From: Bolinopsis microptera
Taxonomy: Eukaryota; Ctenophora; Tentaculata; Lobata; Bolinopsidae
Direction of reading: 5' to 3'
Assembly (NCBI RefSeq): GCF_026151205.1
Contig: NC_087077.1
Coordinates: forward strand, 1,550,001 to 1,614,000
DNA length: 64,000 bases
Position 1 is the stretch's first letter; the number at the start of each line of letters is the position of its first letter. This document shows, in pieces, positions 1-64,000 of this stretch. Position numbers and translations under genes: made by a program. The notes under the pieces were generated by a model. It made no database searches. It worked only from the letters and a program-made list of their open reading frames with translations, and had not been told where the DNA came from.

Positions 1-716
1 ATGATTTTTATTACTGCTACTAATTATAAATACAGAAAGGAGTTAAATCATCTTCACAAAAATTCAAAATATCTTAAATCTAAGGTTCTCCCACCCGATT
101 ATAAGACAAGTACATGTTAACTATTCTAGCGGAAAGGTTCTGCATCAAATTAATCTCTAGTGAATTCGCCCCCGGTCTGAAACCTTTTAAAATCTAACTT
201 GCGCCTGGCCAAACACGTACTGAAATACTTTTTCAGCTATGGGGATTTATAGTCTCATACTTTTGAGACCAAAAGTATTTGACATGACTCCAAGATGGTA
301 AAATTTGGAGTCTAACTCTTTTTAGGACCCTGATGAAACGCACAACATTAACGGTCATCGAGTACCCTTTGATCGTCTAAAGTTGCTGAAATAGAATTAG
401 ACAAGCTAGTTATATCGTCTAAAATAGTTCAAGCCACTCATTATCATATTGTTTAACCCCACCTCTGTGACCGATTTTCGGGTGCTCACTCAAATTGTGT
501 TTTGTTGCCATTCTAAAATTTTCTAGCACACGATCGTCGATCATGGTGATCTATTAGGAACAAGTACAAACGAAAGAATTGGAGCCAAAATTTAGAGGTA
601 AAATATGTAACATTGTTGTTTAATTAAGTACTTTGATGAGCCATTCATAACTTAAGATATCGGATTTTAAAACGGTAAAATGGAGATGAGAAGAATTTGA
701 TTGATAATGTCACCAA
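1..716. other. Gene-free flank, partly repetitive
   Basis: No coding region is recognised. Bases about 560-716 are similar, in the same orientation, to about 7541-7705 (shared words such as GATAATGTCACCAATA). This left flank of the fold-back-like element is therefore itself a repeat. Nothing identifiable lies before 560. Confidence 0.5.
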
Positions 717-1009
717 TAGTACAGAGAAATCCGTCTGAAAAAATCGATCTGCCGACACAAGAAGTTTCCTAAGGATTTTTGACGTTTTTGAATCAGAAAA
801 AAAATTAATTTGTGGAGAAAATTTTTACCTCAGATAATCAATTATTTGGATAATTATCAATTAGCTAATTAGCAAAAATTCGAATTTTTTTATTGGCTCA
901 AAATGATTGGAATAGCTTAAAACACGGAAAAAAGTAGTTGTTAGAAAAACATCGAAATTTTTCACTTACATTTTTTTCAAGACTTGCATGAAACGTGGAG
1001 ATAGCCTGC

Positions 1010-2170
1010 TGTACTACTACTATCGGTTCTTTTGCGATAGTCAAAACGCGACAACTAGCGCTGGATGGCGACAACTAGCGCTATCCAGCGCTAGTTGTCG
1101 CCATCCAGCGCTAGTTGTCGCTATCCAGCGCTGGATAACGCTGGCCAGCGCAAAATATATTTGTTCGATAATTGTCGCTATCCAGCGCTAGTTGTCGCCA
1201 TCCAGCGCTAGTTGTCGCCATCCAGCGCTGGTTGTCGCTATCCAGCGCTAGTTGTCGCTGGCTATGCGACACTGTCGCACGCGATAGTTTGCGATGGCCA
1301 GCGCTGGCTAGCGACAACTAGCGCTGGATGGCGACAACTAGCGCTGGCCAGCGCTTGTTGTCGCTATCCAGCGCTAGCCAGCGCTAGCCAGCGCTAGCCA
1401 GCGCTGGCCAGCGCTATCCAGCGCTAACCAGCGCAAAGTATCAATTTTTGATAAATTTTCGATAAATTTTCGATAATTTTCGCGACAAATAGCGCTGGAT
1501 AGCGACAACTAGCGCTGGCCAGCGCTGGCCAGCGCTAAGCGATAGCCAGCGCTGGCCAGCGCTGGCCATCGATAGCCAGCGCAACATTTTTGCGATATTA
1601 TTCGTCAGCTAGCGCTGGCCAGCGCTATCCAGCGCTATCCAGCGCTAACCAGCGCTAACCAGCGCTGGCCAGCGCTGGCCAGCGCAATGTATCAAAATCA
1701 TATAGTTATAATTGCGATATTACTCGTCAGCCAGCGCTGGCCAGCGCTGGCCATCGATAGCGGACGATAGCCAGCGCAAAATGTTTGCGATATTACTCGT
1801 CAGCTAGCGCTGGCCAGCGCAATGTATCAAAATCATATAATTGCGATATTACTCGTCAGCCAGCGCTAGCCAGCGCTGGCCATCGATAGCCAGCGCAAAA
1901 TATTACTCGTCAGCTAGCGTTGGCCAGCGCTAGCTAGCGCTAGCCAGCGCAATGCATCAAAATCATATACTTGCAATATTACTCGTCAACCACAAACCAG
2001 CGCTAGGTAGTGCAAGTTATAAAAATCAAATATTTGCGATATTAATCGATGGCTAGCGCTGGTTAGTGCTGGCCAGTGCAATATACCAAAATCAAATATT
2101 AGCGATATCATTTATCGTCAGCTGACACTGACTGACCAGCGCAATATATTTGCGATATTTCTTGTCAGCT
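1010..2170. repeat. AGCGCTGGCC-type tandem array, left arm
   Basis: Roughly 10-bp units built on the palindrome AGCGCT (AGCGCTGGCC, AGCGCTAGTTGTCGC, AGCGCTATCC) are mixed with a longer unit containing TTGCGATATTACTCGTCAGC and AATGTATCAAAATCATAT. Short open frames here, rich in Ala, Ser and Arg, are by-products of the repeat and recur in the right arm in the opposite orientation. They are not genes. Confidence 0.85.
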
Positions 2171-3700
2171 TAACGCGGGTGATACTCGTTAAATTGGAAA
2201 TATTTTTTCAAATCCAAGTCCAACTCGGTGCGCATTTATATGTTAAGGAACGGTTATAAACGTACATCTACAATCGTCAGCTAGCGTTGGCTTACTAGCT
2301 GGGCGGAGCTCAACTTACTGGGCGGCGCTCAGCCTGTCATTCCGCGGGATCTCTATTCTATGTTTATCTCTATTCTATGTTTATAAACATAGTAGCCTGG
2401 GCGGGGTCCCTAGGTAAAGCTCAATTTGTCATTTGGCCTCATTCCTATTTTCTGTGTTTATGAAGATGATAGCCTGCGGTCCCCATTATGTGGCTCAGTA
2501 TGCAATACACAGCTATATTAGCAGACTTTACTCAACGCGCTAAATTCTATTACATATATATTATGCGCGGCTCTCTTTTCGATCGTGAATCCTAGTAAGG
2601 TCAGGAAACCTTATTGGATGCACAAAATGATCATAGTGCAAATAAACTTCGGCTAACTGCTAACTAAGCAGCAGTTTCTTTGCACTATAGTTAACGGGTG
2701 ATACTCGTAAAATATTTGACATACGTTGCGAAGCGCGCGCCGCCGAATAAATAAAATATCTGTTCCAACTCGGCGCGCGTCCAGCCTGGTAGGTTGTTAA
2801 CCTACAAGTGCACGTGCGTAAAACAACCCCAGTTACTACGGTTACAATGAAAATTCCTATTTATCATCTAATTTGCACGTGGGCGGTCGTACATTTGACG
2901 GATGTTACTCGTCTAAATTTCTTCGAAGTAGCGCGCGCCGCTTTCTTCTCGAAATGGCCCGATGGCAAGAGCTACGAAGTAGCGCGCGCCGGGTCAGATC
3001 ATTAACAATGGTCAATCGTACATACATTTTACATTCTACATAAATAATTCTTTGAATTATAGTAGAGACTAGAAAGCCCGTGGTAATATAACAGGGACGA
3101 AGCTAATAGTATTCTTTGAAAGAAAGTTTTAATCGCATCAAAAAATATCCATCCTAACCGAAGATACAGCCGATTTAAATATAAAACACTTTAAACACAA
3201 CATAGTAACAACAAAACCGATCAAAATGACGTTAAAACAATCTTTGCACGTGCACGTGCGCATTAAAACACCGTTGCTATGGAACGTTTTGGTTGTTACC
3301 TAAATTCATATTTTTCGTTTGTTTTGCACGTGGGTGGTCGTACATACAGACATTCTACATCAGAAATAATTCTTTGAATTATAGTAGAGATTAGGGTCAT
3401 CATTTGGAAACCCCCTCAGCTATCTGATTACGTAATATGTGAACGACCCTTTATACTAATTTTACTGGGCCATGCTCAGCCTGTCTGCTGTCATTTCGCC
3501 TAATCTCTATTCGGGATATGTTTATGATTAATATGAACATAATATTTTGAGGTCCCCAGGTAAGCTAATTTGTAATTGATCCTAGCTAGCGCTAACAGTA
3601 ACTGCGCGCCGACGAGTGATATCGCAAATATTTAAAACCGATACTTTGGGATGGGGATCGATCACATATTACGTAATCAGCTGAGGGGGGGGGGGTTTCT
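2170..3700. other. Loop between the inverted arms
   Basis: No gene. It contains one copy of the GCGCGCC hairpin family (about 2690-2810). It also holds two direct copies of a segment with TAATTCTTTGAATTATAGTA (near 3044 and 3360), two copies of a word with GTGG(G/T)CGGTCGTACAT (near 2880 and 3330), and a small inverted-repeat element (3404-3704). Confidence 0.5.
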
Positions 3701-3704
3701 GGCC
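3404..3704. mobile_element. Small inverted-repeat element (MITE-like)
   Basis: The left end (GAAACCCCCTCAGCT, then GATTACGTAATATGTGA) is matched in reverse complement by the right end (TCACATATTACGTAATC, then AGCTGAGGGG and a G run). The arms are about 40 bp and the element about 300 bp. No coding capacity is seen. Confidence 0.5.
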
Positions 3705-5515
3705 AGTGCTGGCTAGCGTTGGCTAGCGCTGGTTAGTGCTGGCCAGCGCTGGCTGACGAGTAATATCGCAAGTTTATGATTTTGACACATTGCCCTGGCC
3801 AGCGCTAGCTGACGAGTTATATCGCAAGTATATGATTTTGATACATTGCGCTGGCCAGCGCTGGCTAGCGCTGGCTAGCGCTGGCTAGCGTTGGCTAGCG
3901 CTGGCTAGCGCTGGCTAGCGCTGGCTAGCGTTGGCTAGCGCTGGCCAGCGCTGGCCAGCGCTAGCTGACGAATAATATCGCAAAAATGTTGCGCTGGCTA
4001 TCGATGGCCAGCGCTGGCTAGCGCTGGTTAGCGCTGGCCAGCGCTGGCTGACGAGTAATATCGCAAGTAGGGGGTGCACCATAAAAATAAACTTGCTCGG
4101 ATTTTAAAAATTTTTGTACCATTGTTTTCTGGAGACTGTGAGAATTTTCACAATACCAAATTTGTTATACCTTTTTAGAAAGATCAGTGAGTTTTGCCTA
4201 GGTGCCATATTTGATGGTGCGCGGCTTTTGGAGCAAAATTAGCTGTAAAAGTCGCGTAATTTGACCAAATTTGACCAAATTCGTTGATTTTTGTCGTATT
4301 ATTTGGATATATCTTCAGTTCCTTGAATGAGATCATTCTGAAAATTGGCGACGACCTTCCAATAGGGCTTTCACAACTGTCCGAAAAATTTGGTGGATAT
4401 CAGAGTTGCATTGATATAGTGATCAAAATGGGGAAAAATACGCTGCTTTTAGCTGTAACATAATTTCTGATGGTTGGATATGCTTTAAACTTTTCGGACA
4501 TTTTCCTTGTAAGTCTATGAGTAAGCTTACCAATTTTTGTTGCAATCGGAGGTCGGGAAGGATACTTAATATTTATTTGTTTGAAGAAAATTGTGCTGGC
4601 CGAAATTAGCGCTAAAAAACCATCCTACAGTCGGCACGCGCGGCTCACTGTCGATAGCGCACTACCTATTGCAAGTATATGATTTTGATACATTGCGCTG
4701 GCCAGCGCTAGCTGACGAGTAATATCGCAAGTATATGATTTTGATACATTGCGCTGGCCAGCGCTGACTAGCGCTGGCTAGCGCTGGCTAGCGCTGGCTA
4801 GCGTTGGCTAGCGCTGGCCAGCGCTGGCCAGCGCTGGTTAGCGCTGGATAGCGCTGGCCAGCGCTGGCCAGCGCTAGCTGACGAATAATATCGCAAAAAT
4901 GTTGCGCTGGCTATCGATGGCCAGCGCTGGCCAGCGCTGGCTATCGCTTAGCGCTGGCCAGCGCTGGCCAGCGTTAGTTGTCGCTATCCAGCGCTATTTG
5001 TCGCGAAAATTATCGAAAATTTATCGAAAATTTATCAAAAATTGATACTTTGCGCTGGTTAGCGCTGGCCAGCGCTGGCTAGCGTTGGCCAGCGCTGGCT
5101 AGCGCTGGCTAGCGCTGGATAGCGACAACAAGCGCTGGCCAGCGCTAGTTGTCGCCATCCAGCGCTAGTTGTCGCTAGCCAGCGCTGGCCAGCGCTATTC
5201 AGCGCGCTAGTTATCGAACTGTTTTCTGCGATGGCCAGTTGCGCTGGCCATCGCAAACTATCGCGTGCGACAGTGTCGCATAGCCAGCGACAACTAGCGC
5301 TGGATAGCGACAACCAGCGCTGGATGGCGACAACTAGCGCTGGATGGCGACAACTAGCGCTGGATAGCGACAATTATCGAACAAATATATTTTGCGCTGG
5401 CCAGCGTTATCCAGCGCTGGATAGCGACAACTAGCGCTGGATGGCGACAACTAGCGCTGGATAGCGCTAGTTGTCGCCATCCAGCGCTAGTTGTCGCGTT
5501 TTGACTATCGCAAAA
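3700..5515. repeat. AGCGCTGGCC-type tandem array, right arm
   Basis: Inverted counterpart of the array at 1010-2170, with the same unit variants in opposite orientation. It is split by an unrelated insertion of about 600 bp (4070-4668). Long stretches, for example 5228-5370, match the left arm exactly in reverse complement, which points to recent origin or ongoing gene conversion. Confidence 0.85.
4070..4668 (+). mobile_element. Interspersed repeat inserted in the right arm
   Basis: A non-repetitive block interrupts the AGCGCT array. It starts GGGGGTGCACCATAAAAAT and is flanked by GCAAGTA on both sides, a likely target-site duplication. A diverged inverted copy lies at about 31230-31545 and shares words such as AAATTTGTTATACC-like and GGTGCGCGGCTTTT-like sequence. 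No coding region. Confidence 0.6.
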
Positions 5516-5521
5516 GAACCC

Positions 5522-5947
5522 TACTATCATTTGATTGATTTCAATGATGAATCAGTGGGGTTAAGATAATCGCATAATATGTAATAAATAAAACCTTTCT
5601 GAGTCTGTACCGTCAATCGTGCTAATCTGAACCGGCCTACCTGGATTACCATCTAGCTCTTCTTTTCCTCAATAATTAGACCGAGTTGTCAATAAGCCAT
5701 GAGGACAAGTAGAAGTTTTCGTGATACAGTAAAACCTCTAGCTCTCAATACCGGCCTTTCGCGGGAGAAACGAGAAGTGTGCGGTATAGTCTATAGATTT
5801 ATAGAAACACCCCGATAAAGAGCGTTTTACATAGTTATACCGCATGATAAATCACATTTCTTGCACAACTCGGTCTAATTATTGGGGAAAAGAAGAGCTA
5901 CTCAGAGAGGTTTTATTTATTACATATTATGAAATCAATCAAATGAT
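5522..5947. mobile_element. MITE-like inverted-repeat insertion
   Basis: The terminal arms CTACTATCATTTGATTGATTT and its complement bound this block. Inside them a second matched pair contains CATAATATGTAATAAATAAA, and a third contains CAATAATTAGACCGAGTTGT. The left arm of the fold-back element reads straight from CTACTACTATCGG into GGTTCTTTTGCG, so the block looks inserted in the right arm. A CAGTAAAACCTCTAGCTCTC word at about 5728 resembles pogo-type ends and may be a nested fragment. Confidence 0.55.
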
Positions 5948-6844
5948 AGTAGTAGTACAGCAGGCTATCGGTTCGATCTTAAATGTGCCTTTGGTGCAGT
6001 TTCTGTGAAAATCGATAATGATGTACTGTAATTGATTATGAAACTCTAATATCCTGTGCTTAACGTTTTTCAGTTTCAGTCCTTTTATTTATTTCGATTT
6101 AGTAATTCCTGATTACTAAAGTCTGTCGAAATTTACTGAACTCCAACTACAAATATTGGTGATTTTAGTATTCTTGAAAACAAAAATTCACGAAGTTTTT
6201 TTAAAAGCATTTATTTCCACGTTCCATGCAAGTCTTGAAAAACAAATGAAAGTGAACAATTTTCGAAGTTTTTCTAAAAACTACTTTTTTCCATGTTTTA
6301 AGCTATTCCAATCATTTAGAGCCAATAAGAAATTGTTGCTAATTAGCTAATTGATAATTATCCACTTAATTGATTAAGGTAAAAATTGTCTCCACAAAAG
6401 TTTTTTTTCCTGATTATATGAACACCCTCGATTAATAATAATATGCAACTTTCTACGATGTTCACAACTAAAGATATTTGAAAAACAAGAAAGGTGGTAA
6501 AAGTGGTTAAGTGGCAAGAAGTGGCATTAAGACACGTGGAAAAGTTTGGAAAAGTTGGTCAGCTATTAAGGGCACCTAATGGGATCGGAGTCAAAAACGT
6601 CAAAAATCCTTAGAAAGCTTCTTGTGTTTGAAATCGATTTTTTTCAGACGGACTTCTCTGTACTACAATACAAAATTGCAAAATTAATGATGCCAAAAAC
6701 GTTTTCATGTAATAAGTATATAATTTGGGCGAGCGATTTAGTAGGAGCCTACCACTACCAGTATCAATACCAAGACGCGCGCCGAGTTGGAACAAATATT
6801 TTATCGCCGGCCGTTAATTCTTACTAGGCCTATATCAATATAAT

Positions 6845-9212
6845 ACGCTATAGGCGGTGCTCAGTCTGTCATTCCGTCGAATCTAATTCTAATAATAGCC
6901 TGGGGTCCCCAGGTAAGTTAATTGAAATTCGTAAACGCGTAGGTACGTGTTTTCCGATTTTCCGGTTTTCGACCGCGTCGGGGCTCTCGACATCTCAATT
7001 ACAACTACAAGGTAAAAGGAGGCCAATGATTGCTTTAACAATATGATCATCATCAAGTTAACGCACAAGCTATCGGGCAGAAACATATTTTCAGACGGAC
7101 TTCTCTGTACTACAATACAAAATTGCAAAATTAATGATGCCAAAAACGTTTTCATGTAATAAGTATATGATAACGAATGATATTGTGCGAAGATCGTTGC
7201 TTAAACAAACAACTTAAATAACTTAAATAAAATATTCTATAATTACGGTAAATTTTTCGCGACTGAAGGTGCAGACAGCTGCGACCGCAGGTGAGAACGG
7301 TTAAGGCTAATTCAACTTCAAGAGATCGTTAAACAATGGCATGTTGAAATTTCCGTTTAACTTCTATTCTGTCATTTCTCGCGCATAGTACAGTCAAATA
7401 TAAAATATTACGGAGAATAATTTGAGCCAAAGTGATTTCAACAAGATGTGGTCGAGGAACAGGTCCCAGGAGAGTTCCCAAAGAATCCCAATTAACTCCG
7501 CAGTTACCACTTTCTTATCACTTATTCTTTTACTTTACTTTTTACAAATCGGTCTCTGGACATTGTAGAGGATAAAATCTAGGGGTGAAATATTTAACAT
7601 TTTTGTTTACTTAAGTATTTTGATTAGCCATTTATAATCTAAGATATTGAATCTTAAAATGGTAAAATTGGATTTGTTCGATAATGTCACCAATATAAAT
7701 AAAAGATCACGACATAAATGTTTCGAAAAACGTTTTCACGAGGTAACGAATCACCATTGTGTGAAGATCATTGCTTGAATAAATAATTTTAATGACTTAG
7801 ATAACTTAAATAACTTATTCTACAAGCGGTAAATGTTTTGCGACCGATTGTGACAAGAGCTAAGGCTAATTTAGAAAACCACTGATGACTTATCTGGGGA
7901 CCTCAGGCTATCATGCTCATAAACATATTTATTTTATTCGTTAATATATTTAATAGTATTAGTATAGGCATAGCGGTTAAAATTAGTGGTTTTGGGCCAT
8001 CCTGCCATATTTTTAACGGTCGGTATTTTAACATGACAGTCATAATATTAACTGTAACCGCACATGACTTTTTGAGCTCCCGTAGCCGTGTGGTCTGGTA
8101 ATGATATGGTCAAAGTTGCTTCCTAATGTAAAGACAAAATAAAATTTTCCTCTTAGAAGTGCAAATTACTTCTACTATAAATAAAAATAAAGACAACAAT
8201 ATTCATAATCATATTCATGGTGCAGGTTGTCATATACTGCATGAGTGCATACGTTGTATGTTGTAGACCTGCCGCGCACTGCACGATCAGTGTGGACTGT
8301 GGAAGTGTGGATGGTGGAGTCAGGAATGCGCGGCTGCATCGTGGCCACTATACAGGCCACTTAGTGAAACGACAATGGCAAATGGGCAATTGAATGGCCT
8401 GGGGGGTCACGACGTGATACAAGGTGCAGGTGCTAATAGTTATAGTAATTAATCAAAAATCAAATAGTTAAACATTTAGTAAAAATGATGTTGAACCAAG
8501 AATGGTAGCTGGTAGTGGTAGCAAAAATCCAGAATATTTGAAAAAATCAGCAATTCATAAACTTGTAGGTTTATAACTTACAGTTTAATACCAAGACGCG
8601 CGCCGAGTTGGAACAAATATTTTACAAGTATATCACCCGTTAATTAGCTTACTGGGCGGCACTCAGCCTGTTAGTGTTTTATTTTGCATTCCGTCAAATT
8701 TAATAATACTATTACTAATAGTAATAGCAATTGAAGTCCCCAGGTATTAGGTAAGTTAAATGTTAATTCGTAAACGCGTACGTGTTTTCCGGTTTTCCGG
8801 TTTTCGACCGTCGGGGATCTCGCGGACATTTCAATTACAAGGTAAAAGGAGGCCAATGATTGTTTTAACAATATGATCATCATCAAGTTAACGCACAAGC
8901 TATTGGTAGCAAAAATCCAAAATATTTGGAAAAAATCAGCAATTCGTAAACTTGTAGGTTTATATTTATAAGTATAACCTATCAGTACTACCCGTTAATT
9001 CTTATTAGGCCTATAGGCGGTGCTCAGTCTGTAATTCCGTCGAATTTTAATAATAGCCTGGGGTTCCCAGGTAAGTTAATTTGTAATAAACGCGTACGTG
9101 TTTTCCGGTTTTCGACCGCATCGGGGCTCTCGACATCTCAATTACAAGGTAAAAGGAGGCCAATGATTGCTTTAACAATATGATCATCATCAAGTTAACG
9201 CACAAGCTATTA
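6845..9212. repeat. Three direct copies of an interspersed repeat
   Basis: Similar segments lie at about 6845-7078, 8645-8905 and 9013-9212. Each contains a GGCGG(T/C)(G/A)CTCAG word, an AGCCTGGGGT(C/T)CCCAGGTAAG-like word, CGTGTTTTCCGGTTTTCGACC, and AGGCCAATGATTG with TATGATCATCATCAAGTTAACG. Shorter pieces occur near 2330-2450 and 3470-3570. A second segment (CAGACGGACTTCTCTGTAC and onward) is duplicated at 6646-6725 and 7093-7170. Short frames inside are not convincing genes. Confidence 0.7.
7541..7850. repeat. Uninterrupted copy of the fold-back flanks
   Basis: Bases about 7555-7705 resemble the left flank 560-716, and about 7725-7850 resemble sequence at 6700 and 7137-7280 (AAAACGTTTTCA, then a word like GAAGATC(A/G)TTGCTT). 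The join lies where the left copy carries the 6-kb element, so this may be an unoccupied target copy. Confidence 0.45.
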
Positions 9213-9624
9213 GGCAGAAACAAATTTTAAAAGTTAATTATAAGTATAATAACTATAAGGTCGCCTGTAGAAAATATGCTCTAGCTAGTAGAGGGGTTGT
9301 TCCAATTCCCTGGACTATGGACAACGTCAACACATTCCTGCACAGAAATGCTTGTCGAAAATGTTTTCCCAGATGGTTTTATGTTTATGCTTATTGTTTA
9401 TTGTCCCTAACTGAGTAACACTAACCAATCAGTCAAAATCGCCAAATCGTCATTTTTGAGCCACGCTCAATGCTCATTGCTAAAATGCTCAATTTTATTT
9501 ATGATTCTCACAAATACGAGTAAATCAAGATGTCCCTAAAGGTTTCAAAAACTGCTTAGCATGGAAAATAGTTTCTTGTAGATTTCTAAAAAACATTGTC
9601 AAGTGTTTGAACAATGGTTATCTT

Positions 9625-9750
9625 ACTATATATAAAGCGAGACAATATACACATATATATATCCGTACCATTTTATTGACACCACGGCATCAACTTTAAC
9701 ACTACGTTCTGCAAAAACCGTAAAAGATATAGAACTGAAACTTTTTGACT
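9625..9750 (+). repeat. Interspersed repeat R1, short copy
   Basis: Starts near TTACTATATATAAAGCGAGA and includes ACACCACGGCATCAACTTTA. It is homologous to the copies at 28835-28872 plus 30373-30700 and at 46868-47167 (minus). Homology ends after about 9750. Confidence 0.75.
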
Positions 9751-9759
9751 GGTTCAAAT

Positions 9760-12700
9760 GATAACCTGGTGTCCCCATGTTGCAGGTAAGTTAATTCGTA
9801 AACGTAAATTTTGTTCCGATTTGTTGCAAAATTCGATAAGCTATTATATATCGAATATTTAAATATACGTAATCTATTGGTTGTGTAGGAAAACATTGTC
9901 AAGTGTTTTAACAATGGCTATAAGTATAATTGCCACAAAATTCATCAATTGAATCATTTTATTCCATTTTGTTTGCACGTCAACACTCAACTGTCCTATT
10001 ATTATATATTAGGACTCCTAATATATAATAATAAAGAAATTGAAAAGCAACAAGTCTCAAATGTAAAACACGGCGGTGGTATAAGACCCAACGTATGTAC
10101 ACTGACTTTTACCCCTCCCCCTCCCCTTTATGTAATGAAATGTATCATAAAATGTGAAAACTGATTATTATATAAATTACAAAATACAAGTGCAAAATGG
10201 TGCGAAACCGACAAACAAAATTCGTTGTGGTATGTCATGATACCATTATGCTACAAGTATGACCGCTTCAACGAAGGTACGTGAGGTGTTTTGCGTTTGA
10301 TAGTGAAATCAAAGGAAATGTTTTGCGGCGTTTATTTTATCATGGCGTGGGATTAAAAGTTTATACCATAGATTTAATTTAATAAATTGTTACACATTCT
10401 ATGTTTTCTTCCTCGCGAGCTGAGAGGTGGCTTATATTATTTTGTTCACACAATCAAAGCCACTCAGATTAGGCCCAGATTAAAGGCCTCCCGAACCCAG
10501 GTCCCCAACAAAATTAAAACAGATTTGAACAATTTCATGAAGAACCGAATTTGCGGCACAAACTTGGGTGATAATAAATAAAAATAATATGTTGTTATAT
10601 TATAAGTCTTCATTAAAGAATTTATACGTTCTAATTTGCAACGAGAATTCCATTGCGACAGATTTTTGGCAAACAAAATACCAGAAATATAAGTATTATA
10701 AGGGGTTGAGGATGGGGAATTCCAATGACTCATACCGAATAAATAAACTTGGCACTAGCATTTATACGAGCTTATAAAGAATTTATATAACGAATAATGC
10801 TATTCGCAATCTAATTAAGCTGTTAAGGTGAAGTTCTCATCGTAATTAATCCGCGCTAAGATAACAAAACGCCTCTCTCAATATTTGGAAACTTGTCAAT
10901 GTCTATTCAACCGATCCAAATGATCGGAACTCCCCATATTTTCTGTCACTTCATTTGTAATAATTACTCTCTTCATCTTGTCCGTATGGTGGCCATATGC
11001 CCGTAACATCATTAACTCTTTTCCTCAGAGTTGACTTTATTGTGTGCATATAATCGCACCGTTAACTCTCTTTCCTATATTCACAGCCATACTTTATTAC
11101 TTTTGTTCCGGGCACTGAGCCGTGTCCTGCAGTTTCATAATCATAATATAACGACGAGACAACTAAACGACAAAATACCTTAAGTTAAACCATAGCGCTA
11201 TACTATATTTGTCATACTCATTTATGTTTGCACCTACGGGACAAAACTGAGTCAGAGTAGGTACGCTATCCCAAGTATCATAATTATAAACTAATTTAAC
11301 GACGATTTCCACCGGCTAAATCACCGTTTAAACGAGCGGCTGATTTAGTTTCTTATTTTGGACAAAACCTAGGAGAAGAAAAAAAAAAGATCTTTTGTTG
11401 ACCCTTTTCAGCGGTCAATTGACTCTCAAAAACTTTTAATGGCCCATCAAATAATAGGCAAAAAGGAAAAACAACAACGGGGCAGCGAATATTATAAACG
11501 TGACGACAATCTTAAGTAGTAGTTATCACGCCAGACTTAAAGGCTCGATACGGCATTAATGAAATAAGGAATATGTAAGTTTTATACTTGAGTAGAATAC
11601 TAAAAGTAACTGGGGGAAGTTAGCCTAAACCCTTAGTTAACCTAATTCTTTAAACCTTAACAGTTCCCCTGAAACGGCCCGCGGCCGTATTAGTAATTAT
11701 ACCAGTTTTTAGTATGGTTTCCCCTCAGAAACCAAGTGAAACATATGCTCAATTGCAGAAAATTATGGTTTCTGGACAGAGTTTAAAAGAAAGCAAGCAG
11801 TGTTTAATTTATTGTAAGAATATAAGAATATGCTTATAAACTTCAACCTGTCTATTAACGAGTAACAAAGCAATTAGATCACAGTGAAATGTAAACGTTA
11901 ACTTATTTCTGTACTTCTCTACTGTACTGCATGCTTATCTGCTACGCTGTTTCTCAGTAAGTAATGAGGGGAATATACCTGAGGTCTTGAATAATTTCTT
12001 TTGTCAAGCTGAACAACCGGCCACACATTAACATATGAGCACTTCCACTAGGCTCCAATGGATTTTAATACATCTGGCATGCAGGCGAACAAGGCGTACC
12101 TAGGACCTAGGCGTTGTAGCCCTGCGAGTCTGTGTGTTAGAGGGCTGCCCCGCTGCTCGCAGGATATAGGTTTTTAACTTACATTTAAAGGTTGAAGTGA
12201 ATATTCTGCAGGGATGAGGGGTAATGCTGCTTTCGAACAGCCCTGAAAGCGTCTGGGTCACTAATTGGCCTGGCCTACTCCCTGAGTGCACACTCCATTT
12301 GTAGTTTCACGTATTCTAGTTTTTCGATTGGTGGAACTAGAGTACCCCACCGGTAAGCAGATATTATACTACATAACTAGGCAATAGCAGTAGATCTACA
12401 ATAACTGCAGGGAACCACGTACAATTCCCCACAGTTGCTGGAACATCTTAATATGACCGTATATGTGCCAGGACGACATGTGTTTAAAACTCCGCCTCCA
12501 ATGATAAATAATAATGATAATCTATGCGAGACAGTCGTCATAGCTGTTGGGATCGGTTGGAGGTGTGGTCTACAACAGTCTCGTCACAATAAGAGTAGCA
12601 ATAAATCCTTCCTTTAACCCAAATATCCTACCACCCTACAACAACGATAAGTCGGTAGGTCCAATGTCGCCACAGTTAATTAATACGTGTCTGATATATC

Positions 12701-15690
12701 ATGTTCGTATCTGATAGTGATATCTGTCATAGTTGGTCAGTACGCACTGTACGAACTTTTGTACGAACTGACCAACTATGATATCTGTATCTGTATATTG
12801 ATGGGATCTAGTGGGTATATTGAGGAAGAGATATCATGAAGTTAGCTGGTCCTCAATTCCACAGAATAAAATCATAAAGCCGTAGGGCGGTAGGGTGGAT
12901 TATAGGAATTTCTGCCCTGACTGCTCCCTCCATTAAAACTTATAGTGCATCGAATATCAAAATTTAGCACAATACAAGATATTACTATAGTGAATATTTA
13001 AATTTCTAAACATCAATCGGTCGTTCAAACTTCATGTTTGGATTTTTCCTGGTTGTCCTGATTTACCATTCCTCTAGCCCAAACATAAGTATTGGATCAG
13101 GAATTTCGACTTTTACTGGAAATTAGAGCAGCTTCCATCATCTGCCATATAATATAGACTCATTGTTATTCATGTTTGTTTCCTCTCAAATTAACAATGA
13201 GTTTACTGATCTATAAACAATCAAGGACCCATATATTCTTTATGCAGCAGAAAAGTGCATGTATTAGATTCTATAAGTATAAGTCGGGTTGTCGTTATGT
13301 GAATCTGTACGACTGACCCGGATGCCCCTTTGACTTTGCTCACATCGTAGCTCACAATGTGAAGTTTCAGCTTCTGAATGAGTTACAGAGCTGAAACACT
13401 TAAAAAAATCATGTTTATTGTTTATAACTATAAGACTAATTGAGCAATGAACATACTTATAGGACTTTAGAGGCTTGCTTTTTGAGTTTTTTTGGGAGAG
13501 TGGCTGTTTTGGGTGTTATCTGTTTTTTAACCTTTTGACGGTGTTAGTGCTGAAGTGGTGGTAGACTTGATAAACGACAGGTTGAACTAGGTTGTTGGAG
13601 AATGTTTGATAGTCTAGCGTCTACAAACCTAGTGACATACTAACATGTAATATGTCATAAAATGTAGCCAAAATCAATGCACAACTATTTAAGAACTAAT
13701 GTGAGACATGATACATGATGGACGATGATGCAGTGCAAGCTTATCAACATTTTTAATATATTATGACGCAGTGGAACTATCGGACTACGATAGCTTATCG
13801 AATTTAGCAACAAATTCGTAACGGTAAGGAAAAAAAATAAAAATATATTAGATAAACACCCACATACACCGCCTAACTTCACGTACTACTTTAGAAAGAT
13901 GGTAAATTCGTTTTTCATAGTAATAGAAAAGATAACGTACATCAGGTTTATGAAAAAGGTTTATGGAAGTTTATTGTTTCTAAAAATACCATAGGTGTCG
14001 ACAATTTTTTAATAAAACAATTATTTTAATAAAACAATTATTTTAATAAAACAATTATTTTAATAAAACAATTATTTTAATAAAACAATTATTTTAATAA
14101 AACAATTATTTTAATAAAACAATTATTTTAATAAAACAATTATTTTGATAAAACGATTATTTAATTTTACGGCACAATATCAATATACCAATCATGCAGC
14201 AGCTGATGCATAACAATAAACAAATAGTAAATAAATCAGTGGAGGCTTGAAGAGGTTTAAAGTGCCGACGGTTGCTGTTATCGTTGGATTTGAGAGTGAC
14301 CAGTGCATGAAACCAGCTCAACCATCCACTACGTCAAAATAACGAATATGAAAATATATGAATATAAAAATATAAAAATACTTCAACAAGAATATTTTAA
14401 TTTTAAAAACTTCCATGTGTTATTTGGTGACGCAGTAGAGCCCAGTAGAGTTTCAGTTTCAGTTTAAATATAAGTTTAAGAAGTTTATCACGTTTTGGGG
14501 ATGGGCCAAGTGTTCAGATGTTAGATAGAGCTACTAAAGCAGGCGAGGAAAGAATTCGGGGAACTTCTAAGTCATATCTTGCATTGCAGACCTACATGGT
14601 TGATGGTCATTACCCTCGGTTAAACTTATAGCTGCTTAAGGAGTATGGACCATTACGGCGCTACTTCCATTACACATAAATTATAAAATATCCTGTTGAT
14701 GTTTACTTGATATTAGTACTAAGTTCATAATATTATCCTAACTAGGTACTAAGTATGTATTAATATAACCTATTTATTAATATCTATGTTCCTAATCGAC
14801 TGTGGAGAGAATAATTCTCCAAGGAATGCCTCGGCCCCTGAAGTCTACTACTTCTCCGGTTTCACGTACCACAAATATTCAAGTTTAAAAAGTCAAACAT
14901 TCCGAATCGGCTATATTTAAATCGGCAGAAATGGTGACTGGCTATCCTTTAGTTCAAACGAAATAAATAATAGCAATTTTATGCCGCTTATATCAATAAA
15001 AATGCAATTTATTTGCAAAATATTAGTACGACAGAATATTTGTTCGATGAAAATTATGATCGGCTAGAAAGTATACGGTGTAATTTTTTATTGGTAAATA
15101 TGTAAGCGACTAAAAGTATAGGCGTAACGGCCGATTGTGTCGACCAAATTTTAGCAGATAAGATAACACATGAAAATTAAATAGGGTGATTCAGTAGTGA
15201 GAGTTATATATTAGGTACTAGTGCTGATAGACTATAGTAAATAAGTTTACACACCTTCATCATGCCAGCAAATGACAGAGATACGCGTACGCAACAAATA
15301 TGAATGCACAGCTCGTATCTTGCTGGCTTCTTTCTCTGCATTCTAGCTAAAATATGTCCTGAAACAAATATTGAAATATCATGCTACAATATATTACATA
15401 AATGCATGTCACATTTTAGCTATCATGGAATGTTTCCCTCCAAATCTTGTATTTTCACGACAGTACAAGATTGCTTCCGATTATTTTCAGACGCCGGCAG
15501 ATAATATAGATAAGAAGGTTGGGTAACATGGTTGTGTTCCAAATACTTATCAGATCTATAGTGAAGATAAAGTTGTTGTCATCAGAGAAGTTTTCACGAT
15601 GAATACCAGATCCAGTTACACTATCACATGCATCATGTCATCGGAATTCGGGTGATAGTTGTATTGGGTTATCGGAATATGGGTGATATT
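9760..15690. other. Gene-poor stretch
   Basis: About 6 kb with only short open frames and no recognised domain. It contains a perfect-looking hairpin at 12724-12784 (arms TCATAGTTGGTCAGT and its complement) and the 17-bp minisatellite at 14005-14164. I see nothing else that I can support. Confidence 0.5.
14005..14164. repeat. 17-bp AT-rich minisatellite
   Basis: About nine head-to-tail copies of TAAAACAATTATTTTAA. The last copies carry substitutions (GATAAAACGATT). Confidence 0.9.
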
Positions 15691-15719
15691 TGATACCCAA
15701 TTAACATTTCATATAAAAG
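15639..15719 (+). promoter_or_regulatory. Putative promoter of the PIM-like kinase
   Basis: TATAAAAG lies at 15712-15719, about 85 bp before the kinase ATG. Just upstream a motif occurs twice in direct repeat: ATCGGAATTCGGGTGATAG (about 15639) and ATCGGAATATGGGTGATAT (about 15670). Position and sequence suggest a core promoter with a repeated upstream element. There is no experimental support. Confidence 0.45.
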
Positions 15720-15803
15720 CCACGATACGTCATTACTTCGTCATCATTAGTTGATTACCTATTTGGCAACAGTTTATCTTGTTTTATACAAATTATTATC
15801 GAT

Positions 15804-16643
15804 ATGACGTCACTATCAGAGAGAACTCCCGACACCTTCACCAACAACTACAGGGTCCTCAAGCTCATCGGACAAGGAGGTTACGGTAAAGTTTGGCTCT
15901 CTGCCCGATTATCCGACAACAAACTCTTTGCGGCCAAGATGGTACCTGACAGTCGTTGTAGGAGAAAAAGCTGGTGTATGGACCGAGAAGTGTACCTTCC
16001 TGACGAGGTGATTCTGTGGGAGGGACTAGACCATCCGAACATTATTAAACTGGAGGAGGTTTTCTCAGAGCAGGGATCCTGGATATTCGTGATGGAGTAT
16101 CTGGCCGGGTTCACGGACCTCTTCACCCTTTCAGAGCTACACGGAACATTATCAGAGAGCGAAGCAACAGGGGTCCTCCGACAAATAACAGATGTTTGCT
16201 GGTATCTGATGGAGGAGGAAGTGGATCACAGGGATATAAAAGACGAGAACATTCTCTACAACTCCGTCACCCAACAAATCAAACTCATAGATTTCGGATC
16301 AGCCTCGTTTCTGGAGATAGATCAGAGGTACCACAGTCTGCAAGGAACTGAGGTGTACAACCCTCCGGAACTCTATAATGGAGGGTCCTATGATCCTATC
16401 AGCGGGATTGTGTGGAGTATTGGGTGTCTGGCCTTCGTGTTGGTTAACGGAGACATCCCATTCAACAACAAAACGGAAGTTATGGAGTTTAAACAACTAA
16501 CGTGGTTTAATGATGGTATGAGCCCTATCTATAAGGACTTTGTTGAGAGATGCATGCAGAGGGTTGAGATTTTGAGGATTGACTTTTTTAAGCTAAGGCT
16601 TCATCCTTTGTTGAGGGGCAAAGGGTTCCGCAGTGGCTCGTAA
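15804..16643 (+). CDS. PIM-like serine/threonine protein kinase
   Basis: An intronless 279-residue frame that is almost all kinase domain. Visible motifs are the glycine loop GQGGYGKV (23-30), catalytic Lys45 in FAAKMV, the catalytic loop HRDIKDEN starting at His142, the DFG-type motif starting at Asp163 (IDFGSAS), and GTEVYNPPEL as the P+1/APE-like region. The VWSIGCLAFVLVNGDIPF stretch is typical of PIM kinases, which are small, constitutively active cytosolic Ser/Thr kinases promoting growth and survival. The length fits the family (human PIM1 is about 313 residues). The PIM hinge ERPxP is not seen; the sequence there is EYLAG. A TATA box lies upstream and AATAAA follows at 16791. The start is the first ATG in frame after the TATA box. 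Kinase assignment is firm; the PIM subfamily is likely. Confidence 0.85.
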   Translation: MTSLSERTPDTFTNNYRVLKLIGQGGYGKVWLSARLSDNKLFAAKMVPDSRCRRKSWCMDREVYLPDEVILWEGLDHPNIIKLEEVFSEQGSWIFVMEYLAGFTDLFTLSELHGTLSESEATGVLRQITDVCWYLMEEEVDHRDIKDENILYNSVTQQIKLIDFGSASFLEIDQRYHSLQGTEVYNPPELYNGGSYDPISGIVWSIGCLAFVLVNGDIPFNNKTEVMEFKQLTWFNDGMSPIYKDFVERCMQRVEILRIDFFKLRLHPLLRGKGFRSGS

Positions 16644-16790
16644 AATGTGTTATCAGATCCGATTTTGAGATAAATTATGAAGTTTGTTTTTCAGAGGAAG
16701 TTAAAGTTTTGTAGTATATTATTAGAGCAATTGTTTTCATTGATTGATTGATTTAATGATTTTGAATACACTGTAATAGTTTCTATATCA

Positions 16791-16796
16791 AATAAA
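16791..16796 (+). terminator. Poly(A) signal of the kinase gene
   Basis: AATAAA about 150 bp after the kinase stop codon, followed by GT-rich sequence. Confidence 0.6.
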
Positions 16797-17460
16797 ACAC
16801 TTGTGAGTGAAAACAGTTCATCATTTATAAATATAATCACAGGTGACAAGATTTTTTTAAATCACCGAAGAATGTCTTCAATGGAAAATGTACAATCGGA
16901 TATGCTTGGGGATTGTTGAAATGTTATTAACTTCTATTAGTTCAGCAAATATTTAGTCCATTTTAAAACTCCCCTTTTCGCGTCCAAAACAGTCAGTATC
17001 GAACACAGAATATCTTAGTGTGTAAAGTTTACAATAGTATTAGTTTCGTCAGCAACAATATTACTTTTGCTATTCTTAGATTTGCCACCCTCCCTCGTTG
17101 ATGAATTAACTTAGCACAATAGCACAGTCTTCAAGGCAGCAAGGATTAGACTGATTCAATCACAAATTTTGATGACGTCAGCAAGACTTACCTCCCTCCT
17201 CACTTCGCCAACAACCGGAAACATTTAAAAACTCCGCCCCTGGCCCCTGCACGTACTAAGTGACTTAGGCTGCTGACGTATAATATGTGAATGCTACATA
17301 CCCCTTGTTAAAATAAAGCCACACGATACCCGGTAATAATCCACCTATTACACTACATATCTATTATCTATCCGGTCAATCGGTGTCTGAGAGACTTATA
17401 CATATTCATAATATATTTAACTAAATAATAAAACTACGGACATATAATATATACGAAACT

Positions 17461-18648
17461 CTAAATATCAACGCACTCAGTGGAGCAGAATACAACTCCG
17501 TATCGTGTCCTACTCCCAACCGTGCTGCAAAACTCGGGTTCTCTGGCCCTACCTTGAGTGGTTGCCTCCCCCACAAACCTCTCCACCCTCCCCACCACGC
17601 TATTCCTCATATAATCCCTAAACTCCACCATCCTCAAACAGTAGATAGCAGGGTTAAGCGCCGAGTTGATAGCCACACACAGCACGTAGGTAAAGTTCCA
17701 GGAGTACCAGACAAGGAGGGGGTAGTCTCGGTACACAGTGTGATAACACTCCTCCGAGCACCCACCCTTCAGAGCCAGCACCATGAGGAGGTAGTTAGCT
17801 GTGCCGGGTAGGTTACACAGGACGTAGACCAGAGTGAAGATCAGGACTGTCACTGTTGCGCTGGATCCGGTCGTTTTCGTGTTGTTTCGCTTGGTTTGCT
17901 TCCGGGAGAGTAATGCTAGGGTTGAGATGATTGCTACACTGCTGAGAATTATGGGGAAGATAGGAAATGCCAGTTGGAGAAGCCTGGAGATAGTGTTGAA
18001 TTTCCAATACCAAGATGAATAGGAGCCTGCAGTTGCTGGGAGTTCGAAACAAAATACATCCGTTCTATCGTACACGTAGTCTGCCATGTGCAGAGAAACG
18101 GGGATAACTGATCTCAGAGTTAGGTAAACTCCGTACCCGAAGACAAAGCAGAACATGAGAGTAGAGTTGAGGTTAAGGAGAGGAGAGATAAGGACGGTGA
18201 GCCGGGAAATGCTCATCACAAAAACCAGGAACACAGAGAAGTAGGGTAGAATCTCCCAGAGGAGACCCCAGCAATTGCAGAATATTTCATTACCAAACCA
18301 CACCGGGTTTCTACCGTCGAAGAATGACAGGGCGTTAGGAAGTACTGTTATACAAATTATCATGTCAGTGAAACAGATTATTTTGAAAAGTTCATCAAAG
18401 TAAGCTTGGTTGGCACTGGCTTTTCTCCTTCCATGTTGACCACCCTGTTGTACTCTGCCCGACCTAAAGTAACAGTAGGCCAAGATGTTTCCTGGTGTTC
18501 CGAATAGGAGACAAATCACGTATATTACACCGAAGATTGAGTTGGTTACAATGTTCACACTTGGAGGCAGTGGGTGTGTTGTGCCGGTGAGCTGTGACGC
18601 TTCTGTAGCATTCATAATGTCAGTCATTGTCAAGTCTGAACCGACCAT
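17461..18648 (-). CDS. Rhodopsin-class (class A) G-protein-coupled receptor
   Basis: An intronless 395-residue frame with seven hydrophobic segments. Visible class A marks are GTPGN in TM1, an Asp in TM2 (CFTDMI), a Cys before TM3 (IFCNCW) with a partner Cys in loop 2 (VFCFEL), and NPAIY (the NPxxY motif) in TM7 followed by an amphipathic helix. The TM3 end reads SISRL, so the usual DRY Asp is Ser although the key Arg is kept. TM6 has LCNLPG where CWxP is usual. A glycosylation site (NATE) is near the N-terminus. It would sit in the plasma membrane and couple to G proteins; the ligand is unknown. It is convergent with the kinase gene upstream, with 817 bp between the stop codons. Subfamily could not be decided; peptide- or amine-type are both possible. 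Confidence 0.8.
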   Translation of the reverse strand: MVGSDLTMTDIMNATEASQLTGTTHPLPPSVNIVTNSIFGVIYVICLLFGTPGNILAYCYFRSGRVQQGGQHGRRKASANQAYFDELFKIICFTDMIICITVLPNALSFFDGRNPVWFGNEIFCNCWGLLWEILPYFSVFLVFVMSISRLTVLISPLLNLNSTLMFCFVFGYGVYLTLRSVIPVSLHMADYVYDRTDVFCFELPATAGSYSSWYWKFNTISRLLQLAFPIFPIILSSVAIISTLALLSRKQTKRNNTKTTGSSATVTVLIFTLVYVLCNLPGTANYLLMVLALKGGCSEECYHTVYRDYPLLVWYSWNFTYVLCVAINSALNPAIYCLRMVEFRDYMRNSVVGRVERFVGEATTQGRAREPEFCSTVGSRTRYGVVFCSTECVDI

Positions 18649-18749
18649 CTTAACGAGGCTTTGTGAAGGATATGTTAAAATTCTCTCAGTATCACCAGTG
18701 GACTCCCTCGAATTATTCCTTTTGGGATTTAACTCCGATTAGTATTGTA

Positions 18750-19920
18750 GTTCAAAGGATTCGTTCATAAAATCATTGACCTGAAGCACAAAAGTGAATC
18801 ACTATTGAAAAACAAAAAATCTGAAATACGAGCGCAATCAATAATAAGCCATTTTAAAATTTAAAATGAGTTGTAATTCTTTCAACACTAGTATATAACA
18901 TTATTATTAACAAATAATTTGATAATATGAGTATGACGTAGAAATGTCGATACGTGATAATCTATTTACCTTCATCAGAACATCGTCATCACTGAGTCTA
19001 TTCAAAAAAATAAGAAATTTTCTTGAAATAATCATCAAATGAGACTTAATAACACTATACAACTTAATCATATCTAAAAATGAATTATGAACGCTTTTAA
19101 GTGATGCCAAGGACATGGATAAATGCCAAAATTATGTTGAAAAATGGACTGCCCAGAAATGACATCGGGTTGCTTAATTTATGTCGCACTAAAGGATAGT
19201 TTCCAGCCGCTTTTTAACGGTGGGACAAACTACATCATAATTTTCAAATTAGTAATATCACCGGAATGGTTTGTTAGACTGTGACCAAAGCAAGAGGCAA
19301 GACTATTTCCAATTACCGATGAAGACAAGCCAATATCAAATATATTGCAGTAAGAAGCATATTGTGAAGAAATGCAGCAATCCTATCGGAAGCAGTCCTG
19401 TTAGGGTTAATCGAGTCAACAGCTGTACTGGGCACATTTTTATAAGCTGAAATTATCAAATCGCCATTTTATTCCTTATAAACATTTTAAACGATATAGT
19501 TAATTTCAGGCACCGATTATTGCTGGCTCCCAAATACTTCATTACATCAATTTGCATAATTTGGAGATCAGTGCTATTTACTCCGGAAATTCGATTTCGC
19601 CATAATTTGTATCCAAAATGTTCATCCAAATGTTTTATCCCAATAATATCTATCCTGGAACTTTCAAAGATAGATAAAGGAGATAACAATGATCTATTCT
19701 CCTGTCCCTCCCTGCCCGGCCCTTATCTCAATAAGCCTTGTTTATAAAACATTTTATAAGTTTCTGCACTTATAAACTTCAAAATGCAAAAAAGCGAACA
19801 CTACAAAACTAAACCTTTTCTATTCTTAGCATAAAGATTTGGCAAAACGATTAAGCGACGCGATTGGCATAAAAATTTTAAACATATGTTTCGTTTTTCG
19901 TTCTCTTGAGTGGGTAGATC
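18750..19920. other. Intergenic, no gene seen
   Basis: Only short unsupported frames. No domain, RNA gene or clear repeat was recognised. Confidence 0.5.
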
Positions 19921-19928
19921 ATGATAGA

Positions 19929-20042
19929 TTACTGGAGGGACGAAATGAGAATCTCCACTCGCTGTAAAACAAAACTTATCGTTTATTTATAATTTACATT
20001 TTGTTTTACAGTGAGACTCTCATTTCGTCCCCAGTAATCTTA
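19929..20042. mobile_element. Short palindromic element (MITE-like)
   Basis: The left arm AGATTACTGG, then GGACGAAATGAGAATCTCCA and a CGCTGTAAAACAAAA end, is repeated as its complement at the right, ending in CCCCAGTAATCT. The arms are about 45 bp around an AT-rich centre of about 25 bp. Confidence 0.6.
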
Positions 20043-20429
20043 AAATCTTAAACGATCCATTAAATTTCAATCACCAATGATTGCAGACTTCCAAATACTT
20101 CATTACTGCACTTTGCAGAGTTTGGAGATCATTGCCATTACATTTACGATTTCACCATAAATTGTGTTCACCCTCTTCCCGGCCCTTGTATGAAGTTTGA
20201 TGGATAATCATTATTTAAACTTTAAGATGCGACAAGCGAAAAAAACGCCCTCGTCACATTTAATACAAAAATGTAATGACATGAAGGTCGAATGTTATAA
20301 GGGACATCATCTTGAAAGGTGATAACCGTTGAAAAATCAAGTTCACGTTTCGTCTCGGTCTACATGCTAATAGCTTAATCGTTTTACCAAAATAGAAAAG
20401 ATTTATTTTTGCAGGATTGGGCGACATCT

Positions 20430-21445
20430 GTCGGACAGCGACATCTGTCCGACAGCCGAATTAGGGATTTCGGACAGATGTCGCTGTCGGACAGGAGTCG
20501 TTTTTGGCGACATCTGTCCGAATTTCGGATCATAATGTAATTTCGGTTCATATTCGTATTTCACAAGCTCACTGGTAATCTCGTGACGTTGCCCCCATTG
20601 TTCTATCGCTGATGTGATCCATTGAGATCTGATCCATCGATACGTGATTGACTAGTTGAGGACAGGATCGTGCACTAACAAGCTGTCGATCACATCACAG
20701 CTTGGACACAGCCTACATGAGTACATATGCAATCCACAATGGCAACCAATCTTCACTCTTCAGTTTATCCCTGGATGCAAACAAGGCTCGGAGAGCCCTG
20801 TCTTGAATGGACAGGTGGTGGATTGGATTTGGGTTACGAATCGGGACATCAACCACCAATCCTAACTTAGCTCCCCACATGTGGAGTCAACACGAAGCCG
20901 CACAGATGAGGATTCCTCGCTCATCCAATATCGCAGAAGGTTGGCATCACGGATTTCATTCAATGCTCTCCTGCTCGAAGCCCACAATTTCGAAGTTCCT
21001 TGATTGCCTTAAAGCAGAACAAGCCCTTACAGACGTGAAGAAAACCAAAAGAGACGGCGGGAACTACCTGAGCCACGTGATCGACACCTTCAGAGAATTT
21101 TAGATGATTACACAACTACAGCAGCCCTATGGATTTCCTAAAAGCTATCGGAAAATTGACTATGCTTTAGATTTTATTGTATTTTATTGAATTAATTTAT
21201 ATACCATTTAAATTATTGTCCAATTTATCGACATCAAATGAAAATAAGCTATGGTAGTAAACTATGGCTCAGATCATATCTCAAATTGGAAATGTTACGT
21301 ATACAACTTAGCAAGTAACAGTTCAGATCATTTCTCTAATTGGAAATGTGTCGTATTGAAATCAGATCACAATTTCGGACAGTTGTCGTTTTTTTCTGGT
21401 ACCCTGAGTCGGACAAATGTCGCTGTCGGATTTTACGGTATTCGC
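20430..21445 (+). mobile_element. Mutator-like (MULE) transposon remnant
   Basis: The ends share inverted words: left CGACATCTGTCCGAC, then GTCGTTTTT and CTGTCCGAATT; right AATTTCGGACAG, then GTCGTTTTTTT and GTCGGACAAATGTCG. Between them lies a decayed transposase C-terminus (20807-21103). The left end also carries an extra local inverted repeat of the same motif. No clear target duplication could be read. Confidence 0.55.
20656..21103 (+). pseudogene. MULE-type transposase C-terminal fragment
   Basis: The frame at 20807-21103 gives W-x2-HEAAQMRIPRSSNIAEGWHHGF, then SKPTISKFLDCLKAEQ. The pattern RTNNxxEGWHxxF followed by HPTIWxFxxxLKxEQ is characteristic of the C-terminal part of MULE/FLYWCH-associated transposases. 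The preceding frame (20656-20865) appears to continue it after a frameshift. The catalytic DDE core is missing, so it is inactive. The family call rests on motif memory only. Confidence 0.55.
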
Positions 21446-21449
21446 CATG

Positions 21450-24116
21450 AAAGTTTAAAATCAAATTAAGGCATTAGTTTAACTATAAATTCCATAAGGC
21501 TCGCAATTAAGAGTTTGAATAACCGTCAAAATTTTTACCGAGGAACGACTATTAAGTTCGCTATACTAACATGGAATAAAGATTGTCAAATACAGCAAGT
21601 CACCCTGATCTAGGAGAGTTCATATGATAACCTGAGAAATTTAGGCTTTTGTTTTAATACGAAGACTAGGGACAAAAGTTCGCTCTATTAACTGAACACT
21701 TTTGAGCGTTAACGTAAGTTGTAATTGTTAATCTTTAACGACAACCCTCACCCTTCCGGTTTATAGGTTGAGTGTCTATGTAGACCTCGACACGATTATG
21801 ATTGCTCTTTGCTAAGAGGATAAACTACGAGTACAAAGTAGTGACAGATTAAGCTACTACTTTGAGCTTGAAATACATTTGTCCAGTTATTCTTTTATCC
21901 AAACCCTCAGTTACAAAGTTAAAGGTTTTGAGACTTTAATGATGTATACTTGCCTCGAGGTGGTCAGACATTTGATGACCCTTCCTGCTACGAGGATAAA
22001 CTCTACCAAAGTAACCGAAGTAAGTAGCAAGATATGGCTCAGACTTTAAGACTGATAATTACAATAGTTCAGGAATTATCTTTTATCACAATATTTCAAC
22101 AAGTAAAAAAGCTAAAGGTTTTGAGACTTTAAGACTGATAATTACATTAGTTCAGGAATTATCTTTCATCACGATATTGCAACAAGTAAAAAATGCTTTG
22201 AGAGAAGATACTGGTAATTACAATAGCAAGATGTGCCTTAGACTTTAAGACTGATAATTACATTAGTTCAGGAATTATCTTTTATCACGATATTGCAACA
22301 AGTAAAAAAGGTTTTGAGAGTTGAGACTGGTAATTACAATAGTTTAGGAATTATCTCGATATTACAACAAGTAAGAAAAGCTCTGTTAAGCTGTTAGGAC
22401 CCATGTAGGAAGTCTGAACTTCAACATTTAAACGTAACACACATCATTAAATAAAACTCGTACATTACGTTGCCCAACGAGAATTGTTTGTGTCTTCCAG
22501 ACGTACCCATATAATTAGTGATTAACAAAAAGCATAAGAGCTATAATTAGCTGAGAGATGAGGCTAAGCTGAAACATCATGAGGCATTTGTGTTTTGTGG
22601 TTAAGTGTTACGGAAAGTGCACAAAATATCCATAAATTGTATGCGATAATTGTGTCGACAAATTGTCCACAGTTGTATCGAGAAATTGTGCTAACAGTGT
22701 TGAAACAAGATGGGCGTAGTTTTTTCATAAAATCATTGTCGGTGATTAGACTATAACTATAACTATAACTACAAATTGGTAATATCTTCTAAAAACGATC
22801 CTAATGGATATGCAGTAGACTATTGAATGGTACTTGCAGTGAACACGGTAATAGTAACGGTAACAGTACTAGGAAATGGACACTGCTAGTTTGCATGAAG
22901 CTTTAAATAATTACAATTCTATTTACATCCATTAAGATCAATGGTCGAGATAAAATATCATGACTTCGATTCTAAAAGCATATTATGTATCATGTGATAT
23001 GGGGTCTAGGCAAAAGTAAATGCAAGACATTTTGTAATCATCCCAAAAAATTTTAAAACTCGCTTCCCGATGCAATCAACTCAAATCATAAAAAGCCAAA
23101 ACTGATGCCTCAGTAGCGGATGAAAAATTTAACATAAAGCAGACGGAATATAAGTGCAGCTGAAGTTGCGGATATTCTAATTAGTGCAGTTGTTTAGTGT
23201 TTACTGTGATCACATCACATTGTACTAATACTATAGTTACTTTAACAAGTAAAAGTTGGTAATACAATGCATATGTGGGGTGTCATCAGCAGACAGTTGG
23301 CCGTTAGTTACGTGGACGGGAGGGGATTTTAACAAGTTTGATCGATGATCAATATAAGTTCAGGATTGGTGCCAATTTCAAGTAAACACTAAACAAGTAA
23401 ATAGTATCTACGCTTCTTACAATTTCCATCTTTGTAATCATACTTAGAACGACCCTTTCAATCCGATCATCTGCCGATCATCTGCCGTTGATAACAAATA
23501 TTAAATAAACTCAACGTTGTGATGTTGATCTAATGTGCTCAAATATAATCCTCACAAAAATACATCTAGACAAGCAACAGTTCTACTCTCAATCAATTGT
23601 AGTCCATTCTGTTCACTTAACATAGCTGTACAGCGCCAAAGAGATCCCGAGGTAAGCTCGACTAAGTTCTCAAATCCGTGAAGTGATCGTCTAAGTGAAC
23701 CTAACAAACCCAACAGACTCTGAATTCTATTGTGGTATACCTTATTATCAATTAGTAGACTAAAATAGTCTAATAATTGATGTGAACCTAACAAACCCAA
23801 CAGACCCTGAATTCTATCTTATTATCAATTAATAGACTAAAATAGCGAGTAGTTGAAATTAGTGCAACTCAAAGTATGGGCGAAGACGACCTGCCAGTCT
23901 CGTCATTCGTCATTAAGAATTCAGCATTTAATTTGGTATCAATCTAATTGCAACATTGAGAGTCAACATGAAGAAAGGAAACTAAATTATTTAAAAGGTC
24001 ATGCGTATTGCATTATAACAATAGGATTTGGTATATGATTTTATGTGTTTAGAATTATACGAACATTTATTTAATTTGGTAATATTCAATGTGTTTAATA
24101 CTAAAATTATTTAACA
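21450..24116. repeat. Repeat-bearing intergenic stretch
   Basis: No gene recognised. A tandem array at about 22041-22380 has three imperfect copies of a unit of 80-130 bp containing GACTTTAAGACTGATAATTA and CAGGAATTATCTTT. A duplication at 23690-23850 has two copies of GAACCTAACAAACCCAACAG with the following sequence. A short CTATAA run lies near 22750. Confidence 0.6.
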
Positions 24117-24395
24117 GTATATCACAGTCACGTATCGCAGTCACGTATCGTGACACGTATTGTGACACGTATCGCGTGACTGTGTAGCTGATACCATGTT
24201 AATTGTAATAGTGGCTATATTCTGGCTATATCGTGGCTATATTGTGGGCTGTATAGTGGCCGTACCGTTATTGGTTGCTTATCTAATGATGCGTGGTCCG
24301 AGCTGCCCCGCAGTTCACATCGACGAGTCTCTATTTCGGTTAATAATTGTACGGATATATCAACCATTAAATGTATTGAGGACAAACGTAATCTC
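24117..24395 (+). repeat. Inverted repeat left of the LDLa receptor
   Basis: Contains ACGTATCGCGTGACTGTGTA, then CATGTTAATTGTAATAGTGG and GGATATATCAACCATTAAAT, with TTGAGGACAAACGT at its inner end. The same words appear in reverse complement at 27723-27903. The left copy has about 90 extra bases before GTACGGATATATC. The outer part is itself a short tandem/inverted array of CACGTATCG(T)GACA. Confidence 0.8.
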
Positions 24396-24691
24396 ATAAC
24401 AGTACGATATTATCTAAGAAAACTATGGTAGCAGAATATATTTAGTCAATGAAAATTTTGAATATTATAGGTTACAAATTATTCGGGAAAATTGTTGATT
24501 GGCGAAGTATATAATCGACTGAAAGTATGATTATAATGCAGAGTGTATATGTGACGCATTTCAAACTTGACACGTGACACAATTCAGCCAATCAGAGGAT
24601 ACAAATTTTTAAAGTTAAGTAAGTTGCAAACTTTTATTTGCCTAAAATAAAACGTTTTGGATAACTCAAAAATCTACATTTATTGCCTGAT

Positions 24692-27600
24692 TTATCGTAT
24701 CGGTGCAGGAGTAATTTCTTCATTTATGTTATCATCACGTAGTATTGTTTGAGCTACAGTGGCAGGTGCATCACAAGGTCCCTTGCAGACCTCCTCTAAT
24801 CTCGCCGTCCCAATGGACGCCATCTTGATATCTTGACCCTCAGATTGTACAGTTGTTCGAATCGTGAACTGACGAATCGTAAGTCCTAACTGACGCAAGG
24901 ATATGACAGTTTTGGCAACTTCATTGAAAAAAAATTTTTTTTATAGTGTTGTCATACAGCAGAGGGTTAATGACTGAGTTTATAGGTAACACAATCATCG
25001 CAAAGGAAGCGTACCAATAAGTAGCATCAATCAATTTAAGATTGTGGAGAGCACTTATGAATATAAATGGCACCCAACAAGCGAAATCTGTTCCAATTAT
25101 AATCGCAACCCTGATTTGTATCTCCCGGTTTTCTCGAGCTCTCACTGGATTTTCGTCCTGTCCTGAGTCCCTTGACGATTTTGAATTTTTGATGCTGATA
25201 ACCGTGTAGGACACAGCTATTAAGATAAAGCAGAACAAGTTAAGTGCCAGTATAAGCCACACCGTCGCATTTCCTTTGGTGTCCTGTAACTGTTCACCAT
25301 CTGTTAATCCTCTGCTTCTTCTTGGATCATCTCGACGAACAAAATATTTGAACAGGCACATACCATCATTACCGTAAAAGTGAACAGGACTTCGGCTCAT
25401 GTAACCGTAATCTTGGCTAAACATTCCGTTCACCTTATCATCAATCTCATTCCAGGTTAACCCTTCAGATATGTTTTCCCTACCATAATACTCTCTGAGA
25501 ATCTCAATATTCTTAATTTTGTTGGAGAATCCAATGAAGACCTTGTAGTTAGGGTCATAAAACACTCCTTGTACAAAATAATCTTCAAGTGCAGGAACTA
25601 AGGGTATACATGCTATTGTGAGTGAAGCAGCAACAATTGCCAACACCATTAAAATCGCTTTAGTCTGCTCCTTTTTACTAGCATGTGTAAAACGACCTCC
25701 TATGTAAGAAGTGCCTATAATTCCAGACATCCTTACGAGACTCAATACTGTCATAGCAAAAAGGGAAAACTGTGATCCCGTTGTGCTTATTACCCCTAAT
25801 ATAGCACAAACGTTCCCCGATAACCATTCTGCTTGAATCCTACAGTAACTTTGTCCGTGAATGACACTATCGAAGACAGAGAGTGCTATCAAGTAGACGC
25901 CTATGAGAAAATCACCTATTCCGATTAGGCAAATAAGTACCCTGGTATACAGTAAACCACCTGTCCTACATTCTTTGATAGAGAATGCTACCTTGGTTAC
26001 TGTTATTCCGTTAAACATGATTGCAAAAATCCCCAAAAGCCAGCAACTGACTTTCAACAACCAGTGTCCAAGGATTTGTTTACCACAAGACTGATTACAT
26101 TCATCAGATAGGTCAAAACAATCAAATATCCCGTCACATTTCTAAAAGTAAGAAATCAGCGACTGCTTTGCGTCTGGAAGATGTTTAGTATTTTCACAAA
26201 CCATGTGATTTGTACAATTTAGTTCGTCTGACATGTCACCACAATCGTCCACAAGGTTACAGACCTGCCTGTACTTTACACATCTATCATGTTTGCACAT
26301 TGGAAATAGTCATTATCATATCCACCTGCCTCAGACTTTGTGACGAACGTCAGGTAAGAGTTGTTTGCGAGAGTGTAGACTCGGTCAGGATACTGGCCCG
26401 GACATGAATCATAGTGAATTTTTTTATTTTCAAGAGGACAAGTGGAATCTAGACACAAATCCATGCAGCTTAAGAACACATAATATTCACCGAATAGAAG
26501 ACTACAGTTCACTTTGGAGGTGGGAGCAGTGAGTATTGTTCTGATTCCAAAAACATCCTCTGATGATCTCTTGAATTCCCTGATATGACATGTTGCATCT
26601 TTAAATACGCTTTTTGATTTACACAAATCCCGCACTGAACAAGTTTCTTTCCCAGTAAAAGTTTCTATTTTTGGATAATCACGCGAAATCCTACAGACCT
26701 TATTTTCAATTGGACACGAATTTACGGTAACATGATCACAAAGTTGATCAAAGTCAACGTAATTTAATCCTTTGCATATGAATACGTTCTGGCAGGTTTC
26801 CTTTCGTAATACCACTCTGTACGTCCCTTCTTCTTCCTTTCCACACGATTTCCACGTATCCTCTCTCTCCTCATCCTTGCCGTCAACACAATCAGTTTGG
26901 TCATCCCATATCCAGGAGAAAGGTATCCCCAAGTCCTTTTTAGCACTGAAAATGCGTTCACACTTAAAGTAACCTGACGTAGTACGACTGCACATATCGT
27001 GAGCTTCATCGCTACCATCACTACAGTCATAAACTCCGTCACAAAATCTGTGTTTGTGGACCACACAGTCTGTAAGAGCAGACGAGGAGATACAATCAGT
27101 ATCTAACTTATCGTCGCATAACGGAGTTCGTCTTTCATTCAAATGACTGTCACAGATCACGTATTTTGAGACGATAGACACAGACCCGTTTACCAAACAG
27201 TAACCAATCTGTTTTTCATCCTCACCATCTAAACAATCAGTTTTGTTATCCAATATCCAAGATACAGGTATTTCCATGTATTTTTTTACATTAAAAGTGC
27301 GGTTACATTTGAAATGACCCACTGTGGTAAAACGACAAATTTCTTCTTCATCACTATTGTCTATGCAATCACTAACTCCATCGCAGAGTTTGTGTTTGTG
27401 AACCACACAGTTTGTAATATCAGACGGCGAAAAACACTCATTATGTAGATTATTGTCACAAAGATTAGTAATAGAAACTGGTTCCATCTTATGATTGTAC
27501 TTTACTTGTGGACTGTCACAGAGTACGAACTTAGATACGCTGGACATGAAGCCACCAATTGAACAGTAACCGCCCACTCTGTTCACATCAGTGCAGTTTG

Positions 27601-27718
27601 TCTGGTCTAGATATTCAGCGCAGTACGGCTCTGTCCAACGGTGTCTTAAATCGAACACACTACACCTGGTGTAGCTGAATATAGGGTCTCTGCTACCCGG
27701 GGCTGTACGGAAACGCAC
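24692..27718 (-). pseudogene. LDLa-module 7TM receptor (LGR/relaxin-receptor-like), broken frame
   Basis: Read on the minus strand, 27718-26276 encodes a Cys-rich ectodomain with LDL-receptor class A modules (CDGVSDCIDNSDEE and CDGVYDCSDGSDE, alternating with variant modules ending DC-x-DG-x-DE). 26141-24921 encodes a last half module (KCDGIFDCFDLSDE) and seven transmembrane helices. GDFLIGVYLIALSVFD and W-x10-C-x-VISTTGSQFS resemble relaxin/GRL101-type LGR receptors. Three lesions break the frame: a frame change near 26290-26305 inside a module, an in-frame TAG at 26142-26144, and a shift in an A8T8 run (24927-24942), after which the C-terminal tail continues to 24692. No ATG or signal peptide is visible; the first codons abut the right inverted repeat. 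A 60-nt intron removing the TAG is possible. Pseudogene or sequencing error cannot be separated here. Confidence 0.7.
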
Positions 27719-27722
27719 GCAC

Positions 27723-27903
27723 GTTTGTCCTCAATACATTTAATGGTTGATATATCCGTACACAATATAGCCACAATATAGCCACTATTACAATTAACAT
27801 GGTTTCAGCTACACAGTCACGCGATACGTGTCACGATATGGTGAGTCATCATATCGTGACACATATCGCGTGGCTGTGATATTGATGACTGTGATATACG
27901 GAT
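27723..27903 (-). repeat. Inverted repeat right of the LDLa receptor
   Basis: Reverse-complement partner of 24117-24395, including ACGTTTGTCCTCAATACATT, ATATAGCCACTATTACAATT and TACACAGTCACGCGATACGT. It ends GTGATATAC, matching GTATATCAC at the outer end of the left copy. Confidence 0.8.
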
Positions 27904-28507
27904 GATAATTAATCGCTTTACACTCTACTGTCACGTGACGAAATCGCCGTGATTTCATTGGTTAACCTGATAACGCGCCGCAGATCTCTATAAACACAAA
28001 TTATTCATCGCGCGTGCAGTAAACTCAAATTAAGTCCTAATTTGTTACCGAAATTTGGCAACTATCAACTGTTAACATCATGGCTGATGTAACAGTAAAT
28101 TGCTAATCAAATGTACGGCACTTATACACTATACACTTACAGTCTACAGTGTATACAGGGTGAGAATCCTTATCAGGTTTTGCTGGTTCTTCCTGTGTTT
28201 TCCTTTGTGACACGTGACACGAAATGCGAAAAACCTACCTACTATATACCCACTATACCCATTCTCAAATCCTACCACTTCTAACCATACTTATACTTTT
28301 TTTTAAAGAAGTCGATGGAAAAAATATGGTTATACTTATAACAACAAATGGTTAAAAACGCTCAAAATCGATTTGAGAGATTTTCAGTCTATAGTACAAT
28401 CATGATAGTAATAGTATTAGTACATAGTAAGTGTGTGCCGCTGCAATTAGATTAGATTACTGAAATTTGAAATTGTTTGGAGTCCAAGTCAAAAGTATTT
28501 TTTTTAA
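27904..28507. other. Intergenic, no gene seen
   Basis: No domain, RNA gene or clear repeat recognised. Confidence 0.5.
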
Positions 28508-28613
28508 TTAACGGGTGATACTCGTAAAATATTTGTTCCATATATTATTTATTATTATTCATTATATTCGTCGACGAGTCCAACTCGGCGCGCGTCCTGG
28601 TAGGTTAAAAACC
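28508..28613 (+). repeat. GCGCGCC hairpin-family copy
   Basis: Contains ACGGGTGATACTCGTAAAAT, then CGACGAGTCCAACTCGGCGC and CCTGGTAGGTT. The same family occurs near 2690-2810, 6768-6815, 8588-8645 and 31640-32081, in both orientations. Confidence 0.7.
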
Positions 28614-28872
28614 TACAAAGTCTTTTTTAAGTCAGCCTGTGCTTGTACGTATTAATACATAATAGTGCTTTCTTCCCGAAATATTTTGGCCTGAGGCACA
28701 AATAAAAACGAGCGTGCTAAATCACTTTACAGTCAATCTTCAAGTATGTTCTTAAAGGGCCCCCGACTGTTAAAACTAACTTCGATCGATGTATTTTGGA
28801 CGCTGATTCCGAATAACCCCCCATGACATCTTACTATATATAAAGCGAGACGATATATATATATATATATTT

Positions 28873-30372
28873 CATGGCTGGACTTCTACACAATAAAAGA
28901 AAGCGGTTGTGATTAGATCTTCGAAAGTCTTTGCATCGTTTATTTACATCAATTCTGAGAAATTATATCATTAAAGTAACTACAACAAATACGAATCATA
29001 TACAATTGAGAATAAATACAAACTAAAAGCAGTGGGAAAATCTGATGAACTGAAATTTAAAAAAGAAACTGAAAGCCGTTAAAAATGTACTCTTATCTTA
29101 TCTCTTATCTAAATACTGATAACTGATTCTCGGAAAATCACTTAAAATCACAACAAAAACCTGTAAAATGTAATATGCACGTCTCTGGAATAATGGTATA
29201 ACTAAATAAAATCTACAAAATATACTAAAACTAAAACTAAGCTCCGGCAGATTTAAAAAGTAGATGGTTACTATCAAGGGTGTTCATACCCCCAAACCGT
29301 TCAAGGGTTTTCAATTGGGTCTGGTAGAACCCCTCTCTAGCTTCCATAGCCTTTTCTTTGTCTGCTTTACTAATATTAGGCTCATATTAGGCTCAAATAC
29401 TAAAGCCTAATATTAGGCTCAAATACTAAAGCGTCTACTATAATGACAGAAAGGTGCTTACTAAGTGAGGAATTATAGGAGGCTATGGTACTAAAATCTA
29501 AATCATGATCAATATCTAAAAAATGGTTAACTAATTTACAACTTCTTATACCTTTCTTTATGTGACTCTTATGGTTAGAGAATCTCTTAGGGAGATTTGA
29601 GGTAGTATAACCGACATACGACTGTTTACAAGTCTTACACTCCATTAAATAAATGAGGTTATAACTCTGACAAGATATATACTTAGTTATAGGGAAAACT
29701 TGTTTAGAATGGTGACTACTAAAATTGGAACAGGGGGACAGGAAATTTTGCTTACAAACATAACATTTACCACAAGCATGGCACCCTGGGTCGACAGCCC
29801 CGGGAACTGCCCTCAGACTTTCGGAGTCTGGTTCCTGGATCTGGCTTGCAGTTGTTTCTCTCTCATTATCACAGTTTAAAGTTCTACTGGCACGGTACTT
29901 ATTGTGCACAAGCATGCCACCGATAGTTTGATTCTTTCGATGACTCACGAATACACTGTCCGCACGTACCAGCTTCTTCAGGGCCGGATCAAGGTTGAGA
30001 AGGTGCTTATACTTATGGATAATGCCCCCCATGTTGGGAAGTGCTGGATTTTGATCCATCACCATGGGTATTAAACAGGCAGTCGACTCATCCTTGTCTT
30101 TAAGGGTATACAAGTTTTTCCTATTAGCTATATCACTAAATTTGTTAAAGGCATCTTCTATAATACTGGAATGATAACCTCGGGCTAGAAGGTAACGTGT
30201 ATAGACCTCTCTCTGCTCCAAGAAGTTAGTGTCTTCACTGTTGTTCTGTCTCACCCGCCTCGCCACTCCAAAAGGTATGTTTTTTACAACATGGTTCCTA
30301 TGGCATGACGTGGGGATAAGGTAGCAGTGGGTGTCACTAGGTTTAGAGTAGAGTTTGGTGTGGACAATTATT
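28873..30372 (-). mobile_element. Penelope-like retroelement, 5'-truncated
   Basis: An insertion of about 1.5 kb at the TA run of R1. It carries the C-terminal coding part of a Penelope-like element on the minus strand (29400-30366) and about 0.5 kb of 3' region. The reverse transcriptase core is absent, as expected for 5' truncation during insertion. Confidence 0.7.
29400..30366 (-). pseudogene. Penelope-like element C-terminus with GIY-YIG endonuclease
   Basis: The frame is open from 30366 and starts inside the protein. LYSKPSDTHCYLIPTSCHRN and the following NIPFG match the region just after the reverse transcriptase palm in Penelope-like elements. Further on come a linker with a CHACGKCYVC zinc-like motif and the endonuclease signature NLIYLMECKTCKQSYVGYTT with LPKRFSNHKSHI (GIY-YIG type with conserved Arg and His). 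Penelope-like elements use this nuclease for target-primed reverse transcription. An ATG lies within the frame at 30266, but it is not a natural start. The fragment cannot be active because the reverse transcriptase is lost. Confidence 0.8.
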
Positions 30373-30699
30373 ATTATTTATCCGCACCATTTTACTGACA
30401 CCACGGCATCAACTTTAACACGGGTTTCCGCAAAAACCGTACAAGATATAAAACTGAAACTTTTTTAACTGATTCAAATGCTTTAATGGCCTTCAAATCA
30501 GCATGAAAAAATCGAAAATCGGCCAAGGAATAAGAATTTTAGTACCCAAAATTTGGACCCCCAAGTGGTGTCAAAAACGCGAATTAAATAGGTAATAATT
30601 ATTTTTACTGGGAGACTTTAGGGTAGGAAACTGATCCGGCCACCAAAGAGCCTTGACACCAGTCTTAAAGATTTGACGGGTTCCTGCTAGTAGGGTTAA

Positions 30700-31229
30700 A
30701 ATGCTCCCTGACGAGATATTGGCGAAAAACTGTCTCGATCACGTGATATGACCACGTATTAAGAAGTTAGTCTAATTTCTTGTTAGGGTTAAAGTTTCAC
30801 TTTCAGCATATGCTTTTGTTAAGGATTGGGTTATATCATATATAGGGTTAGGGTTAAGGTTGGGATCAGATTAGAGTAGGCAGTGCGCCATCGACCGTAA
30901 AACGCGCGCGCTGACCGTTGAATGGTTTTTTAGCTCGTATTTCGGCCAGCACATTATTTCGGAAACAATCAAAAAGTTATAATACTTCCCATGTACAATG
31001 TAACAATTTTGTTGAAATTTGGTCAGCGTAGTTGGCGCTCTTAGTACATACACTAGTACGTAAACACTTATGTTCTACTAAACCTAAATTAGTTTGAGCT
31101 ATTTCGATTGTCAGAATTTGAGTTATCATCGAATTTATACCTATTTTGTCATTTTTCGACTTCTTAATCAAGGCCAATCTCTCCCAACTAAATTAGCTGT
31201 TCGGTAGTTACTGTTAAGTATGATTGGAA
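30700..31229. other. Intergenic, no gene seen
   Basis: Holds a short TTAGGG-like stretch near 30843 (two units) but no array and no gene. Confidence 0.45.
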
Positions 31230-31545
31230 GGTTCTGGCAAACTTTCAGCAAGATTCATGTCCAGGAACCAAAGATAGGAGAGAATAATAAAACAAAAATT
31301 AACGAATTTCGTCAAATTACGCGACTTTTACACCTAATTTTGCTCCAATAAAAAGCCGCGCACCATCAAATATGGCACCTATAAGCTAGGCGAAACTCAC
31401 TGATCATTCCAAACAAGGTATGACAAATTTGGTACTGTGAAAATTCTCGCAGTCTCTAAAACAATGGTACAAAAAAACAATGGTACAAAAATTTTGAAAA
31501 TCCGAGCAAGTTTATTTTTATCGTGTACCCCCTTGCTTTGTCATA
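31230..31545 (-). repeat. Diverged copy of the repeat at 4070-4668
   Basis: The reverse complement aligns with about 4075-4350, with shared words such as TTACGCGACTTTTACA/TGTAAAAGTCGCGTAA and CCGAGCAAGTTTATTTTTAT. Divergence is visible, so this is an old family. Confidence 0.7.
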
Positions 31546-31639
31546 CGTTGTATGACCCGCCGCGCACCAGACCAGCAAATTTAACCCATACAAAATAAAA
31601 AAGTATTACCTAGCTCCGACGTTGTAGCTTTATAACCTA

Positions 31640-32081
31640 CCAAGACGAGCGCTGAGTTGGACTCGTCGACGGTCTAATATTTAAATTTAAAAGAAATATT
31701 TTAAGAGTATCATGTCACCTGTTAAGCTCTGACGTTGAATACATTATATCAATTACTTTCGTTTTTGCTACCATTTTCTTAATGGGTGATACTCGTAAAA
31801 TATCTGTTCAATATATATTCCAGGACCGTCGACGAGTCCAACTCGGCGCGCGTCCTGGTAGGTTATAAACATACAACCATGATACTCTTAAAAGAAATAT
31901 TTTAAGAGTATCATGTCACCTGTTAAGCTCTGACGTTGAATACATTATATCAATTACTTTCGTTTTTGCTACCATTTTCTTAATGGGTGATACTCGTAAA
32001 ATATCTGTTCAATATATATTCCAGGACCGTCGACGAGTCCAACTCGGCGCGCGTCCTGGTAGGTTATAAACATACAACCAT
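31640..32081. repeat. GCGCGCC hairpin family with a tandem duplication
   Basis: A left arm (CCTACCAAGACGAGCGC, then TTGGACTCGTCGACGGTC) and a right arm (GACCGTCGACGAGTCCAA, then GCGCGCGTCCTGGTAGGTT) are inverted. The segment 31689-31880 is repeated without visible change at 31890-32081 (period 201 bp). A palindrome, GATACTCTTAAAA with its complement, sits at the junction (31881-31912). Confidence 0.8.
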
Positions 32082-33690
32082 TTTCGATAATTATTTGTTC
32101 TCCTGATCAGAAAGATGCTAAGGAGAGAACTACGTGTCGGGTAAATTCTAGCATGGTTATTGAAATAGACCTTGATTGACGATTTCAATCAAGTAAATAA
32201 AGGCTGTTACGGGGAATAGTTTTTATGGTATCATTGAACCCCCTATGAATTTGTAGTACAAATATGGATTTTCAAAATAATCATACAGTTGCGAAAAAAT
32301 GTATTAACATTCCAGGAATTGGTGGAACATTCATAATCCCTATGACATATTTTTCAAGCGTCACTACAACATTTCATAAAACTAGTAGTGGAAGTCATTA
32401 CCTCAATGTGATAACCATGTGTCATCAATCCATGAAGTGAGCTAAAAATTTTATAAGGTTTATCAAGCCATCACGGTCGACCAGCTGCAGCCTCATGTTC
32501 GGGGAAACTGTGACTGATTCACATAGAATAAAACAAATATTTTTTTCAGAATAAAACAAATATTATATTCAAATCTCTTTATTCAACAATATTAAATCAT
32601 TATAGAACCTAATTTGTGGCTTGATCGTTATGTTAGGGCTATTCTGTTAGCTAATGCTGACAGGCACCGCATGGGGCAGAGACTTAGGACCATTACGCTG
32701 GAGGCTTACAATGACCCTTTTTGAACCCCATGGCAGTGTTAGTTTTATTATGGTACAGATTGTAAATCGAAGTTATGAAAACGATCAAGTCACTCCTGTT
32801 CTACACTATCAACAGCTACTTAAAACAACCTAGATTGTACAACTCACTTTGAGGATTAAACTGTTAAGTGATGAGTGATTGGGCTCATTAAACATTTTAG
32901 TAGCGGAGACATGCGGATCAGCTTCTTGAGGTTCTAGTATTTCATTCAGACAAGAAGTTTTACTTTTTCAAATTTAGTTGTTCAAGCTGCCTGAGTTCAG
33001 AAAGTTTGCCAAAGGGGCCCAGGTATTCTTGTCACCTTTACCCTGAGACGAGAGAATGACTTTTTTAACCTTTGATTTGAATACACCTGTTACTGTTACT
33101 GTTTAGTCCCGGACGGCTTTAATCCGTAACCGGGTTTCTCCTCCGGAGTAGGACCTCAAATTTTACTGGTAGAGGTTCACCGTTCGGCCTCCCTTCTAAG
33201 GGAATCCACGGAGATAGGTGCAAATAATGGGCTATCTGGATAAGCCTTCAAGCCCTCGCGGATCCTTAAGTATCGTCCTTTCTGTACTGGCTGTGCACAT
33301 AAGGACTTCACAGCGACCTGTGGGACAATATGTCTGCCACTGACGTCAAAGCAACAGAGCAGAATCATTATGACATGATCGTCCCGAGAAATAATGGCCA
33401 GATATGCAAGCAGCCAACTGACCTTATTCCTCATGAGAGCCATTCGGTATGATATTGAGCTAAGACATAAAAAGACTCTCAGAAAGCCTGTCTCAGCTCA
33501 CTATTCTGGTTGAAAATGTCTGGAATTTGAATGCTTGTATCGGTATCATAAATAATTGAAATTACATATATATTAACTCTCTTCCGGCAATTTGCTATAC
33601 TTTGACTCAAGAACCATGCATGATTAAGTCTCCGGAGGTGTCTCAAAATCAGTAATAGAAACTGTGGATGGTTAAACTTGCACATGAAAG
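32082..33690. other. Intergenic, no gene seen
   Basis: No convincing coding region. Short frames (for example 33177-33443, minus) match no family I recognise. It may hold the far 3' part of the LINE that follows. Confidence 0.4.
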
Positions 33691-33800
33691 GGATCGGCTG
33701 AAAATTTTGGCATAGCTTCCGCTGTCCCTGAAGGATAAAACTGTCACGCTGTCCCTATCTGAAGCTGGGAATAGCCATACTGATTCGATACTTGTTCAAC

Positions 33801-33930
33801 GTTCCTTTACTGGCAAGGAACTTGTTGTAGAATTCTCCTTTACCGGCAAGGAGTCTGTCGTTTTTTGTTTTTGTTTGTTCCTTTACCCGCAAGGAACCTG
33901 CGGTTGAATGTTCCTTTACCCGCAAGGAAC
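33801..33930 (-). repeat. Four hairpins in the LINE 3' region
   Basis: A stem-loop of the form GTTCCTTT-AC(C/T)(C/G)GC-AAGGAAC occurs at 33801-33821, 33835-33853 (CTCCTTT/AAGGAG, with a compensatory change), 33877-33897 and 33910-33930. The stem is 7-8 bp. A structured 3' end recognised by the reverse transcriptase is known for several LINE families; that role here is inference. Confidence 0.7.
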
Positions 33931-34167
33931 GTGCGGTTGGGGTGAGGTGTTATGTAGGAGATGTGGGGAAGAAAACATGAATATGATAGTATGGTACACT
34001 GTTGCCAGCTGACTCACCAGCAACAATGCAAGTCCAAGAAGAAAGAAGGAGAGACACTGTCCATTATCTGGGTGAGCCACCACCAACAGTGCTCCCACTT
34101 CTGTGGGGCTGAGGGTGTTGGCTCCAAGAACCAGCCGTGAGCGAACAGCGCCTGACCCCCTCTATGG

Positions 34168-35781
34168 TTAACTTGAGAATACACCATGAGTGATTTCAAG
34201 GTCGTTCAGTGTCAACATCTGACGGAATGAATTCCAAAGGCAACTAGATTTGTAAACGAAACTGTTTGAGGGCATGGTTGTTATAAGAAGAGTTTCTTTG
34301 CCGGGTCTTTTAGACAAACAGAAAAGTTCAAATAGTGCAATTGGTGTTTGATATTTAAAGACTTTAAAAAGTTCATTGCAGCAGTGATACGCGTATAAAT
34401 TATGCAATGTCATGAGTGATTGACGGGCAAAAATTGGCTTGGTGTGCTCTCTCTCAAAGAATTTGCTCGTAAGTTTCTGTTCACTGATAGGTCTAGTCCT
34501 AGCACATGTCATAAATTTATCAAGGTATGCTTTTTTGTCACCAAACATGATACGAACACACTTTTTCTGGGCTACAAATAGTGGTTGAAGTTTATTATTA
34601 CTTGCACCTCCCCAAACGGTAATGCCATCAGATAGGTGACTTTCAAACAGTGTGTGGTACAGGTCCTTATGGATAGATGATGGAATTTTATCCTTAATCA
34701 TGTACAGCCTCCCAGAACAGGACGAGAGTTTTCTAACTAGTTTGTCTCTATAGGGATTGAAAGTTAGGCCTTCGTCGACAATTACTCCCAGGAATTTCGT
34801 TTCCTGCACCTTTGAGAGAGGTAGGCCGTTGAGGTAAAGTCTGTTTTCAGTTAATAAAGATTGCTCATCAAGTTTTCTTTTAGCTGTATTGAATTCTATA
34901 TAGCAACTTTTCTTGGCGTTAACATGTAATTTATTAGCCAATGTGTACTCGTGGACTGATCGTAGGACCCTATTTGCATTATTGTAGGCCTCTGCTCTAG
35001 TTTTGGCAACTACAAATATGTTTGTATCATCAGCAAATAAGACATAGCTAGTGTTATCGAGTTGAGAGTTTGTTAAGTCATTTATGTATATTAAAAACAG
35101 GAGAGGCCCAAGGCAGCTCCCCTGTGGAACGCCATAGAGAACAGGAAGTCTGTCTGATACTTCGCCCACACACTGCTCTCTGTCCGACAAGTAACTTTCC
35201 AGTAACTTAAGTGGCACTCCTCTAATCCCATATATTTCAAGTTTCTCAAGCAAAATTGTGTGGTCTATTGTGTCAAAGGCCTTGCTTAGATCAATAAAAA
35301 TTCCTAGAACATGAAGACCTTGCTTTAGGGCCTTTTGGATGTGAAAAACTGAGTAGTTAAGTGCATGTGATGTTGAGTGACTCTTTCGGAATCCGAATTG
35401 ACTTTCATGAAGGATTCCTTGACTAACCAAGAAGCTGTAAAGACGTTGGTATATTATCTTTTCAAAAATTTTACCAAAAATTGGAAGTGTGGAAACAGGC
35501 CTGTAGTTCTCAATCAGTTCTTCGTTATCTTTTTTGTATATTGGGGTTATTTTACCAAGCTTCAGAACTGACGGAAATATCCCTTGAGATATTAGGCAAT
35601 TAAATTGAACAACAAGAGTTGGGCTAAGAATACCCGATAGTTTTTTGATAACTCTTATGAGAAAGTCGCTGGCTTTCCCACTCTTCAAGTTGGCTATAAT
35701 CTCAGAAATTTCATCTTCACTACAGTCATGGAAGTAAATTGAATCGAGAGTTTTTGGTGGCATGAATTCGAGGAAATTCAA
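34168..35781 (-). pseudogene. LINE reverse transcriptase (CR1/Jockey-like group)
   Basis: A 537-residue open frame covering the reverse transcriptase and C-terminal region. Visible blocks are [43 protein letters not shown] (catalytic Asp), [19 protein letters not shown] and FADDTNIF (the YxDD-type box with Phe). Later comes [13 protein letters not shown]. These are standard non-LTR reverse transcriptase blocks of the Jockey/CR1 kind. No endonuclease domain is upstream; the frame begins just before the finger domain. The open frame has no stop, so the copy may be fairly young. The ATG at 35781 is probably internal to the original protein. Confidence 0.85.
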
Positions 35782-35819
35782 ACATATTCGTTGTTTGTCC
35801 TTTATTATTAATGAGGATT

Positions 35820-36377
35820 AGATGTTGAGGGGTCCTGTTAAAAGATCTTGAATTTTGTTAAGGTACCAGCTTGATCGACGATGTCAACCCATCGAGATCG
35901 TTGATGCGAAGCAAGAATCGTTCGAAGTCCTCCAAAGTACCAGCTAGAACATGTATACAGGAATGTATAATATATCGATCTATGATTTACAATTTTACCT
36001 TTTCAAATTTTGAAAGGACTTTTAGCCTAGCTTGCATTAAAGAAACATATGACAAACAAAGAGTATAAAAATTACAAACTCTTGATAAACTCTAAGAAAT
36101 AATCAATATTTAATTTCTATTTCCTGTTAACTACATGCGACCTAACCTGCGTTACCAGTAGATTAGACTGGATACAGTCTACTCAAAAATAAAAAACTCT
36201 AACTTTCCCATGCTATATTGAAAGATCTTTGAACTTGTAGGACACTCTTTAGTAAAAAATTAAAGGAAACACTAAATGTCAAGCATTAATTATTTTACAA
36301 TATTCATTGTATTAATAAATAATGCTGTGTATTTGTAGGAATGTTACTAAAGTAGAAGAAGACACATCAAAGCTGAC
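35820..36377. other. 5' flank of CYB5R4
   Basis: AT-rich, no gene. A 3' splice site (TTTGTAG before GAATGTTACT) at about 36339 suggests that the CYB5R4 start exon is preceded by an untranslated exon not located here. Confidence 0.4.
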
Positions 36378-37997
36378 ATGTCATTTTTGTTACCTGCCTC
36401 ACCGCAAGCGGTATCAAATGGAAAGAAAAAAGTAGCTCTTAAACCTGGACACGGCTTGATGGATTGGGTAAGGTTCAAGAGTAAGATTCGACCGTCACAG
36501 CCACAAAGAATTACTCAGCAAGAACTTGGACTTCACAATAAGCTTGGAGATGTGTGGACAGCTATAAATGGTAAATGGTAAATGTTGTTGATAGTAATTA
36601 CTTTGTCAAAATGCAAGAAGTTTATGCTTTTATTACTAAAGATAATGACAATTTTAAGGATTAATCTTTTGATTCTCTCTTCAGGTGCTGTTTATGATAT
36701 TACTACTTATGTTGACTATCATCCTGGAGGTGCTGAAGAATTAATGCGAGGAGCTGGCATTGACTCGACAGATTTGTTTAATGAGGTTCATAAATGGGTA
36801 AATTTCCAGAACATGCTAAAAGAATTCCTTGTTGGATATTTAGTACAGCAACCAAAGACTACAATATTAAAGGTTCCTGGCCAAACCTCACTTACGGTGC
36901 CAGGCAGCGGCAGTCAAACGTCGCTTACAGTTCCACACAAGAAACCCATTGTTACTGGTCCATTACTTCCTCCAGCTCCAAAGTTCTCATACGACAGCTA
37001 TCAAACAGAGAGATGTTTTACTCTAATAGTTTATGGAAAGATAGCTATGTCAAATAAAATCAGGCGCTCTTTCTTTTATGGAACTATCAGCAAAAAGGCA
37101 ATAAGAGTCTTCATACATTGTCTAGATAGAAAATTTTTGCTTGACCTTCAATTGTTTGCAGAATTTCAGAAGTTTGAAATAAGGAATAGCAATCTCAAGT
37201 TTGAGTTAGTAATTCACAAACAGCAAGAAAAACTGTGGCCCAGCGAGGGAACTCATCTATCAAATTCAAAAACCACTTACTCTGAAAAATTTAACAATCT
37301 TGAAAGTTTTGAAGTTTGTTGCACAGAAAATGTAATTGTAACCCATGACTCTAGGCTCTTAACATTCAAGTTCCTGAATGACTTTTATGCCATTCCTCCC
37401 TTGGGTTCACATGTTTTTGTTCAAAACCCTGACAAGAATTCATTGATCGACAAGAAACCATACACTGTGTATGATGTTATTGATCAAAGTACATTCCAAC
37501 TTCTAGTAAAGCAATATGAAGAAGGTGTAATGTCAACTTACATGTGCTCTTTGCAATCCAACCAGACAGTAAAGATGCAAGGATTTGACCATTTCATTGA
37601 TCTAAATACGCTTCACAAGAACAATAATATTGTTGTTCTGGCTGCTGGCACAGGTATCACTCCTTTTTACAGGATTATGAAAGAACTTTCAGCGAATAAG
37701 CTTTTCAAAGACCACACTTGTTCCTTGATGTTCTACAATAAAACACAAGAAGATATATTAGTAAAAGATCAGCTCAAGGAGTTGCAGGATAAAATTGTAA
37801 AGCTTGACATTAATCACATTCTCTCACAAGAGAGTTGGAGTGGACTTACTGGTCGAATAGAGCTGTTGCATTTAAAAAGGTTTTCTTCTGAATCTTTGTT
37901 TCTGATTTGTGGACCAAAACTGTTCATGGAGAAATCAGTGGCAGTTTTATTAGAGAAAGGTGTGAGCAAGTCAAATATGATTGAGTTCAATGGTTGA
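36378..37997 (+). CDS. CYB5R4: Cytochrome b5 reductase 4 (NCB5OR)
   Basis: Two exons, 36378-36570 and 36685-37997 (GT-AG intron of 114 bp), give 501 residues; the human protein has 521. Domains in order: a cytochrome b5 domain (about 28-110) with haem ligands His77 (YHPGG) and His100 (EVHKW); a CS domain (about 145-240, ending FELVIHKQQEKLW); and a cytochrome b5 reductase domain with FAD motif KPYT (322-325) and NAD(P)H motif GTGITPF (386-392), ending in CGPKLFM. NCB5OR is a soluble or ER-associated oxidoreductase that passes electrons from NAD(P)H through FAD to haem. An in-frame TAA precedes the ATG, which decides the start. The 1.3-kb second exon is intronless. Identification is firm from the unique domain order. 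Confidence 0.92.
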
Positions 37998-38201
37998 TGT
38001 AAATATAGGCATATTGATTTTATATTGTTGTTTCAAGAACATCATTTATATGCGAATGATTTATAAACATTGAAAGGTTGAAATATCTTAGATTAAACCT
38101 TTGATTGAACAAGTGATCCTCTCAAAAAAAACCACACGAATATACATAATGTGTCACGGCTTTTACGTCGTTTCACATGTCGTGTGGTCTTCCAAAATAT
38201 A

Positions 38202-38207
38202 AATAAA
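38202..38207 (+). terminator. Poly(A) signal after CYB5R4
   Basis: AATAAA about 205 bp after the stop codon. Confidence 0.5.
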
Positions 38208-38664
38208 ATCTTTAACTGTAAAAATTTATGATTCTGATTTAAGATGATCAACTGCATGTTGTCACAGCATTTTATTGTCTGTATCATTAAAAGATGAAAA
38301 TTCTTGTGATATCAGCATTTGTTTAACTACAGTAGTTTCATTTATTCTGTTTAGTACCAGTAGATCCAATGATTACAATTTAGATATAATCATAATATTC
38401 TAGTCTTTTTATTTGTTGTTAATTTATAATTGAGCTGTATTATTGAATTAGTCATTTGTGCAGTGTAAATTGGTTGTAGATAATGACCCTCTGTATAACG
38501 AATTAAACACTGTTTGATCTTTGGTTTCATATGTTTAATATACTTTCTTATTTTTGTAAAATCTCTTTAATTTGACTCATTCAATCGATATATCAATATC
38601 ATACATAATATTATACATTTATCTGATTTCAATGTTCCTTGCAGATAGGAGACAGTTTCAAAGT

Positions 38665-41600
38665 ATGTCAGGCAAAAACGGTGCGATATTCTGCATATTT
38701 TGCAAAAATAGGGTTCCAATTGCTGAGTTTGCTGATCATGAAAAATTAGAACTACACCAAAATACCATCAAGGTGATTTTATGTATTCTATTATACTGTT
38801 TCAATGTGTTTTGATTCACATTGAAAAGATGATAAAGCTTAAATAGTTAATCGAATTATGTTAGAAAACTTGAAGATTTATTATGGAATGGTTTCTTTTT
38901 AGATTTTTATTATTACATATACCTACTAGTATTGATTATAAATTTGTTGTTATTATCAGGCAAAACTTGGAGACATGAGCATTGGCTCGATGATGTGCAA
39001 AGCCTGCGTGGTTCCCGTCAACTCAGAGGTCATTTGGAATTCTCACTCTAAAGGAAGGAACCACAAAAAACAAGTTAACTTTCTCAATAAAGTTAGTCAA
39101 ACCTTGATAGCTTAACGATGAATTTTGTTTACTCAGTTCACATTTTTACTGTCGAAATTTGGATTACCGTAAAGAAATATTGATATTTTCGTCAACCATT
39201 TCTAAGTTTTTTATATTGATAATCTGGATATCAGTATGGCATAATTTTATCATCTTGAGTAAAGCACAATTGGAAGCAAACTAATGATTAACATATGAAT
39301 TCTATCCACAGGTAGGGAAGACTGAGAAATACGAGCGCCCATTTAGTCTAATCGAATTTGATAAAGACAGCAGCGACCCAGTATCTGATAAGATGTTCTC
39401 AGTAGTTCCTGACCTGTTTGCTCCTATTATTGAGGATGCATCAAAAAATGAATCCACAACTCATACAGAAGCAGTGATATCAGACAATTTATCTTCAGTT
39501 CATAATACTGAATCCTCAGAAAAGTCTGCTGATATTTCAGAAGACGCCCCAACTAATGTCCTTGATACAAAATCTGTTACAGAAGCTGATGAAGGAAGCA
39601 AGGAATCTAAAGATGTTGTAAATTCTCTTGATCGTAGTTATGATAACAGAGGACAAAATGCTGTCAGAAAGGACAGACAACTTATATCTGAAAGAAGGCT
39701 GGAGGCTAAACGTCGCAACAAACCACCAATGTTTTTGCAAGAAGATAGAGGTATGCAGCCTAGAAGGGGGAGAGATATGGGTCATCACAGAGCAGAAGAG
39801 AGGATACGTAGAGAAAGAGAAGAACCAAAATATTATAGGGAACGAGAAAGAGAAGAAAGAGAACCAATGTATAAAGAAAGGGAGGATCGAAGAAATCGTA
39901 GTAGAGAAAGAGAAAGGAAAAGGAAAAGTAAGTGGGGAGATACGGAGAAGAAAATCAGCAAGAGTGATTACGAGAAAATAGCTGATGAATTTCTTAATAG
40001 TGGTGAGTCCAAAGATGAAGACATGAAAAACCTTGAGGTGGAAGCCGGTTCAGCAGTAATGAAGGTTAGCACAGCAGCTCCAACCACGATGCCACCCTTC
40101 CCTCCTCCACCTCTCTTTCCTCCCCCTAGTGCTATGTTCCCTAATATTGATCCATATGCTGGAGTACAGCCAGCATTTAATCCTCCTTCGTTTATGGGGA
40201 TGCCTCCCATGCATAGAATGCCGTTTCCTCCTCCTCCTCCTCATATGTTCCCTATGCCTCCACCTGGTCTACCAATGCCACCATCCAGTCTTTCAATGCC
40301 ACCATCCAGTCTTCCAATGCCACCATCCAGTCTTCCAATGCCACCATCCAGTTTTCCTCTACCTCCTGCAGGTCCAATGCCATCAACTAGTATGCCAATA
40401 ACTTTATCAAAACCACTCCCACCTCCAGATGCCTTACCTGAGTCCCCTACACCAGCTTCTGATCTTGAGGATGAAGTTGATTATCCTGAACCCGAAGAAA
40501 TTGTTGACAGAGGTCACATTGACAACACACCTAAACCTTCTGTTCCTTTCTTTATTGAACAAAGTGATGTTGAAATCTTTATCCCCGAATTCTTTGCTGA
40601 CCGTTATGCTGAGCACCCACACAAGGGTGTTGTGAAAGCTGACCCAGAAGTAGCGTTATTTGAGATGATTGAAAAAGAAAAGAGGGCCAATGAACCAATT
40701 CCTGAGTCCATTCATCTCAAGATGAGTGCTAAACCAATTCTTGTTTTGAATGAAGATGTGAAGCCTTTTAATCCTGATGTCTATGAATCCTTGAAAGGAC
40801 GGGTGCTGCCGATAATCAAACCTAATCAAAAGTTCGTTGTGATTGGTAAGTACTGTATGGCAACTAATACAAGAAATGTGTAGATGCTTTTAAAAAAATC
40901 TGTTTCTGTTATATAATTTATTGCCTATGCTGGTATTATATTTTAACTTATATTGGACATTAGCATTGTTTTTTACATTCTTTATGTTTCACAGTGGCCA
41001 ACTTAAGTCTGTACAGAAACAATAAACATATGTCCTAAGCCCTAGAAATTAAATAATAAATTACAGGCAGCAACTGTTTGAAAGTCACTGGACCGAACCA
41101 CTTTGTGTGTGACTTGTGTCAAGTCCAATTTAATGACGCCAGCAAGATGGAGCACTTATTATGTAAGTAGACGTTAAATATTTTTTCCCTAGAGTCTCAT
41201 TATATGATAGTACAAACTGCTCATTTTATCTATGCAGTGAAATTATAAAACATTAGTGAATTACTAAATTTTAGACTGTTGTAATTGGAATAAGGGTCTT
41301 GAATCGTGCAAACTGTACTGTAGGTTTCATTGCTTTGTATAGTTCTGTAACTCTGCAAAACTGAATTGCAATTTCAATAATTTGTCTTTTAAGATTAAAA
41401 TGGATTGTGTACTCGATTTTGTCTTGAAAATGTTTCTTTTGAATGTTTTCAGAGCAGATTAAAAGATACTTTCCTTTTTATGGTAAATTGTAACAGTTTT
41501 CGGTTAAATTGTTAAGGAATGAAATAGTTAGACAATATAAGATTATGTTTTTAATATTGATTTTATATCTGAGCTATTTTCAGCTAAACCTCATTTGTTG

Positions 41601-42452
41601 AACATCCTGTGGAATTGGGACCCCGACAGCGCGCAAATCATTAAAGATATTGAGTTACTCAATAAGAATTTGTTTGATAAGAAAGTAATGGAGGCAGCAA
41701 ACGAGATACAAAAGAAGGAAATTAAGTTGTTGAGTGAACATCAGTTAAGAATAAGAGCCCGTATTCTTGACGAAAATGTCGATGATCAGAATAAACACTT
41801 TATCAAAAACGATGTTTTTGATCCAGCTAATTTCCCTGATCACGATTTTAGTTATCTCAACCAGGAAAAGGAAGAGGAAAGTGAGGATGATGAGGATGAT
41901 GATGACATCTTACCAGATGACCCAAATAAGCCAAATAAGATGAAGATCCTAGAATCAGGAATCATGAACATGCTCAAATCTACTGACAAGTCTCAAGTTG
42001 TAAGTGATGAAGACACTGCTCTTGCAGCTCTTGGCATCTGCAAAAGTCTGATGCAGAAAATGGGAGGTCGCTTCAAGAAGTGCAAGCATACGCCCTCAGA
42101 AGAAACAGTCGATAAATTGAAAAAGGTGAAACATTTTTTCAATAATTTGCTAATCATCCAGCAGATATTGGATGTTTATCCCAGTACTGCATTGAAGGAG
42201 AATTCTTCTTCTGCCCCCTCAGGAAAGGAGCCTATCACTTCCAAGGTTGGTGTGCCACTACCCGCAGCTTTTACTCAGCCTGCAGCTTTTGCTGATTACA
42301 ACGCTGGGTTTCAGAATCATAATTCTTCCCCCTCTACATCTGTGACCAGCGATCCTAGGAGATCGAAACAGGCTGATACAGGATACAGCTTGTATTCAAC
42401 TAGTGTTGATCAAGCCGGCATTGAGTGGTACCGGCAAAATAAACTCACTTAG
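38665..42452 (+). CDS. Nuclear protein with three matrin/U1-type zinc fingers
   Basis: Five exons: 38665-38772, 38960-39091, 39312-40845, 41067-41162 and 41584-42452, all GT-AG and in phase, give 912 residues. The zinc fingers are C-x2-C...H-x5-H: one in exon 1 (FCIFCKNR...DHEKLELH), one in exon 2 (MCKACVVP...SHSKGRKH) and one split by the last intron (FVCDLCQVQ...EHLLSKPH). Between them lie an Arg/Glu/Lys-rich segment, a Pro/Met-rich low-complexity segment with five tandem MPPSS-type repeats (about 40260-40360), and an acidic stretch. The C-terminus has a Glu/Asp run (EEESEDDEDDDD). Matrin-type fingers usually bind double-stranded or structured RNA, so a role in nuclear RNA handling is likely. 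I do not recognise a named orthologue. It resembles the gene at 54969-59086 in layout. Confidence 0.8.
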
Positions 42453-43102
42453 TTTAAGTGTTTTTACTTTTGATGATTTTAAACTTTTTAATAGTTGATC
42501 CTTTGAACTCTATTTAACTTCAATACGTTTGAATGACATTTTATATATGTTTTCCAAACTATTGAGATGCCTTTTTTGCCCATTTTGGCAAAGTCTTGAA
42601 CCCATTTTTCCCCCAATTTTTCCCACTGAACAAACTTGTATTAATACTTTAATACCTCTGTTCAGTGGACCTACTAACTAATACGATAATATGTTTAAAC
42701 ATATTCGCATAATATATTATATATTCTTTTTGATTATGTTGACGAGATTCAGCGTGAAAGACTTATATCCTCCTAAATGTTCCTCGTGTCTCAAATTGTT
42801 GTAAAACTGAGAGGTGTTTTAGTTACTGTGGACCCTCCCTTTGGAATCAGCTTCCTTATCAATTGAGAACATTGACCGATATTGTCTTGCTTAAAAAGAG
42901 ACTCATCTCTTTGAAAAAGTATTCATATAAGTATCATATAATATCTTTCTCATATATAGACCATACTTCATAAACTTCTAAGTTCTTAGTTATACATACA
43001 TGTTCATAAGTCGCTTTAGATCCAGCTTAAAGTGAATCTTTGGATTTTGAGTTCTTTTTGGCTATAATCGCTTTTATAGTATAAAGCGAAATTTATAGTT
43101 AT
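42453..43102. other. Intergenic, no gene seen
   Basis: Contains the 3' flank of the preceding gene. A word like GAATCTTTGGATTTTGAGTT before the element recurs in variant form near 45845-45870, so part is repetitive. Confidence 0.45.
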
Positions 43103-43103
43103 T

Positions 43104-44976
43104 ACAGGGTGGGCCAAAAGTCAGTGGGCATACGTTGGCCTTAATAGCTCAGTCACTGAGTGCCCAATTGAAATAATTCTTTATGGTATGACTTACTACC
43201 ACCACTGGTTCGAGGAATTTGTCAAATCGAAAAATATTCGAGCTCTTTTTTTTCAAATGAAGATACATTTTTGCATTCGAATTACGTTTGTCCTGAAAAA
43301 ATTAGAACTGTAGCTTCTCAAATGACCGAAATGTGAAGCATAACGAGTTTATTCATTACGTGTGATCAGGTGATTGGGTTACCAAATCACGTGATTAGGT
43401 GACCCCGTTAACCACCCCGTTAAACATTATGGGAATTGTTAAGGGTGCCCAATTAAGGTGTTGTGTCACATCATCATCCAATCAATTTTGTTAACGAGAT
43501 ACAGAAAATGATTTATAACTTCGTCATTTCTGATCCGTTTTGCCGGCCCATATCCAAAAACCCGCATTCTCGCATTCTAAGAATGTAGGAAATTTTTAAA
43601 AGTAGGAAATTTTTGACAAAAAGTAGGAAATTCGAGAGCCAACTCTGAGAATTTTCGATAATATTTCAGTAGGAATTTAAGTGAAAGAGCAGACTAAAAG
43701 TTGCTGGACCGTTATTCAAATGTCCTCAGTCAGGGATCCACTGATCCAGTCTATTAAATTTCGTTTCACAGACCAAAGTTTGTTGCTATTAGCTACAAAA
43801 TCTGTGCATCAAGTAACCACTAACCAGATGCTAATTATTGGGGCATTTTCGCGTACACGACATAAATAGTTGTCATTATTACTTTATTAACGTTTTACTA
43901 TCTACTTATCTAGTCTATGAAACCGGATATGTCTACAGTGTCACCCGATATCTGTATTGGCAAGCAGTAGCATATACACATCACGTCTTCAATGTGTGTA
44001 TCACACTGCACACACCCAGCCCAAATTCGTGTGGCTTGAGAAAATATCAGAAAAACAGGGCGTTTTAACTAATCTGTACGATGATGCTAGAATGGGCGTG
44101 AGAATTGGACTTTTTCTAGTTTTTTAATTACTCTATCTTATTTAAATAGTAAATACTAATAGTCATTATTATATTTTTGGAAAATTTAAATTCCTTGTTT
44201 CTTGAATATTTGGTCTCATACTTGCTTCCTTCTCCAAATTCCCTTAACCCTGTATTAGTTTATAGCTTGAAAGCAGAAAGTGATGGTAGTAGATGAGAAA
44301 ACATTTTTGCCAAAATTATAAACTCTTGATACTTCATGCTGTCTCCTATTTCGTGCTTTAGTTAAGCCAAGTGTTTAGGGATTCTAGAATCCAGACAATT
44401 TATCCCAATAAAAATTGAAATCAGAAAATAGTATGCTAAAATCGTTCTCCATTGTCAGATTCGTTCCAGGAGGCCAAATCTAGTTTAAATTTCCAAAATT
44501 TTCGGGGGCTTCGCCCCCAAAAGTAACCTAGGATTATCTATTAAAAAGCATTCCGGGCCCTAAAAAAGTAAAATTGAGAATTTGGAATCCGCCATGAAAA
44601 ATCTTTGAACCGCGCGAATACAAAGACTTTTTATGCGAGCGAAGCGAGTGGGCCACAGAAAACGAAAAAATTGAGAATGTAGGAAATTAAAATTTTTTTG
44701 GATATGGGGTTTTGCGTCATGTTTTCAGATCATATGCAACACTTAATAATCTACCGTCTCTGAAAAAAGTCAGGCGTTCAGCATGTTCAGAGAAAACAAT
44801 TTATGTGTTTTAATATTGAATGGGCTGGTCTAAAATATTCAAATTTTGACGACGGAATCCTCGAACCAGTAAGTACAGTATGCCATCTGCAAAGCAACAG
44901 CTCTCAAATATAAAGCACGGCCGAGCTATTAAGGCCAACTTATACCCACTGACTTTTGCATTGGCCCACCCTGTAT
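43104..44976. mobile_element. Tc1/mariner-like inverted-repeat element
   Basis: The left end CAGGGTGGGCCAAAAGTCAG, then GTTGGCCTTAATAGCTC, is matched in reverse complement at the right by GAGCTATTAAGGCCAAC and TGGCCCACCCTG. Both ends abut TA, the expected target duplication of the Tc1/mariner superfamily. No transposase frame survives in the 1.87 kb. A nested block (about 43550-44713) has its own inverted ends (CATATCCAAAAA and its complement, with AGAATGTAGGAAAT). Confidence 0.7.
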
Positions 44977-44977
44977 T

Positions 44978-46867
44978 ATTATTATTATATATGATAACTA
45001 CCTACAAGCTGTGTGGTACAGCCATCATAAAATGCATGAAAGATGATTACATTTTTTAGGTTTATTTTTTGAACCTAATAAGAATTAGGAATTATTTGTG
45101 CTGATATAAAAATCTGTCATTTAAACATGTTTTTAAGATCATTGAACTATTTATTATCACTGTTGTATGATTTGATTGAAATTACTCACAAAAAAATGTA
45201 TATTATAAATAATTTCCATATTATAAAATCACTGCTTTAAGGTTGTATTTTCCGGTCGGTTTACACAGGTATCAAGCTTCTCATTTTTAAGTTCCATTCA
45301 GATTCTCATTTGTAAACAGCAACTACTCCTTCATAATATTTGTATATATTAATTATTCTCCTACAGACTACCGTCTAGAAAAATGTAGGCAATCATTTCC
45401 GTTAACTTGTTCCATGGTACTATTACTAACATAGCTACTATCGTAAAGCTTTATTGCTTTCATACGGCACAGATAACCTTAACTTTGACTGTGAAGATTA
45501 CTGTGTACGCTAGTTACGGCCTAAGCGGTATACAAATAAAGCGTTATTATTATTATTAGTTTTAGGGGTTTTTATCTGAGGCCAGGTTTAGTAAGTGAGT
45601 TGCTTCGAGTGCAAGGTTTTAGGCTAATTATAAGAAGGTGAAGACTGAAGCATAGGATCTGATCATAGCAGGCACATATCCAGTTAGCAGGCACATATCC
45701 AGTTAGCTGATAACATTGAATATAGAGATTCACTTCAAAACACCGTCGACAACATCTCCAGTGAGACGGGTCACGCACAGACTCAGGTAGCGGGGCTGGC
45801 TATATCATCACTACTGATGATATATATTTAGATGGCTTGAACTGAATCTTTTGAGTTCTTTTCGGCTATACAACGATGTACACATTTCTAGTTTAATTGA
45901 AATTATTATTATATATTCCATCATTATATTATGTCGAATTTAAGATTTAACACTTTCTATTAGGATACAAATCCTGATAATAAGAATTTGTATCCTGGAA
46001 AGTTTTGCAATCTAAATTTTTGTAATCCAAACATTGTATAATGAAATATTGATGAATTCTGGATATATCATCATCACAATAAAGCTCCAATTTAATGTTC
46101 TCCAATTTACCATAAACCCCGAATTGTTCATACACCATCGCATTTCTCTTTTCCCGCTTTTTCTTAAACCCCAAGGAGGCGAAGGCTAAATCCAAAAGGA
46201 TTTAATGTTTCATCTATTCTGGTGCAGACTGCAGGCCCCTGACTATCTGAACGTTTTTACCGGCCTCATGAAGATCTCATGAGGCCTGTTACACTTGAAG
46301 AAATGCAAGTGTATACCATATCCGTTTTTCCCCTAGAGGCTCCAATCACCGAACGTGCAATCTTTAGATATCGACCTCTAGAGGCTCCAATCACCGCAAT
46401 CTCTAGATATCGACCACTGTTGAGTTATTGATGGGCCTTCTTCCACCCGACAAATAAGGAATTTTAAAATGCCTTAAGGAAACGAAGTACACAACTGAGT
46501 GCTTTTGCTATCCATTTTCATCATTTATCGATTGATCCCGTGTTTTAGATGCATAAACTTTGCGATCAGCAATGGTTTTAGTATCTCACTTGGGTGCTAT
46601 CCACAATCAGGTAACAGGCTCCTTTCTGGCGCATCTTTCAGTGCCGCTGAAAAAAAGCAACTTACTTGAATTGAGAAATAACTGGAATTGAGATTGAACA
46701 TAAAGAAAATACCAGGTTGGCACCCCTTATTTCAGTTTCACTATATTAATTGAAACGGGTACTTCCCAAATAAGAAATCGTATTTATTTTGTGACAGAGC
46801 TCATGCATTATTTCGGGATGTCAGCACTTTTGCCCTTATCTTGATTTATAAATACTAGCAGGAACCC
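44978..46867. other. Intergenic, no gene seen
   Basis: Only short frames. A local tandem duplication at about 46330-46425 repeats CTAGAGGCTCCAATCACCG and TAGATATCGACC. A short palindrome sits near 45800. Confidence 0.5.
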
Positions 46868-47167
46868 GTCTTACTATAAAGTAATGTCAAGACTCAAGAG
46901 ACTAAAATAATTATTACCTATTTAATTCGCGTTTTTGACACCACTTAGGGGTCCCAATTTTGGGCACTAAAATTCTTATTCCTTGGCCAATTTTTTATTT
47001 TTTCATACTGATTTGAAGGCCATTAAAGCATTTGACCCAGTCAAAAAGTTTCAGTTGTATATCTTTTACGGTTTTTGAGGAAAGTCCCGTTAAAGTTGAT
47101 GCCGTGGTGTCAGTAAAATGGCACGGAACCATATATATCGTCTCGCTTTATATATAGTAAGATGACA
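46868..47167 (-). repeat. Interspersed repeat R1, intact copy
   Basis: The reverse complement runs without interruption from TTACTATATATAAAGCGAGA through ACACCACGGCATCAACTTTA to GACGGGTTCCTGCTAGTA. It is the uninterrupted reference for the copy split at 28873-30372. Confidence 0.8.
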
Positions 47168-47308
47168 AATATACTACAAAAATACTAACAATGTGAGTTG
47201 TATAATATAATTGTGAAATGTGATATCCCTCAACAATTCAACAGGAAGAAATTGTATTATCTTAAAACATTTACATTACGTAAAACGTTCTGCCAGCAGC
47301 TCTAGTAA

Positions 47309-49817
47309 ATGGCAGGGAACTTCTGGAAGTCCTCCCACTATGGCCAATGGATCATATCGGAAGAGCGGGTGCTTGAGGGACACGAGAGAGATTCCAAGTC
47401 TTTGTCTGTTGATGACGTCAAGAAACTTCATATTTTCTTTGCCAATTTTATTCAGGTAAGCTAAAACTTCAGCGCTCATAGCTGAGGTTCAAGCTGGACC
47501 ATTCCCTTCTTTTTCATTTCAATTTTACATTGATATTGTTGATTGTTGCAATATTTATGATATTCATTTATTTTTAATATAATTAATTAGTTGTTTCTTC
47601 CAGGCACTCGGGGAAACGAACAAACTAAGACAACAAGTCATAGCCACAGCAACAGTGTACTTCAAAAGATTCTATATCCTCAACTCCTTCAAAAGTATCG
47701 ACCCTTTTCTAATGGCCCCCACTTGCATCTTCCTTGCTTCTAAGGTTATTAATTCTTCAACGATTGCTTTAATACTTTATACCAAGATATTGCCAGTGTT
47801 AATTATTACTGTTGATCGTTTAATTTCGTACACTCAAGAAAATATAATCAAATCGGTTTTAACACAGGATATTCATTATCGGGATTATCCAACATTAACA
47901 CAATTACCAACATTCCTCTCCATAACCAGGTGGAGGAATGCGGACCTATACCCATACAGCGTCTCATAACTGTGTGCTCTTCTCTAATTAAGAGCAAGTT
48001 TAATTTCGCCATGACAAACGACTTTTTGTACAGGTTAGTTTTCACTGAGATCTTTATTAGAACATAAATAAGAGTTTACATATTATGCTGCTTACTTATA
48101 CTCTATGGTGGTTCTGTCAAGCTTCCTTATTGCGTAAATATCAGAAAAATAAGGAATTAAAATAAAATATTGGAAGTAAGATGAGTTTTATTGAGCTAAG
48201 AGTTTGTAAGATGAGCTTAGAGCTTGTAACAACACCTTACACGTCATTAGTATGCACCAATGTCATTATATGGTTTAACTGCCGTGTTTTGGTTCAGCCG
48301 AAATAGATTTTACAAATGTTTTCCATACATTTGTCTCACTCTTGCGCCAGCTGCAGTCTAGTAGTGTCGAGTTTCATGTATATTTCTCTAGCCGTCATGA
48401 ATTATTCTGTTGCCTAATTCAAGTACATATTTTGGTTTAGTGTGAATGTAATTGAGTAATTGTAATACATTTATGTAAAATTTATTTGAATTTTGAAATT
48501 TAAAAAACGTCCTTTCAGGCCACAGCACGTGCTGGAATGCGAGTTTTACTTGTTGGAGATGATGGACTGTTGCCTGATAGTTCACCAACCGTACAGACCC
48601 CTCACTACCTACGCTGAGTCTCTTGGCCCTGAAGTAAGTCACTTTAGTGTGTACAATAGAGTCCTGTGCGGTGTAATTTAGATTGTGGTCACACTCACGC
48701 CTTATTGACTACGGTACAAAGTGAACTTATTGTATGGTATTGTTGTAGATGAAAAGCTCGAATATAATAATAGGCACAATGCCGACTGGCTGTTAGAAAT
48801 AGATCTCGCCATGTAACATGTAACATGTTAGAAATAGCCCTCTAACAGCTGGTTGCCAGTGTACCTATTTACCATAGTATAGATATTATGTATTATAATA
48901 GTTTCTGTACTCTGTACGGTAGTAAAGACATCTTAAGATAATATTAGATATAGTCTCTATACTCTGCACTCAGCTCTATGCGATATTGTAAATGATAATA
49001 TTGAATATAGTGTAACCCGGCCTACTCTATAGCCAGTGTAAGTGAATGTTACTCCCTCCTGCATGTGGAATGTGAATGTTACATCATCTAACCCTCTTCA
49101 CACAGGTGCTAAACACGGCGTGGCACATAATAAACGACACATTGCGTTGTGACATCATCCTAACCCACCCTCCCTACTTGATAGCCCTGTCGGCGCTGCA
49201 CATGTCTTCTGTTATTCACAATAATGATAACGCTATGAAGTGGTTTTCTGAACTTACTATAAGGTTTATTTTAAGGCAACGTTGTTTTTTGCTATTTCTG
49301 GGAATTTATATCGATTTAAAAAATCTTGTTCTGCTTTCAGTTTTGTTGCATTTATTTTATTCAATCGTGCGAGTAATTTCCACAAACTACATACAGTATT
49401 ACATAGTATCCGGGAATATCTATTCTTAAAAACGGTGTTTTAATAAAATATAATGTGTTTCAGTATTGAGAAGATAACACAAGTTTCACAACAAATTATA
49501 CAATTGTACGAACTGTGGCGAGGTTTTGAGGAGAAGAAAGAAATTCCGGGTGAGTTTCTTTGAGGAGGACATTTGTTATTGCTTACGAAATTATGTAACG
49601 TTGCTTTGATGTGGTTCAATTTCGTAAAATAATCGCATTCTGATCAAGAATTGCAAGCATGATTACTTAATATATAATTTGAATAATATGGTAATAAGTT
49701 CTCTGTTAAACCGAATAACTGTTGTCAGGTATTTTATTCCGGATGCCACGTCCCAGAATGTCCCACTCAGGAAGTCTAGCCGGGTCCAGATGTTCCACAC
49801 CCAGTGGGATGAGGTGA
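47309..49817 (+). CDS. CCNC: Cyclin C, Mediator kinase-module subunit
   Basis: Seven exons: 47309-47455, 47604-47744, 47930-48033, 48519-48633, 49106-49263, 49464-49549 and 49729-49817. Phases join correctly and give 279 residues (human 283). The N-terminus MAGNFWKSSHYGQWI, the cyclin box stretch RQQVIATATVYFKRFY, SIDPFLMAPTCIFLASKV, HVLECEFYLLEMMDCCLIV and the second fold (WHIINDTLRCDIILTHPPY) match cyclin C closely. The C-terminus ends in a short Pro/Ser-rich tail (ILFRMPRPRMS). Cyclin C activates CDK8/CDK19 in the Mediator kinase module and so tunes RNA polymerase II transcription; it also has a mitochondrial role on stress. The start is the conserved MAGNFW. SLBP follows on the same strand. 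Confidence 0.95.
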
Positions 49818-50640
49818 CAAGACTAGACACTACTGGAAACTAATTAACTAATTAACTAATTATAGATTGCAAAATCCACTGAAAACTCTTTACCATTTAT
49901 GTAATTATAAATCGTTTGATCGGGGGAATTACATGATTATATTATGTTAATTTCGACCAGGATTTAATCCAGATTGTGTTTCGTTGTAATGTAAGGAGAG
50001 AAATAGAAGGAATTTTCTATGATCAGAATTTTAGCGAAATGACTAGAATGTGTTCTTTTATGTCCATCCGTTCAGTTCCAAACGTTGATAATCCTCGATA
50101 TATGTGCGTCACATGATGTAAGCTGCAACATCTGCTGATTGTTTTTAGAGGCTTAAACCTTGAACTACAATTTTTGGAAAGCTAACTTTTATAAAGACTG
50201 ATAAAATTGAATTAAGACTTCGCGAGGGATATATCTATAACTTGAACTAAAACTTTGTTTAATTATACTGAGGGAACTGTGAGAATAATATAAATATTGG
50301 AATTACGGCCAGATCGATGATATATTTATAATGGTATTTGGTAAATGTAAAAACTTGAAACTGTACATTCCCGAGAGTTGCTAGACTCAAATTCACAATT
50401 GTTAACATACACGGTGTCTTATTTGTATTTGATCTTTCTTCGAAAATGCTTTTAGATTGATCTGAACGCCGCATAGTTCTGGATTCGCATGTTGACTTGA
50501 ACTGATTTATCAATTTTGTTTTCTGAAGTGCCTCTGTGAGATATTTGAAAATGAGATACAATTTTAAATGTATTTAAAAACATTAAGCAACTTATACGAT
50601 TTGATTTTGTAATATCTTAATAGCATAATTTACATTGCAG
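49818..50640. promoter_or_regulatory. Spacer between cyclin C and SLBP
   Basis: It should hold the 3' end of cyclin C and the promoter and 5' untranslated exon of SLBP. A 3' splice site (TTACATTGCAG) ends at 50640, three bases before the SLBP ATG, so the 5' leader is spliced. No core promoter motif is clear. Confidence 0.4.
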
Positions 50641-50643
50641 AAT

Positions 50644-52263
50644 ATGGCTGAAAGCGAGTCATGGTACGACATCACACTAGAAGAAGAACTAGAAAAGGAA
50701 AGAAAGAGCAGCGTGTCTTCTCTCAGTCTAATTAATGTTTCTTCTAGCAACTTCATCTTGCACGAGTCAAGACGAGGGTTTCCTGTGTTATCTCCACTAA
50801 AAGAAATAGACAGAACCCTTGAGTTGAAAGAGGAAATGTTAGCTAATGAACATTTTGAGGAAGAAATGTTATCTAAAGAGGAGATGTTGACCCCGAAGAA
50901 AACAAGGCTGGGTCCTCGGGCCTCACAGCGACACTCCTCGCATGAGGAAGACGAAAACATGGCCGCAGCAGTTAATCCTTCACCCAGGAGGAAAGTTAAA
51001 ATAGAGATGGTGGAAGGATCTCCACTCTCTAGGGATACAAACTGCCGACTAGGTCCCAGATCAGATATGGTGGAGGGATCTCCAGTCTCCAGGAATGTGA
51101 AGAGCAGGTTAGGTCCCAGAGCTGCGAGTAGACATGGTGCCGTGACACCAGAACATATTGGAAACAAGAGGCACTTTGCTCGGGACTCTCCCCGAGCCTC
51201 CTCGTGGGACTCCCCTCAACGTGACACAGATCACAAGGACAAAAGACACAGAGTGGGCACACCAACCCGAGACAGAGGCACACCAAACCAAGACAGACAT
51301 ATCTTCAGTACACCAGAGCCTATCAGGAACATCAAGAAGAGAGACAACGGCAAGTTCAAGACTCCAAACTCAGATTCCAGGTTGTACACCAAAAAGAGCC
51401 AGACTAACAGAGACCGGTTATCAGGAGCTGGCAAGGACTTGTTTGGTAATACCCGGAAGAGAGGAAAGAGTGAGAGCGTTAAAGAAAACGACGAGCCACT
51501 CAAGGCGTTGACAGAGGAACAAATAGCAAAACGTGAAAAACAGGTGCTGTATGGCAAAGTAACAGACGGTTACCAGAACTACAAGTCTATCATTCCCAAG
51601 GGTTTGAGGAACATCAGGGACCCCGCAACCCCCAGGAAGGATTATCCGTACAGTAAGCGTTGTTGGGATGGGTTGGTGCGCAGTTGGAGACGTAAGCTTC
51701 ATGAGTGGGATGAACCTAGTGTCGCGCTGGGTCTCCGTGCGGCGTACACTAAAAACAACAAAGATCTGAAAGACAGTGGTTTAGTTAACAATGCAGGTGA
51801 ACTGGTCATGTTCACCTCCTCCGAACCTGCAGAGGAAACAAACGAGACACCAGAAGAAGAAGAACCAGTATCCCAACCAGCTGAGCCCGCCACCTGGGAC
51901 ATCCCCCAGTTTCGGTACCCAGCTGAGGACGACACACAAAGCCAGGACAGTGAGTACACCAGGCTGCTGGGCAACAAGGATGATGAGGACGACACACAAA
52001 GCCAGGACAGTGAGTACACCAGGCTGCTGGGCAACAAGGATGAGGACGACACACAAAGCCAGGACAGTGAGTACACCAGGCTGCTGGGCAACAAAGATGA
52101 TTTCCCTGATGACTCGGACGACTCAGACGGCTCATATCATCTGTCACAGGACAGCCATCTGAACGAGGAGCTGTCCCAGGAGGGGGAGATGATGGATTGC
52201 GAGGATGAGACTGGAATGAGAGTTGGGGATCAGGAGTCTTGTAATCGCACTACTGTTTGTTAG
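50644..52263 (+). CDS. SLBP: Histone stem-loop-binding protein
   Basis: One coding exon, 539 residues. The RNA-binding domain lies at about 296-360: KREKQVLYGKVTDGYQNY, IPKGLR, then TPRK (phosphorylated TPNK in vertebrates) and YSKRCWDGLVRSWRRKLHEW. SLBP binds the 3' stem-loop of replication-dependent histone mRNAs and directs their processing, export and translation. The N-terminal half is low-complexity, with repeated RLGPR motifs (four) and SP/TP sites, which suit cyclin-dependent kinase control. The C-terminus carries three tandem 19-20-residue repeats (DDTQSQDSEYTRLLGNKD) followed by an acidic tail. It is about twice the human length (270). The start is the first ATG after the splice acceptor at 50640. 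Orthology is firm on the binding domain. Confidence 0.9.
   Translation: MAESESWYDITLEEELEKERKSSVSSLSLINVSSSNFILHESRRGFPVLSPLKEIDRTLELKEEMLANEHFEEEMLSKEEMLTPKKTRLGPRASQRHSSHEEDENMAAAVNPSPRRKVKIEMVEGSPLSRDTNCRLGPRSDMVEGSPVSRNVKSRLGPRAASRHGAVTPEHIGNKRHFARDSPRASSWDSPQRDTDHKDKRHRVGTPTRDRGTPNQDRHIFSTPEPIRNIKKRDNGKFKTPNSDSRLYTKKSQTNRDRLSGAGKDLFGNTRKRGKSESVKENDEPLKALTEEQIAKREKQVLYGKVTDGYQNYKSIIPKGLRNIRDPATPRKDYPYSKRCWDGLVRSWRRKLHEWDEPSVALGLRAAYTKNNKDLKDSGLVNNAGELVMFTSSEPAEETNETPEEEEPVSQPAEPATWDIPQFRYPAEDDTQSQDSEYTRLLGNKDDEDDTQSQDSEYTRLLGNKDEDDTQSQDSEYTRLLGNKDDFPDDSDDSDGSYHLSQDSHLNEELSQEGEMMDCEDETGMRVGDQESCNRTTVC
51925..52098 (+). repeat. Three 57-60-bp tandem repeats in SLBP
   Basis: Nearly perfect copies encode DDTQSQDSEYTRLLGNKD three times; the first carries an extra Asp codon before the next copy. 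The third-base positions match as well, so the duplication is recent. Confidence 0.9.
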
Positions 52264-52508
52264 CATCTGTGGTATCAGTTACAGATACAGTTATTTAGGT
52301 CGTTTCACCTCGTTTGATACTTTGGGTAAAGATTTGTTAAATTCTTGTTGTGACACTTTTTATCAGATTTTATAATATAGACCCACGAGCAAGGACATCA
52401 ATCGATTTACGACCGCTCAATCTTTTCAAATTAATTAATATTTTAACTGTATTTATGTTGATTTAAATTTATTATAATCTGTACCAGACGTACAGTCCAT
52501 CGCATGTT

Positions 52509-52514
52509 AATAAA
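52509..52514 (+). terminator. Poly(A) signal after SLBP
   Basis: AATAAA about 245 bp after the SLBP stop codon. Confidence 0.55.
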
Positions 52515-52954
52515 ACTTATTATATTAACAATCGGTGAAATCTGTTATTTGTTAAATTTGTGTTTAATACAGCACCGTTTTGTAAATGTTTGGTCCACCC
52601 CATTCAAAAGCATGTTTTCTCACTTTTTTTAATGCTTTCTAAAAGTGCGACCAGTCTCACTGCATGTACCGTCAACTGTGACGTATGAAGGTCATCTGAC
52701 CCATAAGTGACTAGCTGTAATTCATCGTGGCTTCAAGGGCTAGCTGTTATCAATTTACAGCGAGTGTAACGGACGGTGTATTTTTCGTCCGACATTATCT
52801 GTAGTTGGACTCGTTTTTCGTCCAGGATTATTTGTTACAAAGTTACGTTTTTATTATTTGTTTGGTTTATATTCAACAAGTTATTATTTCAATTCAATAC
52901 CATTTGATATTTTACTGAATCGATTGCAGCAAATTATAGAAATAGTTCAATACA

Positions 52955-53146
52955 GTCAAACATCTCTATACCGGGCCTCTCTATACCGGGTATCTCTATT
53001 ATATACCGGGCCTAGCCTCTTATTTTCCCCCAAACTCTAAGTTAATTAGCTCGTTTTGTGCAAGAAATGTAATTTATCATAGCTCATATCGCATTTGGCA
53101 CACTTTCGTTTCCCCGAGAGACCCGGTATAGAGAGGTTTGCCTGTA
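52955..53146. mobile_element. pogo/Tigger-like MITE
   Basis: The left end CAGTCAAACATCTCTATACC and the right end GGTATAGAGAGGTTTGCCTG are inverted and flanked by TA on both sides. CAGT-AAACCTC-CTATA ends are typical of pogo-type elements of the Tc1/mariner superfamily. It is 190 bp with no coding capacity. Confidence 0.7.
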
Positions 53147-54968
53147 GCAATACTCTTGAATATGCATAAATATCGAATATCGATGACTTGAGTTAATTAC
53201 AAATTTAACTTTAACGATATGTTGCACTTTGAATCATTCAATTACCAAATATTATATTTCCGGCTAACAGTATTTCTTTAGAAAAGTCATGGTTACAATG
53301 ACACCAGTTTCCTACATCAAGCGTAAGTAACACTCTACTTTATTCATTTTGCAAAAATCTTTAGCCGGTAATGTAAGTCAGTTGAGACCAAAGTATAAAA
53401 TTGCAGTGACGAATGATCTCGCACTTACGAATGATCTCGTACTTACTTTTTACACGAGACTTATCTCAAACTAAATCTCGTGTAAAAAACTCCATGTCCA
53501 AATCTATCTTTTACATAAAATTTTGGGATCAGGATCTAAATGAAAGTGGGATAACTATTTCGAATACTTTCGGACTCTTATGATTAATTAATTAATTAAT
53601 GTCGGAGGAGCAGGTTTTTTGTCTCAACTCGAGCTGTTCAATATAGTGCAACCATTATAATGTATGCAGCATTATAATGGTACACTAAATATTTAGTGTA
53701 TTTTTCAAAGTATCCTAAAATGTTCTGGAATATTCGTTCTTTGATTTCGTTTGCGTTCCGGAAAGATGGACGAGATGTGGAATAACCTACGCTGTTCCTC
53801 GACGAGATCTGTTAAACTGGTGTTTCAGGATTACCTTCCAGTTTCATTAAGATAAATCCTAATTTTGGGTTTCAGCGAAAGTAATCTTTAGTAAGATTGC
53901 AAATTTCGTGGGATGAACAAAGTTTTCGAAAACTTCGTTATCACAATTCAAAAAAAACACATTGTTCATCTCCTGTCAATCTGTGTATTTTTCAAATTGT
54001 CAATGTTTCAGTTAATGTACTTTTCAGGGAAGACTTTGATTATTTGTAATGACACGAGTTCATTACAGGACGAATATTGGAGAGAAGGAAGTTGACAGTA
54101 CATGTTGGAGATTGAGGACGACTCAAGACGATCCTGCTAATGACGATGTTGTCCTTTGATTTGCTCGTTGTCGTTCAATTGTTAAGGGATTCGCTGTTTG
54201 TGTCCAGTTTGCTAGAACATGCATCGAGATTCATTCGTTCCATTTAGCAAACTTTGTTTAGAAGGTTCCACTATTGTATTGAATATATTTTACCTAAAAG
54301 AGGGCTTGATGGCCGATGGCGAACTGCGAAGGGCAAGGTTACGCTAGGAAGTCTAGCAGACATAGCACATAATAGACTTTATGCAGGAGAACTTAGCGCC
54401 GCGCGCGAAGATATTTTTTCATGCCGCGTCACTCCTGTTAGTTTAATATGTTTGAGTCGCACAGCAGTTCATATCCCTCTTTATTTCCTAGAGAAGTGCC
54501 AAATTTGGGCGGGTCCCGACGAAGACCGGAAATAAGGTGTGCCTGAGGCCGATGAGAAAATAAACTCTTCCTTTAACTCACTATGTCTCAACTAAAATCT
54601 CGGACACTGACCATACAGTCGATTTTGTAGTCCGTGTTTTCGCGCAAATATAATACGTCACTCTGATTTGTCATAAAAATAATTATCCACATATTAATTG
54701 ATATTACCCTGGATTCATTTCCTTAAGTGCCATGTTAATATGAAAACGTGATACCTTATAAATCGTAGAATAGGGCAGGTGTCTAATTAAATTATACCAA
54801 ATGTCGTTTGCAAATGCGCCTTAATGAATATTCGGGAAAATTCATTAGACCCACATCAGGTTTCAACGTATTTCAGATTATGCCATATTAATCTGAAATA
54901 CTTCACCCTTATTCCTACCTTGACTGGAATCTTCTGATCTCAGGTTATGGTCTAGCACTCCCTGAATC

Positions 54969-57900
54969 ATGCAAGGAGTCCGTCCTAACTTCAGCTGCAC
55001 GGTGTGCCACACCCAGTATGATGGTCTGTACGACTTTAAGGGCCATCTGGAGAGTCAGGAGCACGAACTGGCTTACGGTATTCGGCTGAGAAACAGCATG
55101 GTTAGTCCATTCTTTCTATTGTGGAGAAGTTTTTCGTTCTATCAATCATAAAGTAGTATCTCTCTGCAGGACCTGCAGTGCAGGTCGTAATTACTTGGTT
55201 TATGCTAGTGCGAATGATATTTTATATCAAATCAATCAATATATAGGTTCTCATACTAATTTATAAAATTCCCTCAGGTGGGTTCCTACTTTTGTAATTG
55301 CTGTCACATTTGTGTTAATACCCTGTTGATATGGAAGAGTCACATAATGGGCACCAAGCACATGAAAATTGCGTGTAAGTAGTTGTATAGTAGTTACCAC
55401 TTACGCCCATAATCTTTAAGGTTATCTCAATTTTATATACTTGGCGTTAAATTGTTAAATGTGTTGCATATTGATCAATAACTTATAAAATTTGATGCAC
55501 ATACTCTCAATTGGTTATTTAAGGCACCCACAGCAATCACAGATAATCGTCATACATTTTTAAATAACAGGTGCATTTTCTATGGCGTACTCTAACTTCG
55601 ATTTTGACAAACCTGCCAAGATAAAGGACGTAGGGGTTCTGGATCAGAACGTCGTTGTGCCTGAGTCGCTCCAGCGATCTAACGGACGACCTAGCGCTCT
55701 GGTATGTTTAAATATCGCCGGCAGGCATGCAGTTCTACAAACAATTGAGCATTTTATCTCTGCCAATTGAATGCAAAGTAATTCGTGAAGGAAAATGTCG
55801 TCAAACTTGAGTTTTAAAAAAACTTAACGTCTGACAGGTGCGGTCAATTGATCCTGATACGCTGGTGATAGGAGTAACAGACATGGTCTACACAGGACCA
55901 GGGCTCTACCACTGCAACCTCTGTGATGAACCCTTCAATGAGGGAAATAAAGCTCAACACCTCTGCTCGACCCGGCATCGCTGCAATGTGGGTTATGTGC
56001 ACTAAGATGGTTTAATATCATATCGAGGATAATCGCGGTCTAGTGCATGTACTGTTTTTAAGTATTGAGATTGGTTCATCTACACGGTTGTTTAACAGAA
56101 TTTGGGATTGTTAAAAAGTGTAATTCATTCAACACCAGGTATTTAAACGCTGGGATGCAGCCCTGTACGAAGAAGCTATGTCGATAAAAGAAGTGGGAAA
56201 GCCCGAATATTCTGCGAGGTGTGAGTCTATCGCCTCAGAGATCTTCCCAGTCGAACAGCAAGTTCTCAGCAAGGTAATTAGTTACCATAGTTACACTACT
56301 AGTTACCATAGTTACACTACTAGTTACCATAGTTACACTACTAGTTACCATAGTTACACTACTAGTTACCATAGTTACACTACTAGTTACCATAGAAAGC
56401 CCGAATATTCTGCGAGGTGTGAGTCTATCGCCTCAGAGATCTTCCCAGTCGAACAGCAAGTTCTTAGCAAGGTAATTGTAAATCCTAAAGTGCGAAATAA
56501 TATTGACTTATATCAACATTTACTATTCTCCTCTTACTAGTCTCCATAACTGAAAACAAAAATGTCATAGATTTTTATTTGGTATTTAAATTTTCGTGCT
56601 TTGTTTTAAATATGATCTAACGCTTCATGAACTATCAGGAGCAGAAACTGCTATACGAGCGTCTGATGGGAACCAGTTCAGTACTAGACGACCAGTATCT
56701 AGCGGAGGAGCAGGCCCGAGCCAATCCTGGAGCTGCAGCTAACCCTCGACCTCACTCCCAGGTTACATTAGATTGAGTTATATAGAGTCGCCGCTTTTTT
56801 CATGGAATTCATGCTTTTATCATTTGTCCTATAAGGTTTAATTTTGCTACTCTGAACTCTTGGAAGCTTAGGATAGTACAAAAATGATAGTTTTGTAAAC
56901 GTTTGTAACACCAGGGCCCCAGACGACCGAGAGACTATGACCGGGCAGTCTCCCACGAGGGCTATCGACCACCTGATGACTACCAAGGTCCCCCAATTAA
57001 GTACGAAGAGCCTCATTACAACCAGGACCGTTATGAACCACCGGCTGAGAGAGGACGGCCAGGCCCCCTGCCTGGTAGATATGGGTACAGAGAAGGTGGG
57101 CGTGGAGGCAGAGGAGGCAGAGGAGGTCGAGGCGGCCGGGAGGGCGACTTGTATCATAGGTAGGCGGTGTTACTATTTTTCCATTTAAATCCTTTGACCG
57201 AAATTACTTTCGCTATTTGCTTGCCTGCGTCTCACATTTTAGAACATAATTTTGGTTTTCTTACCCCTAACTCTCAGGGACCAAGGGAGATACCAAGATA
57301 ACTCCCGATCTAATCCCCCTCTTCCTCCTCCTCCACCTCCGCAACCTCCGAGACAGGTATGGATTGGGACTAATTTTGGTTTAATAAACAGATACAGTCT
57401 TCACCTTTCTGAATTGTTATGATTTTAGTGCTGTTTATAATTTGATTCCAGTTTTTATTGAAAAATTTGTTGCTTCATACATTTTAACTCTATCACTTCG
57501 AGATGGCAGGGCCTACTCTCATGGCCTTAACTCTATGCTCTATTAATATTGCAGGTATCAGTAGATTCAGATATCAAGTGTGACCTAGCCATGGAGACCG
57601 TTCGTGTTCTCCTCCAGGGCATGAACACCTTTGTTTCTGAAACCAGGACCACTGCTATCACACGTGTCGAGGTTCTCAAAGCGCAAATACTGTATGAGGA
57701 GGTGGGTTACAGTTAAAATAGTTTGTTCATTCTTCCCAGTAATCAGGGACAAAAGGATTTCGCGATTATTTTGGCCAAAAATCGCGATACCGCGATTTTT
57801 AACAGGCTATACATTAAACTATACATAAAATTTGTCGCAAATAATGGGGAAAATCGCGATTTTGTACATGCCGCGATTTCCTTGTTCCTGTCCCAGTTGG

Positions 57901-59086
57901 AGTGAATTTCCCATGAAAAAATGAAAGTCGTAGCATTTAAGTTTATGGTCATGACGCTTTTATAGATGTTATTAAAGTATATCCTTTTCAGGTTCTAAAG
58001 ATGGCATATCCTCATACTCAAAAAGCTCGTGCAGACGAAAACTACATAACAGTATTCCACAATGGAAGACTGACCCTTAAACGAAAAGAAGAACCGCCGA
58101 AGAAAGCCCCAATTATAGAAGAAAAAGGCAAGGAGGCTGCTCCAAAAGAAAAACTAAAAGATCCCTCTGCCCCCGTAAGCTCATCTCCAGCTGAAGTTCC
58201 TTCGAGTTCAGGTGCTCCGCTGCATCACCATTCATCCAGTAAGGAACCTGTGGAAAAACATCCGCCTCACCGATCATCTAGCAAGGAAAGACGTCCCTCT
58301 CACCCCGGCCCGTCCATGCCGGTACCCATAATTCCACCTCAACCCCCACGAAATATCATGGGGTTGGACCCTTGGGGTCGTCCAATCATGCTGCCTCCTG
58401 TTACTGATGCGCATAAACTTAACTACCCGCCTCTTAACTACCCGCCTCCAGGCTATTACGGCGGTTTTCCTCGCCCGGTTGAAAAGTCACGGGAATCCCG
58501 GGATCGAGCTGGATCTCCTAGAAGAGGTTCTTCCCCAAGGAAAAGAACACCTCCTCCACCAGGGCTAGATTTACCTAGGGATCCGAAGAGACCACGATCT
58601 AGAACCCCGGAGAGAATTGTAACAATTAAAAAAGAGGTATCACCTGTCAAGGGTAGACCTGGAAGTCGCTCGCCAAGAAGAATTTCTGTAAGTAGGAGAT
58701 CACCTGGGAAAAGGTCTCCAGGAAGAAGGTCGCCAGGTCGACGTTCTCCTAGGAGATCTCCAAAACGATCACCTTCCCGGCGATCACCTCGCAAATCACC
58801 TTCTCGCAACCCAGTTTCAAAAAGATCACCACCAAGAAAGTCTCCCAGCAGGAAATCCCCCAGCAGGAAATCCCCTGGTAGAAGATCTCCTGGTAGAAGA
58901 TCTCCGGGGAAAAGGTCGTCTTCGCACCGGCGATCACCACCTAGAAGGCGCTCTCCGCCACGTAAATCACCGGGTCGTAGGGTTAGGTCTCCACCGAGGA
59001 AGCCTACCGAGAAGCAAGAGGATGGAGATGGAACAGTATTTCTTGACGAGGGTGCTTATGCTGAGCTCCTTTCGTCCTTGGGATAA
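54969..59086 (+). CDS. Three matrin-type zinc fingers with a C-terminal RS domain
   Basis: Ten exons: 54969-55100, 55278-55374, 55571-55701, 55838-55987, 56139-56273, 56639-56761, 56915-57159, 57278-57356, 57555-57701 and 57992-59086. All are GT-AG and in phase; 777 residues. Zinc fingers C-x2-C-x12-H-x5-H are FSCTVCHTQ...HLESQEH, YFCNCCHIC...HIMGTKH and YHCNLCDEP...HLCSTRH. An RGG-like stretch follows (GGRGGRGGRGGRGG, exon 7), then a Pro run, a helical segment in exon 9, and a long RS domain with many RSPGRRSP and KSPSRKSP units (exon 10). RS and RGG regions with matrin-type fingers fit a nuclear RNA-processing factor. I do not recognise a named orthologue. An in-frame TGA precedes the ATG. 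Exon 5 is partly duplicated in the intron after it. Confidence 0.85.
56197..56477 (+). repeat. Partial exon duplication with 21-bp minisatellite
   Basis: Bases 56197-56279 (end of exon 5 plus its donor) recur at 56395-56477 with one visible difference (CTCAGC to CTTAGC). The offset is 198 bp, a multiple of three. Between them, about 56280-56394 is filled by 5.5 copies of a 21-bp unit beginning AGTTACCATAG. The frame stays open through both, and both copies keep a GTAATT donor. Confidence 0.9.
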
Positions 59087-59508
59087 GAGTATCTCGATTG
59101 TTTTAATGAACATGTTCATTGTTGAAGCCGTGATTTAGTTGGATTGCGCAATTGTGTACAAATCTAAAAGAAGTTATAAACTTATTGACCAGAGTAAACA
59201 CGAATACTGAGTTCTATGGTTGTTGTAAATGATTATAAAAACTGTGACGACTTTTACTCATATTCCACCAAAATGCGTTGTCGTTAACATGTTCTAGCCG
59301 GTTTATTTAAGAAGTTTTATCTTCGTTTATCTTTGCTTCTCACTCAAACCTGGGATTTGCAATTAATATTAATTGTCAGTTTGAAAAGTCAAAATGTTAT
59401 TTATTTTAAGCTGTTTAAACAGTTGACTTATATTCCAGACTACCGTTGTAATATTTATTAGAATTGTTGCTCCTTAATGCTTATCAAAACAAAGTGTCTT
59501 CTTACAAG

Positions 59509-59514
59509 AATAAA
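59509..59514 (+). terminator. Poly(A) signal of the zinc-finger/RS gene
   Basis: AATAAA about 420 bp after the stop codon and less than 190 bp before the ARL16 start. Confidence 0.55.
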
Positions 59515-59695
59515 AGGAACGTTTCATCGATCAACAATTTATAAATTCCTGTTTTATGAAATTTGTCCCTAACAAATCCCTGCTTTAAAAAATTCCAATT
59601 CGTTTGAACAGTTCTAAGATCTCAAAACCCTAAATCTAACCTCTATGTCAACAGTTACTGTAGTTAGAATGTAACCTTAAATAAACGGATCACCA

Positions 59696-62600
59696 ATGGA
59701 ATGTCTAGTTATTGGATGTTCTGGTGTCGGCAAATCGACTCTGTTAAACAGGTTAGCCAACATTTTATCTACCACCTAATAGCCTATCCACGTGGATCAA
59801 TTTTTTGATTTTCCTGAAAGTTGTTTGAAACTGACTAAATTTGACTAAACGCCACTTTCTTCAGACTAAGTGCCGAGGATACTCCCTCTACTCCAGTGCT
59901 ACCAGTCCTTACACCCACTGTTGGAAGTAATGTTAAAGATGTGCCCTTCTCTAAACGGAAATGTATCCGTCTCCGTGAGGTTCGTGTTATTTTAGCTGGT
60001 TAGATTTACTTGCTGATAAGTAGAATTGACTCTGGTGAAGTTAACTATTAACTAAGGTTAGACTAAACTGCACGACACTCTAGCCTTGTATTGAGCCACT
60101 CTTCCCCTGTAATTTAACCTTTTTGCATGACTATAAACGTTTCCCAACGTGTGCCCCTTGTTTCAATTATAATTAACCTCCAGGTGAGTGGATCTCTGAG
60201 ACAAACCTGGTCGCAATATTACTCCGACTCAAAAGCTGTGATATTCCTTTTGGATATGACAAATAGAGCACAGGTGAGCCTACCTGATATTTTACGTTCT
60301 TGATAAATCCTGTGACACGTTAGAAGCATCTAAATTATTTATCTTAATTATTGAGGGGGGGGGGGGGGGGGGTCCAAGGGGAACTTTGGGGAACTTTGGG
60401 AAAGTCCCCCAAGATTTCTAAGGTTCCCCAAAAAAAAGTTCCCCAAAACTCCCCAAAATTCCCCAAAATTATTCAAAATTATTCAAAATTATTCAAAATT
60501 TCTCTAATATACATTAATACCCATTAATGTTAACATGTATGTTATTATTAGGTATAATCTTAACTTACTTGTTGATACTTGCAGCATGATAATTGTTTTG
60601 GCATAATTATTTTTTTGGGGAACTTTGGGGAATTTTGGGGAACTTTCTGAAGTTCCCCAAAAAAAAGTTCCCCAAAATTCCCCAAAATTATTTGTTTCAT
60701 TGATAATTTTTTGGGGAACTTTGGGAAAGTCCCCCAGGTTTCCTGAAGTTCCCCAAAAAAAAGTTCCCCAAAACTCCCCAAAGTTCCCCTTGGACCCCCC
60801 CCCCCCCTATTGAATATCTGTGGTGGTTGTGAAATTTTACAATTCAACATTAAATTAACACTTTTAAATAAAACCTCGATAACGATATACTGAAACAGTT
60901 GGTTGCAGTCCAATCAAAGCCAATGATACATAGAATAGTTGGAGCAAAATCTTGATGTTGAGATTACTTTTTTATTGTATTACAACTCACCTAAACACGA
61001 TGATACACATTCCCCGATTTCAGCTGAGTACCAGCCAGGTTGAGCTGCTGAAACTGTTGAGTAATCCTGTTATCAATTTCAGCTGAGTACCAGCCAGGTT
61101 GAGCTTCTGAATCTGTTGAGTAATCCTGTTATCAATTTCAGCTGAGTACCAGCCAGGTTGAGCTGCTGAATCTGTTGAGTAATCCTGTTATCTATTTCAG
61201 CTGAGTACCAGCCAGGTTGAGCTGCTAAAACTGTTGAGTAATCCTGTTATCAATTTCAGCTGAGTACCAGCCAGGTTGAGCTGCTGAAACTGTTGAGTAA
61301 TCCTGTTATCTATTTCAGCTGAGTACCAGCCAGGTTGAGCTGCTGAAACTGTTGAGTAATCCTGTTATCAATTTCAGCTGAGTACCAGCCAGGTTGAGCT
61401 GCTGAAACTGTTGAGTAATCCTGTTATCAATTTCAGCTGAGTACCAGCCAGGTTGAGCTGCTGAAACTGTTGAGTAATCCTGTTATCAATTTCAGCTGAG
61501 TACCAGCCAGGTTGAGCTGCTGAAACTGTTGAGTAATCATGTTATCTATTTCAGCTGAGTACCAGCCAGGTTGAGCTGCTGAAACTGTTGAGTAATCCTG
61601 TTATCTATTTCAGCTGAGTACCAGCCAGGTTGAGCTGCTGAAACTGTTGAGTAATCCTGTTATCTATTTCAGCTGAGTACCAGCCAGGTTGAGCTGCTGA
61701 AACTGTTGAGTAATCCTGTTATCAATTTCAGCTGAGTACCAGTCAGGTTGAGCTGCTGAAACTGTTGAGTAATCATGTTATCTATTTCAGCTGAGTACCA
61801 GCCAGGTTGAGCTGCTGAAACTGTTGAGTAATCCTGTTATCTATTTCAGCTGAGTACCAGCCAGGTTGAGCTGCTGAAACTGTTGAGTAATCCTGTTATC
61901 TATTTCAGCTGAGTACCAGCCAGGTTGAGCTGCTGAAACTGTTGAGTAATCCTGTTATCTATTTCAGCTGAGTACCAGCCAGGTTGAGCTGCTGAAACTG
62001 TTGAGTAATCCTGTTATCTATTTCAGCTGAGTACCAGCCAGGTTGAGCTGCTGAAACTGTTGAGTAATCCTGTTATCTATTTCAGCTGAGTACCAGCCAG
62101 GTTGAGCTGCTGAAACTGTTGAGTAATCCTGTTATCTATTTCAGCTGAGTACCAGCCAGGTTGAGCTGCTGAGTGCTGAAACTGTTGAGTAATCCTGTTA
62201 TCAATTTCAGCTGAGTACCAGCCAGGTTGAGCTGCTGAAACTGTTGAGTAATCCTGTTATCTATTTCAGCTGAGTACCAGCCAGGTTGAGCTGCTAAAAC
62301 TGTTGAGTAATCCTGTTATCAATTTCAGCTGAGTACCAGCCAGGTTGAGCTGCTGAAACTGTTGAGTAATCCTGTTATCTATTTCAGCTGAGTATCACCC
62401 AGGTTGAGCTGCTGAAACTGTTGAGTAATCCTGTTATCAATTTCAGCTGAGTACCAGCCAGGTTGAGCTGCTGAAACTGTTGAGTAATCCTGTTATCAAT
62501 TTCAGCTGAGTACCAGCCAGGTTGAGCTGCTGAAACTGTTGAGTAATCCTGTTATCAATTTCAGCTGAGTACCAGCCAGGTTGAGCTGCTGAAACTGTTG

Positions 62601-64000
62601 AGTAATCCTGTTATCAATTTCAGCTGAGTACCAGCCAGGTTGAGCTGGTGAAACTGTTGAGTAATCCTGTTATCAATTTCAGCTGAGTACCAGCCAGGTT
62701 GAGCTGCTGAAACTGTTGAGTAATCCTGTTATCAATTTCAGCTGAGTACCAGCCAGGTTGAGCTGCTGAAACTGTTGAGTAATCCTGTTATCAATTTCAG
62801 CTGAGTACCAGCCAGGTTGAGCTGCTGAAACTGTTGAGTAATCCTGTTATCAATTTCAGCTGAGTACCAGCCAGGTTGAGCTGCTGAAACTGTTGAGTAA
62901 TCCTGTTATCAATTTCAGCTGAGTACCAGCCAGGTTGAGCTGCTGAAACTGTTGAGTAATCCTGTTATCAATTTCAGCTGAGTACCAGCCAGGTTGAGCT
63001 GCTGAAACTGTTGAGTAATCCTGTTATCAATTTCAGCTGAGTACCAGCCAGGTTGAGCTGCTGAAACTGTTGAGTAATCCTGTTATCAATTTCAGCTGAG
63101 TACCAGCCAGGTTGAGCTGCTGAAACTGTTGAGTAATCCTGTTATCAATTTCAGCTGAGTACCAGCCAGGTTGAGCTGCTGAAACTGTTGAGTAATCCTG
63201 TTATCAATTTCAGCTGAGTACCAGCCAGGTTGAGCTGCTGAAACTGTTGAGTAATCCTGTTATCAATTTCAGCTGAGTACCAGCCAGGTTGAGCTGCTGA
63301 AACTGTTGAGTAATCCTGTTATCAATTTCAGCTGAGTACCAGCCAGGTTGAGCTGCTGAAACTGTTGAGTAATCCTGTTATCAATTTCAGCTGAGTACCA
63401 GCCAGGTTGAGCTGCTGAAACTGTTGAGTAATCCTGTTATCAATTTCAGCTGAGTACCAGCCAGGTTGAGCTGCTGAAACTGTTGAGTAATCCTGTTATC
63501 AATTTCAGCTGAGTACCAGCCAGGTTGAGCTGCTGAAACTGTTGAGTAATCCTGTTATCAATTTCAGCTGAGTACCAGCCAGGTTGAGCTGCTGAAACTG
63601 TTGAGTAATCCTGTTATCAATTTCAGCTGAGTACCAGCCAGGTTGAGCTGCTGAAACTGTTGAGTAATCCTGTTATCAATTTCAGCTGAGTACCAGCCAG
63701 GTTGAGCTGCTGAAACTGTTGAGTAATCCTGTTATCAATTTCAGCTGAGTACCAGCCAGGTTGAGCTGCTGAAACTGTTGAGTAATCCTGTTATCAATTT
63801 CAGCTGAGTACCAGCCAGGTTGAGCTGCTGAAACTGTTGAGTAATCCTGTTATCAATTTCAGCTGAGTACCAGCCAGGTTGAGCTGCTGAAACTGTTGAG
63901 TAATCCTGTTATCAATTTCAGCTGAGTACCAGCCAGGTTGAGCTGCTGACACTGTTGAGTAATCCTGTTATCAATTTCAGCTGAGTACCAGCCAGGTTGA
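59696..64000 (+). CDS. ARL16: ADP-ribosylation factor-like GTPase 16 (partial, runs off window)
   Basis: Exons 59696-59751, 59865-59979 and 60184-60273 join in phase; exon 4 begins at an acceptor at or after 61023. The product starts MECLVIGCSGVGKSTLLNRL (P-loop GCSGVGKST), then PTVGSNVKD, IRLREVSGSLRQTWSQYY and KAVIFLLDMTNRAQ, followed by LSTSQVELLKLLSNP. This parallels vertebrate ARL16, including its early P-loop and PTVGxN switch region. The usual Arf/Ras DxxGQ switch II motif is replaced by EVSGS, a known oddity of ARL16. ARL16 is a small GTPase tied to ciliary and Golgi traffic. The start of exon 4 sits inside a 59-bp tandem array, and the rest of the gene lies beyond the window. The identity is good; the exon 4 copy used is unknown. 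Confidence 0.82.
60349..60813. mobile_element. Poly-G/poly-C-ended inverted-repeat element in ARL16 intron 3
   Basis: The element 60355-60807 starts with 18 G and TCCAAGGGGAACTTTGGGGA and ends with the complement and 13 C. It is flanked by a perfect direct repeat TATTGA (60349-60354 and 60808-60813). Each arm contains several internal GGGGAACTTTGGG/TTCCCCAAAAA units, so each arm is itself self-complementary. No coding capacity. Confidence 0.75.
61022..64000 (+). repeat. 59-bp minisatellite made of an ARL16 splice acceptor and exon start
   Basis: Fifty complete units and part of a 51st, period 59 bp, with one 7-bp insertion near 62170. Each unit reads CTGAGTACCAGCCAGG onward for 45 nt (15 codons, LSTSQVELLKLLSNP) and then GTTATCAATTTCAG, a 14-nt tail that starts GT and ends AG. 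The first copy alone is preceded by a different tail (CATTCCCCGATTTCAG), presumably the original intron end. Variants (CTATTTCAG, GCTAAAACTG, GCTTCTGAATC) cluster before about 62400; later units are almost identical. Confidence 0.97.

Follow-up and report, generated by a model that had tools for sequence, protein, structure and literature searches.

Mirage minisatellites were reportedly described in 2002, by Canestro et al., in the Adh3 gene of amphioxus. The available part of one report on amphioxus presents "mirage" minisatellites, with the globin genes BflGb6 and BflGb9 as cases, as tandem repeats that lie across an intron-exon boundary (PMC3087553). In the amphioxus globin gene BflGb6, the repeated segment comprises the 3' end of an intron and the 5' part of the following exon and is present in 6 and 3 copies in two haplotypes; instability in length was noted for amphioxus mirages, which, judging from RT-PCR, leave regular splicing undisturbed (PMC3087553, as far as the text is available). 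For ctenophores, we found no report of boundary-spanning repeats in the open-license text of PMC.

Here, we describe a 59-bp tandem array in a 64,000-nt window of the Bolinopsis microptera genome (NC_087077.1, positions 1,550,001 to 1,614,000, forward strand; Table 1) that reads as a long boundary-spanning minisatellite of the mirage type, a kind already described, now in another phylum. It lies in a gene predicted to encode an ARF-family GTPase, most like ARL16. As mirages do, the array spans an exon-intron boundary, repeats the splice signals (TTTCAG stands directly upstream of the exon start in 67/67 copies), and has an authentic edge copy, copy 67 being the real exon 4 boundary of an intact 171-aa coding sequence (CDS); in BflGb6 and the ARL16 array alike, the unit joins the 3' end of an intron to the 5' part of an exon. 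The differences concern the host (a ctenophore rather than a cephalochordate), the copy number (67 units versus 6 and 3 in BflGb6), and the unit size (59 bp versus 150 to 160 bp in BflGb6 and 10 to 72 bp in Adh3), so that, set against the available portions of the amphioxus text, the ARL16 array is far longer than the globin mirages. The homogenization of mirages, in which the boundary units are left out, is matched only in part: the middle third of the ARL16 array is the most uniform, yet copy 1 shows no departure from the consensus.

Table 1. Features of the ARL16 locus of B. microptera, in window coordinates (numbers above 64000 lie beyond the window edge)
Feature	Position	Strand	Details
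ARL16 exon 1	59696..59751	+	56 nt, start codon, donor CAG|GTTAGC
ARL16 exon 2	59865..59979	+	115 nt, donor GAG|GTTCGT
ARL16 exon 3	60184..60273	+	90 nt, ends in phase 0, donor CAG|GTGAGC
Intron 3 before the array	60274..61016	+	Ends CTCACCTAAACACGATGATACACATTCCCCG; full yTnAy branch-like match CTCAC at -35 from the first acceptor
Foldback element in intron 3 with G/C runs	60355..60807	.	44-nt terminal inverted repeats, 93% complementary
Part of the array in the window, 51 acceptors	61017..64000	+	Continues to 64977
ATTTCAG, 7-nt intronic part of the unit; first acceptor, presumably ancestral	61017..61023	+	
First copy of the 52-nt exon 4 start	61024..61075	+	LSTSQVELLKLLSNPVI plus 1 nt
Weak donor-like CAG|GTTGAG, first copy	61039..61044	+	15 nt into each exon copy
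Copy 20, sole complete unit of another length	62145..62210	+	66 nt, 7-nt insertion
ARL16 exon 4 (authentic, from copy 67)	64925-65098	+	174 nt, donor AAG|GTTTGA
ARL16 exon 5	65270-65350	+	Preceded by a 171-nt intron

The array runs from 61017 to 64977 (TRF and boundary counting), ends 977 nt beyond the window edge, and has a total length of 3961 nt. It was tracked beyond the window on a contig segment (1613000 to 1622900) that overlaps the window by 1001 nt. TRF found a period of 59, a match of 98%, and 50.5 copies between 61017 and the edge of the window, and 33.5 copies in the adjoining segment, ending at 64977; given the total length and the TRF scores of these two overlapping parts (5723 and 3893), a chance product is no concern. 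On the joined sequence, the boundary CAG|CTGAGTA occurs 67 times between 61024 and 64925, 51 times within the window. The first-pass annotation, which had proposed that a 3' splice site and exon start were amplified at least 50-fold inside ARL16, was right, and the true number is larger still. The spacing is 59 nt in 65 of 66 cases, and the single 66-nt spacing reflects the insertion in copy 20.

Because copy 67 continues into the authentic exon 4, each unit can be divided into an intronic part, the last 7 nt of intron 3, and an exonic part of 52 nt from the start of exon 4, or 17 codons plus 1 nt. This replaces an earlier partition into a 45-nt exonic part and a 14-nt intronic tail. The further suggestion that the tail forms a tiny GT..AG intron does not hold: its first 7 nt (GTTATCA) belong to the coding sequence of the authentic exon 4 (V-I plus one base), and 14 introns of PRPF8 in this genome measure 102 to 1078 nt. 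Units terminate in ATCAATTTCAG or ATCTATTTCAG; the CAG of the claimed pyrimidine-rich unit end is present throughout, and the pyrimidine tract is modest. Among the 66 complete units, 38 equal the consensus and 12 carry an A-to-T change at position 52 as their sole difference; copy 67 differs from the consensus at one shared site. Variant units make up 17/22 of the third on the 5' side, 3/22 of the middle third, and 8/22 of the third on the 3' side (P = 0.001 for the uniformity of the middle third, with thirds picked after the variant order had been viewed).

A two-unit query against the 264.65-Mb assembly returned 32 matches, all within the ARL16 array, in a search that leaves out very common words and scores the best candidates only; a satellite with copies elsewhere thus finds no support. 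Tandem arrays as such are common in this genome. Among twenty 10-kb pieces placed at round coordinates that we chose, five hold an array of at least 1 kb, and two hold one with a match of at least 90%. Since long minisatellites are ordinary here, no special function has to be invoked for one that happens to fall on an exon boundary.

In a separate search of the assembly, aequorin as bait gave 55 matches, 51 of which cover query residues 16 to 191 in one open frame, many of them in tandem. One of these photoprotein matches is closest to the ctenophore-type sequences berovin (E = 2e-124) and mnemiopsin (1e-121), with jellyfish photoproteins following from 1e-18. The slight lead of berovin, a photoprotein of Beroe, may reflect a comparison of different paralogs. 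The nuclear-receptor zinc finger (PF00105) gave no match, but neither did it in any of 14 control genomes, so that this negative carries no weight; a search of the assembly for COX1 likewise gave no hit.

The gene that hosts the array is intact. Copy 67 runs on as GTTATCAAGGATATTCCAGTTCTCCTG into the remainder of exon 4, followed by exon 5, and exons 1 to 5 joined give the predicted 171-aa protein; an exon 4 of some other sequence, the observation that had been named as evidence against the proposal, was looked for, and it is copy 67 that starts the real exon. A profile search assigns the protein to Pfam Arf (E = 5e-20, 72.1 bits). It is closest to human ARL16 (85.9 bits and 31% identity nearly end to end), and its best relative of solved structure is ARL1 (57.4 bits, from a different program than the ARL16 comparison). 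When the protein was searched against the assembly, five of nine matches were its own exons, and the other four, elsewhere, are probably other ARFs, since their identity is just 25 to 31%; no second ARL16 was found among these nine matches.

The coding consequences were computed for each acceptor. As had been proposed, the donor after 60273 makes a phase-0 join, reading through a unit leads to TGA, and, when the reading continues to the exon 4 donor, the last copy alone yields full-length protein: exon 3 joined to copy 67 encodes all 171 aa, and the other 66 of 67 acceptors lead to an early stop after 102 or 107 aa. Intron 3 measures 4651 nt to the last acceptor and 750 nt to copy 1. Any acceptor other than copy 67 lengthens exon 4 by ∼59 nt per copy (to 4075 nt for copy 1), and the early stops fall at least 170 nt upstream of the exon 4-5 junction. 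A stop well upstream of the last junction is the usual condition for nonsense-mediated decay.

To place these acceptors among those of the genome, we assembled a splice-site set from PRPF8, of which all 14 attempted introns were resolved by homology, and from the introns of ARL16 itself; ties in the PRPF8 introns were settled by donor consensus, so that the set leans towards consensus donors. With a matrix from the 17 introns other than that before exon 4, the array acceptors score 5.27 to 6.06 bits. These values sit within the range of the true acceptors of 18 introns (1.47 to 10.87 bits, leave-one-out), so all 67 look usable, and the array acceptors are ordinary for the genome. Copy 1 scores highest (6.06 bits), and the others reach 5.27 to 5.91, with copy 67 at 5.32. 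The branch consensus is yTnAy. Among copies 1, 31, and 67, which were inspected, only copy 1 has a full branch-like match, copies 31 and 67 matching at three of four positions. Six of the 14 PRPF8 introns were inspected as well; five have a full yTnAy at -16 or further, and one has it only at -7.

We also considered RNA folding as a copy selector. TTTCAGC is able to pair with GCTGAAA 22 nt downstream, which would hide the acceptor, and predicted local folding leaves all 67 acceptors mostly paired: the probability that the AG is unpaired is 0.003 to 0.068 with a short span and 0.004 to 0.038 with a long span, against means of 0.26 and 0.13, respectively, over the 468 AGs of the region. The least-masked acceptor is copy 1 with the short span (0.068; copy 67, 0.004) and copy 67 with the long span (0.038; copy 1, 0.023), and the two-unit fold is unexceptional (z = -1.14; 27 of 200 shuffles are as good). 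Because no single copy is set apart and the settings disagree on the edges, we dropped hairpin masking as the selector.

Several known splicing arrangements resemble the array in part. In recursive splicing, a ratchet site is an acceptor immediately followed by a donor (AG|GT); none of the 67 array acceptors is followed by GT, and this candidate was rejected. NAGNAG-type acceptors lie a few nucleotides apart and share one branch site. The ARL16 array resembles them in that several acceptors compete for one donor, but with a spacing of 59 or 66 nt it falls outside that definition. Acceptors more than 12 to 20 nt apart are, in the available part of one paper on human 3' splice sites, typically picked at the first step, each through a branch site of its own (PMC9225289). 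Splice-site competition assays likewise set acceptors in cis against one another over a single donor (Reed and Maniatis 1986, as summarized in the available part of PMC9225289); the ARL16 array differs from them in that it is natural, is 67-fold, and has the whole exon on one copy only. Finally, the ARL16 unit contains CCAG|GT, as in the model of Rogers, in which introns are gained by tandem duplication of a segment that carries AG|GT (cited in the available text of PMC3087553). Unlike in that model, the ARL16 duplication spans an existing intron end, and its candidate donor and acceptor are weak.

On balance, we think it probable that the array is a mirage-type minisatellite that grew by turnover and is tolerated since splicing to the last copy dominates. 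A 59-bp segment, 7 nt of the end of intron 3 and 52 nt of the start of exon 4, would first have been duplicated in tandem and would then have grown to 67 copies by ordinary minisatellite turnover, through unequal exchange or slippage. Growth of this kind would have split the ancestral acceptor, leaving the native intron end on copy 1, where the full branch-like motif and a C-rich tract point to it, and the native exon on copy 67. ARL16 most likely stays functional through dominant splicing to copy 67, and exon definition would favor the acceptor nearest to the donor of exon 4. Nonsense-mediated decay would probably remove transcripts via other copies, whose early stops would lie at least 170 nt ahead of the exon 4-5 junction; the array would then be nearly neutral.

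The choice of copy 67 finds some precedent in human exons. Where human acceptors are at least 20 nt apart, the upstream one is preferred on the whole; for sites of comparable strength, the upstream bias is strong when both introns are short and significantly reduced when both are long, and an LS class, which by our reading pairs a long intron upstream with a short one downstream, mimics exon definition (PMC9225289, in the part of the text available). Exon 4 has an LS-type layout, with 4651 nt of intron upstream and 171 nt downstream, which, by analogy and together with an intact gene for which no second copy was found, would favor copy 67. Other considerations pull in the opposite direction. 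The short PRPF8 introns may indicate intron definition, which would favor copy 1; by the same human analogy, competing acceptors overall prefer the upstream site, a preference that is only reduced in the long/long class (available part of PMC9225289); copy 1 scores slightly better than copy 67 and has the full branch-like motif; and copy 1 is predicted to be least masked by folding in one of the two settings.

Two readings in which the upstream acceptors matter more appear unlikely. In one, raised by the first-pass annotation, splicing draws on many of the acceptors, decay follows from 66 of the 67, and the array length sets ARL16 output. The preservation of TTTCAG at all 67 acceptors, with normal scores, fits such a poison-acceptor rheostat, as do early stops far upstream of the last junction in 66 of 67 outcomes. 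However, conservation in 67 of 67 copies has little power because the units are so alike, and with long minisatellites common in the genome, function is unnecessary to explain the array; we give the rheostat only a small chance of being right. In the other, the gene is slowly decaying: intron definition favors copy 1, few if any ARL16 transcripts are sound, and the allele is hypomorphic or null. Copy 1, with its full branch-like motif and best acceptor score, agrees with this, as do the PRPF8 introns, at most 355 nt long in 13 of 14 cases, and the preference of intron definition for upstream acceptors (available part of PMC9225289). Yet the gene retains all five exons, its remaining splice sites, and an open reading frame, and the protein search of the assembly turned up no second ARL16; decay of the gene, too, we hold to be improbable.

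It is distinctly improbable that the array is a working splicing device, in which 66 units act as decoy acceptors or as micro-exons and, being unstable in number, determine how much ARL16, or which form of it, an animal or cell lineage makes. The micro-exon version, in which the donor CAG|GTTGAG defines 15-nt in-frame exons encoding LSTSQ or whole units are removed scarlessly from CAG|GT to CAG|GT in the manner of Rogers, seems very unlikely to us. Such LSTSQ exons are possible on paper, since the in-unit donor is in frame with the last acceptor for 66 of 66 copies; a scarless intron is likewise possible because the duplicated segment contains CCAG|GT, and joining the unit 1 donor to the CCAG|GT of the last copy restores the exact protein. 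GTT donors do occur, in 3 of 14 PRPF8 and 3 of 4 ARL16 introns. On the other hand, the in-unit donor is weak (3.49 bits), lying below 16 of 18 true donors (leave-one-out), with only 2 lower, and across the PRPF8 locus 12.5% of GT sites score at least as high. Splicing between neighboring copies would create 44-nt introns, whereas the shortest of the 14 PRPF8 introns has 102 nt. The CCAG|GT acceptor scores 0.39 bits, a level that 26% of AG sites reach and that is under the lowest true acceptor (1.47 bits).

Single long reads should be able to cover an array of ∼4 kb, which counts against an assembly artifact. An inflated copy number, or an array that is itself spurious, is highly improbable, since copies bear distinct variants in nonrandom order, one of them has a 7-nt insertion, and the sequence on either side connects properly to one and the same gene, even though a repeat consensus can be wrong and the assembly, if it is the published Bolinopsis genome, was, in the part of its description available, made from PacBio reads with wtdbg and pilon polishing (PMC10232365).

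These findings place a rarely noticed repeat type of amphioxus in a very distant animal group, at high copy number. Gene models that cross such arrays are easily misannotated. The array is also a natural splice-site competition experiment, in which one among many near-identical acceptors is chosen, and it parts two things that are normally joined, the native intron end at copy 1 and the native exon with its nearby donor at copy 67. The acceptor that wins in RNA would thus tell intron pairing from exon pairing for ARL16 in a ctenophore.

GTT- donors are frequent among the introns of ARL16 and PRPF8, a small sample, occurring in 3 of the 4 ARL16 introns (introns 1, 2, and 4) and in 3/14 at the PRPF8 locus (L004-L005). 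The third ARL16 intron houses a MITE-like foldback element with terminal inverted repeats of 44 nt that are 93% complementary. The 57/60-bp repeat contains GTGAGT strings, and from its sequence a coding reading, EDDTQSQDSEYTRLLGNKD, is possible. Elsewhere, high-identity minisatellites of 0.7 to 2.8 kb were met in arbitrarily picked pieces of the genome.

Coordinates of the repeat features
Feature	Description	Position
57/60-bp repeat	3 copies	window 51924-52101
Foldback element	G- and C-run ends; within ARL16 intron 3	window 60355-60807
High-identity minisatellites	units of 91 and 79 bp	L024:5638-9238 and L015:1-1441

In the assembly (G000), matches to photoproteins resembling berovin and mnemiopsin number 55, of which 51 are nearly complete and run in a single open frame. 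The 55 matches lie on contigs C1, C2, C3, C5, and C13, with one site each on C9 and C10 (L002 and L003), and many are arranged in head-to-tail arrays with a period of ∼0.94 to 1.03 kb.
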